Source: Egibacteraceae bacterium (GTDB taxonomy: Bacteria; Actinomycetota; Nitriliruptoria; Euzebyales; Egibacteraceae). Taken from it: a stretch of DNA of 46,875 nucleotides. The stretch lies in assembly GCA_040905805.1 (NCBI GenBank), contig JBBDQS010000035.1, positions 1 through 46,875 on the forward strand. The letters run 5' to 3'. The translations under genes were made by a program, and so were the position numbers. Of this stretch, positions 1 to 46,875 are shown one piece after another (the stretch's first letter is position 1; each line of letters begins with the position of its first letter). The notes below the pieces were generated by a model. That model made no database searches, was not told where the DNA came from, and saw only the letters and a program-made list of their open reading frames with translations.

Positions 1-283
1 CAGTAGTGGAACTACCGAGCTGTCATTTAGACCGACTTATTTTGCGGAGGGCCCTAAGTGAACTCGTTGACCATCCGTGCTGGCACGAGCTCGGGGACGC
101 CTCCGAGACCTCCATCACCGGCCATGGCCACTCCGTCAACTCAGTTGTCTAGCACAGTAACGCTTTCATCCTGGACGCCAGGGTCGCGCGGTCCAGGGGC
201 GGCGCAACACCGCGTGGTGGTCGTGCTCAACGGGGGTCAGCAGCAGTTCCTCTCACCACCCCATCGGTCGCGCTCGACTGGCG
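1..283. other. No convincing gene
   Basis: The first roughly 60 bases are less GC-rich than the rest and carry stops in several frames. The long plus-strand frame that opens at 58 lies mostly opposite the minus-strand ThDP enzyme and gives an Arg/Pro-rich translation typical of an antisense shadow. I see no RNA gene or clear promoter. It is probably the downstream spacer of the ThDP enzyme gene plus the end of whatever lies left of the window. Confidence 0.5.
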
Positions 284-1912
284 TCAGGCGAGCGCGGTCC
301 GGCGGGGGTAGGCGACCGCCGGGTCGGTCAGCACGTTCACGAGGTAGGGGACCCCCGAGTCGAAGGCCCGGCGCAGGGCCGGTCCGAGCTCGGCGGGTTC
401 GTCGATGGTCTCCCCGTCCCCTCCGAGGGCCTGGACGACCTGGTCGTAGCGCAGGCCCGACTGCAGGTCGGCGGCGGCGTCCCACCCGCCGTACAGCTGT
501 TGCATGGGGTGCTTCTCCAGACCCCAGATGCCGTTGTTGCCGCAGATCATCACCAGCGGCAGGTCGTGGCGCACGAGCGTGTCGACGTCCATCAGGCCGA
601 AGCCCGCGGCCCCGTCGCCGAGCAGCGCCACCACCTGCGCGTCGGGGCGCGCCAGCCGGGCCGCGATCGCGTAGCCGAGGCCGGTGCCGAGGCAGCCGTA
701 GGGGCCGGGATCGAGCCAGCAGCCGGGCGTGTAGCTGTCCACGTACTTGCCGGCGAAGGACACGAAGTCGCCCCCGTCACCGATCACGACCGCGTCGCGC
801 TCGAGGATCTGGCGCAGCTCGCCGTACACCCTGGCCGGGTGGATCGGCGTCGTGTCCGTGGCCAGGACGTCCCCCTCGTCGAGGCGCGCCGACGCCTCGG
901 CGTCACGCAGCCTCGCCGCCCAGGTGGCACGGCGGTCGGCGCCCTCGTCGCCCTCAGCGGCGTCGGCCAGGGCCAGCAGCACCGTGCGCAGGTCTCCGGC
1001 CACCACCCCGGCGAGGTCGACGTGCCTGGCGATCGCTGTGGGGTGGTCGACGATGTGCACGACGGCGGCCGCGCCGAAGTCGCCGTACCCCAGGCGGAAG
1101 TCCAGGGGCGCGCCGACCACGACGACCAGGTCGGCCTCGCCCAGTGCCGTGCGCCGCGCCCGCGAGATCGCCAGGTCGTGGTCGGCCGGCAGGCAGCCCC
1201 GCCCCATGCCGTTGGCGACGACCGGCAGGTCGACCGACTCGGCCAGGTCACGCAAGGCCTCCTCCGCGCCGCCCAGCCACACGTCGGAGCCCGCGACGAC
1301 CACCGGGCGGTGCGCCGCGCGCAGGCTGGTGGCCACCGCACCGACCGCCTGGAAATTGACCTGGACCGCCGGTGGGGGCATCCACGGGGGCACGCTGCGC
1401 TCCCCGGCCGGAGCGAAGACCACGTCCATGGGCACGTCGACGAACGCCGGCCCGCGGTGAGGCGCCGCGGCGATCCGCAGCGCGTGCAGCACGTCGCGCG
1501 GCACCATCTCCGCGGCGGTCGATGTGGCGGCGTGCTTGGTCACCGGCTTCATGAAGGCGACGTGGTCGATCTCCTGCAACCCCCCGCGTCCCCAGGTCCC
1601 CTGTGGCGCCCGCCCGCCGAGGACGAGCACGGGCGACCCGCTGAAACGGGCGCTGGCGATCGCGCTCATCCCGTTGGTGACCCCCGGGCCGGCGGTCAGC
1701 GCCGCGACCTGCGGCCGGCGGGTGAGCTTGGCCAGACCCTCGGCGGCGAAGACGGCGGTCTGCTCGTGGCGGGTGTCGACGATGCGCACGCCCTCGTGGC
1801 GACAGCCGTCGTAGAACGGGAACAGGTGTCCGCCCGACAGGGTGAACAGGTGCTCGACCCCCGCGCCCCGCAACGCCCGGATGGCCAGGTGTCCGCTGCT
1901 CAGCTCGCCCAT
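284..1912 (-). CDS. ThDP-dependent enzyme, acetolactate synthase-like
   Basis: The 542-residue product has the three-part layout of the acetolactate synthase/pyruvate oxidase family: an N-terminal pyrimidine-binding domain with the activating Glu in RHEQTAVFAAEG, a central Rossmann-like domain, and a C-terminal diphosphate domain with the Mg-ThDP motif GDGAAGFG...NN (GNNGIWGLEKHP). An upstream in-frame start at 1966 exists, but the ATG at 1912 has AGGGG five bases ahead and matches where family members begin (GELSSGHLAIRAL). No small regulatory subunit gene or other ilv gene is nearby, so biosynthesis of branched-chain amino acids is not implied. Substrate unknown; oxalyl-CoA decarboxylase or 2-hydroxyacyl-CoA lyase relatives share this fold. 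Confidence 0.9.
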   Translation of the reverse strand: MGELSSGHLAIRALRGAGVEHLFTLSGGHLFPFYDGCRHEGVRIVDTRHEQTAVFAAEGLAKLTRRPQVAALTAGPGVTNGMSAIASARFSGSPVLVLGGRAPQGTWGRGGLQEIDHVAFMKPVTKHAATSTAAEMVPRDVLHALRIAAAPHRGPAFVDVPMDVVFAPAGERSVPPWMPPPAVQVNFQAVGAVATSLRAAHRPVVVAGSDVWLGGAEEALRDLAESVDLPVVANGMGRGCLPADHDLAISRARRTALGEADLVVVVGAPLDFRLGYGDFGAAAVVHIVDHPTAIARHVDLAGVVAGDLRTVLLALADAAEGDEGADRRATWAARLRDAEASARLDEGDVLATDTTPIHPARVYGELRQILERDAVVIGDGGDFVSFAGKYVDSYTPGCWLDPGPYGCLGTGLGYAIAARLARPDAQVVALLGDGAAGFGLMDVDTLVRHDLPLVMICGNNGIWGLEKHPMQQLYGGWDAAADLQSGLRYDQVVQALGGDGETIDEPAELGPALRRAFDSGVPYLVNVLTDPAVAYPRRTALA

Positions 1913-1992
1913 GTTCGCCCCTGTCCGGAAAGGTGCACGGCTCGGCAGCGTAGCGGAGAGCGACACACGCCCCGGCCGGTCAGCTTCACGGC

Positions 1993-2952
1993 TCAGGGCA
2001 GCTGACCGGCTCGCCGCCAGTCGGCGAGGGCACGCCGACCGGCCTCTCGTCCCATCGCGATGTTGCGCGCGGCCTGGCGCGGGTCGAAGCGCAGGCCCTC
2101 GCCGAGGTCCAGGCCCTCGGGCTCCACGACCAGGAACGTCACCTCGCGGGCCGTCGTGGCGGACGGGGCGGCGTGCGCCAGCTCGTTCAGGACCTCGGCC
2201 CTGGCCAGGTCGTTGTGCAGGGAGTGCGCGAGCACGTTGTCGATCAGCAGGGACAGGGCCTCGCCGAGGTTGGCCGGCGTGGGAGCGGGCCGTTGCCGGG
2301 TAGCCGTGGTGACGACGATGACGGTGTCGGGTTCGTAGGCGAGCACGGGCGCGAGCGGGGTGTTCGCGACGATGCCGCCGTCCCAGAAATCCACGCCGTC
2401 GACCCGCCCGGGTCGGAACACCAGCGGGATGGCCGCGCTGGCGACCAGGTGGTCGACGTCCAGGTCGACGACGCGGAATCGCGAGCTGTTGCGGTGGGGT
2501 GGCGGGCGGGCGCTGGTGAAGCGCACGAGCTCACCGGTGGCCTGCACCACGGCCGACACCATCGCGACGAGGTCCGTGCGGACGGGCACGCGCGCACCGC
2601 CGAGGGCGTCGACCAGCGTGTCACGCAACGGCGCGTTGTCGAGGAACCAGGTCCACCCCACGGTGGCGAGCAGGCGCCCCGCGAGGTTGCCCCCCGCCAG
2701 CAGCTCTTGCAGGCGAGGCATGCGCCACACGTCGCGGCGCAGTCGGAAGACGTCGGCGTCGCCGATCGACGTCCAGAGCTCGGCGAGGCGCGCGGCGTCG
2801 AAGCCGGCCGCGATGGCCGCGGTGTTCAGCGCCCCGGCGGAGGTGCCCGACACGACGTCGGGACGCAACCCCGCGTCCTCGATCGCCGCCACCACGCCCG
2901 CCTCGAACGACCCCTTCGCGCCGCCGCCCGACAGCACCAGCCCCAGGCGCAC
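1993..2952 (-). CDS. Patatin-like phospholipase
   Basis: The 319-residue protein opens with the patatin oxyanion motif GGGAKG (residues 9-14), followed by the nucleophile elbow GTSAG (Ser38) and the catalytic Asp in DGG (FWDGGIVANTPL). Together these give the Ser-Asp dyad of bacterial patatin lipases, which hydrolyse acyl esters of phospholipids or neutral lipids. No signal peptide is seen, so it is probably cytoplasmic or membrane-peripheral. The start is GTG. The HIT gene lies 34 bases upstream on the same strand, so the two may be co-transcribed. Substrate unknown. Confidence 0.92.
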   Translation of the reverse strand: MRLGLVLSGGGAKGSFEAGVVAAIEDAGLRPDVVSGTSAGALNTAAIAAGFDAARLAELWTSIGDADVFRLRRDVWRMPRLQELLAGGNLAGRLLATVGWTWFLDNAPLRDTLVDALGGARVPVRTDLVAMVSAVVQATGELVRFTSARPPPHRNSSRFRVVDLDVDHLVASAAIPLVFRPGRVDGVDFWDGGIVANTPLAPVLAYEPDTVIVVTTATRQRPAPTPANLGEALSLLIDNVLAHSLHNDLARAEVLNELAHAAPSATTAREVTFLVVEPEGLDLGEGLRFDPRQAARNIAMGREAGRRALADWRRAGQLP

Positions 2953-2986
2953 GAGGAGCCCGCCTACCCGGCGACGCCCGGGGGCG

Positions 2987-3412
2987 TCACGAGTCGGACA
3001 CGCCGCTGACCCCGAGACTGCGCAGGGACTCGCGGATGGTGTCCGCAGCCAGGTCGAGCTCGTCGGCGTCGGGGTCAGGATCGGCCTGCGCGAAGTCGAG
3101 GTCGTGGACGTCGTTGATGGGCACGAGGTGGATGTGCACGTGCGGCACTTCGAGACCGGCCAGCATCATCCCGACCTTGGCGGGCCGGTAGCCGCGCTGC
3201 AGCGCGGACCCGATCGCCTTGGACACCCGGGTGAGGTGCTCCCAGGTCCCGAGGTCGAGGTCGATCCAGTGCTCGATCTCCTGGCGGGGCACGACCAGCA
3301 CATGGCCCGGGTTCAGCGGGTTGATGGACAGGAAGGCGGCACACAGCTCGTCGCGCCACACGAACCGCCCGGGCAGCTCGCCGTCCATGATCTTCGTGAA
3401 CACACTCGCCAT
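2987..3412 (-). CDS. HIT family nucleotide-binding protein
   Basis: The 141-residue protein is a full-length HIT domain: an N-terminal FTKIMDGELPG segment, a central NPGHVLVVPR strand, and the histidine triad HVHIH that carries the catalytic His. HIT proteins hydrolyse or transfer nucleoside monophosphates (adenosine phosphoramidate, dinucleoside polyphosphates). The C-terminal tail is acidic. The patatin gene follows closely on the same strand. The exact substrate cannot be told from the sequence. Confidence 0.93.
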   Translation of the reverse strand: MASVFTKIMDGELPGRFVWRDELCAAFLSINPLNPGHVLVVPRQEIEHWIDLDLGTWEHLTRVSKAIGSALQRGYRPAKVGMMLAGLEVPHVHIHLVPINDVHDLDFAQADPDPDADELDLAADTIRESLRSLGVSGVSDS

Positions 3413-3473
3413 CAGATGCGCCCCTGTCGCCTCGCGGACCGCGGGCGACCGAGTCTAGGAGACGCGGGCGCCG

Positions 3474-3635
3474 CTATGCGTGGTCGTGGTCCTCGGTGGG
3501 GTTCTCGACGTCGGCGTGCTCCCCGCAGGCGCAGCGGCCGGGGGTCTTGGTCGCCTGCCCGAGCGTTTGCAGCATCGGGGCGCCTGCCGTGTCGATGAAC
3601 TCCGCGGGCTGCTCGTCTGTGCGGTTGTCGCTCAT
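3474..3635 (-). CDS. Small Cys/His-rich protein, unknown function
   Basis: A 53-residue product starting MSDNRTDEQPAEF, with a central CACGEHAD motif and a His/Asp-rich tail (EDHDHA). Two Cys plus several His could bind a metal; this is inference. A longer in-frame extension to 3758 is possible, but its translation is Arg/Pro-rich and unlike the rest. It lies 61 bases upstream of the HIT gene on the same strand and is divergent from the lipoprotein gene at 3742. I do not recognise a named family. Confidence 0.6.
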   Translation of the reverse strand: MSDNRTDEQPAEFIDTAGAPMLQTLGQATKTPGRCACGEHADVENPTEDHDHA

Positions 3636-3741
3636 CCTCGTAGGGTACCCGTGCTCGCAGCCGCCGGCACCCGTCGGTACCCTCGGCCACGGGGGATGCA
3701 GGGCCCGCCCCAGCCGGGGCGACCGCGAGGGAAGGCTGAGG

Positions 3742-4224
3742 GTGGTCCAGCGACACAACAGGCGCGGATGGGCGGAGATTGTCCCGCTGGCAGCGGCAGC
3801 GGTGCTGCTCCTCGCCGCGTGCTCGCCCGGCGAGGGGTCCGGTGGGACCGACGGCGGGGACGACCCCGGCGTCCTGACCGCCGAGGACTGCCAGCGCTAC
3901 GTCGGGGCGTTCCAGCAGGCCGGCGCCGTGAACGATCCGAGCCACGCGGAGGCGGTCGGGCAGGTGGCCGGCATCCTGGACGACGGCGCGGACCGGGTGC
4001 CGGACGAGATCAGCGACGACTTCCGGGTCATGGCCGGTGCCTACCAGGGGTTCGCCGACGCGCTCCAGGACATGAACACCGACTTCGCCGACCTGGGCTC
4101 CCTGTCCGAGCTGGACCCCGAGGACCTGACCGCGTTGGACGCGGCCAACCGGGCGCTGAACACCCCACAGGTGCAGGACGCCGCCGCCAACATCGATGCC
4201 TTCCTGACCGAGCACTGCACCTGA
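3742..4224 (+). CDS. Lipoprotein, paralogue of the gene at 6430
   Basis: The 160-residue product begins at a GTG preceded by a GAGGGAAG ribosome site. It has basic residues, a hydrophobic stretch and the lipobox LAAC, so it should be lipidated and exported. After a short Gly/Asp linker comes a helical acidic domain: TAEDCQRYVGAFQ, then DRVPDEISDDFRV, then a closing region ending EHC-T. The same order and the same Cys spacing occur in the lipoprotein at 6430, which shares the core block DRVPxEISDDFRV. The two Cys of the mature domain could form a disulfide. No named family recognised. It converges on the prolyl oligopeptidase gene. Confidence 0.85.
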   Translation: MVQRHNRRGWAEIVPLAAAAVLLLAACSPGEGSGGTDGGDDPGVLTAEDCQRYVGAFQQAGAVNDPSHAEAVGQVAGILDDGADRVPDEISDDFRVMAGAYQGFADALQDMNTDFADLGSLSELDPEDLTALDAANRALNTPQVQDAAANIDAFLTEHCT

Positions 4225-4235
4225 TCAGCGGTGCC

Positions 4236-4260
4236 GCTGACCGCCGCGGCCGCGGTCAGC
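4236..4260. terminator. Hairpin between converging genes
   Basis: A perfect 9-bp stem, GCTGACCGC / GCGGTCAGC with a 7-base loop, spans the gap between the lipoprotein stop (4224) and the peptidase stop (4256-4258). A second smaller hairpin, CAGCGG/CCGCTG, precedes it at 4226-4239. There is no T-run, as is usual at very high GC. Position between convergent genes supports a bidirectional terminator. Confidence 0.6.
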
Positions 4261-6298
4261 TGTCGACGCCGAGCGCGCGCACCAGGAAGGCGAGGACGTC
4301 GGCGCGCTCGTCGATCAGCTTGGCGGTTGGCTTGCCCGCGCCGTGCCCCGCGTCGGTCTCGATGCGGATCAGCGTCGGCGGCCCACCCGGGTCCTGGGCA
4401 GCCTGCAATGCCGCCGCGAACTTGAACGAGTGGGCGGGCACGACCCGGTCGTCGTGGTCCCCGGTCGTGATCAGGGTGGCGGGATAGCGCGTGCCCGGAA
4501 CGAGGTTGTGCAGCGGCGAGTAGGCCCGGACCCAGGCGAACTGCTCGGGGTCGTCGGGGTCGCCGTAGTCGCTGGTCCACGCCCAGCCGATCGTGAAGCG
4601 GTGGAACCGCAGCAGGTCGAGCACGCCCACCTCGGGCACGCAGGCGCCGAACAGGTCGGGGCGCTGGACCACGCAGGCCGCCGCAAGCAGCCCGCCGTTG
4701 GATCCGCCCTGGATCGCCAGGCGCTCGGGGCGTGTCCAGCCCGCATCGACCAGCCACTGCGCGCACGCGATCGCGTCGTCGAAGACGGTCTGCTTATTCG
4801 CCAGCCGGCCGGCGTCGTGCCAGCCGCGTCCGTACTCCCCCCCGCCCCGGAGGTTGGCGACGGCCAGGATCCCGCCCCGCTCCAGCCACACGAGTCCCGC
4901 CACCCCGAACCCGGGGGTGAGGGAGATGTTGAAACCCCCGTAGCCGTACAGCCTGGTCGGCGCCTGCCCGTCGGCCTCGACGTCACCACGCCGAACGAGG
5001 AACATCGGGACCCGCACGCCGTCCGGGCGCTCCACGAAGACCTGCTCGGCCACGTAGGCGTCGGCGTCCACGTCAAGGCTCGGCGGTTGCACGAGGGTCA
5101 CGCGCTCCGTCGCCACGTCGACGCGGTAGACGGTCTGGGGCTGGGTGTAGGTGACGACCCCGACGTGGAACGCGTCGTCGGCGGCGCGCCCGGTCAGGCT
5201 CGATACCGTCGCGATATCGGGCAGGGCGACGTCCGGACCGGGTGTGCCGTCCAGGTCGTGCAGCCGCAGCCGACTCCGTGCGTGGTGCAGCCGAACAACC
5301 ACGAGACGACCGCCGACGATGCGCGCGCTCTGCAAGGTGTCCTGCCCTTCCCCGACGACCTCGCGCATGCGCGTCGGGTCCGCCGCGTCGAGCGCCACGA
5401 CCCGCATGCGGGGGGCATCGCGGTCGGTCAGCACGTAGAGCTCGTCGCCGTCGGTGCCGACCACGAAGTAGGCGGCATCGTGGTCGTCCAGCAGCGGCCG
5501 CAGTGCCGTGTCCACCCCGAGCTCCTGAACCCACACCCGTGTGCGGGGGTCGGTGCCCTCCGAGATGTGCACGACGAGCCAGCGCCCGTCCTGGGTCACC
5601 GCGGGCGACAGGATCCAGTCGGGCTCGTCGGGGCGGGCGTACACCAGCACGTCGTCGTCCTGGGCGTCGCCGAGCCGGTGGTAGCGCAGCTGGTGGACCC
5701 GGTTGGCCTCGGCGTGGTCGCCGCCCTCGCCCGGCGCGTCGAAGCGCGCGTAGTAGAAGCCGGTGTTGGCGGGCGACCACGCCGCCCCGGCGAACTTGCT
5801 CCACGCCAGCTCGTCGGACCTGTCCGCGCCGGTCGCGACGGCCCGCACCCGCCAGGTCATCCAGTCCGAGCCGGCGGCGCTGGTCGCATAGGCGAGCAAC
5901 GTGCCGTCCTCGCTGAGCGATGTCGCCGAGAGGGCGACCGTCCCCTCGGCGGACAGCTCGTTGGGGTCGAGCAACACGCGGCCCGGCTCGCCGGGTGCCG
6001 CCATGGTCCACAGCACGTCCTGGTTCTGCAGGCCGGTGTTGCGCATCTGGAACCAGGAGCCGCCACGCCGCCACGGGGCGCTGGCGCGCGGGTGGTCCCA
6101 GAGCTCGGCGAGCCGCGCGCGGATGGCCGGGCGGGCCGTGACCTCCCCGAGCCAGCGCTGCGTCACCTGGTTCTGCTCGTGGATCCAGTCGCGCACAGCC
6201 GGGGCGTCGGGGTCCTCCAACCACCGGAACGGGTCGGCGACCGGGGTGCCGTGATAGTCGTCCACCTGGTCGACGGTCGGCGTGTGCGGGTAGTCCAT
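4256..6298 (-). CDS. Prolyl oligopeptidase family serine peptidase (S9A)
   Basis: The 680-residue protein matches prolyl oligopeptidase in length and layout. It starts DYPHTPTVDQVDDYHG and DPFRWLED, the typical N-terminal segment, then has a beta-propeller region (about 75-410) and an alpha/beta-hydrolase domain. The triad is visible: Ser in GGSNGG (about 533), Asp in GDHDDRV (about 617), His in DAGHGAGKP (about 652). These enzymes cut short peptides after proline. I chose the ATG at 6298 because MDYPH matches the family start; the extension to 6337 is unlike it. No signal peptide is seen, so it is probably cytoplasmic. The two paralogous lipoprotein genes flank it, both on the opposite strand. 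Confidence 0.95.
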   Translation of the reverse strand: MDYPHTPTVDQVDDYHGTPVADPFRWLEDPDAPAVRDWIHEQNQVTQRWLGEVTARPAIRARLAELWDHPRASAPWRRGGSWFQMRNTGLQNQDVLWTMAAPGEPGRVLLDPNELSAEGTVALSATSLSEDGTLLAYATSAAGSDWMTWRVRAVATGADRSDELAWSKFAGAAWSPANTGFYYARFDAPGEGGDHAEANRVHQLRYHRLGDAQDDDVLVYARPDEPDWILSPAVTQDGRWLVVHISEGTDPRTRVWVQELGVDTALRPLLDDHDAAYFVVGTDGDELYVLTDRDAPRMRVVALDAADPTRMREVVGEGQDTLQSARIVGGRLVVVRLHHARSRLRLHDLDGTPGPDVALPDIATVSSLTGRAADDAFHVGVVTYTQPQTVYRVDVATERVTLVQPPSLDVDADAYVAEQVFVERPDGVRVPMFLVRRGDVEADGQAPTRLYGYGGFNISLTPGFGVAGLVWLERGGILAVANLRGGGEYGRGWHDAGRLANKQTVFDDAIACAQWLVDAGWTRPERLAIQGGSNGGLLAAACVVQRPDLFGACVPEVGVLDLLRFHRFTIGWAWTSDYGDPDDPEQFAWVRAYSPLHNLVPGTRYPATLITTGDHDDRVVPAHSFKFAAALQAAQDPGGPPTLIRIETDAGHGAGKPTAKLIDERADVLAFLVRALGVDS

Positions 6299-6429
6299 GC
6301 GCGGGGCGGCTCCTCGTCGGGGATGGCATGCAACCACACCAGCACGATCGTTCCGGACCGGCTACGCTGCACGGCGCTGCACCCAGAAAATCCGGCCCCG
6401 GCGGGGCACCCGAGACCGGGAGGTCGACT

Positions 6430-6942
6430 GTGATCCACCAGCGCAGGTCCCCACGAGCCGCAGTGCTCGCCGTGATCGCCGCGGCGATGATGACGCTGGC
6501 CGCCTGCGGCGGCGGGGAAGACCCCGACACCGCGATCACCGACCCGACCCCCACCGAGACGGACACCGACACCGGCGGGGGTATCGCCGCGCTCACCGAC
6601 GCCGACTGCCAGCAGTACGCCCAAGCGTTCCAGGACGTGCCCAACGTCGCCGACCCCAGCAGCCTGGAGTCCATCGGTGAGCTGGCGGACGTCCTCGACG
6701 ACGCGGCGGACCGCGTGCCGAACGAGATCAGCGACGACTTCCGGGTCCTCGCGGACGCCTACCGTGAGTTCACCAACGCGCTCGGCGACTCCGACATCGA
6801 CTTCAGCGATCCGGAGTCCGCGGCCGCGATGGGCCCGGAGGACATCGCAGCCCTGCAGGCGGCCGGGGAGGCGTTCAGCTCCGAGGAGCTGCAGACCGCC
6901 ACGCAGAACATCCAGGCGTTCCTCACGGAGAACTGCACCTAG
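6430..6942 (+). CDS. Lipoprotein, paralogue of the gene at 3742
   Basis: The 170-residue product starts at a GTG with GGGAGGTC six bases ahead. It has a basic N-terminus, a hydrophobic segment and the lipobox LAAC, then a Thr/Asp-rich linker. The mature domain (TDADCQQYAQAFQ, DRVPNEISDDFRV, closing ENCT) repeats the domain of the lipoprotein at 3742 in the same order, with both Cys kept. It is divergent from the peptidase gene and converges on dnaJ. Its job is unknown; the duplication around a peptidase gene is noted separately. Confidence 0.87.
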   Translation: MIHQRRSPRAAVLAVIAAAMMTLAACGGGEDPDTAITDPTPTETDTDTGGGIAALTDADCQQYAQAFQDVPNVADPSSLESIGELADVLDDAADRVPNEISDDFRVLADAYREFTNALGDSDIDFSDPESAAAMGPEDIAALQAAGEAFSSEELQTATQNIQAFLTENCT

Positions 6943-6954
6943 GACTGCTGGCTA

Positions 6955-6989
6955 CCCGGGGCGGCCACCTGCGCGTGTGCCGCGCCGGG
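6955..6989. terminator. Hairpin between lipoprotein and dnaJ
   Basis: CCCGG-g-GCGGC at 6955-6965 pairs with GCCGC-g-CCGGG at 6979-6989 around a 13-base loop. It lies in the 51-base gap between two convergent stops, so it probably terminates transcription in both directions. No T-run follows. Confidence 0.6.
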
Positions 6990-6993
6990 ACGC

Positions 6994-8130
6994 TCACTGG
7001 CGAAAGGCGCCCTTCAGGCGGCTGAACAGCCGCCGGTGCTCGGCGGGCACGTCCTCGCCGCGCGCCTCGGCGAGCTGGCGCAGCAGGGACTGCTGCTCCT
7101 CGTCGAGGTCGGTGGGTGTCGACACGCGGCAGTGCACGTGGAGGGTGCCACGGGCGCCACCCCCGCCGAGCTTGGGCATCCCCTGGCGGCGCAACGTGAT
7201 GATGTCACCGGTGTGGGTGCCGGCCGGCACGGTGACCACCTGCTCGCCGTGAAGCGTCGGCAGCTTCAGCTCCGCCCCGAGCGCCGCCTGGGTCATCGGC
7301 ACACGCAGCTCGCAGTGCAGGTCGTTGCCCTCGCGGGTGAACACATCGTGCTCGCCGACCTCCACGCTCACGTACAGGTCCCCGACCGCGCCCCCGCGCC
7401 GGCCGGCCTCACCGCGTCCGCTCACCCGCAGGCGCGTGCCGGTGTCCACCCCGGGCGGCACATCGACGGTGACGGTGTCGGCGACCTCCAGGCGACCCTC
7501 CCCCCCGCATGCCGGGCACGGGTCGGTGACCTGCGAGCCCTCGCCCCGGCACGTCGGGCACGGGGTGGTGGTGAGCATCTGGCCGAACACGCTGCGGGCC
7601 ACCTGCTGGACGGCGCCCTGCCCATTGCACGTGGCACACGTGACCGGACCGGCGTCGCCGGTCGCGCCGGTTGCCTCGCAGGCATCGCAGGGCCGCGCCA
7701 CGGTGACCTCGAGATCCCGACGGACACCGGCTGCGGCCTCCTCCAGGGTCAGCGTGACGCCGACGATCGCGTCGCGACCGCTCTGGGGGCCACCCCGGGC
7801 GGAACGGCTGCGGCCGCTGCTGAAGCCACCCATGCCGCCGCTCATGCCGCCACCGAAGAAGGCATCGATCAGGTCGCCGAGGTCGCCGAACCCGGCGAAC
7901 GGGTCCCCGCCGGCGGACCCGCCCGGGCCTCGCGGGTCGCCGTACTGGTCGTAGTTGGCGCGCGCCTCCGGGTTCTTCAGGACCTCGTAGGCGGTCGTCA
8001 GCTCCTTGAAGTCGTCCGCGTCACCGCCCGCGTCGGGGTGCGACTCGCGGGCGCGCTTGCGGTAGGCACGCTTGATCTCGTCCTCGGTGGCGTCACGGCT
8101 GACGCCGAGGAGCTCATACAGGTCGTGCAC
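6994..8130 (-). CDS. dnaJ: Chaperone DnaJ
   Basis: The 378-residue protein is a complete type I DnaJ: a J-domain (about 1-67) with HPD in RESHPDAGG, a Gly/Phe-rich linker (about 68-115), and a zinc region of four repeats, CDACEATG, CATCNGQG, CPTCRGEG and CPACGGEG. Two C-terminal substrate-binding beta domains follow. It stimulates DnaK ATPase and delivers unfolded proteins. hrcA lies 26 bases upstream on the same strand, the usual hrcA-dnaJ pairing in actinobacteria and firmicutes. In the first zinc repeat the usual Gly after the second Cys-x is Ala-Thr-Gly, a mild variation. No grpE or dnaK is in the window. Confidence 0.97.
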   Translation of the reverse strand: MHDLYELLGVSRDATEDEIKRAYRKRARESHPDAGGDADDFKELTTAYEVLKNPEARANYDQYGDPRGPGGSAGGDPFAGFGDLGDLIDAFFGGGMSGGMGGFSSGRSRSARGGPQSGRDAIVGVTLTLEEAAAGVRRDLEVTVARPCDACEATGATGDAGPVTCATCNGQGAVQQVARSVFGQMLTTTPCPTCRGEGSQVTDPCPACGGEGRLEVADTVTVDVPPGVDTGTRLRVSGRGEAGRRGGAVGDLYVSVEVGEHDVFTREGNDLHCELRVPMTQAALGAELKLPTLHGEQVVTVPAGTHTGDIITLRRQGMPKLGGGGARGTLHVHCRVSTPTDLDEEQQSLLRQLAEARGEDVPAEHRRLFSRLKGAFRQ

Positions 8131-8156
8131 GGCGTGGATGCTCTTCCGGTCGGGGC

Positions 8157-9218
8157 CTAGTTCAACAGCGCATCGGTGGAATCGTCGTCGCGCCCACCGG
8201 TCTGCTCGGCAAGCGCCTTCTCCAACGACGAGGCTACCGCCTGCACCGCAGCCAGCGTACGGGGGTAGTCCATGCGGGTCGGTCCAAGGACCCCGAGGCT
8301 ACCTTCCGCGCCGCCCGCCGTGTCGTAGCTCGCCGCCACGATCGAGCAGGCGGCCAGCTCGACCAGCGGCAGCTCAGCACCGATGCGTACGGCCGGGTCA
8401 CCCGCGTCGAGCGCGTCGCGCAGCATCTGCAGGACGATGACCTGCTCCTCCAGCGTCTCGTAGACCTTGCCGACCTGCTCCAGGCCCCCGAAGGAGCCGG
8501 AGCCGGCGATGTTGGCTGTCCCACCGAGGAACAGCTGCTCGTGCTGGGGCGCCTCCAGCCCGGCGTGCACCGCCACACCCACCGCCTCGATCACGCTGCG
8601 CACCTCCACCGGGGCGCCCGCCGCGAGGCCGTTCAGCACGTCGGCGGCGTGCGACATCGGCAAGCCGGCCAGCGCCTCGTTGACCGCGTGCCGGGCGCGC
8701 GCCACGTCGTCCTCGACGACCGGGGTGTCCAGGTCGAGCATGCGCTTGACGACCCGTCCGGTGTCGGCGATGACCACCGCGAGCACGCTGGTCGCCCCGA
8801 GCCAGACCAGCTCGATGTGGCGCACGCGGCTGCGGTCCAGGCGCGGGGCGACCACCAGCGCGGCGAAGCGTGTCAGCCGCGACAGGATCCCCGACGCCCG
8901 GTGCAGCAGCTCGTCGAGATCCGACGAGCCGCGCAGCAGGCCCTCCAACGCCGCGCGCTGCTCGGCGGTCAGGGTGGCGGTGCCGGTCAGCGTGTCCACG
9001 AAGTAGCGGTAGCCCTTGTCGGTGGGGATGCGCCCCGCGGACGTGTGCGGCTGGGCGATGTAGCCGGCCTCCTCCAGCGCGGCCATGTCGGCGCGCACGG
9101 TCGCCGCCGACACGGACAGACCCGTCTCCCCGACCAGGCGCTTGGAGCCCAGCGGCTCGCCGTCGCGCACGTACCCGCGCACGATCGCCTTCAGGATCTC
9201 GCCCTTGCGCTCCTCCAT
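8157..9218 (-). CDS. hrcA: Heat-inducible transcription repressor HrcA
   Basis: The product (about 353 residues from the chosen ATG) has the HrcA start EERKGEILKAIVRGYV, a winged-helix DNA-binding domain (SAATVRADMAALEEAGYI) and the TSAGRIPTDKGYRYFVD motif, then the long GAF-like regulatory domain. HrcA represses groESL/dnaK operons by binding CIRCE. A GTG three codons upstream (9227) is an alternative start; it has AAGGAGG 13 bases ahead, and the ATG at 9218 has GGAGG only two bases ahead. A structured repeat lies just upstream (9261-9345). I see no CIRCE copy before hrcA or dnaJ, so autoregulation is not shown. dnaJ follows 26 bases downstream. Confidence 0.96.
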   Translation of the reverse strand: MEERKGEILKAIVRGYVRDGEPLGSKRLVGETGLSVSAATVRADMAALEEAGYIAQPHTSAGRIPTDKGYRYFVDTLTGTATLTAEQRAALEGLLRGSSDLDELLHRASGILSRLTRFAALVVAPRLDRSRVRHIELVWLGATSVLAVVIADTGRVVKRMLDLDTPVVEDDVARARHAVNEALAGLPMSHAADVLNGLAAGAPVEVRSVIEAVGVAVHAGLEAPQHEQLFLGGTANIAGSGSFGGLEQVGKVYETLEEQVIVLQMLRDALDAGDPAVRIGAELPLVELAACSIVAASYDTAGGAEGSLGVLGPTRMDYPRTLAAVQAVASSLEKALAEQTGGRDDDSTDALLN

Positions 9219-9260
9219 GGCCTCCACGACAGTGCCCGTCCCTCCTTGGCAGTCCTGACT

Positions 9261-9345
9261 CGTGAATCGCCGGAGCCTGCGGAGGCGATTCTCTGCTGTG
9301 CCGGGTGTGGCGGTCGCGCAGCGACCGCCATGGAGATGCTGACCT
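9261..9345 (-). repeat. Structured dispersed repeat, copy 1, in the hrcA leader
   Basis: Read on the minus strand towards hrcA, this segment shares a long block with 15638-15729: a CAGCATC segment, GGCGGTCGCTGCG, then ACACCCGGCACAGC, then GAATCGCC-loop-GGCGATTC, then ACG. Copy 1 can fold three hairpins: CAGCATC/GATGCTG (9335-9360), a perfect 9-bp stem GGCGGTCGC/GCGACCGCC (9309-9329), and GAATCGCC/GGCGATTC (9264-9291). It ends about 15 bases before the AAGGAGG ahead of hrcA. Whether it is a mobile REP-like element or a leader RNA cannot be decided here. Confidence 0.75.
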
Positions 9346-9410
9346 GCAAGTGCCAGCATCCATAGTGGCGGCTGCCCGCAGCGCGTTCAAGCACCACCGT
9401 CGATCCGCCC

Positions 9411-9717
9411 TCAGCCTACGCCCGCCCGGCGGTGCTTCGGGCGCAGCGCCGCGTGGTAGCGCACCATCGAGCGGCGGTCCACGAAGGGGTCGGGCGGGAG
9501 CGCGACCCGCGCCGGGGCATGCCGTTCCTCTACCCGATCTTCGGCAGATCAAGTCCTGGACCTGAGCCGGCGTGGCGCGGTCAGCGTCGGTCAGGACTCC
9601 GGCTTCGTCGGTGGGGGTGCCGGTCGGGCTGGCCGCCGTGGCTCCGCCGTAGACCAGCAGGACGACGAGCCCGGAGGCGACGGCCTCGAACGCCTGGCGG
9701 CCTCCGATGGTCGCCAA
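9411..9717 (-). pseudogene. Small gene broken by a frameshift
   Basis: Between hemW and hrcA two adjacent minus-strand frames show strong G/C third positions. The first (from a TTG at 9717) encodes a hydrophobic helix (AFEAVASGLVVLLVYGG) followed by a Thr/Asp-rich linker and DADRATPAQVQDLIC. The second (9548 down to the stop at 9411-9413) encodes DPFVDRRSMVRYHAALRPKH and RRAGVG. Removing one base near 9541-9544 joins them into one product of about 100 residues. It may be a signal-anchored small protein. No family recognised; a sequencing error is possible. Confidence 0.4.
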
Positions 9718-9727
9718 CTGGCGAGGT

Positions 9728-10894
9728 CTAGCGGGCCAGCACCAGGCGGCGGATGACCTCGTCGGCGACGGGACGTCCGGCCGGGGTGAGCGCCAGGCGG
9801 GCACCGTCGTCGGCCAGCAGGCCGGCACCGGCCAGCCGTGCGGCCTGGTGCTCGTCGAGGGGCTCCACCGCCGCGCGAGCCACGCCCTCGGTGAGGCGCA
9901 GGCCCATCATGAGCCGCTCCACCCGGCGGGTCGCCTCGTCGAGCACCTCCTGCCCGCCCGTCGCGGGCCGCCCGGCGAGGACCGTGTCGGTGTAGCGCAC
10001 TGTGGGCCGGATCGACCACCATCGACGGCCACGCCAGTGGCCGTGCGCGCCGGCGCCGATCCCCAGCCAGTCCCCGCCGCGCCAGTAGACGCGGTTGTGC
10101 CGGCTCTGGGCCCCGGGTCGCGCCCAGTTGGAAATCTCGTAGCGGTGCAGGCCATCCCCGGCCAGCCGGACGTCGGCGGCGGCCATGCGGGCCGCCTGGC
10201 GGTCGTCGTCGGGCGCACGGGCGGCGCCGCGCGCCACGTCGATGGCGTAGGGGGTGTTGGCCTCGACGGTGAGCCCGTAGGCCGACACGTGGTCGGGTCC
10301 GGCGGCGACCGCGGCGTCAAGCGTTGCGGCCCAGTCCTCGTCGGTCTCGCACGGCGAGCCGTAGATGAGGTCGACGCTGACCTGGCGCACCCCGGCCCGG
10401 CGGGCGGCTTGCACCGCGGCCAGCGTCCGCTCGGAGTCGTGGCTGCGACCGAGGAACGCCAGCACGTGCGGAGCGAACGACTGCGCCCCGATGGACAGGC
10501 GGGTCAGGCCGGCCTCGACCAGGGTGGCGCAGTACTCGGCCTCGACGTCCTCGGGGTTGGCCTCGACGGTGACCTCGGCGTCGGCGGCCACGGGCAGCAC
10601 CGCGCGCGCGTGGCGCAGGATCCCGGCGAGGTCGCCCGCGTCCAGCTGCGTGGGTGTGCCCCCGCCCACGAAGATGCTGCCGAACACGGGCCACTGCGCC
10701 GCAGCGTCCCCCGTGGCCGTCGGGGCCACCCCGGCCGGCCCCGACGCCGCGACGCGCGCGAGGTCGGTCCGCACCGCCGTGACGTAACGACGCACGAGGG
10801 TGCGGCCCGCGCCCGCGGTGACCGCGAAGTCGCAGTAGGGGCAGCGGTGCGCGCAGAAGGGGACGTGCAGGTACAGCCCGGGGGCGTCAGCCAC
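9728..10894 (-). CDS. hemW: Radical SAM heme chaperone HemW
   Basis: The 388-residue protein carries the radical-SAM cluster motif CAHRCPYC (Cys14, 18, 21) directly after GLYLHVPF, then the SAM-binding GGGTPT, EANPED and SIGAQSF segments, and a C-terminal HemN-like domain ([20 protein letters not shown]). The CxxxCxxC plus the following layout and the place after lepA fit HemW, which binds heme and delivers it to target proteins, rather than oxygen-independent coproporphyrinogen oxidase HemN; old annotations often confuse them. Its start overlaps the end of lepA by 8 bases, so the two genes are translationally coupled. Confidence 0.94.
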
Positions 10895-12716
10895 GCTCCG
10901 CGGTGAGCGCGGCGACGAAGGCCTCCTGGGGGATCTCCACCGTCCCCACGGACTTCATCTTGCGCTTGCCCTCCTTCTGCTTCTCCAGCAGCTTGCGCTT
11001 GCGGGTGACGTCCCCGCCGTAGCACTTGGAGATCACGTCCTTGCGGCGGGCCTTGACGGTCTCGCGGGCGATGATCTTCGAGCCGATCGCCGCCTGGATC
11101 GGCACGTCGAACATCTGGCGGGGGATGAGCTCGCGCAGGCGGCTCACCATGCCGCGCCCGTACTCGTAGGCCTTCTCGCGGTGGACGATCGAGCTGAACG
11201 CGTCGACCGGTTCGTTGTTGAGCAGCACGTCGACCTTGACGAGGTCCGCCGCGACCATGCCGGCCGGCTCGTAGTCCAGCGAGGCGTAGCCACGGGTGGA
11301 GGACTTCAGGCGGTCGAAGAAGTCGAAGATGATCTCCGCCAGGGGCAGGCGGTAGCGCAGCTCGACGCGCTCCTCGGTGAGGTAGTCCATCTTCACCAGG
11401 TCCCCCCGGCGCGCCTCGCACAGCTGCATGACCGCACCGACATGCTCGGAGGGGCAGAGGATCATCCCGTCCACGACCGGTTCCAGGATGCGCTCGACGC
11501 GGTTGGGGGCGGGCAGGTCCGCGGGATTGGAGACGAGCAGGACCCCCTCCTCGTTGGGGCGCTTCTGCGTCTCGTCGAGGTGGATCTCGTACTTCACGTT
11601 CGGCGCGGTGGTGACCAGGGGGATGTCGAACTCACGGTCGAGGCGCTCGGAGATGATCTCCATGTGCAAGAGGCCGAGGAACCCGCAGCGGAACCCGAAC
11701 CCGAGCGCCACCGACGTCTCGGGCTCGAACGTGAAGCTGGCGTCGTTCAGGCGCAGGCGGTCGAGGGCGTCGCGCAGGTCGGGGAAGTCGTCGGAGTCCA
11801 CGGGGTACAGGCCGCTGAAGACCATGGGGGTGGGCTCGCGGTAGCCGGGCAGCGGCTCGGGGGCGGGGCGGTCGTGCTGGGTGACGGTGTCGCCGACACG
11901 TGCGGAGTCGACCTCCTTGATCGCCGCGGTGAAGTACCCGACCTCGCCGGGGCCGAGCGCGTCGACGGGCTTGGGCTCGGGCGAGATGACCGCCAGCTCG
12001 TCGATCTCGTGGTGGTAGCCGGTGGCCATCATCCGCATGTGCATGCCGGGGCGCAGCCAGCCGTCGACGACCCGCACGTAGGTGATGACCCCGCGGTAGG
12101 CGTCGTAGACGGAGTCGAAGACCAGGCCCCGGGTGGGGGCGTCGGCGTCGCCGCCGGGCGCGGGCACCTGCTCCACGATGCGCTCCAGGACCGCCGGGAC
12201 CCCCACACCGGTCTTGGCCGAGACCGCCAGGATGTCCTCGTGGTCCCCGCCGAGCAGCGAGGCGATCTCGATGGCGACCTGCTCGGGGCGCGCAGCCGGC
12301 AGGTCGATCTTGTTGAGCACCGGGATGACCTCGAGGCCCGCCTCGATGGCGACGTAGAGGTTGGCGATCGTCTGGGCCTCCATACCCTGCGCGGCGTCGA
12401 CGAGCAGCACGGCCCCCTCGCACGCGTTCATCGCGCGGCTGACCTCGTAGGAGAAGTCGACGTGGCCCGGCGTGTCGATCAGGTTCAGCAGGTACTCGCT
12501 GCCGTCGTCGGCGGTGTAGGGCATGCGCACCGCCTGGGCCTTGATCGTGATGCCGCGCTCGCGTTCGAGGTCCATGCGGTCCAGGTACTGGGCCCGCATC
12601 GCCCGGCCCTCGACGAGTCCGGTCGCCTGCAGCATCCGGTCGGCCAGCGTCGACTTGCCGTGGTCGACGTGGGCGATGATGGCGAAGTTGCGGATGCGCT
12701 TCGTGGGGTAGGTCAT
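10887..12716 (-). CDS. lepA: Elongation factor 4 (LepA)
   Basis: The 609-residue protein is full-length LepA. The GTPase motifs are AHVDHGKST (G1), ERGITI (G2 region), DTPGHVDF (G3) and NKIDLP (G4). EF-G-like domains follow, and the LepA-specific C-terminus carries [28 protein letters not shown] and the basic [40 protein letters not shown] tail in pieces along residues about 510-600. LepA acts on ribosomes as a back-translocase or initiation factor. It heads the lepA-hemW unit and is divergent from rpsT with a 175-base gap. Confidence 0.98.
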
Positions 12717-12786
12717 GTGCCCGCCAGGCTAGCCGCCTTCCGCCGGGCCCTGCGCCCTCGTGGCTCCACACGACCGCGTGGCCATT

Positions 12787-12816
12787 TCGACACGGCGGCA
12801 CGCCACCCGGTAGACT
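12787..12816 (+). promoter_or_regulatory. Candidate rpsT promoter
   Basis: TCGACA (12787-12792, one mismatch to TTGACA) and TAGACT (12811-12816) are separated by 18 bases. They lie 75 bases ahead of the rpsT GTG in the gap with divergent lepA. A sigma-70-type promoter is inferred from spacing only. Confidence 0.5.
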
Positions 12817-12891
12817 GGCCGCTTCCCGGGCCTCCGCGCCCCGTTTCTTCCTGTTCCCGCACATCGTGTTCCCTCACATCGAGAGCTGCCT

Positions 12892-13152
12892 GTGGCCAAC
12901 ATCGCCAGTCAGATCAAGCGCAACCGCCAGAACGAGAGCCACCGCCGGCGCAACAAGGCGGTGCGCAGCTCGCTGAAGACGCACCTGAAGCAGTTCGGCG
13001 CCGCCGCCGCCGAGGGTGACCGCGCCAACGCCGAGCAGCGCTTCGCCGCCGCGGCCCGCCAGCTCGACAAGGCGGCGAGCAAGGGCGTGGTGCACCGCAA
13101 CTACGCCGCCAACCACAAGTCGCGGATGGCCAAGCGCCTCCAGTCGCTGTAG
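12892..13152 (+). CDS. rpsT: 30S ribosomal protein S20
   Basis: The 86-residue basic protein matches S20 throughout: [14 protein letters not shown] at the start, [18 protein letters not shown] in the middle, and [17 protein letters not shown] near the end. S20 binds 16S rRNA and helps assemble the small subunit. The start is GTG followed by GCCAACATC, as in other actinobacterial S20 genes. It is divergent from lepA, which is the common arrangement. The HAD gene starts six bases after its stop. Confidence 0.98.
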
Positions 13153-13158
13153 GTCGGC

Positions 13159-13965
13159 TTGGCTGCTGAGAGCGCCCCGGCGGGAGCCGCGGCGCCGCCC
13201 GAGCTGCAGATCGAGCGCTACGCCGGCGTGGTCTTCGACCTCGACGGAGTCATCTACCTGGCCGAGACCCTCGTGCCGGGGGCCGTCGAGACCGTGGCCG
13301 CGGTGCGCGCCGGCGGGCGCGCCGTCGCGTTCGTGACCAACAACGCCTCGCGCACCCCCGAGGAGGTCGCCGAGAAGCTGTCCGGCATGGGCGTGCCCGC
13401 CACCGTGGACGAGGTCGTCACGTCCTCGCAGGCCGCCGCCCGCCTCGTCGAGCCGGGGACCCGCTGCCTGGTCGTCGGCGCCGACGGGCTCCGGACCGTC
13501 CTGGCGCGCCGCGACTGCACGTTCACCCACGACCCCGACGAGGCCGAGACGGTCGTCGTGGGCTTCACCCCCGACCTGGTCTGGGACGACCTGCGCCGCG
13601 CGACGCTGGCCCTGCGCCGCGGCGCGCGCTACATCGCCACCAACGCCGACGTGGCCTTCCCGTCACCGGACGGGCTCGTGCCCGGCAACGGCGCGATCGT
13701 CGCCGCGCTCAACGCCGCGTCCGGGCGCACCCCGGAGATCGCCGGCAAGCCCTACCCCGCGCTGTTCGAGGCCGTCATCGAGCGCCTGCCTGACGGCTTG
13801 CTGCTGATGGTGGGCGACCGACCCGACACCGACATCGCCGGGGCGCACGCCCTCGGCTGGGACACCGTCCTGGTGCTGTCCGGCGTCACGAGCCGCGACG
13901 AGACCGCCGGGCTTGACCCGGCGCCCACCTACATCCTCGACAGCGTCGCCGACCTGCTGGCATGA
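13159..13965 (+). CDS. HAD-IIA family phosphatase
   Basis: The 268-residue product starts at TTG and has the HAD signature VFDLDGVIY (nucleophile Asp26, acid/base Asp28), the FVTNNASRTPEEVAEKL motif II typical of NagD/HAD-IIA proteins, an IIA cap domain, and GDRPDTDIAGA near the C-terminus, where GD binds Mg. HAD-IIA members hydrolyse sugar or glycolate phosphates and nucleotides. It is six bases from rpsT and probably shares its transcript, but the exact substrate is unknown. Confidence 0.9.
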   Translation: MAAESAPAGAAAPPELQIERYAGVVFDLDGVIYLAETLVPGAVETVAAVRAGGRAVAFVTNNASRTPEEVAEKLSGMGVPATVDEVVTSSQAAARLVEPGTRCLVVGADGLRTVLARRDCTFTHDPDEAETVVVGFTPDLVWDDLRRATLALRRGARYIATNADVAFPSPDGLVPGNGAIVAALNAASGRTPEIAGKPYPALFEAVIERLPDGLLLMVGDRPDTDIAGAHALGWDTVLVLSGVTSRDETAGLDPAPTYILDSVADLLA

Positions 13966-13978
13966 CCGCCTGACCGCT

Positions 13979-14011
13979 CGACCGCCCACGGACCCATCCC
14001 GGAGGCGGTCG
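13979..14011 (+). terminator. Hairpin after the HAD gene
   Basis: CGACCGCC (13979-13986) pairs perfectly with GGCGGTCG (14004-14011), and TTGTG follows. A second hairpin, GACCACC/GGTGGTC, lies at 14038-14059. Both are in the 193-base gap before the Ada-AlkA gene. The first is a plausible terminator for rpsT-HAD. Confidence 0.5.
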
Positions 14012-14158
14012 TTGTGCGCGGGTGTGCGGCCCGGCCAGACCACCACCACCACGGTGGTCGCGTGGCCCGGCGACTCCCCCGGACGTGCGGTTGGGACCGC
14101 AACCGCCGCGTCCGATTCCCGCCAGCGCACCCCCGGCTGGTTCTGGTACCACTAGGCC

Positions 14159-15607
14159 ATGCACGACGACTTCGATGCCTGCTACCGGGCGGTGGCCAGC
14201 CGCGACGCCCGCTTCGACGGGCGCTTCTTCACCGGGGTGACCTCGACCGGCATCTACTGTCGGCCGGTGTGCCCGGCGCGCACGCCGGCACGGCGCAACG
14301 TGCGGTTCTTCGCCTGCGCCGCCGCCGCCCAGGAGGCGGGGTTCCGCGCGTGCCGGCGCTGCCGACCGGAGACCGCACCGGACGCACCGGGCTGGGACGT
14401 CCGCGCCGATCTCGTCGGGCGGGGGCTGGCCGCGATCCGCGACGGCGTGGTGGACGCCGAGGGGATCCCCGGCCTGGCCCGCCGCCTGGCGGTCAGCCGG
14501 CGCCACCTGCACCGCGTGTTCGTCGCCGAGCTCGGCGCCGGCCCGCTGGCGGTCGCCCGCACGCAGCGGGCGCAGCGGGCGCGGCTGCTGCTCGACGAGG
14601 ACCTGCCCCTGACCGACGTGGCCTTCTGCGCCGGGTACGCGAGCATCCGCCAGTTCAACGCCTCGATGCGCGCGGCCTTCGGGGCGACGCCCACGGAGCT
14701 GCGGCGCTCCTCGACACGGGGCGCCCGCCCGGCGGCCCTGCGCCTGCGGCTGCCCGTCGTCGCCCCGCTCGACGCCGGGGCGCTGCTCGGCTTCCTCGCC
14801 ACGCGCGCCGTGGCGGGGGTCGAGGACGTCGTCGACGGGGTCTACCGGCGCACCGTGGGCGACAGCGTCGTCGAGCTGGCCGTCGGTGGCGGCGCGGCGC
14901 GGTTGGTCGTGCGGCTGGGGCCGGCGGCCGACCTCGCGGGCATCGTGCGCGGGGTGCGGGCCCTCGCCGACCTCGACACGGACCCGGCCGCGGTCGGCGC
15001 GGTGCTCGGGGGCGACCCACTACTCGCGCCCATGGTCGCCGCCCGTCCCGGCCTGCGGGTGCCGGGCAGCGTCGACGGGTTCGAGTGCGCCGTGCGCGCC
15101 GTGCTCGGCCAGCAGGTGTCGGTGGCCGGGGCGATCACCCTCGCCACCCGGCTGGTGCGCCGTCACGGCCAGGCGCTGGCGGCCCCCGACGGCACCTTGA
15201 CGCACCGCTTCCCCACCCCGGAGGCACTCACCGATGCCGACCTCTCCGGCCTGGGCATCACCGGCACGCGCATCCAGGCGCTGCGGGCGCTGGCCTCGGC
15301 GGTCGCCACCGGTGACCTGGTGCTGGACGGGCGCGGGGACCACGCCGCGGTGACCGCCCGCCTGCAGGCGCTGCCCGGCTTCGGGCCGTGGACCGCCGGG
15401 TACGTCGCGATGCGCGCGCTGCGCGACCCCGACGCCCTGCCGGTGGGCGACCTCGGGCTGCGCCGCGCACTGGAGGCGCGTGAGGGCGCCAGCACGCCAG
15501 CCGATCTGGCGACCCGGGCCGAGGCGTGGCGCCCCTGGCGGGCCTACGCGGCGATGCACCTGTGGACCGCGGACGCGGCCCCCCGTTCCACGGCGGTGAG
15601 CGCATGA
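14159..15607 (+). CDS. Ada-type regulator fused to DNA-3-methyladenine glycosylase
   Basis: The 482-residue protein joins three parts. Residues 1-75 are the Ada N-terminal zinc domain, with Cys34, Cys38, Cys65 and Cys68 (GIYCRPVCPAR and CRRCRP); in Ada one of these accepts methyl from phosphotriesters. Residues about 85-180 are an AraC helix-turn-helix pair (SRRHLHRVFVAELG; YASIRQFNASMRAAFG). Residues about 195-470 are an AlkA glycosylase: the helix-hairpin-helix LPGFGPWTAGYVAMRA and the catalytic Asp in VGDLGLRRAL. It would sense alkylation and cut out 3-methyladenine. The fusion is known in actinobacteria. ogt lies 136 bases downstream. Confidence 0.95.
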   Translation: MHDDFDACYRAVASRDARFDGRFFTGVTSTGIYCRPVCPARTPARRNVRFFACAAAAQEAGFRACRRCRPETAPDAPGWDVRADLVGRGLAAIRDGVVDAEGIPGLARRLAVSRRHLHRVFVAELGAGPLAVARTQRAQRARLLLDEDLPLTDVAFCAGYASIRQFNASMRAAFGATPTELRRSSTRGARPAALRLRLPVVAPLDAGALLGFLATRAVAGVEDVVDGVYRRTVGDSVVELAVGGGAARLVVRLGPAADLAGIVRGVRALADLDTDPAAVGAVLGGDPLLAPMVAARPGLRVPGSVDGFECAVRAVLGQQVSVAGAITLATRLVRRHGQALAAPDGTLTHRFPTPEALTDADLSGLGITGTRIQALRALASAVATGDLVLDGRGDHAAVTARLQALPGFGPWTAGYVAMRALRDPDALPVGDLGLRRALEAREGASTPADLATRAEAWRPWRAYAAMHLWTADAAPRSTAVSA

Positions 15608-15637
15608 TGACCACGCCGCCCGTGACCCAGTCGTATC

Positions 15638-15729
15638 CGGCTCAGCATCCAGGGCGGTCGCTGCGGGCCCGCCCCCCCCACACCCGGCACAGCGGAGAAT
15701 CGCCTCCGCAGGCGCTCCGGCGATTCACG
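15638..15729 (+). repeat. Structured dispersed repeat, copy 2, upstream of ogt
   Basis: This segment matches copy 1 (9261-9345, inverted): CTCAGCATCC, then GGCGGTCGCTGCG, then ACACCCGGCACAGC, then GAATCGCC (15697-15704) pairing with GGCGATTC (15719-15726). The loop has two extra bases compared with copy 1 while the stem is unchanged, so the stem looks conserved. The middle 9-bp stem of copy 1 is decayed here. The repeat ends seven to eight bases before the AGGAGGAG of ogt. Confidence 0.75.
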
Positions 15730-15743
15730 TCTCAGGAGGAGCG

Positions 15744-16322
15744 ATGACCACGCTGCAGACGACGATCCTGTCCACCCCGGCCGGCGCGTTCACCGCGCTG
15801 CACGACGGCGACGGCGTCCTCGCCGCTGGCTTCACCACCGACCCCGCGGCGCTGCGCCGACTCCTGCCGGCGGTGCGGCGCGACGACCCGGTGGCCGTCG
15901 AGACGCACCCCGGGGCGGTGGCGACCGCCCTGGCGGCCTACTTCGCCGGCGACCTGGCCGCCATCGACGACGTGGCGGTGGCGGCGACCGGGACCGCCTA
16001 TCAGCAGCGCGCGTGGGCGGCGCTGCGGGCGCTGCCCCCCGGCGCGCCGGTGTCCTACGCGCAGCTCGCGGCGCGCACCGGCTCGCCGACGGCGGCACGT
16101 GCGGCTGGCAGCGCCTGCGGGCGCAACCCGACGGCGGTGGTCGTGCCCTGCCACCGGGTGGTGCGCGGCGACGGCGCGCTTGGCGGGTTCGCCTGGGGCC
16201 TGGAGGCCAAGCGCTGGCTGCTCGACCACGAGCGGCGCCACCTGGCGTCGGCTACGCCGGCGTCGCCACCGACACGACCGCGCGCTCCAGTACGAAGGCA
16301 GCCGGCAGGTCCCCGCTCTTGA
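15744..16322 (+). CDS. ogt: Methylated-DNA--protein-cysteine methyltransferase
   Basis: The 192-residue protein has the MGMT active-site motif PCHRVV with the acceptor Cys, preceded by the helix-turn-helix region (VSYAQLAARTGSPTAARAAG) and followed by GGFAWGLEAKRWLLDHE. It repairs O6-methylguanine by moving the methyl to its own Cys. The start is ATG with AGGAGGAG ahead. It follows the Ada-AlkA gene, forming an alkylation-repair pair. The last 24 residues (ATPASPPTRP...) are low-complexity and lie over the end of holA on the other strand, a 71-base convergent overlap. Confidence 0.95.
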   Translation: MTTLQTTILSTPAGAFTALHDGDGVLAAGFTTDPAALRRLLPAVRRDDPVAVETHPGAVATALAAYFAGDLAAIDDVAVAATGTAYQQRAWAALRALPPGAPVSYAQLAARTGSPTAARAAGSACGRNPTAVVVPCHRVVRGDGALGGFAWGLEAKRWLLDHERRHLASATPASPPTRPRAPVRRQPAGPRS

Positions 16323-17196
16323 TCTCCACGTCGGCGGCCGCGAGCGTGCGGTAGGCGCGGGTCAGCTCGCCCGGTCCGAAGTTGCGCCGTGCCCGGTCGA
16401 GGTGGCGACGCTGGCCCTGGCTCAGCCGCAGGCCGGTGTCGGCGTTGTCGAGGTTTCCGGCGACGGCCACGATCGAGCGCAGCCGGTAGGCCAGCGCGCC
16501 AAGCACCATCACCGGGTCGTCGCCCGACTCGAGCACGCCGCGCAGCAGCGTCAGGGCCTCGCCCGGCCGGCGGTCGCACATCGCGTCGGCGACCGCGAAC
16601 GAGCCCCGGTTGCCGTGGCCGACCACGACGGCGGCGACGTGCTCGCCGGTCACCGTCCCCGCGGCGGCGGTCACGGCGACCTGGGCGATCTTCTCGGCGA
16701 TGACGGCGACGTCGGTCCCGGCGCGCTCGAGGATCGCGGCGACGGCGGTGCGATCGGCGGTGCGGCCCCGGTGGCGGAACTCCTCGGCGATGAGGCGCTC
16801 CCACTCCGCGATCTTCCAGTCCGGGGGCGGCGCGACGTCGACCCGGCCGCCGAGCGCCTTGACGCGCTTGGCGAGCTTTTGGATGCGCCCGGTCCCCGAG
16901 GCGAGCAGGATGACCGTCGCCTCGGGTGGCGTGCCCTCCACCTCGTCCACCAGCGCCCCCGAGAGGGCCGCGGTCAGGTCCTGCGCGTCGCGGATGAGCA
17001 CGGCGCGGGGGGTGCCGAACAGCGACCCGGTGCGCAGGTCGGGCAGTCCCTGATCCCCGAGGTCGCCGGCGCGCACGTCGACGATGTCGAGGTCGCCCCC
17101 CTCGGCGCGCAGCTCGCCGAGGACGCGGTCGGCGGCCCGGCGCACGAGCAGCTCCTCGGGACCGGTCAGCAGGTAGATCGGGGGGCGGGAGGCCAT
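16252..17196 (-). CDS. holA: DNA polymerase III subunit delta
   Basis: The 314-residue product begins ASRPPIYLLTGPEELLVRRAADRVL, the typical start of HolA, with the clamp-loader AAA-like fold but without a Walker A lysine motif, as normal for delta. Later segments (GNRGSFAVADAMCDRRPGEAL; DDPVMVLGALAYRLRSIV) match the C-terminal domain. Delta opens the beta clamp. The start is ATG at 17196; an in-frame extension to 17625 is low-complexity and unlikely. Gene order comEC-holA-rpsT is canonical. The comEC frame runs through this gene without a stop (see findings). Confidence 0.95.
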   Translation of the reverse strand: MASRPPIYLLTGPEELLVRRAADRVLGELRAEGGDLDIVDVRAGDLGDQGLPDLRTGSLFGTPRAVLIRDAQDLTAALSGALVDEVEGTPPEATVILLASGTGRIQKLAKRVKALGGRVDVAPPPDWKIAEWERLIAEEFRHRGRTADRTAVAAILERAGTDVAVIAEKIAQVAVTAAAGTVTGEHVAAVVVGHGNRGSFAVADAMCDRRPGEALTLLRGVLESGDDPVMVLGALAYRLRSIVAVAGNLDNADTGLRLSQGQRRHLDRARRNFGPGELTRAYRTLAAADVEIKSGDLPAAFVLERAVVSVATPA

Positions 17197-17231
17197 CGTC
17201 GGGCAGTCTAGGCCGCCCCGGCCGGCGCGGC

Positions 17232-17354
17232 GGGGTGGCCCGCCGGCGTGGGGTGGCCCGCCGGCGCGGGGTGGCCCGCCGGCACGCGTTGGCGGGCGCG
17301 CGTGGCCGACGAGCGGCGCGTCGGCGGCGCTGGCGCGGGGTGGCCCGCCGGCGC
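17232..17354. repeat. 18-base GC-rich tandem repeat
   Basis: An 18-base unit beginning GGGGTGGCCCGCCGGCG occurs three times back to back from 17232, 17250 and 17268, and once more from 17337. On the minus strand in one frame each unit spells six codons (GHPAPA-like). The unit contains the palindrome GCCGGC. It lies in the 440-base stretch between comEC's conserved end and the holA start, which holds no other gene. Confidence 0.8.
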
Positions 17355-17591
17355 GGCGGGGCGGGGGCCGGGGCGCGGCCCCGCATCCCCACGAACGCGG
17401 GAAAGCGGTGGCCTCGCGGCGTCGCGCGGGGCGCCAAACGGCCCCGGTGCCTTGCTTTCCGGCGTCGGCGCGGGAAAGCTGGCCCGTCGTGTGGTCGGCG
17501 TGGGTGGTCCGGGGGTGCCGGCGCCCACCTTCCCGCGCCCGACAGCCGTCGCCGCGGGCGCGGGCGGCGCCGCCTGCTCGGGGCCGTCCGG

Positions 17592-19891
17592 TCAGCCCCC
17601 ACCTCGGGAGGCGGGGCGCGGCCATCGGGGAGTGTGGGCGCCGCGCTGACCACGACCGTGAGCGTCCCGTCGCGGTCGGTGCGCACCACCCGCATGCCGT
17701 CCAGCGCGTCCAGCACGGCCGGGTGCGGGTGGCCGTAGTCGTTCTCCCCCACCGAGATCACCGCCGTGTGCGCCCCGACGGCCTCGAAGAACCCCGCGGC
17801 GTTGGTGTCGCCGCCGTGGTGGGGCACCTGGACGACGTCGGCGCGCAGACGCCGGGGGTCGCGCAGGAGGCGGCGCTGTGCGAGCTCCTCCACGTCACCG
17901 GCGAGCAGCAGTCGCCCGCCCGGCGACGACACCCGCAAGACTATGGAGTTGTCGTTGTGGCCGGTGCCGACCGAGCCGTCGGCCGGCGGGCTCAGCACCT
18001 CGACGGTGGCTTCGCCGAGCGCGAAGCGCATCCCGGCCCGCACCGCCACGACCGGCACCCCGGCGCCCTCCGCGGCAGCGTGCGCGGCGGGCACGGCTGG
18101 GGTGAGGGGCTCGGCGTGGCCCCCGGGCGGGGTCGGCCCGACCAGGAACGCGCCCACGTCCAGGCGCGCCAGGACCGCGGCCAGGCCGGCCACATGGTCG
18201 TCGTGGGGGTGGCTGGCCACGACCGCGTCGAGGCGGCGCACCCCCCGCCGCCGCAGGTGGGACAGGGCAGCACCGGGCTCGGGGCCCCCGTCGTAGAGCA
18301 GGCGGGCGGTCGGGTCGCCGGGCACCTCGACGAGCAGCGCGTCGCCCTGCCCGACGGCGAACGCGGTCACGGCCAGCGCGTCCACCGCCGGCGGCGGGCG
18401 CACCGCGGGCCAGACGCCCGCCGCCACCGCCAGCGCCAGGGCGCCGGCGAGCACACCCCGTCGCCGCCGGACCGCGGCGAGCCCGGCGACGAACAGCAGT
18501 GCGGCGACCGGCGTGGCCAGGTGCTCGGGGCGCAGGACCGGGCCGGCGGAGAACGTCTCCGCCGACCACAACACGACGGTCAGGGCTGGCGTGGCCAGCA
18601 CGGCGATCGCCGCACCGGCCGCCACCGACAGCTGCGCCGCGCCGGCGGCGGCCAGCCCCACGACCTGCGCGAGCCCCGCCGCGGGCACCGCGACCAGGTT
18701 CGCCGGCACCGACGCCACCGGCATCCCGTCAAGCCAGGCCAGCAGCACCGGCGCGGCGCCCGCCTGCGCGCCCAGGGTCACCGCCACCGCCAGGCGCACC
18801 GGCCGGGGACCCGGCAGCCGTTCGGCAAGCCACGGCGCCACCACCAGCACCCCCGCCGTGGCGAGCACGCTCAGGACGAAGCCGAGCTGCCCGGCGAGCA
18901 TGGGGTCGGCCAGCAGCAGGAGCAGCACCGCCATCGCGAGCACGTGGCGGGGATCGCGGCCCCGGCCGAGCAGGCCAGCCGCAAGCACCAGGCCGGCCAT
19001 CATCCCGGCCCGCAGCACCGACGGTTGCCACCGCACGAGCACCGCGTACCAGGCCACCGCCCCCACGCCGAGCAGCCGGCGCCCGCGCGCGCCGACGCCC
19101 AGCACCGACGCCAGGCCGAGCACCCCCGCGAGCATGAGTGCGACGTGGCGGCCGGAGACCACGACCAGGTGGGTGAGGCTGGCGGCCGCGAACTGCTCGG
19201 CGCGCTCGGGCGAGCGGCCGTGCGTGTCCCCCACCGTCAGCCCGGCGAGCAGACCGGCACGCTCCGCGTCGAGGTGGCGGCCGAATGCCTCGCGGGTGCG
19301 GTGGCGCACGGCGTTGGTCGCGGCGAGCAGCCGACCGGGCGGCCCGGCGCGTGTGCGGACGGTGGGCTCGAGCGCGGTGGCGGCGTGGAGCCGACGCAGG
19401 TGGGCGCCGAACCCCTCGCGGGGCAGCGGGCTGGCGGTGGCGGTCAGGGTGAGGCGCTCCCCCATGGCCGGCGCGTCGGCCAGGTCGTCGACGCGCATCA
19501 GCGCCCGCTCCCGGGTCCGTTGGCCGTCGAGGCGATGCACCCGCATCAGCAGCCACGCCCCGTCAGCGGAGGGCCGGGGCTCGGTCACCACCGTGGCGTG
19601 CAGCTCGGCCGCGCCCCCGGTGGCGGCCAGGACCGACAGCGGGCCGCGGTCGCGCAGCGCCTCCCGGCCGCCGGTGAGCCCTGCGCCAGCCACGGCCAGG
19701 GCGATGGCCGCCAGCGCCAGCCCGGCCCGCCGACGCCCGTCGCCGCTGCCCCGTCCGGGGTCGTCAGGGCCGGCCACGGCCCGGGCGGCCAGCAGCAGGC
19801 CGAGCCCGCACGGCGCCAGCCACCACCGGCCGGGCAGCAGACACCCGGCCCACAAGGCCCCGGCCAGCGCCCAGGCCGATGCCGCGCTCAC
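17592..19891 (-). CDS. comEC: ComEC/Rec2 competence protein
   Basis: This encodes a channel protein for DNA uptake. The N-terminal third is hydrophobic, with an OB-like segment (about 90-190) and the ComEC core (LLAGLTVGDTHGRSPE; FAAASLTHLVVVSGRHVALM), then many membrane helices. From about residue 520 there is a metallo-beta-lactamase domain with ASHPHDDHVAGL, HNDNSIVLRV and VPHHGGDTNA. The conserved part ends near TDRDGTLTVVVS. The open frame does not stop there but runs on to 16055 through repeat DNA and all of holA. A one-base loss in the G-run at 17595-17599 would put TGA at 17592, so I end it there. comEA is 33 bases upstream. Confidence 0.9.
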
Positions 19892-19924
19892 AGGCGCCGG
19901 GTCGCGTCGTGGCCGGGCACCGGC

Positions 19925-20623
19925 TCACACCGCCACGAGCTCGGCGATGCTCTGGAACTTCTTCTCCCCGATGCCAGGCACGTCGCGCAGGTCGCCGACG
20001 GCACCGAAGCCGCCGACGGTGTCGCGGTGCTCCACGATGCGCTCCGCCAGCACCGGACCGATACCGGGGAGCTCCTCGAGGTCGTCGGGGGTGGCGCGGT
20101 TGAGGTCGAGCAGGCCGTCGGGGCGCACAGCAGAAGGCGGGGCGGGACCCCCCTGCTCGGTGTGGCCCGCGGCGGGCTGGCCCGGTGGCGGTCCCGGGCC
20201 GGGCACGAACAGCTGCTCGCCGTCGGTCAGGGGCCGGGCGAGGTTGAGCGCGTCCAGCCCCGCGTCGGGCAGTGGCCCACCGGCGGCCTCCAGCGCGTCG
20301 GCGACCCGCGCCCCGTCGGGCAGGCGGTGCAGGCCGGGCGCTGCCACCTCGCCCGCCACGTGCACCACCAGCTCCTCCAGCTCCTCGCCGACCAAGGCCG
20401 GCGCCTCGGGCGAGCCCGCCTCGCCCGCCGGCTCCTGCTGGTCCGCGGCCGGCGCGGCACCGGGGCGGGCCAGCACCCACAGCAGCCCCAGCGCGGCGAC
20501 CCCGCCGCCCACCAGCAGGGCCAAGGCGGCGATCTCCGCCCCCGAGCAGCCCAGGCGGGCAAGCCCGCGCAGCACCCGGTCGAGGACGGTGCGGTCCTCA
20601 GACGGGGCGGTCGGAGCGGCCAT
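19925..20623 (-). CDS. comEA: ComEA helix-hairpin-helix DNA-binding protein
   Basis: The 232-residue protein has an N-terminal membrane anchor (about 29-51: AEIAALALLVGGGVAALGLLW), a flexible Pro/Glu-rich linker, a SLBB domain (about 85-140: VVHVAGEVAAPGLHRLPDG), and a C-terminal pair of helix-hairpin-helix motifs (LDLNRATPDDLEELPGIGPVLAERIVEHR; LRDVPGIGEKKFQSI). It binds incoming DNA at the membrane and passes it to ComEC, which follows 33 bases downstream. leuS-comEA-comEC-holA order is canonical. The start at 20623 is ATG. Confidence 0.95.
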   Translation of the reverse strand: MAAPTAPSEDRTVLDRVLRGLARLGCSGAEIAALALLVGGGVAALGLLWVLARPGAAPAADQQEPAGEAGSPEAPALVGEELEELVVHVAGEVAAPGLHRLPDGARVADALEAAGGPLPDAGLDALNLARPLTDGEQLFVPGPGPPPGQPAAGHTEQGGPAPPSAVRPDGLLDLNRATPDDLEELPGIGPVLAERIVEHRDTVGGFGAVGDLRDVPGIGEKKFQSIAELVAV

Positions 20624-20938
20624 AGCGCGACGCTACGACCCACGCGCCGTCCCCGGTCAGGATTCCCGCCTGCCTGTGGACAGCCCCCTGGCGCGGGCGT
20701 GGGCGGCAGTGGACACGCAACGTGCGCGCTGCTCGAATGTCAGCAGATCAGCAACGTCTAGATGTGGACGCATTCGCACGGGGGCACGGGGATGGTGCGT
20801 GGTCACGGGTGGCGAGTGGGTGAGTCGTGGGCTCGTCCAGGCGACCCGGCGTTCAACGAATCCGATGCCGTCGCGGACCGTCGGCGGGTGTGCAGCACCG
20901 CCCCGCCCTTGCCCGGTTGCTGCAGCCCGGCCCAAACC

Positions 20939-21209
20939 ATGCATGAGCGGCTGGACACCTACAGCAGCGGTGACCGGTATGCGACCGCTGACATCTACCG
21001 CAGTGCCGTGTTCGTGCGCGAACTCGCCGCCTGGAACGCCGACATCGCCACGGTCCAGCAGCGGGGCGTCAGCGCCGAGTCCGTCGCGGAGATCCGCCGG
21101 ACGAGCCCACGACGTCGGGCTGCAGCACCAGCAGACCATCATCCGCACCCTTACCGGAGATCGGCCCTCACGCAAGGAACTCGAACGGCGACGCCGCGAA
21201 GGGCCGTAG
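20939..21209 (+). pseudogene. Frameshifted small gene of unknown function
   Basis: In the 628-base gap between comEA and leuS two plus-strand frames show protein-like composition. The first, from an ATG at 20939, reads MHERLDTYSSGDRYATADIY, then AVFVRELAAWNADIATVQQR and AESVAEIRR. The second reads AHDVGLQHQQTIIRTL, then SRKELERRRREGP and a stop at 21207-21209. A one-base shift near 21095-21105 would join them into about 89 residues, helical and basic at the end. No Shine-Dalgarno is seen at the ATG, so the true start may be elsewhere. Rest of this gap (20624-20938, 21210-21240): nothing recognised. Confidence 0.4.
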
Positions 21210-21240
21210 CGGCCGCCGGTACCGGGACCCAAGACGCGAA

Positions 21241-21265
21241 GCCCCGTCGGCTCAGCCGGCGGGGC
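21241..21265 (-). terminator. leuS terminator hairpin with stop codon in loop
   Basis: GCCCCG-t-CGGC (21241-21251) pairs with GCCG-g-CGGGG(C) (21255-21265), and the three-base loop is exactly the leuS stop codon (21252-21254). In the leuS direction a TTCGCGTCTT stretch follows. The hairpin is symmetrical and could stop transcription from both sides. Confidence 0.6.
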
Positions 21266-23735
21266 GGGTCACGAAGTTCAGCAGGCGGTCGGGCACCCAC
21301 ACGACCTTGACGACCTCACGGCCGTCGAGGTGGCGGGCGACGTTGTCCAGCTCCCGGGCGGCGGCGACCGCGTCGGCCTCGGACGCGCCGGCGGGCAGCT
21401 CGGTGGTGTCACGCACCTTGCCGTCGACCTGGATGGGGATGCGCTTGCGGTCCTCGACGGTGAGATGCGCCTCGAACGTCGGCCATGACTGGCGGTGCAC
21501 CGAGTCGTCGTGGCCGAGGCGGTGCCAGAGCTCCTCGGTGACGTGGGGGGCGATCGGCGAGAGCATCACCTGGATGGCCTCCAGCGCCTCGGTCACGGCC
21601 GGCCCGCGCACCCCCGCGTCGCGGAACGCCGCGGACACCTCGTTGGCCAGCGTCATGAGCTTGGCGATCGCGGTGTTGTACTTGAACGCCTCGAAGTCCT
21701 CGGTGACCGCGGCGATCGTCTTGTGGGTCGCCCGCCGCAGCGCCACCACCACGGGGCTGTCTGGCGTCGATCCGTTCGACGCCGTCTGGTCGGCGACCAT
21801 CTCGTCGACCAGGCGTGCCAGGCGCGACAGCCACCGGAACATGCCGGCCTCGGACACGTCGGCCCAGTCGACGTCGTCCTCGATCGGACCCGCGAAGAGC
21901 ATCGCGACGCGCAGCGTGTCGGCGCCGTACTCCTCGACGATGGCGCCGGGCTGCACGAGGTTGCCGCGCGACTTCGACATCTTCGTGCCGTCCATGATCA
22001 CCATGCCCTGGGACTTCAGGCGGGTGAACGGCTCGGTGAAGCCAAGATGGCCGAGGTCGTGCAGGGCCTTGGTCAGGAACCGCGAGTACAGCAGGTGCAG
22101 GATCGCGTGCTCGATCCCGCCCGTGTACTGGTCCACGGGCATCCAGCGGCGCACGTCCTCGGAGTCGAACGCGACGTCGTCGCGCCCCGGCGAGCAGTAG
22201 CGCAGGTAGTACCACGACGAGTCCACGAACGTGTCCATCGTGTCGGTGTCACGCCGGGCCGGCCCCCCGCACGACGGGCAGTCCACATCCGCCCAGTCAG
22301 GGTGGCCGGCCAGCGGCGACTCGCCTTTGGGCTGGAAGTCGACCGTCTCGGGGTCGGGCAGGCGCACCGGCAGGTCCGCCGCCGGCACCGGCACCAGGCC
22401 GCAGTCCGGGCAGTGGATGATCGGGATCGGCGCCCCCCAGAAGCGCTGGCGTGACACCAGCCAGTCGCGCAGCCGGTAGTTGACCGCGTGACGTCCGCGG
22501 CCCTTGTCGGCCAGGTCGTCGGTGATCGTGCGCTTGGCCTCCTGCCACGTCAGGCCGTCGTAGCCCGGCGAGTTGACGACCAGCCCGTCGCCAGGGGCGG
22601 CCTCGGTCATGGTGGTCTCGTCGAGGTCGGCGTTCTCCACCGCGACGACGACCCGCACGGGCAGGTCGTAGGTGCGGGCGAAGTCGAGGTCGCGCTGGTC
22701 GTGGGCGGGCACGGCCATGATCGCGCCGGTGCCGTAGCCCACGAGGACGTAGTCGGCGGCGAACACCGGGATGCGCTCGCCGTTGACCGGGTTGACGGCG
22801 TGCACGCCGAGGTCAAGGCCCTCCTTGTCGCGCTCGGCCGTCTCGCGCTCGATGTCGGTCTTGCGCTGCACGCGGGTCAGGAACTCGTCGAACGCGTCGG
22901 CTGTGCCGCCGAGCTCCGCCCACCGCCGCGCGCTCGGGTGCTCGGGCGCGACGACGAAGAAGGTCGCGCCGAACAGCGTGTCGGGGCGGGTGGTGAAGAC
23001 GACGACGTCCTCGCCGGCCTCCTCGATCGCAAAGGTGACCTCGGCGCCCTCGGAGCGCCCGATCCAGTTGCGCTGCAGGCTCAGGACCCGCTGCGGCCAG
23101 GTGTCGGTGAGCTGGTCCATGTCGTCGAGCAGGCGCTGCGCGAAGTCGGTGATCTTCAGGAACCACTGGGTCAGGGAGCGCTTCTCGACCAGCGCGCCGG
23201 ACCGGTCGCTGTGGCCGTCGATGACCTGCTCGTTGGCCAGCACCGTCTGGTCCACGGGGTCCCAGTTGACCAGCGCCTCGCCGCGGTAGGCCCAGCCCGC
23301 CGCGAACAGCTGCAGGAAGATCCACTGGGTCCACCGGTAGTACTCGGGGTCGGAGGTGTGCAGCCGGCGCGACCAGTCCCAGCTGAACCCGAGGCGGCGC
23401 ATGGTCGCGGCGTGCGTCTCGATGTTGGCGTAGGTCCACGTCGCCGGGTTCGCGCCCCGCTCGATGGCGGCGTTCTCGGCGGGCAGCCCGAAGGAGTCCC
23501 AGCCGATCGGGTTCATGACCTCGAACCCGCGCAGCCGCCGATAGCGCGCCACCGCGTCGGCCAGGCTGAACGCCTCGACGTGACCCATGTGCAGGTCCCC
23601 GGAGGGGTAGGGGAACATGTGCAGGGTGTAGAAGCGCGGCTTGTCGCTCGCGTCGTCGGCGATGTTCTGGCCCTGGTCCTCCCACGCCTGCTGCCAGCGC
23701 GGTTCGATGTCGTGGGGGTCGTAGCCGGTGGCCAC
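21252..23735 (-). CDS. leuS: Leucyl-tRNA synthetase
   Basis: The 827-residue class I synthetase has the HIGH-type motif HMGH (residues 49-52), an editing domain (VFTTRPDTLFGATFFVVAPEHP; GAIMAVPAHDQRDLDFA), zinc-like CPDCGLVP and CPSCGGPA segments, and KMSKSRGN, followed by an anticodon-binding domain and a C-terminal tail. It charges tRNA-Leu. It begins with an ATG-proximal start MATGYDPHDIEPRWQQAWED typical of bacterial LeuRS. It is followed on the same strand by comEA-comEC-holA. A tRNA-Ala gene with its own promoter lies divergently upstream. Confidence 0.98.
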   Translation of the reverse strand: MATGYDPHDIEPRWQQAWEDQGQNIADDASDKPRFYTLHMFPYPSGDLHMGHVEAFSLADAVARYRRLRGFEVMNPIGWDSFGLPAENAAIERGANPATWTYANIETHAATMRRLGFSWDWSRRLHTSDPEYYRWTQWIFLQLFAAGWAYRGEALVNWDPVDQTVLANEQVIDGHSDRSGALVEKRSLTQWFLKITDFAQRLLDDMDQLTDTWPQRVLSLQRNWIGRSEGAEVTFAIEEAGEDVVVFTTRPDTLFGATFFVVAPEHPSARRWAELGGTADAFDEFLTRVQRKTDIERETAERDKEGLDLGVHAVNPVNGERIPVFAADYVLVGYGTGAIMAVPAHDQRDLDFARTYDLPVRVVVAVENADLDETTMTEAAPGDGLVVNSPGYDGLTWQEAKRTITDDLADKGRGRHAVNYRLRDWLVSRQRFWGAPIPIIHCPDCGLVPVPAADLPVRLPDPETVDFQPKGESPLAGHPDWADVDCPSCGGPARRDTDTMDTFVDSSWYYLRYCSPGRDDVAFDSEDVRRWMPVDQYTGGIEHAILHLLYSRFLTKALHDLGHLGFTEPFTRLKSQGMVIMDGTKMSKSRGNLVQPGAIVEEYGADTLRVAMLFAGPIEDDVDWADVSEAGMFRWLSRLARLVDEMVADQTASNGSTPDSPVVVALRRATHKTIAAVTEDFEAFKYNTAIAKLMTLANEVSAAFRDAGVRGPAVTEALEAIQVMLSPIAPHVTEELWHRLGHDDSVHRQSWPTFEAHLTVEDRKRIPIQVDGKVRDTTELPAGASEADAVAAARELDNVARHLDGREVVKVVWVPDRLLNFVTRPAG

Positions 23736-23800
23736 GCAAGGCTCCTCGTCAGTCGGGGGTGTGCGCGGGCGAGTCTACCGAGGGGCCCTGGCGCCGGCGG

Positions 23801-23829
23801 TTGGGGACGGCGGGCTCGGCCGCTATGAT
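23801..23829 (+). promoter_or_regulatory. tRNA-Ala promoter
   Basis: TTGGGG (23801-23806) and TATGAT (23824-23829) are spaced by 17 bases and end 12 bases before the first base of the tRNA. This is the right geometry for a sigma-70-type stable-RNA promoter. Confidence 0.75.
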
Positions 23830-23841
23830 GGCCGCCGGTGC

Positions 23842-23914
23842 GGGGCGTTAGCTCAGTTGGTAGAGCGCAACACTGGCAGTGTTGAGGTCAGGGGTTCGAT
23901 TCCCCTACGCTCCA
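23842..23914 (+). tRNA. tRNA-Ala(GGC)
   Basis: A 73-base cloverleaf is visible: acceptor GGGGCGT/ACGCTCC, D-arm GCTC...GAGC, anticodon stem CAACA/TGTTG with loop CTGGCAG (anticodon GGC), T-arm AGGGG-TTCGATT-CCCCT, and discriminator A. The third acceptor pair is G-U, the alanine identity element. CCA is not encoded. The gene has its own promoter and no obvious terminator after it. Confidence 0.97.
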
Positions 23915-23987
23915 CGAGCAGGGACGGCAGGGCACATGCGGAGCAGGTCCATGAGCGGCTGGGCGCCCCCGAGTCCGTCGACGCGGC

Positions 23988-24521
23988 TCACGACGCGGTC
24001 TTGGGTGCACCCCGGATCTGGCGGTAGGCGATCGTGACCGTGCTCTTCACGAAGTGCGCGAGGAACCCGGGGGGGCTCGTCCCGCGCGGCGGCAGGATCT
24101 CGATCTGCTCGAGCATCTGCAGCAGGTCGGAGGCCTTCCAGACCTCGACGACCTTGCTGTCCTCCAGGCGGTAGATGATCAGCTGGGTCATGTCGAAGGA
24201 CTTGTAGGTCGGCGGGATCCCGAACATCGAGCCGTCGTGGGTCCCCTGCCACCGCCAGCGGGCGACGACCTTGTCGCCGGCGCCCCAGATCTGGTCGATG
24301 TTGGCGACGAGGTCGGTGGCCGCGTTCCGCAGGTAGCCCACGTGCAGCTTGAACGACGCGAGGCCGTTCTCCTCGCCCGGCTGGCGGTCGTGGTCGACCG
24401 CGTCCTCGGCGATCAGCTCGTCGGCGAGGTCGATGTTGCCCTCGGTCCAGATCTCCACCAGGATGCGGCGGACGATCTCGCAGTTGCGTTCGACGATGCT
24501 GTCGCTGCTGATGTCGGTCAT
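23988..24521 (-). CDS. SnoaL-like polyketide-cyclase-family protein
   Basis: The 177-residue protein has the alpha+beta barrel pattern of SnoaL/NTF2-like proteins: NCEIVRRILVEIWTEGNIDLADELIAEDAVDHD, the YLRNAATDLVANIDQIWGAGDKVVARWRWQGTHDG strands, and KVVEVWKASDLLQMLEQI. SnoaL relatives cyclise polyketides or act as ester cyclases, but many have other roles. It is the last gene of the operon with the KSIII-like and flavoprotein genes, 16 bases after the flavoprotein stop, so an action on the same product is inferred. The C-terminal extension after position 150 is basic. Confidence 0.85.
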   Translation of the reverse strand: MTDISSDSIVERNCEIVRRILVEIWTEGNIDLADELIAEDAVDHDRQPGEENGLASFKLHVGYLRNAATDLVANIDQIWGAGDKVVARWRWQGTHDGSMFGIPPTYKSFDMTQLIIYRLEDSKVVEVWKASDLLQMLEQIEILPPRGTSPPGFLAHFVKSTVTIAYRQIRGAPKTAS

Positions 24522-24537
24522 GGTCTCCTCCCGGAGG

Positions 24538-26058
24538 TCAGGCCTGGGGAACGGCGCGGAAGTCCGGTAGCGCGTCCGGCGCCCCGCTCTGGTCGAGCAG
24601 GATCTGGGCGGTCATGATCCCGGCGAAGAACGAGCGCAGGAAGCTCCCGCCGATGCTCGTCCACTGGCTGCACAGCAGCAGGTGGTCGACGGGCGTCACC
24701 GGGGTCGGACGCTTGCTCTCGGTGTGCGCCGGCGTCTGCTCCCAGCTGTGGATGGCCCCGCCCCGGTTGAGCGAGAACCGTTCCACGGTGAGCGGCGTCG
24801 CGCTCTCCACGAACGTGAGGTCGTCGGTGAAGCCGGGCAGGATCGTGTCCAGCTCGCCCAGGAGCTTCTGGGTGCAGCGCTCCTTGATGTCCGCCCACGG
24901 GGTGCCCACGTCGTAGGGGGTGATGGCCTTGCAGACGACGATGTGCTCGCCCTCGGGGGCGACGCTCGGGTCGAGCAGCGACGTGGGTGTGATCCAGCGG
25001 ACACCGAAGTCCCCCACCGACGTCATCCGGTAGGACTCCTCGTGGTCCCACGACGCGTGGGTGAAGATCTGGTGCGGAAGGTCCCATGCCGACAGGTCGA
25101 GGCGGCTGGCCGCGAACAGCAGGAACGCCGATCCCGAGACACGCATCCGCGACAGCTTGCGCAGGTACTTGGACGGGACGTGCTCGTCGGCCACGAGCTG
25201 CTCGAACGTCTGGAACGGGTCGGCGCCCGAGAGGACCCAGTCGGCGTGCAGCTCCTCCCCGTCGGCGAGGGTCACGCCGCGCGCACGCCCGTCGCTCACG
25301 GGGATGGCGGTGACACGGCAGCCCGTGCGGATGGCGCCGCCCCGGCTGGTGATGGCATCCGCCAGTGCGTGGATCAGTCGTTCGACACCGCCCTCGATCG
25401 CGAACAGGTCGTCGGTGTGCACGGTGGTGAGCTGCGCGAACGTCTGGAAGGCCGCCATGCTGGGCGGGACGCCGAGGTACTGCCAGGGCACCGCGCAGAC
25501 GGCCTTGGCCCGGGGGTCGTCGATGTACTCGTCGAGCACGTCGGCCAGGGTCGACTGGCGGTAGCGGAACATGTTGGGTGCGGCCGCGACGGCCGCATCG
25601 AGGTCGCGCAGGTGCAACGCCGCAGGCATGTCGTGGGCCTCGCGATGCACGGTCCGGCACATCTCCCAGAAGCCGCGGATGCCCTCCGCCTCGTGGGGGA
25701 AGGCCTCGACGTGGGTCTCCACGTAGCCTTCCCGGTCCGCCGGCAGGTCGATCGCGTAGTCGGGCAGGATCGCCCGGTAGAAGTGCTCCGAGGGGATGAA
25801 CGTGCAGCTGTCGCGCACGCCGAGGAGCTGGAGGACGCCGCCGAACAGCTGCTGGTCGGCCAGCAGGTGCACGGCCGGGTCGAAGGTGTACTGGCCGTGG
25901 TCGCCACGCTGGAACGCGTGGGCGTACCCGCCGAGGCCATCGGCCTGCTCGCACACCACCACCCGCCGCCCGGTGTAGGCGAGCAGCGCCCCCGCCGTGA
26001 GCCCGGCGATGCCGCTGCCGATGACGATGACGTCCGCGTCGAGGTCGTGCTCGGTCAT
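24538..26058 (-). CDS. Phytoene desaturase/CrtISO-like FAD oxidoreductase
   Basis: The 506-residue protein starts with a Rossmann FAD-binding segment DVIVIGSGIAGLTAGALLAYTG and CEQADGLGGYAHAF, as in phytoene desaturases, carotenoid isomerases and retinol saturases. The middle holds the VERLIHALADAI and LHADWVLSGADPF segments, and the C-terminus has the second FAD-contact region (CSQWTSIGGSFLRSFFAGIMTAQ). It would oxidise or isomerise a polyene or related lipid; substrate unknown. No phytoene synthase is nearby. Its ATG overlaps the KSIII stop by four bases (ATGA), so the operon is translationally coupled. Confidence 0.88.
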   Translation of the reverse strand: MTEHDLDADVIVIGSGIAGLTAGALLAYTGRRVVVCEQADGLGGYAHAFQRGDHGQYTFDPAVHLLADQQLFGGVLQLLGVRDSCTFIPSEHFYRAILPDYAIDLPADREGYVETHVEAFPHEAEGIRGFWEMCRTVHREAHDMPAALHLRDLDAAVAAAPNMFRYRQSTLADVLDEYIDDPRAKAVCAVPWQYLGVPPSMAAFQTFAQLTTVHTDDLFAIEGGVERLIHALADAITSRGGAIRTGCRVTAIPVSDGRARGVTLADGEELHADWVLSGADPFQTFEQLVADEHVPSKYLRKLSRMRVSGSAFLLFAASRLDLSAWDLPHQIFTHASWDHEESYRMTSVGDFGVRWITPTSLLDPSVAPEGEHIVVCKAITPYDVGTPWADIKERCTQKLLGELDTILPGFTDDLTFVESATPLTVERFSLNRGGAIHSWEQTPAHTESKRPTPVTPVDHLLLCSQWTSIGGSFLRSFFAGIMTAQILLDQSGAPDALPDFRAVPQA

Positions 26059-27182
26059 GGGTGTTCCCGCCTGTCTTCCCGCCCGCCGGTGGGGACGGGA
26101 TCATCGCCCCAGGTCGGCAGCGTCCAGTCGAGGACGACGCCGGCGTACTTCCACTTGCTCGTCTCCAGGGCGTCGAGCATGACCCGGTGGCCCTGCTTGA
26201 CCAGGCCGGTCGTGACGGCATGGTCCAGCGCCAGGGGCACCGCCGCGGTGCCGGTCGCCCCGACCAGCGCGAGGTTCTCGACGACCCGCGGCTGGATGGT
26301 CAGCCAGTCGGCCGTGTCGACGTCGGCGCCCTCGAACTCCTCGACCATGTAGCCGGCGTTGCCCTCGGGGATGATGCACACGTCGATCTCGTCGGCCTTG
26401 GCCCCGCTGCCCTTCAGGATCGCCCGCAGCGACTCGACGAGCAGGTGAGGGGTGAAGCGGCCGGACTCCACGACGTCGACGTCGAGGACAACAAGGTGCT
26501 TCGCTTTGAGCTGCTCGTGGATCGGGGCGTGGGTGCCGGCGCCGACGATCTGCATCCCCGGCCGTTTCTCCCCGCCGATCGACCCCATGGCCGAGCCGAT
26601 GATCCCACCGTCGCGGTCGTCGGCCGCCAGCACGACCGCGCCGGCTCCGTCGCCGAAGTTGTAGGGGTTCATGCGGTCGCGCATGCGGATCTTGTCGGGC
26701 GCCTTGCCGTAGAAGACCGGGACCAGCAGCGGCGAGATGCTCTCGCTGCCGACCACCAGCGCGTTGGTGTAGTCGCCCCGCTCGAGGTAGAGCCGGGCGA
26801 TGTCGAGGGCCTCGACGAACCCTGCGCACCCGGACCGGATCTCGACCGCGGCGCACGACCGGATGCCCAACCGCTCCTGCAGCAAGGTGGCCATGGGCGG
26901 CAGCAGGAACTCGGGGCTGGCGGTCGACGACACGATCAGCTCGACCTCGGCGGCCTCGATGCCGGCCCGGTCCAGCGCCGTGACGGCGGCGTTGAAGGCC
27001 ATCTCGGAGTTCGCGAACCGGTGCTCGCCCGTCTTGGGGTCGACCATCCAATGACGGGTCTTGACCTGGATGCCCTCGAGCACCTCGTCGGGCAGCGGGC
27101 CGACCAGCTCGAGCAGATCGTCGTTGGTGATGGCTTCGCCGGGGAGGAACGAGCCGGTCCCCACCACATGTGCCGTCGCCAC
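26055..27182 (-). CDS. KSIII (FabH)-like thiolase-fold protein with altered catalytic residues
   Basis: The 375-residue protein has the ketoacyl-ACP synthase III fold. The N-terminal half has VVGTGSFLPGEAITNDDLLELVG and the nucleophile Cys119 in SGCAGF, then NFGDGAGAVVLA. In FabH the second and third catalytic residues are His in a PHQAN-like segment and Asn in GNTSAA. Here the aligned segments read IIPEGNAG (Glu273 at the His position) and LVGATGTAAVPLALD (Ala309 at the Asn position); this alignment is by eye. Family uses include fatty-acid initiation, OleA-type condensation and acyl transfer. Start is GTG with GGGAGGG six bases ahead. First gene of a three-gene operon. Confidence 0.88.
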   Translation of the reverse strand: MATAHVVGTGSFLPGEAITNDDLLELVGPLPDEVLEGIQVKTRHWMVDPKTGEHRFANSEMAFNAAVTALDRAGIEAAEVELIVSSTASPEFLLPPMATLLQERLGIRSCAAVEIRSGCAGFVEALDIARLYLERGDYTNALVVGSESISPLLVPVFYGKAPDKIRMRDRMNPYNFGDGAGAVVLAADDRDGGIIGSAMGSIGGEKRPGMQIVGAGTHAPIHEQLKAKHLVVLDVDVVESGRFTPHLLVESLRAILKGSGAKADEIDVCIIPEGNAGYMVEEFEGADVDTADWLTIQPRVVENLALVGATGTAAVPLALDHAVTTGLVKQGHRVMLDALETSKWKYAGVVLDWTLPTWGDDPVPTGGREDRREHP

Positions 27183-27538
27183 TGGCTACCCTCCCGCCCA
27201 GGTTCACCGCCACGCAAGAACCGCACAGTCCCCGCAGAGTGGACGAGCCACCGCCCGTGGCGCCTGTACCCGGATCCTACCCGCACCGTCGTGGGGACGG
27301 AAGGCCCCCGAGCCAGGGCCTACCCGTCCGAACGGCGCCGCTGCCCCCGACGCATGCCGCGCCCGGACCGGCGCCCCTCCTTCACAGTCGGGGACGCGAT
27401 GTCACCACGGCCGCCCGTCCGGTCCGCGGGGCGCTCCTCACGGCCGCAGTGGGCCATCCTGAGCTCGGTGCTGTAGCGGGTGGTGGGGCGACCGCACAGG
27501 CTGGCGCGACCGTCCGATCGGCCACGGCCGCCCGCCGG
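27183..27538. other. Intergenic region upstream of the KSIII operon
   Basis: 356 bases between the KSIII-like gene and the phosphatase stop. On the minus strand, GGGAGGG lies six bases ahead of the KSIII GTG. TAGGAT-like and TACAGG-like segments near 27266-27279 could be -10 elements for the operon, but no convincing -35 is seen. I recognise no gene or RNA. Confidence 0.4.
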
Positions 27539-28207
27539 TCACGGCTGGATGGCCAGGTGGCCCACCCGGTTGTACGCGACGAGGTGTGCCTTCCCGGCGG
27601 CCAGCGCACCCGCCCCCGGCACGTCCAGCACGCTCACCGCGCAGTTGCCCACGGGCTTGACCGACCGGTGGCCGCCGGCGGGCAGCCCCAGGGCGGCGGC
27701 CCCCGCCACCCGGATCGGCCCGCCGTGGGTGAACACCACGACCGCGGGGCTCTCCGCACCGTGCGAGCCGACCGCGGCGACCACGTCGGCGAGGCCCTCG
27801 ACCACCCGGGCACGCAGCTCGGCGAAGGTCTCCCCGCCCCCCGGTGCGACGTCCCGCCCGCCGGCCCACGCGCCGTAGCGCTCGGGATCCGCCGCGGCTG
27901 CCTGCGCACGGGTCAGCCCGCTCCACGAGCCCACGTCGATCTCGCGGAGACGTTCGTCGGCCTGCACCGTCACCGCGGCCAGCTCCTCGGTCGGGGCGGC
28001 GGTCTCGACCACCCGCGGTAGGTCGCTGCGCGCGAGGGCCGCCAGCCCGGGGTGGTCGCGGGCCAGCATGCGCGCGGTGGCCGCGGCTTGCGCATGGCCT
28101 CGCGCGGTCAGTCCCGGACCCCCGTGGCCCTGCAAGATGCCCGCGGCGTTCCACTCCGACTCGCCGTGGCGGACCAGGACCAGGCGGACAGGCCTCGCGG
28201 TGGTCAA
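27539..28207 (-). CDS. Histidine phosphatase family protein
   Basis: The 222-residue protein has the phosphoglycerate-mutase-like motif VRHGESEWN with the phospho-accepting His, a second catalytic His in VFTHGGPIR, and the AQAAATARML region. The start is taken as the TTG at 28207, whose bases overlap the rsfS stop, so it is coupled to rsfS. An in-frame start at 28258 would extend into rsfS. Actinobacterial rsfS is often followed by such a phosphatase, sometimes called gpmB or Rv2419c-like glucosyl-3-phosphoglycerate phosphatase; here the substrate is not known. Confidence 0.9.
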   Translation of the reverse strand: MTTARPVRLVLVRHGESEWNAAGILQGHGGPGLTARGHAQAAATARMLARDHPGLAALARSDLPRVVETAAPTEELAAVTVQADERLREIDVGSWSGLTRAQAAAADPERYGAWAGGRDVAPGGGETFAELRARVVEGLADVVAAVGSHGAESPAVVVFTHGGPIRVAGAAALGLPAGGHRSVKPVGNCAVSVLDVPGAGALAAGKAHLVAYNRVGHLAIQP

Positions 28208-28587
28208 TCCGCCGCGGGCGCCAGCTCGTCGAAGGGCACCGTCGGCGCGTCCGACCACAGCCGCTCGAGGTCGTAGTAGGTGCGCTGCTCGGTGGTGAAC
28301 GCGTGCACGACCACGTCACCGTAGTCCAGGAGCAGCCAGCCCGTGTCCTTGGTGCCCTCCCGGCGGCGTGGGGCCCGGTCGTGGAAGCGCTTCAGGCGGC
28401 CCTCGACCTCCTCGGCGACCGCGCCGAGCTGCCGCTCGTTGCCGGCCGAGACGAGCACGAAGAAGTCGGTGATGCCGAGCAGCTCACCGAGGTCGAGGAT
28501 GCGGATGTTGGTCGCCTGCTTGCCTGCCGCGGCGGAGGCGGCGGCGAGGGCCAGCTCTCGTGACTCGGTGGTGTCGAGGGTGCTCAG
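28204..28587 (-). CDS. rsfS: Ribosome silencing factor RsfS
   Basis: The product is about 127 residues. Conserved segments are LALAAASAAAGKQATNIRILDLGELLGITDFFVLVSAGNERQ and, later, GWLLLDYGDVVVHAFTTEQRTYYDLERLW, typical of the Iojap/RsfS family that binds ribosomal protein L14 and blocks subunit joining. No ATG, GTG or TTG precedes the conserved N-terminus in frame; CTG at 28587 has GGGAG seven bases ahead and gives STLDTTESRELAL as the start. An ATG at 28458 would cut away conserved sequence. It lies between nadD and the phosphatase as usual. Confidence 0.9.
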   Translation of the reverse strand: MSTLDTTESRELALAAASAAAGKQATNIRILDLGELLGITDFFVLVSAGNERQLGAVAEEVEGRLKRFHDRAPRRREGTKDTGWLLLDYGDVVVHAFTTEQRTYYDLERLWSDAPTVPFDELAPAAD

Positions 28588-28620
28588 ATCGTCGCTCCCG
28601 GTCGGGGTCGTGGGCCGCCA

Positions 28621-28671
28621 CCGGCGGGCCTCTCCCGCCGGGTGTCACTACTCCGGATCGTACCGATCCGG
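28621..28671 (-). promoter_or_regulatory. Two perfect hairpins between nadD and rsfS
   Basis: In the direction of transcription, CCGGATCG/CGATCCGG (28653-28671, 3-base loop) overlaps the end of nadD, and CCGGCGGG/CCCGCCGG (28621-28641, 5-base loop AGAGG) follows. Both stems are 8 bp with no mismatch. The second ends about 33 bases ahead of the proposed rsfS start and holds a GGGAGAGG purine run. They may attenuate, process or stabilise the transcript. Confidence 0.5.
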
Positions 28672-29316
28672 GGGCGGCCTTGCATGCCCCCAGGGTTGCG
28701 GCGCGTTGCATGCGGAGAGCTGCCCGGCCGTGCCGTACAGGCCGTGCTTGCGGGCGTACTGCTCCACCTCCCGCGGGATCAGGTAGCGCACCGACCGTCC
28801 CGCCGAGAACCGCTCACGCACGTCGGTGGAGGAGATGGCGAGGGCTGGCACGTCCAGCACCGTGACCGTGTCGGCGAGCCCCTCGGCCTCCAGGACGCCG
28901 ACATCGTGACCGGGGCGGGTGGCGGCCACGAAGTGCGCCAGCTGCAGGCACTCCTCGGCGGACTTCCACGTGAGGATGTTGACGATCGCGTCCGCGCCGG
29001 TGATGAAGAACAGCTCGTCGGCGGGGCAGGCAGCCCGGAACTCCCGCAGCGTCTCCACCGTGTAGGTCGGCCCGTCCCGCTCGATCTCCATCCGGCTGAG
29101 CGTGAACGCCGTGTTGGCCGCCGTGGCCAGCACGGTCATGAGGTAGCGATGCTCGGCGGGCGTGGTGTCGCCCTTCTGCCACGGCTGGCCGGCCGGCACG
29201 AACACGACCTCGTCGAGGTGCAGGTCGGCGCGGGCCTGCTCGGCCGTGACGAGGTGGCCGAGGTGGATGGGGTCGAACGTGCCGCCCATGATGCCGATGC
29301 GGCGCGTCCCGACCAT
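28648..29316 (-). CDS. nadD: Nicotinate-nucleotide adenylyltransferase
   Basis: The 222-residue protein has GIMGGTFDPIHLGHL, the nucleotidyltransferase GxFDPxHxGH motif, QPWQKGDTTPAEHR, and the ISSTDVRERF motif near the C-terminus. It adenylates nicotinate mononucleotide to form deamido-NAD. It sits in the conserved proA-nadD-rsfS order, although here proA is 4.2 kb away because two plus-strand accessory genes are inserted. The last about 15 residues are Pro/Arg-rich and encoded by a hairpin-forming sequence. Divergent from the SLH protein gene. Confidence 0.96.
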   Translation of the reverse strand: MVGTRRIGIMGGTFDPIHLGHLVTAEQARADLHLDEVVFVPAGQPWQKGDTTPAEHRYLMTVLATAANTAFTLSRMEIERDGPTYTVETLREFRAACPADELFFITGADAIVNILTWKSAEECLQLAHFVAATRPGHDVGVLEAEGLADTVTVLDVPALAISSTDVRERFSAGRSVRYLIPREVEQYARKHGLYGTAGQLSACNAPQPWGHARPPPDRYDPE

Positions 29317-29495
29317 GCGCCGATCCTAACCCGCCGGGTGTGGGTCGCGAGAAACCCCTATTTTCAGGCGTAGCGCACGTGTTTGGCCATTGTGAGCGTC
29401 TCAGGGTAGAGCTGCCATCGCGCGCAGCATCCCCGCTCACCGGGACCCGCGCTGGGACCGGTTGTGCAGCACCCGAGGCGTACCGGAGGCATCCC

Positions 29496-30968
29496 ATGAC
29501 TGTGACCAACGGCGTGAGCCGACCCGCTCTGCGACTCAGCGCGGTGTTGGTCGCGCTGACCATGGCGTTGGCCCTGCTGCCCCGCACTGGCGCCGCGCAG
29601 GATGCTGACGATGCGTGCCCGGAGGCGGCGCCGGAGTCGGACTTCAGCGATCGTGACAAGATCCCTGACGCGCACGTCGGGAACGTCGATTGCGCCGCGC
29701 ACTTCGACATCGTCAGCGGTTTCGAGGACGGCACCTACCGGCCGCAGTTTCAGGTGCGACGCGACCAGATGGCGTCGTTCATCGCGTTGATGCTGGACGC
29801 GGCAGACGTGGAGCTGCCGCAGGGAGACGCTGACACGTTCGACGACGTGCCCGACAGCAACGTGCACGCCGACAACATCAACCGCCTCGCCGCCGCAGGC
29901 ATCGTGGAGGGCGGGCCGTTGGGTCTGCCCGCGAACGAGTACGGTCCCGAGCTGCGGACCCGGCGTGACCAGATGGCCTCCTTCCTGATGCGGGCCGCCG
30001 GTTTCGCCTTGCATGACGACATCGACGCGTTTGACTCCAACGACCAGCAGTTCACCGACGTGCCGTCGGGCAACGCGCACTTCGCCAAGGTCAACGGCGC
30101 GGCCAAGAACGGCATCGCCCAGGGCACCGGCGGTGGGCTCTACGCCCCGAGGGAGGAGACCCGCCGTGACCAGATGGCCACCTTCGTGGTGCGCCTGCTG
30201 TGCTTCCTGATCTGTGACAGGGACGGCCCGGTGCTGGACGTCGTGCTTGACCCCACCTCCTGCGAGATCGGCGGGGAGCTGACCGCCACGGCCACCTTGA
30301 GCATCGAAGGTGACCCGGTCGAGGGCCAAGACGTGGACTTCGCCACGTCGGGTGTGGCGACCACACCGGACGCAGGCAGCGCCGAGACCGATGCTGCCGG
30401 CGAGGCCGACTTCACCTTCACCGTCGTGGGCGCCGGCACGCTCACGGTGACCGCGACGTGGAGCAGCAACGGGCAGGACGCAACCGGGACCGCGCAGATC
30501 GACTGTGGCGTCGTGGCTGCGTGGGACGTGGCCCTGTCGTGGCTCAACGAGGTCGACGACTCCGATCCGGACAACCCCGAGTTCAGGCAGGGCGAGGAAG
30601 GCACCACCGGTGACGCGCGGCTGGTCGTGACCGAGCTCGCCGGTTCCCACATGTTGGCGTTCGAGCTGGACGCGTCAGCGGTGACCGCACCGTTCTGCGA
30701 CGCCCCCGGGGCGCACCTGCATCAGGGCGGCCTCGACGAGAACGGTCCGGTGGTGGTGTTCTTCGCCACCTGCGCCGACTTGCAGGCCACCAACGGTGTG
30801 GTGGCGGGCGAGCTGACCGACGACGACTTCAGTGGCGGCGTGACCATCCAAGACGTGCTGGACGACCCCGAGAGCTTCTATGTCAACGTGCATTCGGCAG
30901 CGTTTCCGCCGGGGGCGATCCGCGGACAGCTACCCGACGGTGGGCAAGGCCTGATCCCCCAGCCCTAG
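29496..30968 (+). CDS. S-layer homology protein with Ig-like and CHRD domains
   Basis: The 490-residue protein begins with a signal peptide (residues about 8-35, cleavage likely after GAA). Three SLH domains follow (about 45-105, 108-170, 180-240), each ending in an RRDQMASF/RRDQMATF segment. An Ig-like domain (about 245-335; DPTSCEIGGELTATATLSIEGDPV) and a C-terminal CHRD domain (about 345-480; HLHQG, NVHSAAFPPGAIRGQL) complete it. It should be secreted and bound to the cell wall by the SLH domains. It lies 11 bases before the halogenase-like fusion gene, so both are likely on one transcript. Eight or so Cys residues suggest disulfides. Confidence 0.92.
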   Translation: MTVTNGVSRPALRLSAVLVALTMALALLPRTGAAQDADDACPEAAPESDFSDRDKIPDAHVGNVDCAAHFDIVSGFEDGTYRPQFQVRRDQMASFIALMLDAADVELPQGDADTFDDVPDSNVHADNINRLAAAGIVEGGPLGLPANEYGPELRTRRDQMASFLMRAAGFALHDDIDAFDSNDQQFTDVPSGNAHFAKVNGAAKNGIAQGTGGGLYAPREETRRDQMATFVVRLLCFLICDRDGPVLDVVLDPTSCEIGGELTATATLSIEGDPVEGQDVDFATSGVATTPDAGSAETDAAGEADFTFTVVGAGTLTVTATWSSNGQDATGTAQIDCGVVAAWDVALSWLNEVDDSDPDNPEFRQGEEGTTGDARLVVTELAGSHMLAFELDASAVTAPFCDAPGAHLHQGGLDENGPVVVFFATCADLQATNGVVAGELTDDDFSGGVTIQDVLDDPESFYVNVHSAAFPPGAIRGQLPDGGQGLIPQP

Positions 30969-30979
30969 CAGGAGGAGCC

Positions 30980-33550
30980 TTGGCGCAGCGCATCGACACC
31001 GGCGAGCTCGAGGCCCGGTTCGGCGGCCTCGCCGCCGACCTCGAGCATGACGAGATCGCGGCGCTGGCGCTGCGCCTGCGCCCCCTCGAGCTCAACGCCG
31101 GGGAGGTGCTGATCACCGAGGGCACCCCGACCGGCGGTCTGCACCTGGTGTGGGAGGGAGCCCTCGACGTCGCCGTGGGCAACGCGAACACGCACGTCGG
31201 CACGGTGGAGCGGGGCGGGTACGTCGGCGAGGTCTCGCTGCTCGATCCCGGACCGGCGAGCGCCACCGTGCGCTCCGAACAGGGCGCGACCGTGCTCGTG
31301 CTCGATCCCGAGGAGCTCGCCTCGTTCGAGGAGGCCTATCCGCGCGCCGCGGCCGCGCTGCTCCACGAGCTTGCGCGGGTGCTCGCGCAGCGCGTTCGTC
31401 TGTCCGCCCGCCAGCTCCCGGCCACGGCGCTCGATGCGCCGATCGTCGCGGGGGTCGGCGAGGCGCCGCCTCCCGGCGTCGACAACCTGTCGGACGCGCC
31501 GACGCGATTCACCGCCGGCGCGCTCCTGGCCCAGGGCGGTCGCCGGGCAGCGGGGGCCTACCTCATCCGTTCGGGCACGGTGCTGCGGACGATGACCGCC
31601 GACGACGGCGGCGCCGAACTCCTCGCGTTGCCCGCAGGGGCGATCGCCGGGGCGGAAGCGCTCCTGCCCGCCGTCCTCGCCACCGACCTCGTCGCGGACG
31701 GGGAGGTCGAGGCCAGCCTGCTCCCGACCGCCGAGCTCGCTCGGCAGGCCCACGCCGACCCGCTGCAGTTCCTCGCCGTGCAGCGGGCCGTCGCCGCCGA
31801 GCTGGCTCGCGAGCTCCGTGCCCTCACCGTCGCGCACCAGCAGCTGGCGCCGCGGGTGACCCCGAGCGCGACGACCGACGTGGCCGTCATCGGCGGTGGG
31901 GTGCTCGGGCTCGCCTATGCGTGGTTCGTCAAGGAGGCGGCGCCCCAGACCGCCGTGACCGTGCTGGAGCGCCGATCGTCGCCGGGCTACAAGATCGGCG
32001 AGAGCACGCTCGGGACCACCACCCGCGCGATGCAGCGGATGGGGTTGAGCTTCCCGGTCATGCGTCGCCTCTTCGGCATCAAGGCCGGGATCCGTTTCTG
32101 GTGGACGGGCCCCGGCGACCCGCAGCTGCATGGTCATGTCGACGCCGGCGACGTCGATGAGACCTTCCAGGTGGAGCGGCGCGTCCTCGAGACCGCGCTC
32201 ATGGAGACCGCGCGCCGCCGCGGCATCGACGTCCGTGCGGGCACGAAGGTCCAGGTCCCGACAGCAGAGATCAGCCGCGACGGGGCGCGTCTGCCATGCG
32301 CGGACGACGCCGGCCGGTACGACCTGGGTGCGCGGCTCGTCTGCGACGCCTCCGGTCCCGCCGCCGTCCTCACCCGCAGGTTCGGCCTGTACCGACGGGC
32401 GCCCGAGCGTCTCGGCACCTTCAACACCCACTCCTACTACGCCTACTTCAGGCAGAAGCAGGACGTGGCCGAGCGGTTCTGGGATGCACCGGCAACCCGC
32501 CACATCTGCTTCGAGCAGGGCTGGTGCTGGTTCATCACCGTCACCTCGTGGGAGGGCACACCGCAGGAGAACCTGGAGGCGATGATCCGTTTCCTGCTCG
32601 ACCACCCGGAGGGGCGGGACGAGTCCTACCCGACCCGGCGCGACCTCGAGAACCGGTTCGGCTGCCGCAGTGAGCCGATCTTGAGCGTGGGCTTCACCGT
32701 CCGCGAGGACCTGGACACCGCCGGCGGCCTGTCGCTGGAAGGACGGTTCCGCCACTACCTCGACCGCTATCCGGTGATCCGCGGGATCCTCGACCACTAC
32801 GAGCCCCTGGCAGCGCCCTACGGCAAGAAGCCCTACTCGGCGTTCCTGAACCTCGTGCACGATGCCTCGGCCGTCACCGGCGACGGGTGGTGCGCGGTCG
32901 GGGACGCGGCCGGCTTCACGAACCCGCTGTTCTCCCCCGGCTTGACGTTCGGGACCGGCACCGCCTACGAGGCGGCACAAGACACCGTCCGGGCGCTCGC
33001 CAGCCGTGACGTGTCGCGGGCGTCCTTCCGCGCCTACCAGCACTACGCCGAGCGCATGCACCCAACCCTCATGGCCTTCAACGACATGCTCTACCGCTCC
33101 TTCCGGCAGCAGCAGACCTTCGAACGGGCTTTGGCCATGTTCCTGTTCCACAGCGCGGGCGATGTCCTGCAGCGCGAGGTCTACTCCGACACCGACCCGT
33201 ACGTCTGGGACCTCCTCAACCCCGAGTTCACCCGGCGCGTCGACGAGGTGCGGCGGGTCCTGCGCACCGCTGAACAGCGCGGGAGCGACCCCGAGGACAC
33301 GGCCCGCGAGGTCCGCGAGATCACCGATCCCTACATCCGCAGCGTGCTGGACCGCCCGGAGATGCGCGACATGGACCTCCGGCCTGCCCTGCGGGAGTTC
33401 GACGCGAGCGGCGAGCGCCGCGGCGACCGGCACCCCGAGCCCGGGCCCTTCACCGCCGTCCGCTGCGGGGACTGCCGGCTGTTCTACGACGGGGTGCTGG
33501 AGCGCTGCTGCGTGTGCGGGGCCGACCGTGCCGTCGGGATGCCGGTCTAG
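30980..33550 (+). CDS. cNMP-binding-like domains fused to flavin halogenase-like monooxygenase and zinc ribbon
   Basis: The 856-residue protein starts at TTG with AGGAGG five bases ahead. Residues about 20-140 match a cyclic-nucleotide-binding fold (AGEVLITEG...GEVSLLDPGPASATV), but the Arg usual before SAT is Ala. Residues about 170-285 look like a second, more degenerate copy. Residues about 297-720 are an FAD monooxygenase: VAVIGGGVLGLAYAW, KIGESTLG (338-345), GWCWFIT (514-520, compare halogenase WxWxIP), GDAAGFTNPLFSPG (641-654). The C-terminus has CGDC...CCVCG (829-846), a zinc ribbon. No signal peptide, so cytoplasmic. Geranylgeranyl-reductase relatives are the main alternative. Confidence 0.85.
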   Translation: MAQRIDTGELEARFGGLAADLEHDEIAALALRLRPLELNAGEVLITEGTPTGGLHLVWEGALDVAVGNANTHVGTVERGGYVGEVSLLDPGPASATVRSEQGATVLVLDPEELASFEEAYPRAAAALLHELARVLAQRVRLSARQLPATALDAPIVAGVGEAPPPGVDNLSDAPTRFTAGALLAQGGRRAAGAYLIRSGTVLRTMTADDGGAELLALPAGAIAGAEALLPAVLATDLVADGEVEASLLPTAELARQAHADPLQFLAVQRAVAAELARELRALTVAHQQLAPRVTPSATTDVAVIGGGVLGLAYAWFVKEAAPQTAVTVLERRSSPGYKIGESTLGTTTRAMQRMGLSFPVMRRLFGIKAGIRFWWTGPGDPQLHGHVDAGDVDETFQVERRVLETALMETARRRGIDVRAGTKVQVPTAEISRDGARLPCADDAGRYDLGARLVCDASGPAAVLTRRFGLYRRAPERLGTFNTHSYYAYFRQKQDVAERFWDAPATRHICFEQGWCWFITVTSWEGTPQENLEAMIRFLLDHPEGRDESYPTRRDLENRFGCRSEPILSVGFTVREDLDTAGGLSLEGRFRHYLDRYPVIRGILDHYEPLAAPYGKKPYSAFLNLVHDASAVTGDGWCAVGDAAGFTNPLFSPGLTFGTGTAYEAAQDTVRALASRDVSRASFRAYQHYAERMHPTLMAFNDMLYRSFRQQQTFERALAMFLFHSAGDVLQREVYSDTDPYVWDLLNPEFTRRVDEVRRVLRTAEQRGSDPEDTAREVREITDPYIRSVLDRPEMRDMDLRPALREFDASGERRGDRHPEPGPFTAVRCGDCRLFYDGVLERCCVCGADRAVGMPV

Positions 33551-33554
33551 CGGG

Positions 33555-34799
33555 CTACACCCGCACCTGGCCGTCGCCCTCGACGATGTACTTGGTGGTG
33601 GTCAGCTCGGCCAGGCCCATCGGTCCGCGCGCGTGCAGCTTCTGGGTGGAGATACCGATCTCCGCGCCGAACCCGAACTCGCCGCCGTCGGTGAAGCGGG
33701 TGGAGGCGTTGACCATGACCGCCGCGGCGTCGACCTCGGCGGTGAAGCGCCGGGCGGCGGCTCGGTCCTCGGTGACGATCGCCTCGGTGTGCATGGTGCC
33801 GTGCCGGGCGATGTGGGCGAGCGCGGCGTCGAGGTCGTCCACGACCCGCACGGCCATGCGCAGGTCCAGGTACTCGGTGTCCCAGTCCTCGTCGGTGGCC
33901 GGGGCCACGTCGGCCAGGCGCTGGGCGTCGGCGTCACCGACCAGCTCCACGCCCTCGGCGCGAAGGGCCGCGCTCACCGACGGCAGGAACGCGTCCGCGA
34001 CCGCCCGGTGCACCAGCAGCGTCTCGGCCGCGTTGCAGACGCTCGGGCGGTGCGCCTTGGCGTTGACGGTGATCGCGCGGGCCGCCGCCAGGTCGGCGGC
34101 GGCGTCGACGTAGACGTGGCAGTTGCCGACCCCGGTCTCGATCACCGGGACCTGCGCGTCGGCGACCACGGCGTTGATGAGCCCCGCCCCGCCCCGCGGG
34201 ATCAGCAGGTCGACCAGGCCGCGGGCCCGGCAGAGCTCCTTGACCGACTCCCGGCTGGTGTCGCTGATCAGGCTGACCACGTCGGCGGGCAGCCCCTGGG
34301 CCACCAGCGCCGCGCGCAGGATGTCGGCGAGCACCGTGTTCGAGTGGATCGCTGTCGAGGAGCCCCGCAGCACGCAGGCGTTGCCGCTCTTGACGGCGAG
34401 GCCCGCGGCGTCCACCGTGACGTTGGGCCGTCCCTCGTAGACCATGGCGATCACCCCGAGTGGCACCCGCACCTGGGTGACCTGCAGGCCGTTGGGCAGG
34501 GTGAACCCGCGCACCACCTGCCCGGTCGGGTCGGTCAGCCCCACCAGGTCGCGCAGGGCCTCGGCCATCGCAGTCAGCCGCTGGGGGGTCAGGGTCAACC
34601 GATCGAGCAGCGCGTCGGGGACCCCCGCTGCGCTGGCGGCGTCGACATCGGTCGCGTTGGCCGCGAGCACCCGGGCGTGGCCGGCGTCCAGGGCGGCTGC
34701 CATGGCCTGCAGCGCCGCGTCGCGGGTCGCGGTGGACGCACGAGCGAGCGCAGGCGCGGCGGCCTTCGCCGCGGCGCACACGTCAAGGACAGCCGACAT
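33555..34799 (-). CDS. proA: Gamma-glutamyl phosphate reductase
   Basis: The 414-residue aldehyde-dehydrogenase-fold enzyme carries [32 protein letters not shown], the catalytic Cys in [12 protein letters not shown], and the C-terminal [10 protein letters not shown] segment. It reduces glutamyl-5-phosphate to the semialdehyde in proline synthesis, using ProB's product. In most actinobacteria it is next to proB; here about 4.4 kb of accessory genes (cyclase, subtilase, Uma2, others) lies between proA and proB. Its stop is only four bases from the stop of the converging halogenase-like gene. The start is ATG with GGAGG nine bases ahead. Confidence 0.97.
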
Positions 34800-34809
34800 A
34801 GCAGGTAGC

Positions 34810-34830
34810 CTCCTCTCAAGCCCTGAGGAG
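34810..34830 (-). promoter_or_regulatory. Hairpin covering the proA ribosome site
   Basis: On the minus strand CTCCTC (34830-34825) can pair with GAGGAG (34815-34810), which is part of the GAGGAGG ribosome site of proA. The loop is nine bases. This would hide the ribosome site; it is a 6-bp stem only, so weak. Confidence 0.3.
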
Positions 34831-34853
34831 CCATGCTAACCGGGAGAGCGGCA

Positions 34854-35363
34854 GTGAACGACTTCGAGGAGGCGCTGGCGGCCAAGCTGGCGCGCAACGC
34901 CGAGATCGCACGCGAGCGCCAGGACAACGTCGAGGCGATGGCTCGCTACGAGGAGGAACAGGCCGAGCAGGCCAAGCACGAGCGGGAGCGGCTGGGAAAG
35001 GAGCAGCGCGCCCGCCACGGTGAGCTCGTGGAGGCGTTGACCAATGCGGCGCAGGGCCTCAAGGCCGCCTCCCCCGAGGACTTCATCGTGCGCCTGGGCT
35101 GGACGCAGTCGGGCGAGGAGTTCATCGCCAAGATCTCCACCCGGCGGATGGAGCCGGCCCGGTCCCTGCTGATCGAGTTGGACCGTGACGACGACGAGGT
35201 GCTCGCCCGCTGGCACAGCGACGTCGGCCACTCGCTGGAGCTGTGGCGCCTGCTCGACGTCGACCCGCAGCTGCTGCACGACCTGGTGCTGCAGGTCGCC
35301 GACCAGGACCTGTGGCGCCAGCAGACCCGCCACCCCCCGCCGTTCCCGGGCGCGCGCCAGTAA
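34854..35363 (+). CDS. Coiled-coil protein of unknown function
   Basis: The 169-residue product starts at GTG with GGGAG seven bases ahead. Residues about 5-60 are charged and helical (LARNAEIARERQDNVEAMARYEEEQAEQ), a likely coiled coil. The second half is a compact alpha/beta segment (FIVRLGWTQSGEEFIAKIS; LLIELDRDDDEVLARWHSDVGHSLELW). It is divergent from proA, 54 bases apart. I recognise no family; length and composition look like a real gene. Confidence 0.7.
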   Translation: MNDFEEALAAKLARNAEIARERQDNVEAMARYEEEQAEQAKHERERLGKEQRARHGELVEALTNAAQGLKAASPEDFIVRLGWTQSGEEFIAKISTRRMEPARSLLIELDRDDDEVLARWHSDVGHSLELWRLLDVDPQLLHDLVLQVADQDLWRQQTRHPPPFPGARQ

Positions 35364-35383
35364 GGAGCACCCCCGCCTGGACC

Positions 35384-35540
35384 GTGCTGTTCCACCGTGA
35401 GGCGGCGGTGGTGACCGACCGCGGGAGCCCGCTGTCGCACGCCGCGATCGTCGCGCGGGAGCACGGCATCCCCGCGGTGGTCGGCACGCAGACCGCGACC
35501 AGCACGATCACCGACGGCCAGGCCGTGCTGGAGCGCTTGT
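35384..35540 (+). pseudogene. Remnant of a PEP-utilising enzyme mobile domain
   Basis: Codons from the GTG at 35384 give VVTDRGSPLSHAAIVAREHG and IPAVVGT...ITDGQAV, the phosphohistidine motif of PEP synthase, PPDK and rifampicin phosphotransferase (His in SHAAIVAREHGIPAVVG). After AVLE the reading becomes incoherent. Only about 50 residues of a normally 800-900-residue enzyme are present, with no ATP-grasp part, so this is a decayed fragment, or a stand-alone domain with uncertain ends. Confidence 0.7.
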
Positions 35541-35784
35541 CCGACGCGCCGTCCTGCAGGGCACCTACTTGGCCGTCGACCCCGAGCAGGTCCGGCGGCA
35601 CCTGGCCGCCCTCGACGGCCTCGTGGCGTTCGCCGGCGCGGTCGAGTCTCACCTCGGTGAGCAGCCGGCTGACCCGCCGGGTCCCGGGGGTGTGAACAGC
35701 GGCTGCCGCTGTCGGCTGTGGACAGACGCCGCTGGCGGGGCGAGCATGGCGGTAGCGTTGCCACATGGACCAAGGAGGGCGACC
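35541..35784 (+). other. Coding-like remnant ahead of the Uma2 gene
   Basis: From a TTG at 35569 the frame of the Uma2 gene reads AVDPEQVRRHLAALDGLVAFAG and VESHLGEQ with strong G/C third positions, then degenerates into non-coding sequence before the Uma2 start. It may be a piece of a small helical protein (ESX-associated proteins have similar starts, a weak resemblance) or the tail of the broken PEP-enzyme gene. No start signal is clear. Confidence 0.3.
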
Positions 35785-36339
35785 GTGGCTGTCTCTACCG
35801 GCGCCGGCATGGCGCAGGCCCAGTTGGCGCGGCTGGAGGCTGAGGGCAAGCTCGACGAGGCGTTGCGCTACGAGATCCTCAACGGCGAGCTGGTGGTCCG
35901 CGGGTTCCCGCTGATCGCCCACGAGGAGGCGGTCAACGTGCTGATGGTGCACCTCCTCTCCTGGACCCACGAGCATGGCGGCAAGGTGTTCGCGGGTGCG
36001 GGCATCGAGATCGGCGCGCAGCAGCTCGGTCCCGACGTGGCGTTCATCGGCCCCGAGCGGGTCGGCGAGCTTGACGCCGACGGCTTCCACGTCCCGCCCG
36101 ACCTGGTCGCCGAGGTGACCTCGCCGGGCACGCGCAGCCTGGACCTGCACGAGAAGCGCGACATCTACCAGGAGCTGGGGGTCGGGGAGTACTGGGTGGT
36201 GGACCTGCGCCGCCGGCGGGTGCTGGTCCACCGCCTGGACGCCGCCGACGAGGCCCGCACGGTCACCAGCGGCACGCTGGTCACACCAGTCGCGCCGGGT
36301 CTTGGCGTCCCGGTCGCCGAGCTGTTCGCGGGCCGGTAG
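35785..36339 (+). CDS. Uma2 family endonuclease-fold protein
   Basis: The 184-residue product starts at GTG with AAGGAGGG five bases ahead. It carries the Uma2/DUF820 motifs of a PD-(D/E)xK-like fold: LGPDVAFIGPERV, LVAEVTSPGTRSLDLHEKRDIYQELGVGEYWVVDLRRRRVLVH, with Asp, Glu and Lys in the expected order (D in GPDVAF, E in VAEVTSP, K in HEKRDIY). Function of this common family is unclear; some members are linked to mobile elements. It converges with the subtilase gene, with 21 bases between stops. Confidence 0.9.
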   Translation: MAVSTGAGMAQAQLARLEAEGKLDEALRYEILNGELVVRGFPLIAHEEAVNVLMVHLLSWTHEHGGKVFAGAGIEIGAQQLGPDVAFIGPERVGELDADGFHVPPDLVAEVTSPGTRSLDLHEKRDIYQELGVGEYWVVDLRRRRVLVHRLDAADEARTVTSGTLVTPVAPGLGVPVAELFAGR

Positions 36340-36360
36340 CGCCTCTGGCCACATGCGGCG

Positions 36361-37635
36361 CTACTGGAAGGGCTGGCGCCAGCCGAACGTCGGGCGGCCG
36401 TTGGCCTGGTGCAGGGCCCGGGCGGCATGGCCCGTGAGGTTGGCCAGCAGCAGTCCGACGGCGATGCCGGCCGGCACCATGGGCTGCGGACGAGACTCGC
36501 CCTCGCCGACGACGCCGGGCACGTCCAGGACCATCTCGATCCGCTCGTCCAGGGGCGGCAGCGGCTCGGCCGGCGGCACCTCCTCGACCGGCTCGGGGGC
36601 CGGCACCGGCTCCGGTGACGGCGGCGCCATCGGGACGGGCGCGGGCTCAGGCGCGGGCACCGGCTCGGGAGCCGGCGGGGGTGGCGGAGGCGGCGGTGGC
36701 GCCGCAGGCGGCGGCGCGCCCTCCGCGGTGGAGACGGCGGTCGCGGCGGCAGCCAGGTCCACCACCCCCGCTCCCCCGGGTCCGGGCCGGGCCGTGGCGA
36801 ACAGCAGCTCGCGCACCTGCTGGGGGGTGCGCCCCGCGCTACGCAGGATGGCCGCCCCACCGGACACGACCGGCGCGGCGAACGAGGTGCCGTCCGCGCG
36901 GGCGTAGCCGCCCTGGATGTAGGTCGAGATGATCTCCACCCCGGGCGCGAACAGCGTTCGTGCGTCGCGGTTGGAGTGTGGCCATGCCCGGCTCTGCCGG
37001 TCGCTCGCCCCGACGACGATGACCGGGGTCTGCGGGGCGTACGGCGTCGTCGCACGACCCTCGTTGCCGGATGCGGCCACCACGACCACGCCGGCCGCGT
37101 GCGCCTCGGCGATGGCCGTCTCCACGTCGCTGCCGATGATCCCACCGCTCCCGCCCGTCAGGCCCGGCGCCTCCGCCAGGCTCAGGTTGATGACGTCCGC
37201 CCCGTTGCGCGTGGCCCACCGCACCCCCTCGGCGACGTCCTCGGAGCTGCCGGTCCCGCCGCTGTCCAGCACGCGCACGGGCAGGATGCTCGCCTGCGGG
37301 GCGACCCCCACCCCGCCGACGCCGTTGCCGAGCACCGCGGCGATGACGCCGGCGACCAATGTGCCGTGCCCGTTCGGGTCATCGGGCGGGGTGCCCGGCT
37401 CGATCAGGTCGACACCGCCCCGGACACGCCCGGCGAGGTCGGGATGGGCGGCGTCGACCCCGGTGTCCACCACGGCGACCACCACGTTGGCGCCCTGGGT
37501 CAACGCCCACGCGTCGAAGGCGCCGACCTGTGGCAGGTGCCACTGCTCGGGCACCAGCGGGTCGTCGGGTGGGATGACCGCGCCCAGCGCCAGGCTGGAC
37601 AGCAGGACAAGGCCCCAGGCGAGCGCGCGACGCAT
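36361..37635 (-). CDS. Membrane-anchored subtilisin-like protease
   Basis: The 424-residue protein has a signal peptide (residues about 1-20), an S8 catalytic domain with Asp57 (VVDTGVD), His90 (NGHGTLVAG) and Ser251 (DGTSFAAPV), then a Pro/Ala/Glu-rich linker (about 300-365) and a hydrophobic segment near the C-terminus (VPAGIAVGLLLANLTGHAARALH). This layout recalls mycosins of type VII secretion but no other ESX gene is present. Chosen start is ATG at 37635; the longer frame is Pro/Arg-rich. It is 121 bases downstream of the cyclase gene on the same strand. It would act outside the cell. Confidence 0.93.
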   Translation of the reverse strand: MRRALAWGLVLLSSLALGAVIPPDDPLVPEQWHLPQVGAFDAWALTQGANVVVAVVDTGVDAAHPDLAGRVRGGVDLIEPGTPPDDPNGHGTLVAGVIAAVLGNGVGGVGVAPQASILPVRVLDSGGTGSSEDVAEGVRWATRNGADVINLSLAEAPGLTGGSGGIIGSDVETAIAEAHAAGVVVVAASGNEGRATTPYAPQTPVIVVGASDRQSRAWPHSNRDARTLFAPGVEIISTYIQGGYARADGTSFAAPVVSGGAAILRSAGRTPQQVRELLFATARPGPGGAGVVDLAAAATAVSTAEGAPPPAAPPPPPPPPPAPEPVPAPEPAPVPMAPPSPEPVPAPEPVEEVPPAEPLPPLDERIEMVLDVPGVVGEGESRPQPMVPAGIAVGLLLANLTGHAARALHQANGRPTFGWRQPFQ

Positions 37636-37756
37636 AGCAGCAAGAATGACAGGGCGGCGCCTCCGCCGCACCTGCCCGACCGGCACTCCCGGGCGCGACC
37701 ACCGGCGGTGGGCGCCCGTGCCGAGGCGTCGGGCCGGGGGAGCAGCGCTGTGAGGC

Positions 37757-39145
37757 TCAGGCCGGCAGGTGGTGGAGCACGTAGGCGGTGACCGGCTCGG
37801 CCTTGCCCTTGATCTGCAGCGGGGGCAGGGCCTCGACGACCACCCCCTCGGGCAGGGACGCGCGGGTGCCCTCACCGATCAGCACCCCCCCGACCGGGGC
37901 CTGGGACTCGAGCCGGGCCGCCAGGTTGACCGTGTCGCCGATGAAGTCGTGCTTGCGGTGCCCCCGCTCCCCGACCACCCCGGCGGCGACCGCCCCGCTG
38001 TTGACCCCGACGCGGAACCGCGGCCAGTCCGGGTTGGCGGCGGCGACCTCGGTGGCGACCTCCTGGAAGGCCAGTGCGGCGCCGGCGGCGAGTCGGGCGT
38101 GGTCGGGCTGGCCGCCGTGCTTGTTGAACACGACCATGATCGCGTCCCCGATCAGCTGGTGGACGGCACCGCCGTGCTGCTGCATGAGGGGGATGAGGCG
38201 CGCGAAGTAGACGTTGAGCATCGCCTGCACCTCCTGGGGCTCAGTCCGTTCGGAGTAGGGCGTGAACCCTTGCAGGTCCGCGAACAGGATGCTCGCCTCG
38301 GAGGTCCCGTCCAGGGTGTGTTGGAGGTAGAGGGCGCTGAACCGCTCCTCGTGCCACTCCTGGCGGGCCGCGCCGGCGATCAGGCCGAACGCGGCGAGCA
38401 TGAGCACGTGCCACTCCCACCAGGACAGGCGCCAGTTCACCGCCGCCGTCAGGACGACCAGGGCGGCGGCGAGCAACGCGAACGCCACGGCGAACGCGAG
38501 CACGATCGGCGTCCCCCGGCGCTGGTACAGCCGCAGGTAGCCCCACGCGCCGGCCGTGTACCCCAGCACCCCGACGACAGCGAAGGCGAGCTGCCAGCCA
38601 CCGAGGGTCTCCCGCGCGACGGCGTCGGCCAGCGGCGGGAGCTGCGCGACCGAGAGGACGGCCCACACGACGATCAACGCGAACAGCGCGGTCATGATCA
38701 GCCGCGAGCGCGCCATGATGCGCTGGGCCGTCGTCGGCGAGAGCTCGATGGCCGAGAGCGCGGCGAACACGCCCCCCACGACCAGGCCGACCGGTGTCGC
38801 CAGCTCGAACCCCGCGTTCGGGCCGAGCAGCACCCCGGGGGTCGCGAGCGCGTGCAGGCCCAAACCGCCCGCGGCGGCGATGAAGGCCATGGAGACCATG
38901 AACAGGCGCGCGTCCCGGCGCCGGCGGGACGCCGCCGTCACGGTGGAGCCGAGAGCCGTGGCGATCACCGCCGCGGCCAGCACGAGCCAGAAGTGCGCGG
39001 GGTGGTTCTGCCACAGGCCGTCCAACGCCGGTCGCAGCCGCAGGACCGCCAGCAGCGCCAACGGGGCCAGCACGGCCACGACCACCACGGCGACCCCGAA
39101 GGTCTTGCGTCGCGTCTGGGTCTCGTTCGTGTCAGCGACTGGCAT
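37757..39145 (-). CDS. Membrane class III adenylate/guanylate cyclase
   Basis: The 462-residue protein has about seven or eight hydrophobic segments in residues 15-262, then a class III catalytic domain. Metal Asp290 lies in SILFADLQGFTPYSE and Asp334 in LIGDAIMVVF. The dimer-forming Asn407 and Arg411 are in DTVNLAARLE. At the base-selecting lysine position (usually DKFIGDA) it reads HQLIGDA, that is Gln330, while Asp400 stands in the second position (by-eye alignment). It makes cAMP or cGMP from ATP/GTP if active. Its stop is 12 bases from the end of proB, so it may be in the obg-proB transcript. Confidence 0.92.
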   Translation of the reverse strand: MPVADTNETQTRRKTFGVAVVVVAVLAPLALLAVLRLRPALDGLWQNHPAHFWLVLAAAVIATALGSTVTAASRRRRDARLFMVSMAFIAAAGGLGLHALATPGVLLGPNAGFELATPVGLVVGGVFAALSAIELSPTTAQRIMARSRLIMTALFALIVVWAVLSVAQLPPLADAVARETLGGWQLAFAVVGVLGYTAGAWGYLRLYQRRGTPIVLAFAVAFALLAAALVVLTAAVNWRLSWWEWHVLMLAAFGLIAGAARQEWHEERFSALYLQHTLDGTSEASILFADLQGFTPYSERTEPQEVQAMLNVYFARLIPLMQQHGGAVHQLIGDAIMVVFNKHGGQPDHARLAAGAALAFQEVATEVAAANPDWPRFRVGVNSGAVAAGVVGERGHRKHDFIGDTVNLAARLESQAPVGGVLIGEGTRASLPEGVVVEALPPLQIKGKAEPVTAYVLHHLPA

Positions 39146-39156
39146 CGGTGTGCACC

Positions 39157-40281
39157 CTAGGCCACCACGACCAGCGAGTCGCGGTGGATCACCGCGCGGG
39201 CGTACTCGGCGCCGAGCTCGGCGGTGGCCGCACCGGTGGACCGCCCGAGCAGCCGCTCGACGTCGTCGCGTCCGTACGCCACCAGCCCGCGGGCGACGAC
39301 CCGCTCGTCGGGTCCACGCACGTCGACGGCGTCACCCGCCGAGAAGCGCCCGTCGACGGCGACCACACCGGCGGCCAAGAGCGACTTGTTGCCCTCGACC
39401 AGCGCCGTCACGGCGCCCTCGTCGACGAACACCGAGCCCTGGGGCGCGGTCGCGAACGCGATCCAGAGCTTGCGGCTCTCGGGGCGCCGGGCGTTCGGCG
39501 GGAACCAGGTCCCCACCGGTGCGCCCCCGACGACCGCACGCACCACCCCCGGCCGGCGCGCATTGGCGATCACGCAGTGGGCGGCGCTGAAGGTCGCGAT
39601 CCGCACCGCCTCCACCTTGCTGGCCATCCCGCCGCTGCCCACGTCGGACCCGGTCCGATCGAACGTGCGGGTGTCCAGGGTGCTCAGGTCGTCGACGCGG
39701 TCGAGCACCGGCAGGTCGGGAACCTGGCTCGGATCTCCGTCGAGCAGCCCGTCGACGTCGGACAGCAGCACGAGCAGGTCCGCGCCGAGCATGCTGGCCG
39801 CCAGCGCCGCCAGCCGGTCGTTGTCACCGAAGCGCAGCTCGTCGGTGGCGACGGTGTCGTTCTCGTTCACGAGCGGGACCGCTCCGAGCTCCAGCAGTCT
39901 CTCGAAGGTCTGGCGGGCGTTCAGGTACCGCGCCCGCTGGACGACGTCGTCGGGAGTCAGCAGCACCTGCCCGCACACCATGCCGTGCACGGCGAAGGAC
40001 TGCTGGTAGGTGTGCACGAGGAGGCCCTGCCCGACACTGGCCGTCGCCTGCAGGGTGGGCAGGTCGCTCGGCCGGTGCACGAGCCCGAGGGGGTGCAGCC
40101 CAGCGGCGACCGCCCCGCTGGACACGAGCACCACCTCGACGCCCTTGGCACGCACGGCGACCAGCTGGGTGACCAGGTCGGCGACCAGGTCGCGGTCCAG
40201 TCCCCCCGTCGGACCGCGCAGGCTCGACGAGCCGACCTTCACGACCACCCGGCGTGGAGGGTCGAAGCGGGCCGTGGTCAC
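39157..40281 (-). CDS. proB: Glutamate 5-kinase
   Basis: The 374-residue protein starts GTG-ACC, overlapping the obgE stop by four bases (GTGA). It has the amino-acid-kinase segments VVVKVGSSSL, VLVSSGAVAAGL, and GSGGMASKVEAVRIA, and a C-terminal PUA domain (about 275-370: KSLLAAGVVAVDGRFSAGDAVDV). It phosphorylates glutamate in the first step of proline synthesis. ProA, the next enzyme, is encoded further along on the same strand, about 4.4 kb away. Confidence 0.97.
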   Translation of the reverse strand: MTTARFDPPRRVVVKVGSSSLRGPTGGLDRDLVADLVTQLVAVRAKGVEVVLVSSGAVAAGLHPLGLVHRPSDLPTLQATASVGQGLLVHTYQQSFAVHGMVCGQVLLTPDDVVQRARYLNARQTFERLLELGAVPLVNENDTVATDELRFGDNDRLAALAASMLGADLLVLLSDVDGLLDGDPSQVPDLPVLDRVDDLSTLDTRTFDRTGSDVGSGGMASKVEAVRIATFSAAHCVIANARRPGVVRAVVGGAPVGTWFPPNARRPESRKLWIAFATAPQGSVFVDEGAVTALVEGNKSLLAAGVVAVDGRFSAGDAVDVRGPDERVVARGLVAYGRDDVERLLGRSTGAATAELGAEYARAVIHRDSLVVVA

Positions 40282-41648
40282 GCCCCGCCCCGGCCACCCG
40301 CCAGACCGTCGGCGGGGCCGTCGGTCTGGTCGTCCTCGGCTGGGTCCTCGGGCGGGAGGTCGGCCTGGTCAGGTTCGAACGCGAACACGGCGCCGGCGAT
40401 CTCCACGTCGTCGCCGCGCACCGCCCCCGCCTTGACCAGCGCGCGCTCCACGCCCGCGCGCACCAGCCGGCCCTGCAGGTGGCGGACAGCCTCGGGGTTG
40501 TCGAGGTCGGCCATGACCACCCAGCGCTCCACGCGATCCCCGGACACGCGGAACCCACCCTTGATCTGCTCGACGGCGAAGTCCACCTTGGAGTGCTGAC
40601 CGGCGGGGCGCAGCACCGGTCGCTCGGGGGTGTGCTCGGGTGTCGTCTGCTGGGTGCGCGCGAACGCGACGAGGGCGGCGAGGCGGTGGCGCAACGCCGG
40701 GAGCCCCTCCCCCGTGACCGCGCTGCCGGCCAGGACCTCCCACCCGGCCGCCTCCAGGTCCGGGCGGATGATCTCGGCGGTGTCACGGTCGGCGTCGACC
40801 TTGTTCAGCCACACCAGGGCCGGGCGCTCCAGCAGCTCGGACTGGTAGGCGGCCAGCTCGGCGACGATGGTCGCCAAGTCGTCGCGGGGGTCGCGCTGCT
40901 CGTAGTTCGCGCAGTCCAGGACATGCACCAGCACCCCGGCGCGCTCGACGTGGCGCAGGAACTCGTGGCCGAGGCCGCGGCCCTCGCTCGCCCCCTGGAT
41001 GAGGCCGGGGACGTCGGCGACCACGTAGTCGAGGTCGTCGTGGCTCACCACCCCCAGGTTGGGCGCCAGCGTGGTGAACGGGTAGTCGGCGATCTTCGGC
41101 TTGGCGGCCGACAGCCGCGCGATCAGCGACGACTTGCCGCCGTTGGGGTAGCCGACCAGCGCCACGTCCGCGACGAGCTTCAGCTCCAGGACCAGCCACC
41201 GCTCCGAGGCCGGCTCGCCGTGCTCGTGGAAGCGCGGCCCCCGGCGCTGCGCGGTGGCGAAGGCGGCGTTGCCCCGCCCGCCCCGCCCGCCCGCGACCGC
41301 GACCAGCTCCGCACCGTCGCCGAGCAGGTCGCCGAGCACGGTCCCGTCGGCGTCGCGCACCACCGTGCCCCGGGGCACCGTCAGGACCACGTCCTCGCCG
41401 TCGGCACCCCGGCGCAGGTCCCCCTCGCCGTGCTGGCCGTTGCCGGCCTTGCGGTGGGGACGGTGGTGGTAGTCCACGAGCGTGGCCACGTTCGAGGACG
41501 CGCGCACCACGACCGACCCCCCGTGCCCGCCGTCCCCGCCCTCGGGGCGCCCCTTGGGCTCGAACGGCTGGCGCGCGAAGGCCGTGACGCCGTCGCCCCC
41601 GTGCCCACCGGCCACGTGCACCTTCACCTGATCCACGAACGTGCTCAT
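40278..41648 (-). CDS. obgE: GTPase Obg
   Basis: The 456-residue protein has the Gly-rich Obg fold (FVDQVKVHVAGGHGGDGVTAFARQPFEPKGRPEGGDGGHGGSV; residues 3-45 in pieces), the GTPase domain with GYPNGGKSSLIARL, DVPGLIQGASEGRGLGHEFL and NKVD, and a C-terminal OCT domain with an acidic tail. Obg is an essential ribosome-assembly and stress GTPase. It heads the obgE-proB-proA-nadD-rsfS order. No rplU or rpmA, which usually precede it, are in the window; metB-cbs lies upstream instead. Confidence 0.98.
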   Translation of the reverse strand: MSTFVDQVKVHVAGGHGGDGVTAFARQPFEPKGRPEGGDGGHGGSVVVRASSNVATLVDYHHRPHRKAGNGQHGEGDLRRGADGEDVVLTVPRGTVVRDADGTVLGDLLGDGAELVAVAGGRGGRGNAAFATAQRRGPRFHEHGEPASERWLVLELKLVADVALVGYPNGGKSSLIARLSAAKPKIADYPFTTLAPNLGVVSHDDLDYVVADVPGLIQGASEGRGLGHEFLRHVERAGVLVHVLDCANYEQRDPRDDLATIVAELAAYQSELLERPALVWLNKVDADRDTAEIIRPDLEAAGWEVLAGSAVTGEGLPALRHRLAALVAFARTQQTTPEHTPERPVLRPAGQHSKVDFAVEQIKGGFRVSGDRVERWVVMADLDNPEAVRHLQGRLVRAGVERALVKAGAVRGDDVEIAGAVFAFEPDQADLPPEDPAEDDQTDGPADGLAGGRGGA

Positions 41649-41672
41649 CGCGTCCAGCCTACGACGAGGGCC

Positions 41673-42806
41673 TCAGGCGAGAGCCTGCTGGAGGTCGGCG
41701 ACGAGATCATCGGGCTCCTCGATGCCCACCGACAGGCGGATGAGGTCGTCGGGCACCGCCACCGGCGAGTCGGCGGTGGACGCATGGGTCATGCGCCCCG
41801 GATGCTCGACGAGGGACTCCACACCGCCGAGCGACTCGGCGAGGATGAACAGCCGGAAGCGGGCGCAGGCCCGCAGGGCGGCCTCGACGTCGGCCATGCG
41901 GAACGACACCATGCCGCCGAAGTCGTGCATCTGGCGGGCGGCGATCGCATGGCCGGGATGCTCGGGCAGCCCCGGATAGAGCACCGCGGTCACGGCCGGG
42001 TGGGCTCGCAGGGCGTCGACGACCGCCCGTGCGCCCTCGCAGTGGGCGCGCATCCGGACCGCGAGGGTCTTGACCCCGCGCAGCGTGAGCCACGCGTCCC
42101 ACGGGCCCGGGACCCCGCCGATGGCGTTCTGCAGGAAGCCGATGCGCGCGGCCAGGTCGTCGTCGTCGAGCAGGACCGCACCGCCCACCACGTCGCTGTG
42201 GCCGCCCAGGTACTTGGTGGTGGAGTGCACGACCATGTCGGCCCCCAGCGCCAGCGGCTGCTGCAGGTAGGGCGTGGCGAAGGTGTTGTCCACGACCACC
42301 AGCGCCCCGCGCTCGCGCGCGAACGCGGCCAGCGCCGCGATGTCGAACACCGTCAGCAGCGGGTTGGTGGGCGTCTCGATCCACAGCATGCGGGTGGCGG
42401 GTCGCCACGCGGCGGCGACCGCGTCGAGGTCGGCCAGGTCCACCGGGTCGAACGCCAGCCCCCACGGCGCGTGGACCTGGGCGAACTGTCGGTACGTGCC
42501 GCCGTAGACGTCGTTGGCCAGCACGACGTGGTCGCCGGGGCCCAGGGTGCGCAGGACCGCGTCGCCGGCCGCCAGCCCCGAGGAGAAGGCGAACCCGTGG
42601 GCCGCGCCCTCCAGGGACGCGAGCGCGACCTGCAGCGCGTCGCGGGTCGGGTTGGCGCTGCGGGCGTACTCGTACCCGGAGTGCCGGCCGACCTCGGTCT
42701 GGGCGAACGTGGAGGTCTGGAAGACGGGCACCGCGACGGCACCCGTGCGCGGCTCGGGCGCCTGCCCCGCGTGGATGGCGCGGGTGGAGAACCCCGCTTG
42801 GGTCAC
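41673..42806 (-). CDS. metB: Cystathionine gamma-synthase/lyase family enzyme
   Basis: The 377-residue PLP enzyme shows the Cys/Met metabolism family motifs: AIHAGQAPEPRTGAVAVPVFQTSTFAQ at the start, YEYARSANPTRDALQ, VDNTFATPYLQQPL and the PLP lysine in HSTTKYLGGHSDVVGG. GTG at 42806 with GAAGG seven bases ahead is the likely start. Whether it makes cystathionine from O-acyl-homoserine (synthase) or splits it (lyase, reverse transsulfuration) cannot be settled from sequence. The neighbouring cystathionine beta-synthase favours the lyase direction. 38 bases downstream of cbs. Confidence 0.94.
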   Translation of the reverse strand: MTQAGFSTRAIHAGQAPEPRTGAVAVPVFQTSTFAQTEVGRHSGYEYARSANPTRDALQVALASLEGAAHGFAFSSGLAAGDAVLRTLGPGDHVVLANDVYGGTYRQFAQVHAPWGLAFDPVDLADLDAVAAAWRPATRMLWIETPTNPLLTVFDIAALAAFARERGALVVVDNTFATPYLQQPLALGADMVVHSTTKYLGGHSDVVGGAVLLDDDDLAARIGFLQNAIGGVPGPWDAWLTLRGVKTLAVRMRAHCEGARAVVDALRAHPAVTAVLYPGLPEHPGHAIAARQMHDFGGMVSFRMADVEAALRACARFRLFILAESLGGVESLVEHPGRMTHASTADSPVAVPDDLIRLSVGIEEPDDLVADLQQALA

Positions 42807-42844
42807 GGCGACGCCTTCATCTCGGTCCCCACCCTCCACGGCGA

Positions 42845-44248
42845 CTACGTCGCCGCCTCTCCCGTGAGGAAGTCCAGGACGTCGGCGCGGGTCAGCACGC
42901 CGATCGGCGTCGGACCCTCGCACACCACCACCGCCGGGCCCTGCGAGGTGAGGACCGCCATCGCGTGGTCCACGGTGTCGCGCGCGTCGACCATGGGCAG
43001 CGGATCGTCCATGACCTGCGCGACCGTCTGGTCGAGCACGCCGGTGTCGCGGTAGGCCCGGTCGAGCAGGCCGCGCTCGGCGATGCTGCCGAGGACCGCG
43101 TCGCGCGACTCGATGTGGACGGCCGCGGCGCCCGACCCCGCCCCCTCGGTCTTGACCACCGGCATCTGGCTGACGCCGTAGCGGTGCAGCGTGGCGATCG
43201 CCTCGCGGACCGACTCGTCGGGGTGCACGTGCACGATCGCGGGCAGGTCCCCGTGGCGGGCTGCGAGCACCTCGGAGAGGCGCGCGGCGGCCCCACGCCG
43301 GTCGAGGAAGCCGTTCGCGGCCATCCACTCGTCGTTGAAGATCTTGGACAGGTAGTTGCGCCCGCTGTCGGGCAGCAGCACGACGATGATGGCATCCGGC
43401 GGATACTGTGCTGCCACCGCCAGGGCCGCCCACGCCGCCAACCCACCCGAGCCGCCGACGAGCATGCCCTCCTCGCGGGCGAGCCGGCGGGTGGCCAGGA
43501 AGGCATCACGGTCGCTCACCGTGACGTAGCGGTCGACGACGCTGGGGTCGAAGGTGGCGGGGATGAAGTCCTCCCCGACGCCCTCGACCAGGTAGGGGTA
43601 GGCCTCGTCGCCGGAGTACAGCGAGCCCTCCGGGTCGGCCCCCACGATCTGGACGTCGGCGTTCTGCTCCTTCAGGTAGCGGCCCGCGCCGCTGATGGTG
43701 CCGCCGGTGCCCACACCCGCCACGAACACGTCGAGCTTGCCCTCGGTCTGGCGCCAGAGCTCAGGGCCGGTGGACGCGTAGTGCGCCTCGGGGTTGGCCT
43801 GGTTGGCGTACTGGTTCGGCTGGTAGGCCCCGGGGATCTCGTCGGCCAGGCGCTCGGCCGTGCGGTAGTAGCTGCGCGGGTCCGCGGGCTCGACCGCCGT
43901 GGGGCAGGTGACCACCTCCGCCCCGTAGGCGCGCAGGAGGCTGATCTTCTCCTGGCTCATCTTGTCAGGCATCACGAACACGCAGCGGTACCCCCGCTGC
44001 GCGGCGGCGATCGCCAGCCCGGCACCGGTGTTGCCGCTGGTCGGCTCGACGATCGTGCCGCCGGGCCGCAAGTGCCCCGCGCGCTCGGCGGCCTCGATCA
44101 TGGCCATGCCGATACGGTCCTTGACGCTGCCGCCCGGGTTCATGTACTCGACCTTGGCGATCACCGTCGGGGGGACGGCCGCGCTGAAGCGGGCCATCCG
44201 GACCAGGGGGGTATCGCCCACCAGGTCCACGAGCGAGTTCACGATCAT
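42845..44248 (-). CDS. cbs: Cystathionine beta-synthase
   Basis: The 467-residue protein is a fold-II PLP enzyme with the Lys in GGSVKDRIGMAM, the SGNTGAGLAIAA loop and GTGGTISGAGRYLKE, followed by two CBS domains (about 340-460: MPVVKT...; AQVMDDPLPMVDARDTVDHAMAVL). It joins homocysteine and serine to form cystathionine. An ATG at 44248 with AGGGG five bases ahead is chosen; an in-frame start at 44263 exists. It is followed by the gamma-lyase/synthase gene, giving a complete reverse transsulfuration route. No heme domain is present, as in other bacterial CBS. Confidence 0.93.
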   Translation of the reverse strand: MIVNSLVDLVGDTPLVRMARFSAAVPPTVIAKVEYMNPGGSVKDRIGMAMIEAAERAGHLRPGGTIVEPTSGNTGAGLAIAAAQRGYRCVFVMPDKMSQEKISLLRAYGAEVVTCPTAVEPADPRSYYRTAERLADEIPGAYQPNQYANQANPEAHYASTGPELWRQTEGKLDVFVAGVGTGGTISGAGRYLKEQNADVQIVGADPEGSLYSGDEAYPYLVEGVGEDFIPATFDPSVVDRYVTVSDRDAFLATRRLAREEGMLVGGSGGLAAWAALAVAAQYPPDAIIVVLLPDSGRNYLSKIFNDEWMAANGFLDRRGAAARLSEVLAARHGDLPAIVHVHPDESVREAIATLHRYGVSQMPVVKTEGAGSGAAAVHIESRDAVLGSIAERGLLDRAYRDTGVLDQTVAQVMDDPLPMVDARDTVDHAMAVLTSQGPAVVVCEGPTPIGVLTRADVLDFLTGEAAT

Positions 44249-44306
44249 GGGCGCCCCTGGCACTCGGCTACCCCCGCAGCCTAACCGACGTGTGGGCCGC
44301 CGGAGC

Positions 44307-44870
44307 TCACCGGGCGAGGCGGGCGGTCACGCGATCGGTGACCGGGGCGACCTCGGCCGGGATCCGGGGCGTCGGGGCGAGCACGGGGTAGGCCACCTGC
44401 GGGTGCCCGCCGCGCACCACCACGACCCGGTCTGCGAACAGGGCGGCCACCCCCACGTCGGTGACGGCCACGACCGTGGTGAGCCCCAGGTCGGCCACGC
44501 CCGCCAGGTCGGCCAGCGCCAGATCGTGGCTGCCCGCGCCGGCGCGCGTGAAGGGATCGGTGATCGCGAGCGCGCGCATGCCGACCCGTGCGGCCTGGAC
44601 CGCGTGGATGCGCACCGTGCCGGCGGCTGCCGCGACGGCCCCGTCCAACATGGCGCAGTCTTCCAGCGCGTCGGCCAGGGCGTCCAGGACCTCGCGGGTG
44701 CCGTCGCCCACCAGCGCGAGGGTCTCGCCGACCAGGACGTTCAGGCCCGGCACCCGGGCGGCGTAGCGGGGGGTGCGGTCGGTGCCCCAGGTGTGCACGA
44801 CGAGCTCGTCGGGGCTGAGGCCCACCCGGGTGGACGGGCGAGCGGTCTGCGGCGCGGTCTGGGTGGGCAT
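44307..44870 (-). CDS. Degenerate ABC-ATPase-like protein
   Basis: The 187-residue product starts at ATG 44870. By eye it follows the ABC ATPase pattern: VLVGETLALVGDGTREVLDAL (compare a typical VxxGETxALVGxxGxGKSTLL), ALAITDPFTRAG (compare Walker B LLADEPT), and TTVVAVTDVGVAALFADRVVVVRGG (compare the H-loop TVVVVTHD...ADRVVVL). The P-loop Lys, Ser/Thr and H-loop His are all missing and there is no clear LSGGQ. It should not hydrolyse ATP by the usual chemistry. No permease gene is nearby. A role as pseudo-ATPase or relic is inferred; identity is uncertain. Confidence 0.5.
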   Translation of the reverse strand: MPTQTAPQTARPSTRVGLSPDELVVHTWGTDRTPRYAARVPGLNVLVGETLALVGDGTREVLDALADALEDCAMLDGAVAAAAGTVRIHAVQAARVGMRALAITDPFTRAGAGSHDLALADLAGVADLGLTTVVAVTDVGVAALFADRVVVVRGGHPQVAYPVLAPTPRIPAEVAPVTDRVTARLAR

Positions 44871-45210
44871 GGGGCGATGATCGGGGGCGCCTGCACCGTC
44901 CACAACAAGGACAACGCTGCAAACCCCGTCGGGTCGCAGGATCAACCGTGTAAAAGCGGGGACTACCCGTGGATCTCGGCGTACTTGCGCTTCCGCGACC
45001 GGTGTCGACCCGTGTCCGTTTCGGCCGGTGCGACCAGGGTTTTCGTCGGCGGCCATGCGCATGATGTCGACCCATGTCGAAGCCGGTTGGGGTCACCGTT
45101 GGGGTCACACGGCCTTCCTGGCTACCAGGCGGGATGATCCTGGGAAGCACGCCAGAGGCACACGGCTAAAGCCGGAGGGGGGGACGCCCACCCTCCTATA
45201 GTCTCGTCGC
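44871..45210. other. Intergenic region with short direct repeats
   Basis: 340 bases between the divergent ABC-like gene and the unknown gene at 45211. It holds two near-identical segments GTGTCGACCCGTGTC and ATGTCGACCCATGTC (about 61 bases apart, near 45002 and 45065) and a doubled GTTGGGGTCAC near 45080-45106. These may be operators for one of the two genes or leftovers of DNA insertion. No gene is seen. Confidence 0.5.
45197..45202 (+). promoter_or_regulatory. -10 element of a possibly leaderless gene
   Basis: TATAGT lies eight bases ahead of the GTG at 45211, the spacing of leaderless actinobacterial transcripts that begin at or next to the start codon. No Shine-Dalgarno is seen between. 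A GC hairpin (GGAGGG/CCCTCC) lies just upstream at 45173-45195. Confidence 0.5.
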
Positions 45211-45618
45211 GTGGAGGGGGACACCAACAGTCTAGGCGACAACGCACTCGTCGTGCGCTTCAGGCCCATCATGGCCGAGGCCGTCCTTCGATCGGCCGAG
45301 AGGGCTCATCGCCGTACGGGATACCATCGTGTGTCGGTCTTTGCCGCTGAAGCAGTCCCGGGCGAGAGCGCCGAGTCTCTTCGTGCCCGTCTTCTCGCGG
45401 CCGCGGAGCTCTCAGGCATTGACCCGCACGGCAACAAGCGCTACTACGTCTGCGCGAAGGCCTCCACGCTTCGGGAGCGCGGATTCACCTTTCAGAAGTC
45501 CGGGTATCCAGGAGAGGCCTCTGAGCATTATGATGTGGATCTAGGAGTGAAGCCCGACGTCGATGTGGCCGAGAGGTTCCTCGAAGCCTTCACTTCAGCG
45601 GAGGAGTGGTCCCGGTGA
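45211..45618 (+). CDS. Unknown protein, first gene of a small pair
   Basis: The 135-residue product starts at GTG and has lower GC and weaker G/C third positions than the housekeeping genes. The N-terminus has a polar/hydrophobic beta-like stretch (NALVVRFRPIMAEAVLRSAE) and the C-terminal half is acidic (KSGYPGEASEHYDVDLGVKPDVDVAERFLEAF). Its stop overlaps the next start by four bases (GTGA), so the two genes are coupled. I recognise no family. Confidence 0.7.
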   Translation: MEGDTNSLGDNALVVRFRPIMAEAVLRSAERAHRRTGYHRVSVFAAEAVPGESAESLRARLLAAAELSGIDPHGNKRYYVCAKASTLRERGFTFQKSGYPGEASEHYDVDLGVKPDVDVAERFLEAFTSAEEWSR

Positions 45619-45950
45619 CCGTACGAGTCTCAATAGACCTTAATGTCCGAGTTCGTGGAAACCACACCTATACCGGGTTGGAGGATGTGTCCGGCGGCAT
45701 TGCCCGTGAGAGGATGGCCGTTGAGGTCCATGAAGAGGAAAGCGGCCTAGTTGGCCGCGGGTACATCACCGAGATCGATGAAGACCGTCAGTTGGTGTAC
45801 CTCGCTGTCGAGTGGGACTCTTTGGCCCCCCCGTCCCAGGCTGGAGTCCGAGCGACCTCCTCCGCCAGTTCGTTCAAGCGTCTCAGTCAGCATCCCGATG
45901 ACGGGTCGCTAGTCCGGTCCGGCAACCACCTCGCGAAACTGAGCAGATAG
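45615..45950 (+). CDS. Unknown protein, second gene of the pair
   Basis: The 111-residue product starts at GTG within the stop of the preceding gene. It looks beta-rich: VRVSIDLNVRVRGNHTYTGLEDVSGG, then RGYITEIDEDRQLVYLAVEWDSL, and a Ser/Arg-rich tail. Low GC like its partner. Paired unknown genes with overlap could be toxin and immunity or antitoxin proteins, but no motif proves this. Its end overlaps by 42 bases the end of the gene on the other strand (45909). Confidence 0.7.
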   Translation: MTVRVSIDLNVRVRGNHTYTGLEDVSGGIARERMAVEVHEEESGLVGRGYITEIDEDRQLVYLAVEWDSLAPPSQAGVRATSSASSFKRLSQHPDDGSLVRSGNHLAKLSR

Positions 45951-46262
45951 CTCGGGAGGCATGGCTAGCCCGATGTTGGTGAAGCGGCAGCCGTAGAACT
46001 CACACGACTCAATGCCGATCGCCCCTACTACCCATCGCCCTGTCTCAATCTCCCAGATGACGCTGTCCAGGTCGTTGTTCGCGACGTCGTAGGTGCACCC
46101 GTTCATGGTTACGCCATCGAGGACCGCGAGAACTGCAGGCCCCATGATGTGACAGCTCTCGAATGTCAGCCCTCGCAAGACCGCGTCCGTGACAGCCAGC
46201 TCCGTAATGCGGATCGTCGTGTTGCGGTAGGTGCGGTCGCTAGGCGTCAGCTGTGGCGGCAC
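45909..46262 (-). CDS. Repeat-type beta-helix-like protein, unknown function
   Basis: The product, about 117 residues from a GTG at 46262, has pentapeptide-like turns: LRGLTFESCHIMGPAVLAVL, MNGCTYDVANNDLDSVIWEI, and VGAIGIESCEFYGCRFTNIGL. The spacing of Leu/Phe and Cys suggests a right-handed beta-helix of five or so coils. An in-frame extension to 46394 is Pro/Arg-rich and unlikely. Proteins of this kind occur in actinobacteria and phages; a role is not known to me. Lower GC, so possibly transferred. Confidence 0.65.
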   Translation of the reverse strand: MPPQLTPSDRTYRNTTIRITELAVTDAVLRGLTFESCHIMGPAVLAVLDGVTMNGCTYDVANNDLDSVIWEIETGRWVVGAIGIESCEFYGCRFTNIGLAMPPELSAQFREVVAGPD

Positions 46263-46431
46263 CGGCCCGGTCCCCCCTTCGGATCTTGTAGGCGGCCTGG
46301 AGCGAGGGGCTGCAGGTTCCCACAGATTGCCGGTGTGCGCACGTGCATAAGTGCACGCGCGCGAAGGTCCTGACAGCTCTTCGAGGGCAGTCACTCCGAC
46401 ATTCCCCCGGAATAACCTACGATGCCCGGTG

Positions 46432-46875
46432 ATGAGCAGCCTCCCACCGCCACCCCGGCGCGGACCTTACATGCCCGCGCCCGGGCAAGGCCCACACCGG
46501 CCCCGCCAGCCTTGGTACGACGACACCTGGAAGCTGATGGGGGTCATCGCCGGAGGGCTGACGGGCGCCATCATCGCAGTGCTGTTGCTCGCGACGCTAC
46601 TCATCAGCAGCGGCGACGGGGGGCGGCCCGCCGCAAGGTCCGCCTGCCGACCAGGACAACGGTCTCGCGGCGGACGACGCCGAGACGGGGCCGGCTGACA
46701 CGCCGGATCGGACGCACGACCCAGAGCCGGCGACGGAACCCACACCCGCCAGCCCCGACCCCGAGGTGACCGAGCACGCAGGCATCGGCGAGCCCGCGTC
46801 GGACGGCCAATTCACGTTCACACAGGCTGTCGCAGAATGGGCCGACGGGCCGACAATGCATGCGCACGCGCCTGC
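46432..46875 (+). pseudogene. Membrane-anchored protein with frameshift, cut by window end
   Basis: From the ATG at 46432 the frame encodes a Pro-rich N-terminus (SSLPPPPRRGPYMPAPGQGP), a charged WYDDTWK segment and one transmembrane helix (MGVIAGGLTGAIIAVLLLATLL), then becomes Arg-rich. Removing one G from the G6 run at 46618-46623 continues the coding frame as SSGDGGGPPQGPPADQD, then an acidic Pro/Thr linker, and DGQFTFT, the start of a DUF4352-like extracellular domain, up to the window edge. So the intact gene would be a single-pass membrane protein; the run may be a phase-variable site or a sequencing error. Confidence 0.7.

Follow-up and report, generated by a model that had tools for sequence, protein, structure and literature searches.

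A predicted MalA-type flavin-dependent halogenase joined to cyclic-nucleotide-binding domains in an Egibacteraceae bacterium

In flavin-dependent halogenases (FDHs) a reductase supplies FADH2, a flavin C4a-hydroperoxide yields hypohalous acid, and a lysine transfers it for electrophilic halogenation. We know of no halogenase with a sensor domain of its own, control being exerted, so far as is known, by gene expression and flavin supply. Can such an enzyme also be gated by a ligand-binding domain on the same chain? The question is raised by a gene on a 46,875-nucleotide stretch of DNA from an Egibacteraceae bacterium (hereafter the window, meaning this whole stretch), in which a first-pass annotation had seen a halogenase-like enzyme fused to two cNMP-binding-like domains and a zinc ribbon, and had proposed that secondary chemistry would thereby come under direct small-molecule control. 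Here we consider the cyclic-nucleotide-binding (CNB) domains, the catalytic part and their genomic surroundings.

The gene and its cyclic-nucleotide-binding domains

The gene (30980..33550, plus strand) encodes 856 aa from a TTG start that agrees with the N-termini of relatives in genomes MGR_bin257 (L013) and AC_58 (L014), and the Shine-Dalgarno-like sequence AGGAGGAG lies 5' of this start (30970..30977, plus strand). GC by codon position in the frame is 0.74/0.51/0.93, which is of the coding type, and homologues of the protein are present in other genomes. The annotated reading frame is thus real, homologues and codon bias together ruling out a chance ORF. An 822-aa ORF that overlaps the gene on the minus strand is the usual shadow ORF, in DNA of 73% GC.

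Pfam places PF00027 (cNMP_binding) on two stretches of the protein (4.7e-19). Domain 1 (residues 37-116; 31088..31327, plus strand) alone reaches 2e-13 and 50.6 bits against a cut-off of 27.5; it belongs to the CNB family, in agreement with the CAP-type first domain of the annotation, and the N-terminus lies inside the CNB fold. Its closest solved relatives are cAMP-binding PKA and Crp domains. Domain 2 (residues 176-255; 31505..31744, plus strand) alone reaches 1.7e-5 and 25.1 bits, slightly below the curated cut-off of 27.5. Its AlphaFold model (pLDDT 82.6) was built from an alignment containing bona fide CNBs and therefore leans toward the CNB fold; in Foldseek it matches cAMP-bound GlxR, Vfr and CRP at ~1e-7. 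The model supports counting domain 2, despite the sub-threshold Pfam score, as the second and more degenerate cNMP-binding-like domain that had been proposed.

The phosphate-binding cassette reads GELALIYGTPRAATV in PKA RI and GEVSLLDPGPASATV in domain 1 (31226..31270, plus strand). The ribose-binding Glu is kept and the phosphate-binding Arg has become Ala93, a change common to the fused relatives in MGR_bin257 and AC_58. In domain 2 the cassette is degenerate (GAEALLPAVLATDLV; 31649-31693, plus strand), with neither Arg nor Glu at the usual place, and the role of this domain looks structural. Both the Ala in the first domain and the lost motif in the second had been noticed before. Five further CNB fusions encoded in this genome, to PPOX, FHA-ABC, FHA-MMPL, malic enzyme and acyl-CoA oxidase, keep the Arg. 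Domain 1 is 41-46% identical to the CNBs of the MGR_bin257 and AC_58 relatives and 29-34% identical to these five, so the CNB-FDH pairing is no recent local event. Metabolic enzymes that bear a CNB seem common here; one protein of 1132 aa carries a CNB on MaoC/acyl-CoA dehydrogenase/acyl-CoA oxidase parts (L019, 2136-5534) and another carries it on malic enzyme (L018, 1709-3619).

As the ribose-binding Glu is kept and the phosphate-binding Arg lost, the residues of domain 1 suggest a ligand that is probably other than cAMP bound in the usual way. The regulatory subunit of trypanosomatid PKA is alike in having its Arg replaced and a ligand other than cAMP; this eukaryotic kinase regulator binds purine nucleosides, with a Glu gained at the A202 position (PMC10959531). 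The equivalent residue in domain 1 is Ser86 and not Glu, and this nucleoside mode was rejected. Neither mode fits domain 1, so that a ligand may be absent.

The main rival to gating follows this line and is a real, if tentative, possibility: the CNB pair would be a ligand-free scaffold for dimerisation, or for docking with other CNB-bearing pathway proteins (PPOX, the ABC and MMPL exporters), on an enzyme that does halogenate and is ungated by any small molecule. The Arg lost in domain 1 and the cassette lost in domain 2 point in this direction. So does Labedaea rhizosphaerae DSM 45361 (L011), in which the first CNB is a 155-aa gene of its own (4970-5437) and would work by protein contact; it overlaps by ATGA the next gene, which encodes 735 aa with a degenerate CNB fused to FDH and zinc site, and the two-CNB layout is thus present in split form. 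CNB domains also stand on several proteins encoded in the C48 cluster and the AC_58 locus described below. What speaks against a scaffold is the good conservation of the rest of the domain 1 cassette (the Gly-Glu and its surroundings, common to the two fused relatives at the identities given above), which is unusual for a disused pocket.

The halogenase domain

PF04820 (Trp_halogenase) matches the protein at 1.5e-17, with 64 bits against a cut-off of 21. Sequence, profile, structure and motifs agree on an FDH domain at residues 298-752 (31871..33235, plus strand), which contains on the same strand the GxGxxG flavin-binding motif as GGGVLG (residues 305-310; 31892-31909), KIGESTLG (residues 338-345; 31991-32014), GWCWFIT (residues 514-520; WCWFIT at 32522-32539) and FxxPxxSxG (32915-32941). 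A CxxC-x10-CxxC follows at the C-terminus (CGDC 829-832 and CCVC 843-846; 33464..33517, plus strand). KIGESTLG, GWCWFIT and the C-terminal cysteines all lie where the first-pass annotation had put them. FxxPxxSxG is our reading of the Fx.Px.Sx.G motif named in PMC8407142, and it is invariant in all seven bacterial relatives. Equally invariant is Lys368 (32081-32083, plus strand), the equivalent by alignment of Lys108 in MalA, which is catalytic (PMC9144378); roles of MalA residues are taken from reviews throughout.

MalA, the malbrancheamide halogenase of Malbranchea (MalA/MalA'; PDB 5WGR-5WGZ), is the first of the zinc-binding FDH class, and its substrates are complex and late-stage (PMC8407142, PMC5945002). 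MalA' is the best sequence match of the window protein (8.8e-56; 31% identity to MalA), and a profile of the seven bacterial homologues matches it (5WGT) at 1.6e-112 over chain residues 37-618, zinc cysteines included. C829, C832, C843 and C846 align with CSGC...CHSC of MalA, which gives a predicted zinc site. A full-length model of the window protein has a mean pLDDT of 72.6, residues 149-256 being unreliable; in a structure search of the PDB MalA' was again best (E 5.9e-31, target-length TM 0.72), and the next matches, PltM, CtcP and PltA, are halogenases too. The two proteins are alike in the whole-length FDH fold, KIGESTL, the catalytic Lys, a WxWxI without Pro, FxxPxxSxG and the C-terminal CxxC...CxxC zinc site. 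Sequence and model thus argue strongly for a bacterial MalA relative as the catalytic part.

This kinship alters two earlier readings. The cysteines had been taken as a zinc ribbon module fused on, which we reject since they are MalA's own zinc site and belong to its class. The lack of Pro in WxWxI had been remarked on as well: Thr does replace it, and the full WxWxIP of the strict tryptophan halogenases PrnA and RebH is absent, but this is neither a departure from halogenases nor an argument against halogenation, as MalA itself has WVWVIR. MalA differs in being fungal and in having no CNB domain. Its Glu494 aligns with Asp728, tentatively since the stretch is weakly conserved, and its His253 with Ala505, which points to a substrate pocket different from that of MalA.

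It is quite unlikely that the catalytic part, instead of halogenating, acts as a flavin monooxygenase or reductase that kept the fold. Weak NCBIfam matches to geranylgeranyl-reductase and GoxB, a best score of any kind far under the CmlS cut-off, and the missing Pro could be taken in its favour, but no solved relative is nearly as close as MalA, a proven halogenase with the same Pro-less motif; the protein retains the catalytic Lys, FxxPxxSxG and the zinc cysteines, and the linked cluster includes a flavin reductase gene. A non-halogenating reductase family was rejected on the first of these grounds, and the halogenase-like character that had been proposed stands.

Recurrence and genomic context

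Relatives in genome contigs were found with an alignment that included MalA; a single-sequence query found none. A search for the same domain order elsewhere had been suggested, and the CNB-FDH pairing does recur in three other actinobacterial genomes, as a single CNB fused to the FDH in MGR_bin257 and AC_58 and in split form in Labedaea. The zinc-site end of the AC_58 copy lies in another frame (L014, 7372-7649), so this copy is either frameshifted or affected by an assembly error. FDHs without CNB are found in tandem on a second AC_58 contig (L012), with a zinc site in a Myxococcota genome (L016), and alone in Pleurocapsa (L015). On the tree the CNB label needs two changes, which fits one gain with a loss as well as two gains. 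The Myxococcota FDH (L016, 5914-7734) is the sister of fungal MalA (support 100/99; sequence match 3e-104) and, to judge by its sequence, is possibly a bacterial relative of the fungal MalA class; its gene adjoins one for a Spondin_N protein. On AC_58 contig C53 (L041) tandem MalA-type FDHs stand with acyl-CoA-dehydrogenase-like and SnoaL genes.

The CNB-FDH fusion is rare in the genomes sampled. It was found in one of 101 genomes comprising the own genome and its relatives and in one of 396 of the phylum, each time the own genome, as well as in 2/129 of the order of AC_58, 1/297 of the family of Labedaea and 1/395 drawn from the phylum of AC_58. In the large searches the scoring took in just a few candidates per genome, which should suffice for matches this strong. 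No relatives were found among the viral contigs searched, and plasmids gave only remote FDHs (~25% identity).

Just upstream of the FDH gene a surface-type protein with SLH, Big and CHRD parts is encoded in the same direction (29340..30968, plus strand). It ends 11 bases 5' of the FDH start, and the two genes are probably co-transcribed. Both are missing in a genome of the same genus (G001), where the nadD-proA interval measures 0.9 kb against 4.2 kb here. Further upstream, on the minus strand, are a KASIII (FabH/DarB-like; 26055..27182), a CrtI-like/amine-oxidase-like desaturase (24538..26058) and a SnoaL-like polyketide cyclase (23988..24521), separated from the FDH by two housekeeping-type genes and nadD. 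They are 53% identical to the KASIII, 42% to the desaturase copy and 31% to a SnoaL copy on another contig of the same genome (C48). Ten genomes were searched for such a KASIII (E up to 1e-30), and it was found in the own genome only, at these two places.

C48 carries a type II PKS/FAS-like cluster with FabG, ACP, FabZ, ketosynthases, SnoaL, FAD monooxygenase and KASIII, and in addition a flavin reductase (PF01613; 18411-18929 on C48), a second FDH-like gene, CNB-PPOX, CNB-FHA-ABC and CNB-FHA-MMPL. The second FDH-like gene is of KVGEST type (14742-16109 on C48; L017 2743-4110) and is interrupted by deletions and shifts of frame, which are either genuine or due to misassembly. The exporters, ABC-2 and MMPL, are adjacent (L017 7867-14172), and both have N-terminal CNB and FHA parts that are 63% alike; transport proteins next to a polyketide-type cluster here bear a pair of signalling domains each. 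On AC_58 contig C154 (L042) the CNB-FDH overlaps a relative of this second FDH-like gene, and an ABC-2 permease, SnoaL genes, a flavin reductase, CNB-PPOX and a lone CNB lie within ~12 kb; flavin reductase and CNB-PPOX are 62% and 52% identical to those of C48. CNB-PPOX of this kind occurs in two of 32 genomes searched, the own genome and AC_58, and was not found in Labedaea or MGR_bin257. A gene set common to two distant genomes supports a functional link, and the context suggests a two-component halogenating pathway; in the own genome, a draft assembly, FDH and flavin reductase cluster are on different contigs.

A class III nucleotide cyclase with N-terminal membrane-type segments (37757..39145, minus strand), one of two in the genome, lies 4.2 kb downstream of the FDH gene and is a possible source of a CNB ligand. 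Together with Uma2 and subtilase genes it lies between proA and the proB region (35569-39145); in G016 the flanking genes adjoin, without these three. Ordinary cAMP control, by which domain 1 would bind cAMP or cGMP from this cyclase and gate the FDH, is very unlikely: the cyclase and the cAMP-binding nearest solved relatives of domain 1 fit it, but the cyclic-phosphate Arg is Ala in all three fused relatives that have the domain 1 cassette and is kept in the five other CNBs of the genome, and proA and other genes separate the cyclase from the FDH.

Possible function and meaning

We hold with middling confidence that the protein is a two-component, zinc-containing MalA-type FDH with a regulatory CNB pair at its N-terminus, at work in a polyketide-type pathway specific to the lineage. 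FADH2 for the FDH domain would come from a separate flavin reductase; by the chemistry of the family the domain would form the flavin-C4a-hydroperoxide and from it hypohalous acid, and Lys368 would pass this on for electrophilic halogenation of a large aromatic or polyene substrate, probably at a late stage. The CNB pair would act as an allosteric gate on the FDH domain. Several points weigh against a gated halogenase: with the Arg lost and domain 2 degenerate the CNB pair might have no ligand, two MalA residues are replaced (Asp728, Ala505), the gene is not beside the reductase cluster in its own genome, Labedaea has no CNB-PPOX, and the FDHs of L012, L015 and L016 work without CNB.

Mycobacterial Pat acetyltransferases are regulated by cAMP. 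They resemble the window protein in having an N-terminal CNB on a catalytic domain (4AVA, 4ONU; NF058543), with a weak sequence match to domain 1, and by this analogy the CNB pair is a plausible sensor of the FDH; they differ in having one CNB and an acetyltransferase as catalytic domain. Family 2B encapsulins also have a CNB fused to a part that is no transcription factor, and cNMP control of secondary metabolism has been proposed for them (PMC8346489), but the CNB partner is a capsid protein. A link of the window protein to encapsulins was rejected, as NF041163 gives 31.5 bits against a cut-off of 400, over the CNB stretch only, and an HK97-type capsid domain with CNB insert is absent. Halogenases with an extra domain are known as well, namely KrmI (ThiF), XanH (flavin reductase) and AoiQ (methyltransferase) (PMC8407142), but their partners are enzymes and none is a CNB.

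In the literature searched no description of a CNB and halogenase fusion was found, in line with the first-pass annotation, which was not aware of one. What is new here is a MalA-type FDH joined to CNB domains, both parts being of known kinds. A further, unlikely extension is a halogenated-polyketide pathway in which halogenase, accessory oxidase and two exporters all bear CNBs and of these only the halogenase answers to a ligand that is not cAMP (e.g. a pathway product or a nucleoside), which would put synthesis and export under two separate small signals.

The MalA class of zinc-binding FDHs, which is of use where complex molecules are to be halogenated at a late stage, is now represented in several bacterial groups. 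If the CNB pair does gate catalysis, the protein would be a natural switchable halogenase, and its CNB domain one with a ligand still to find.
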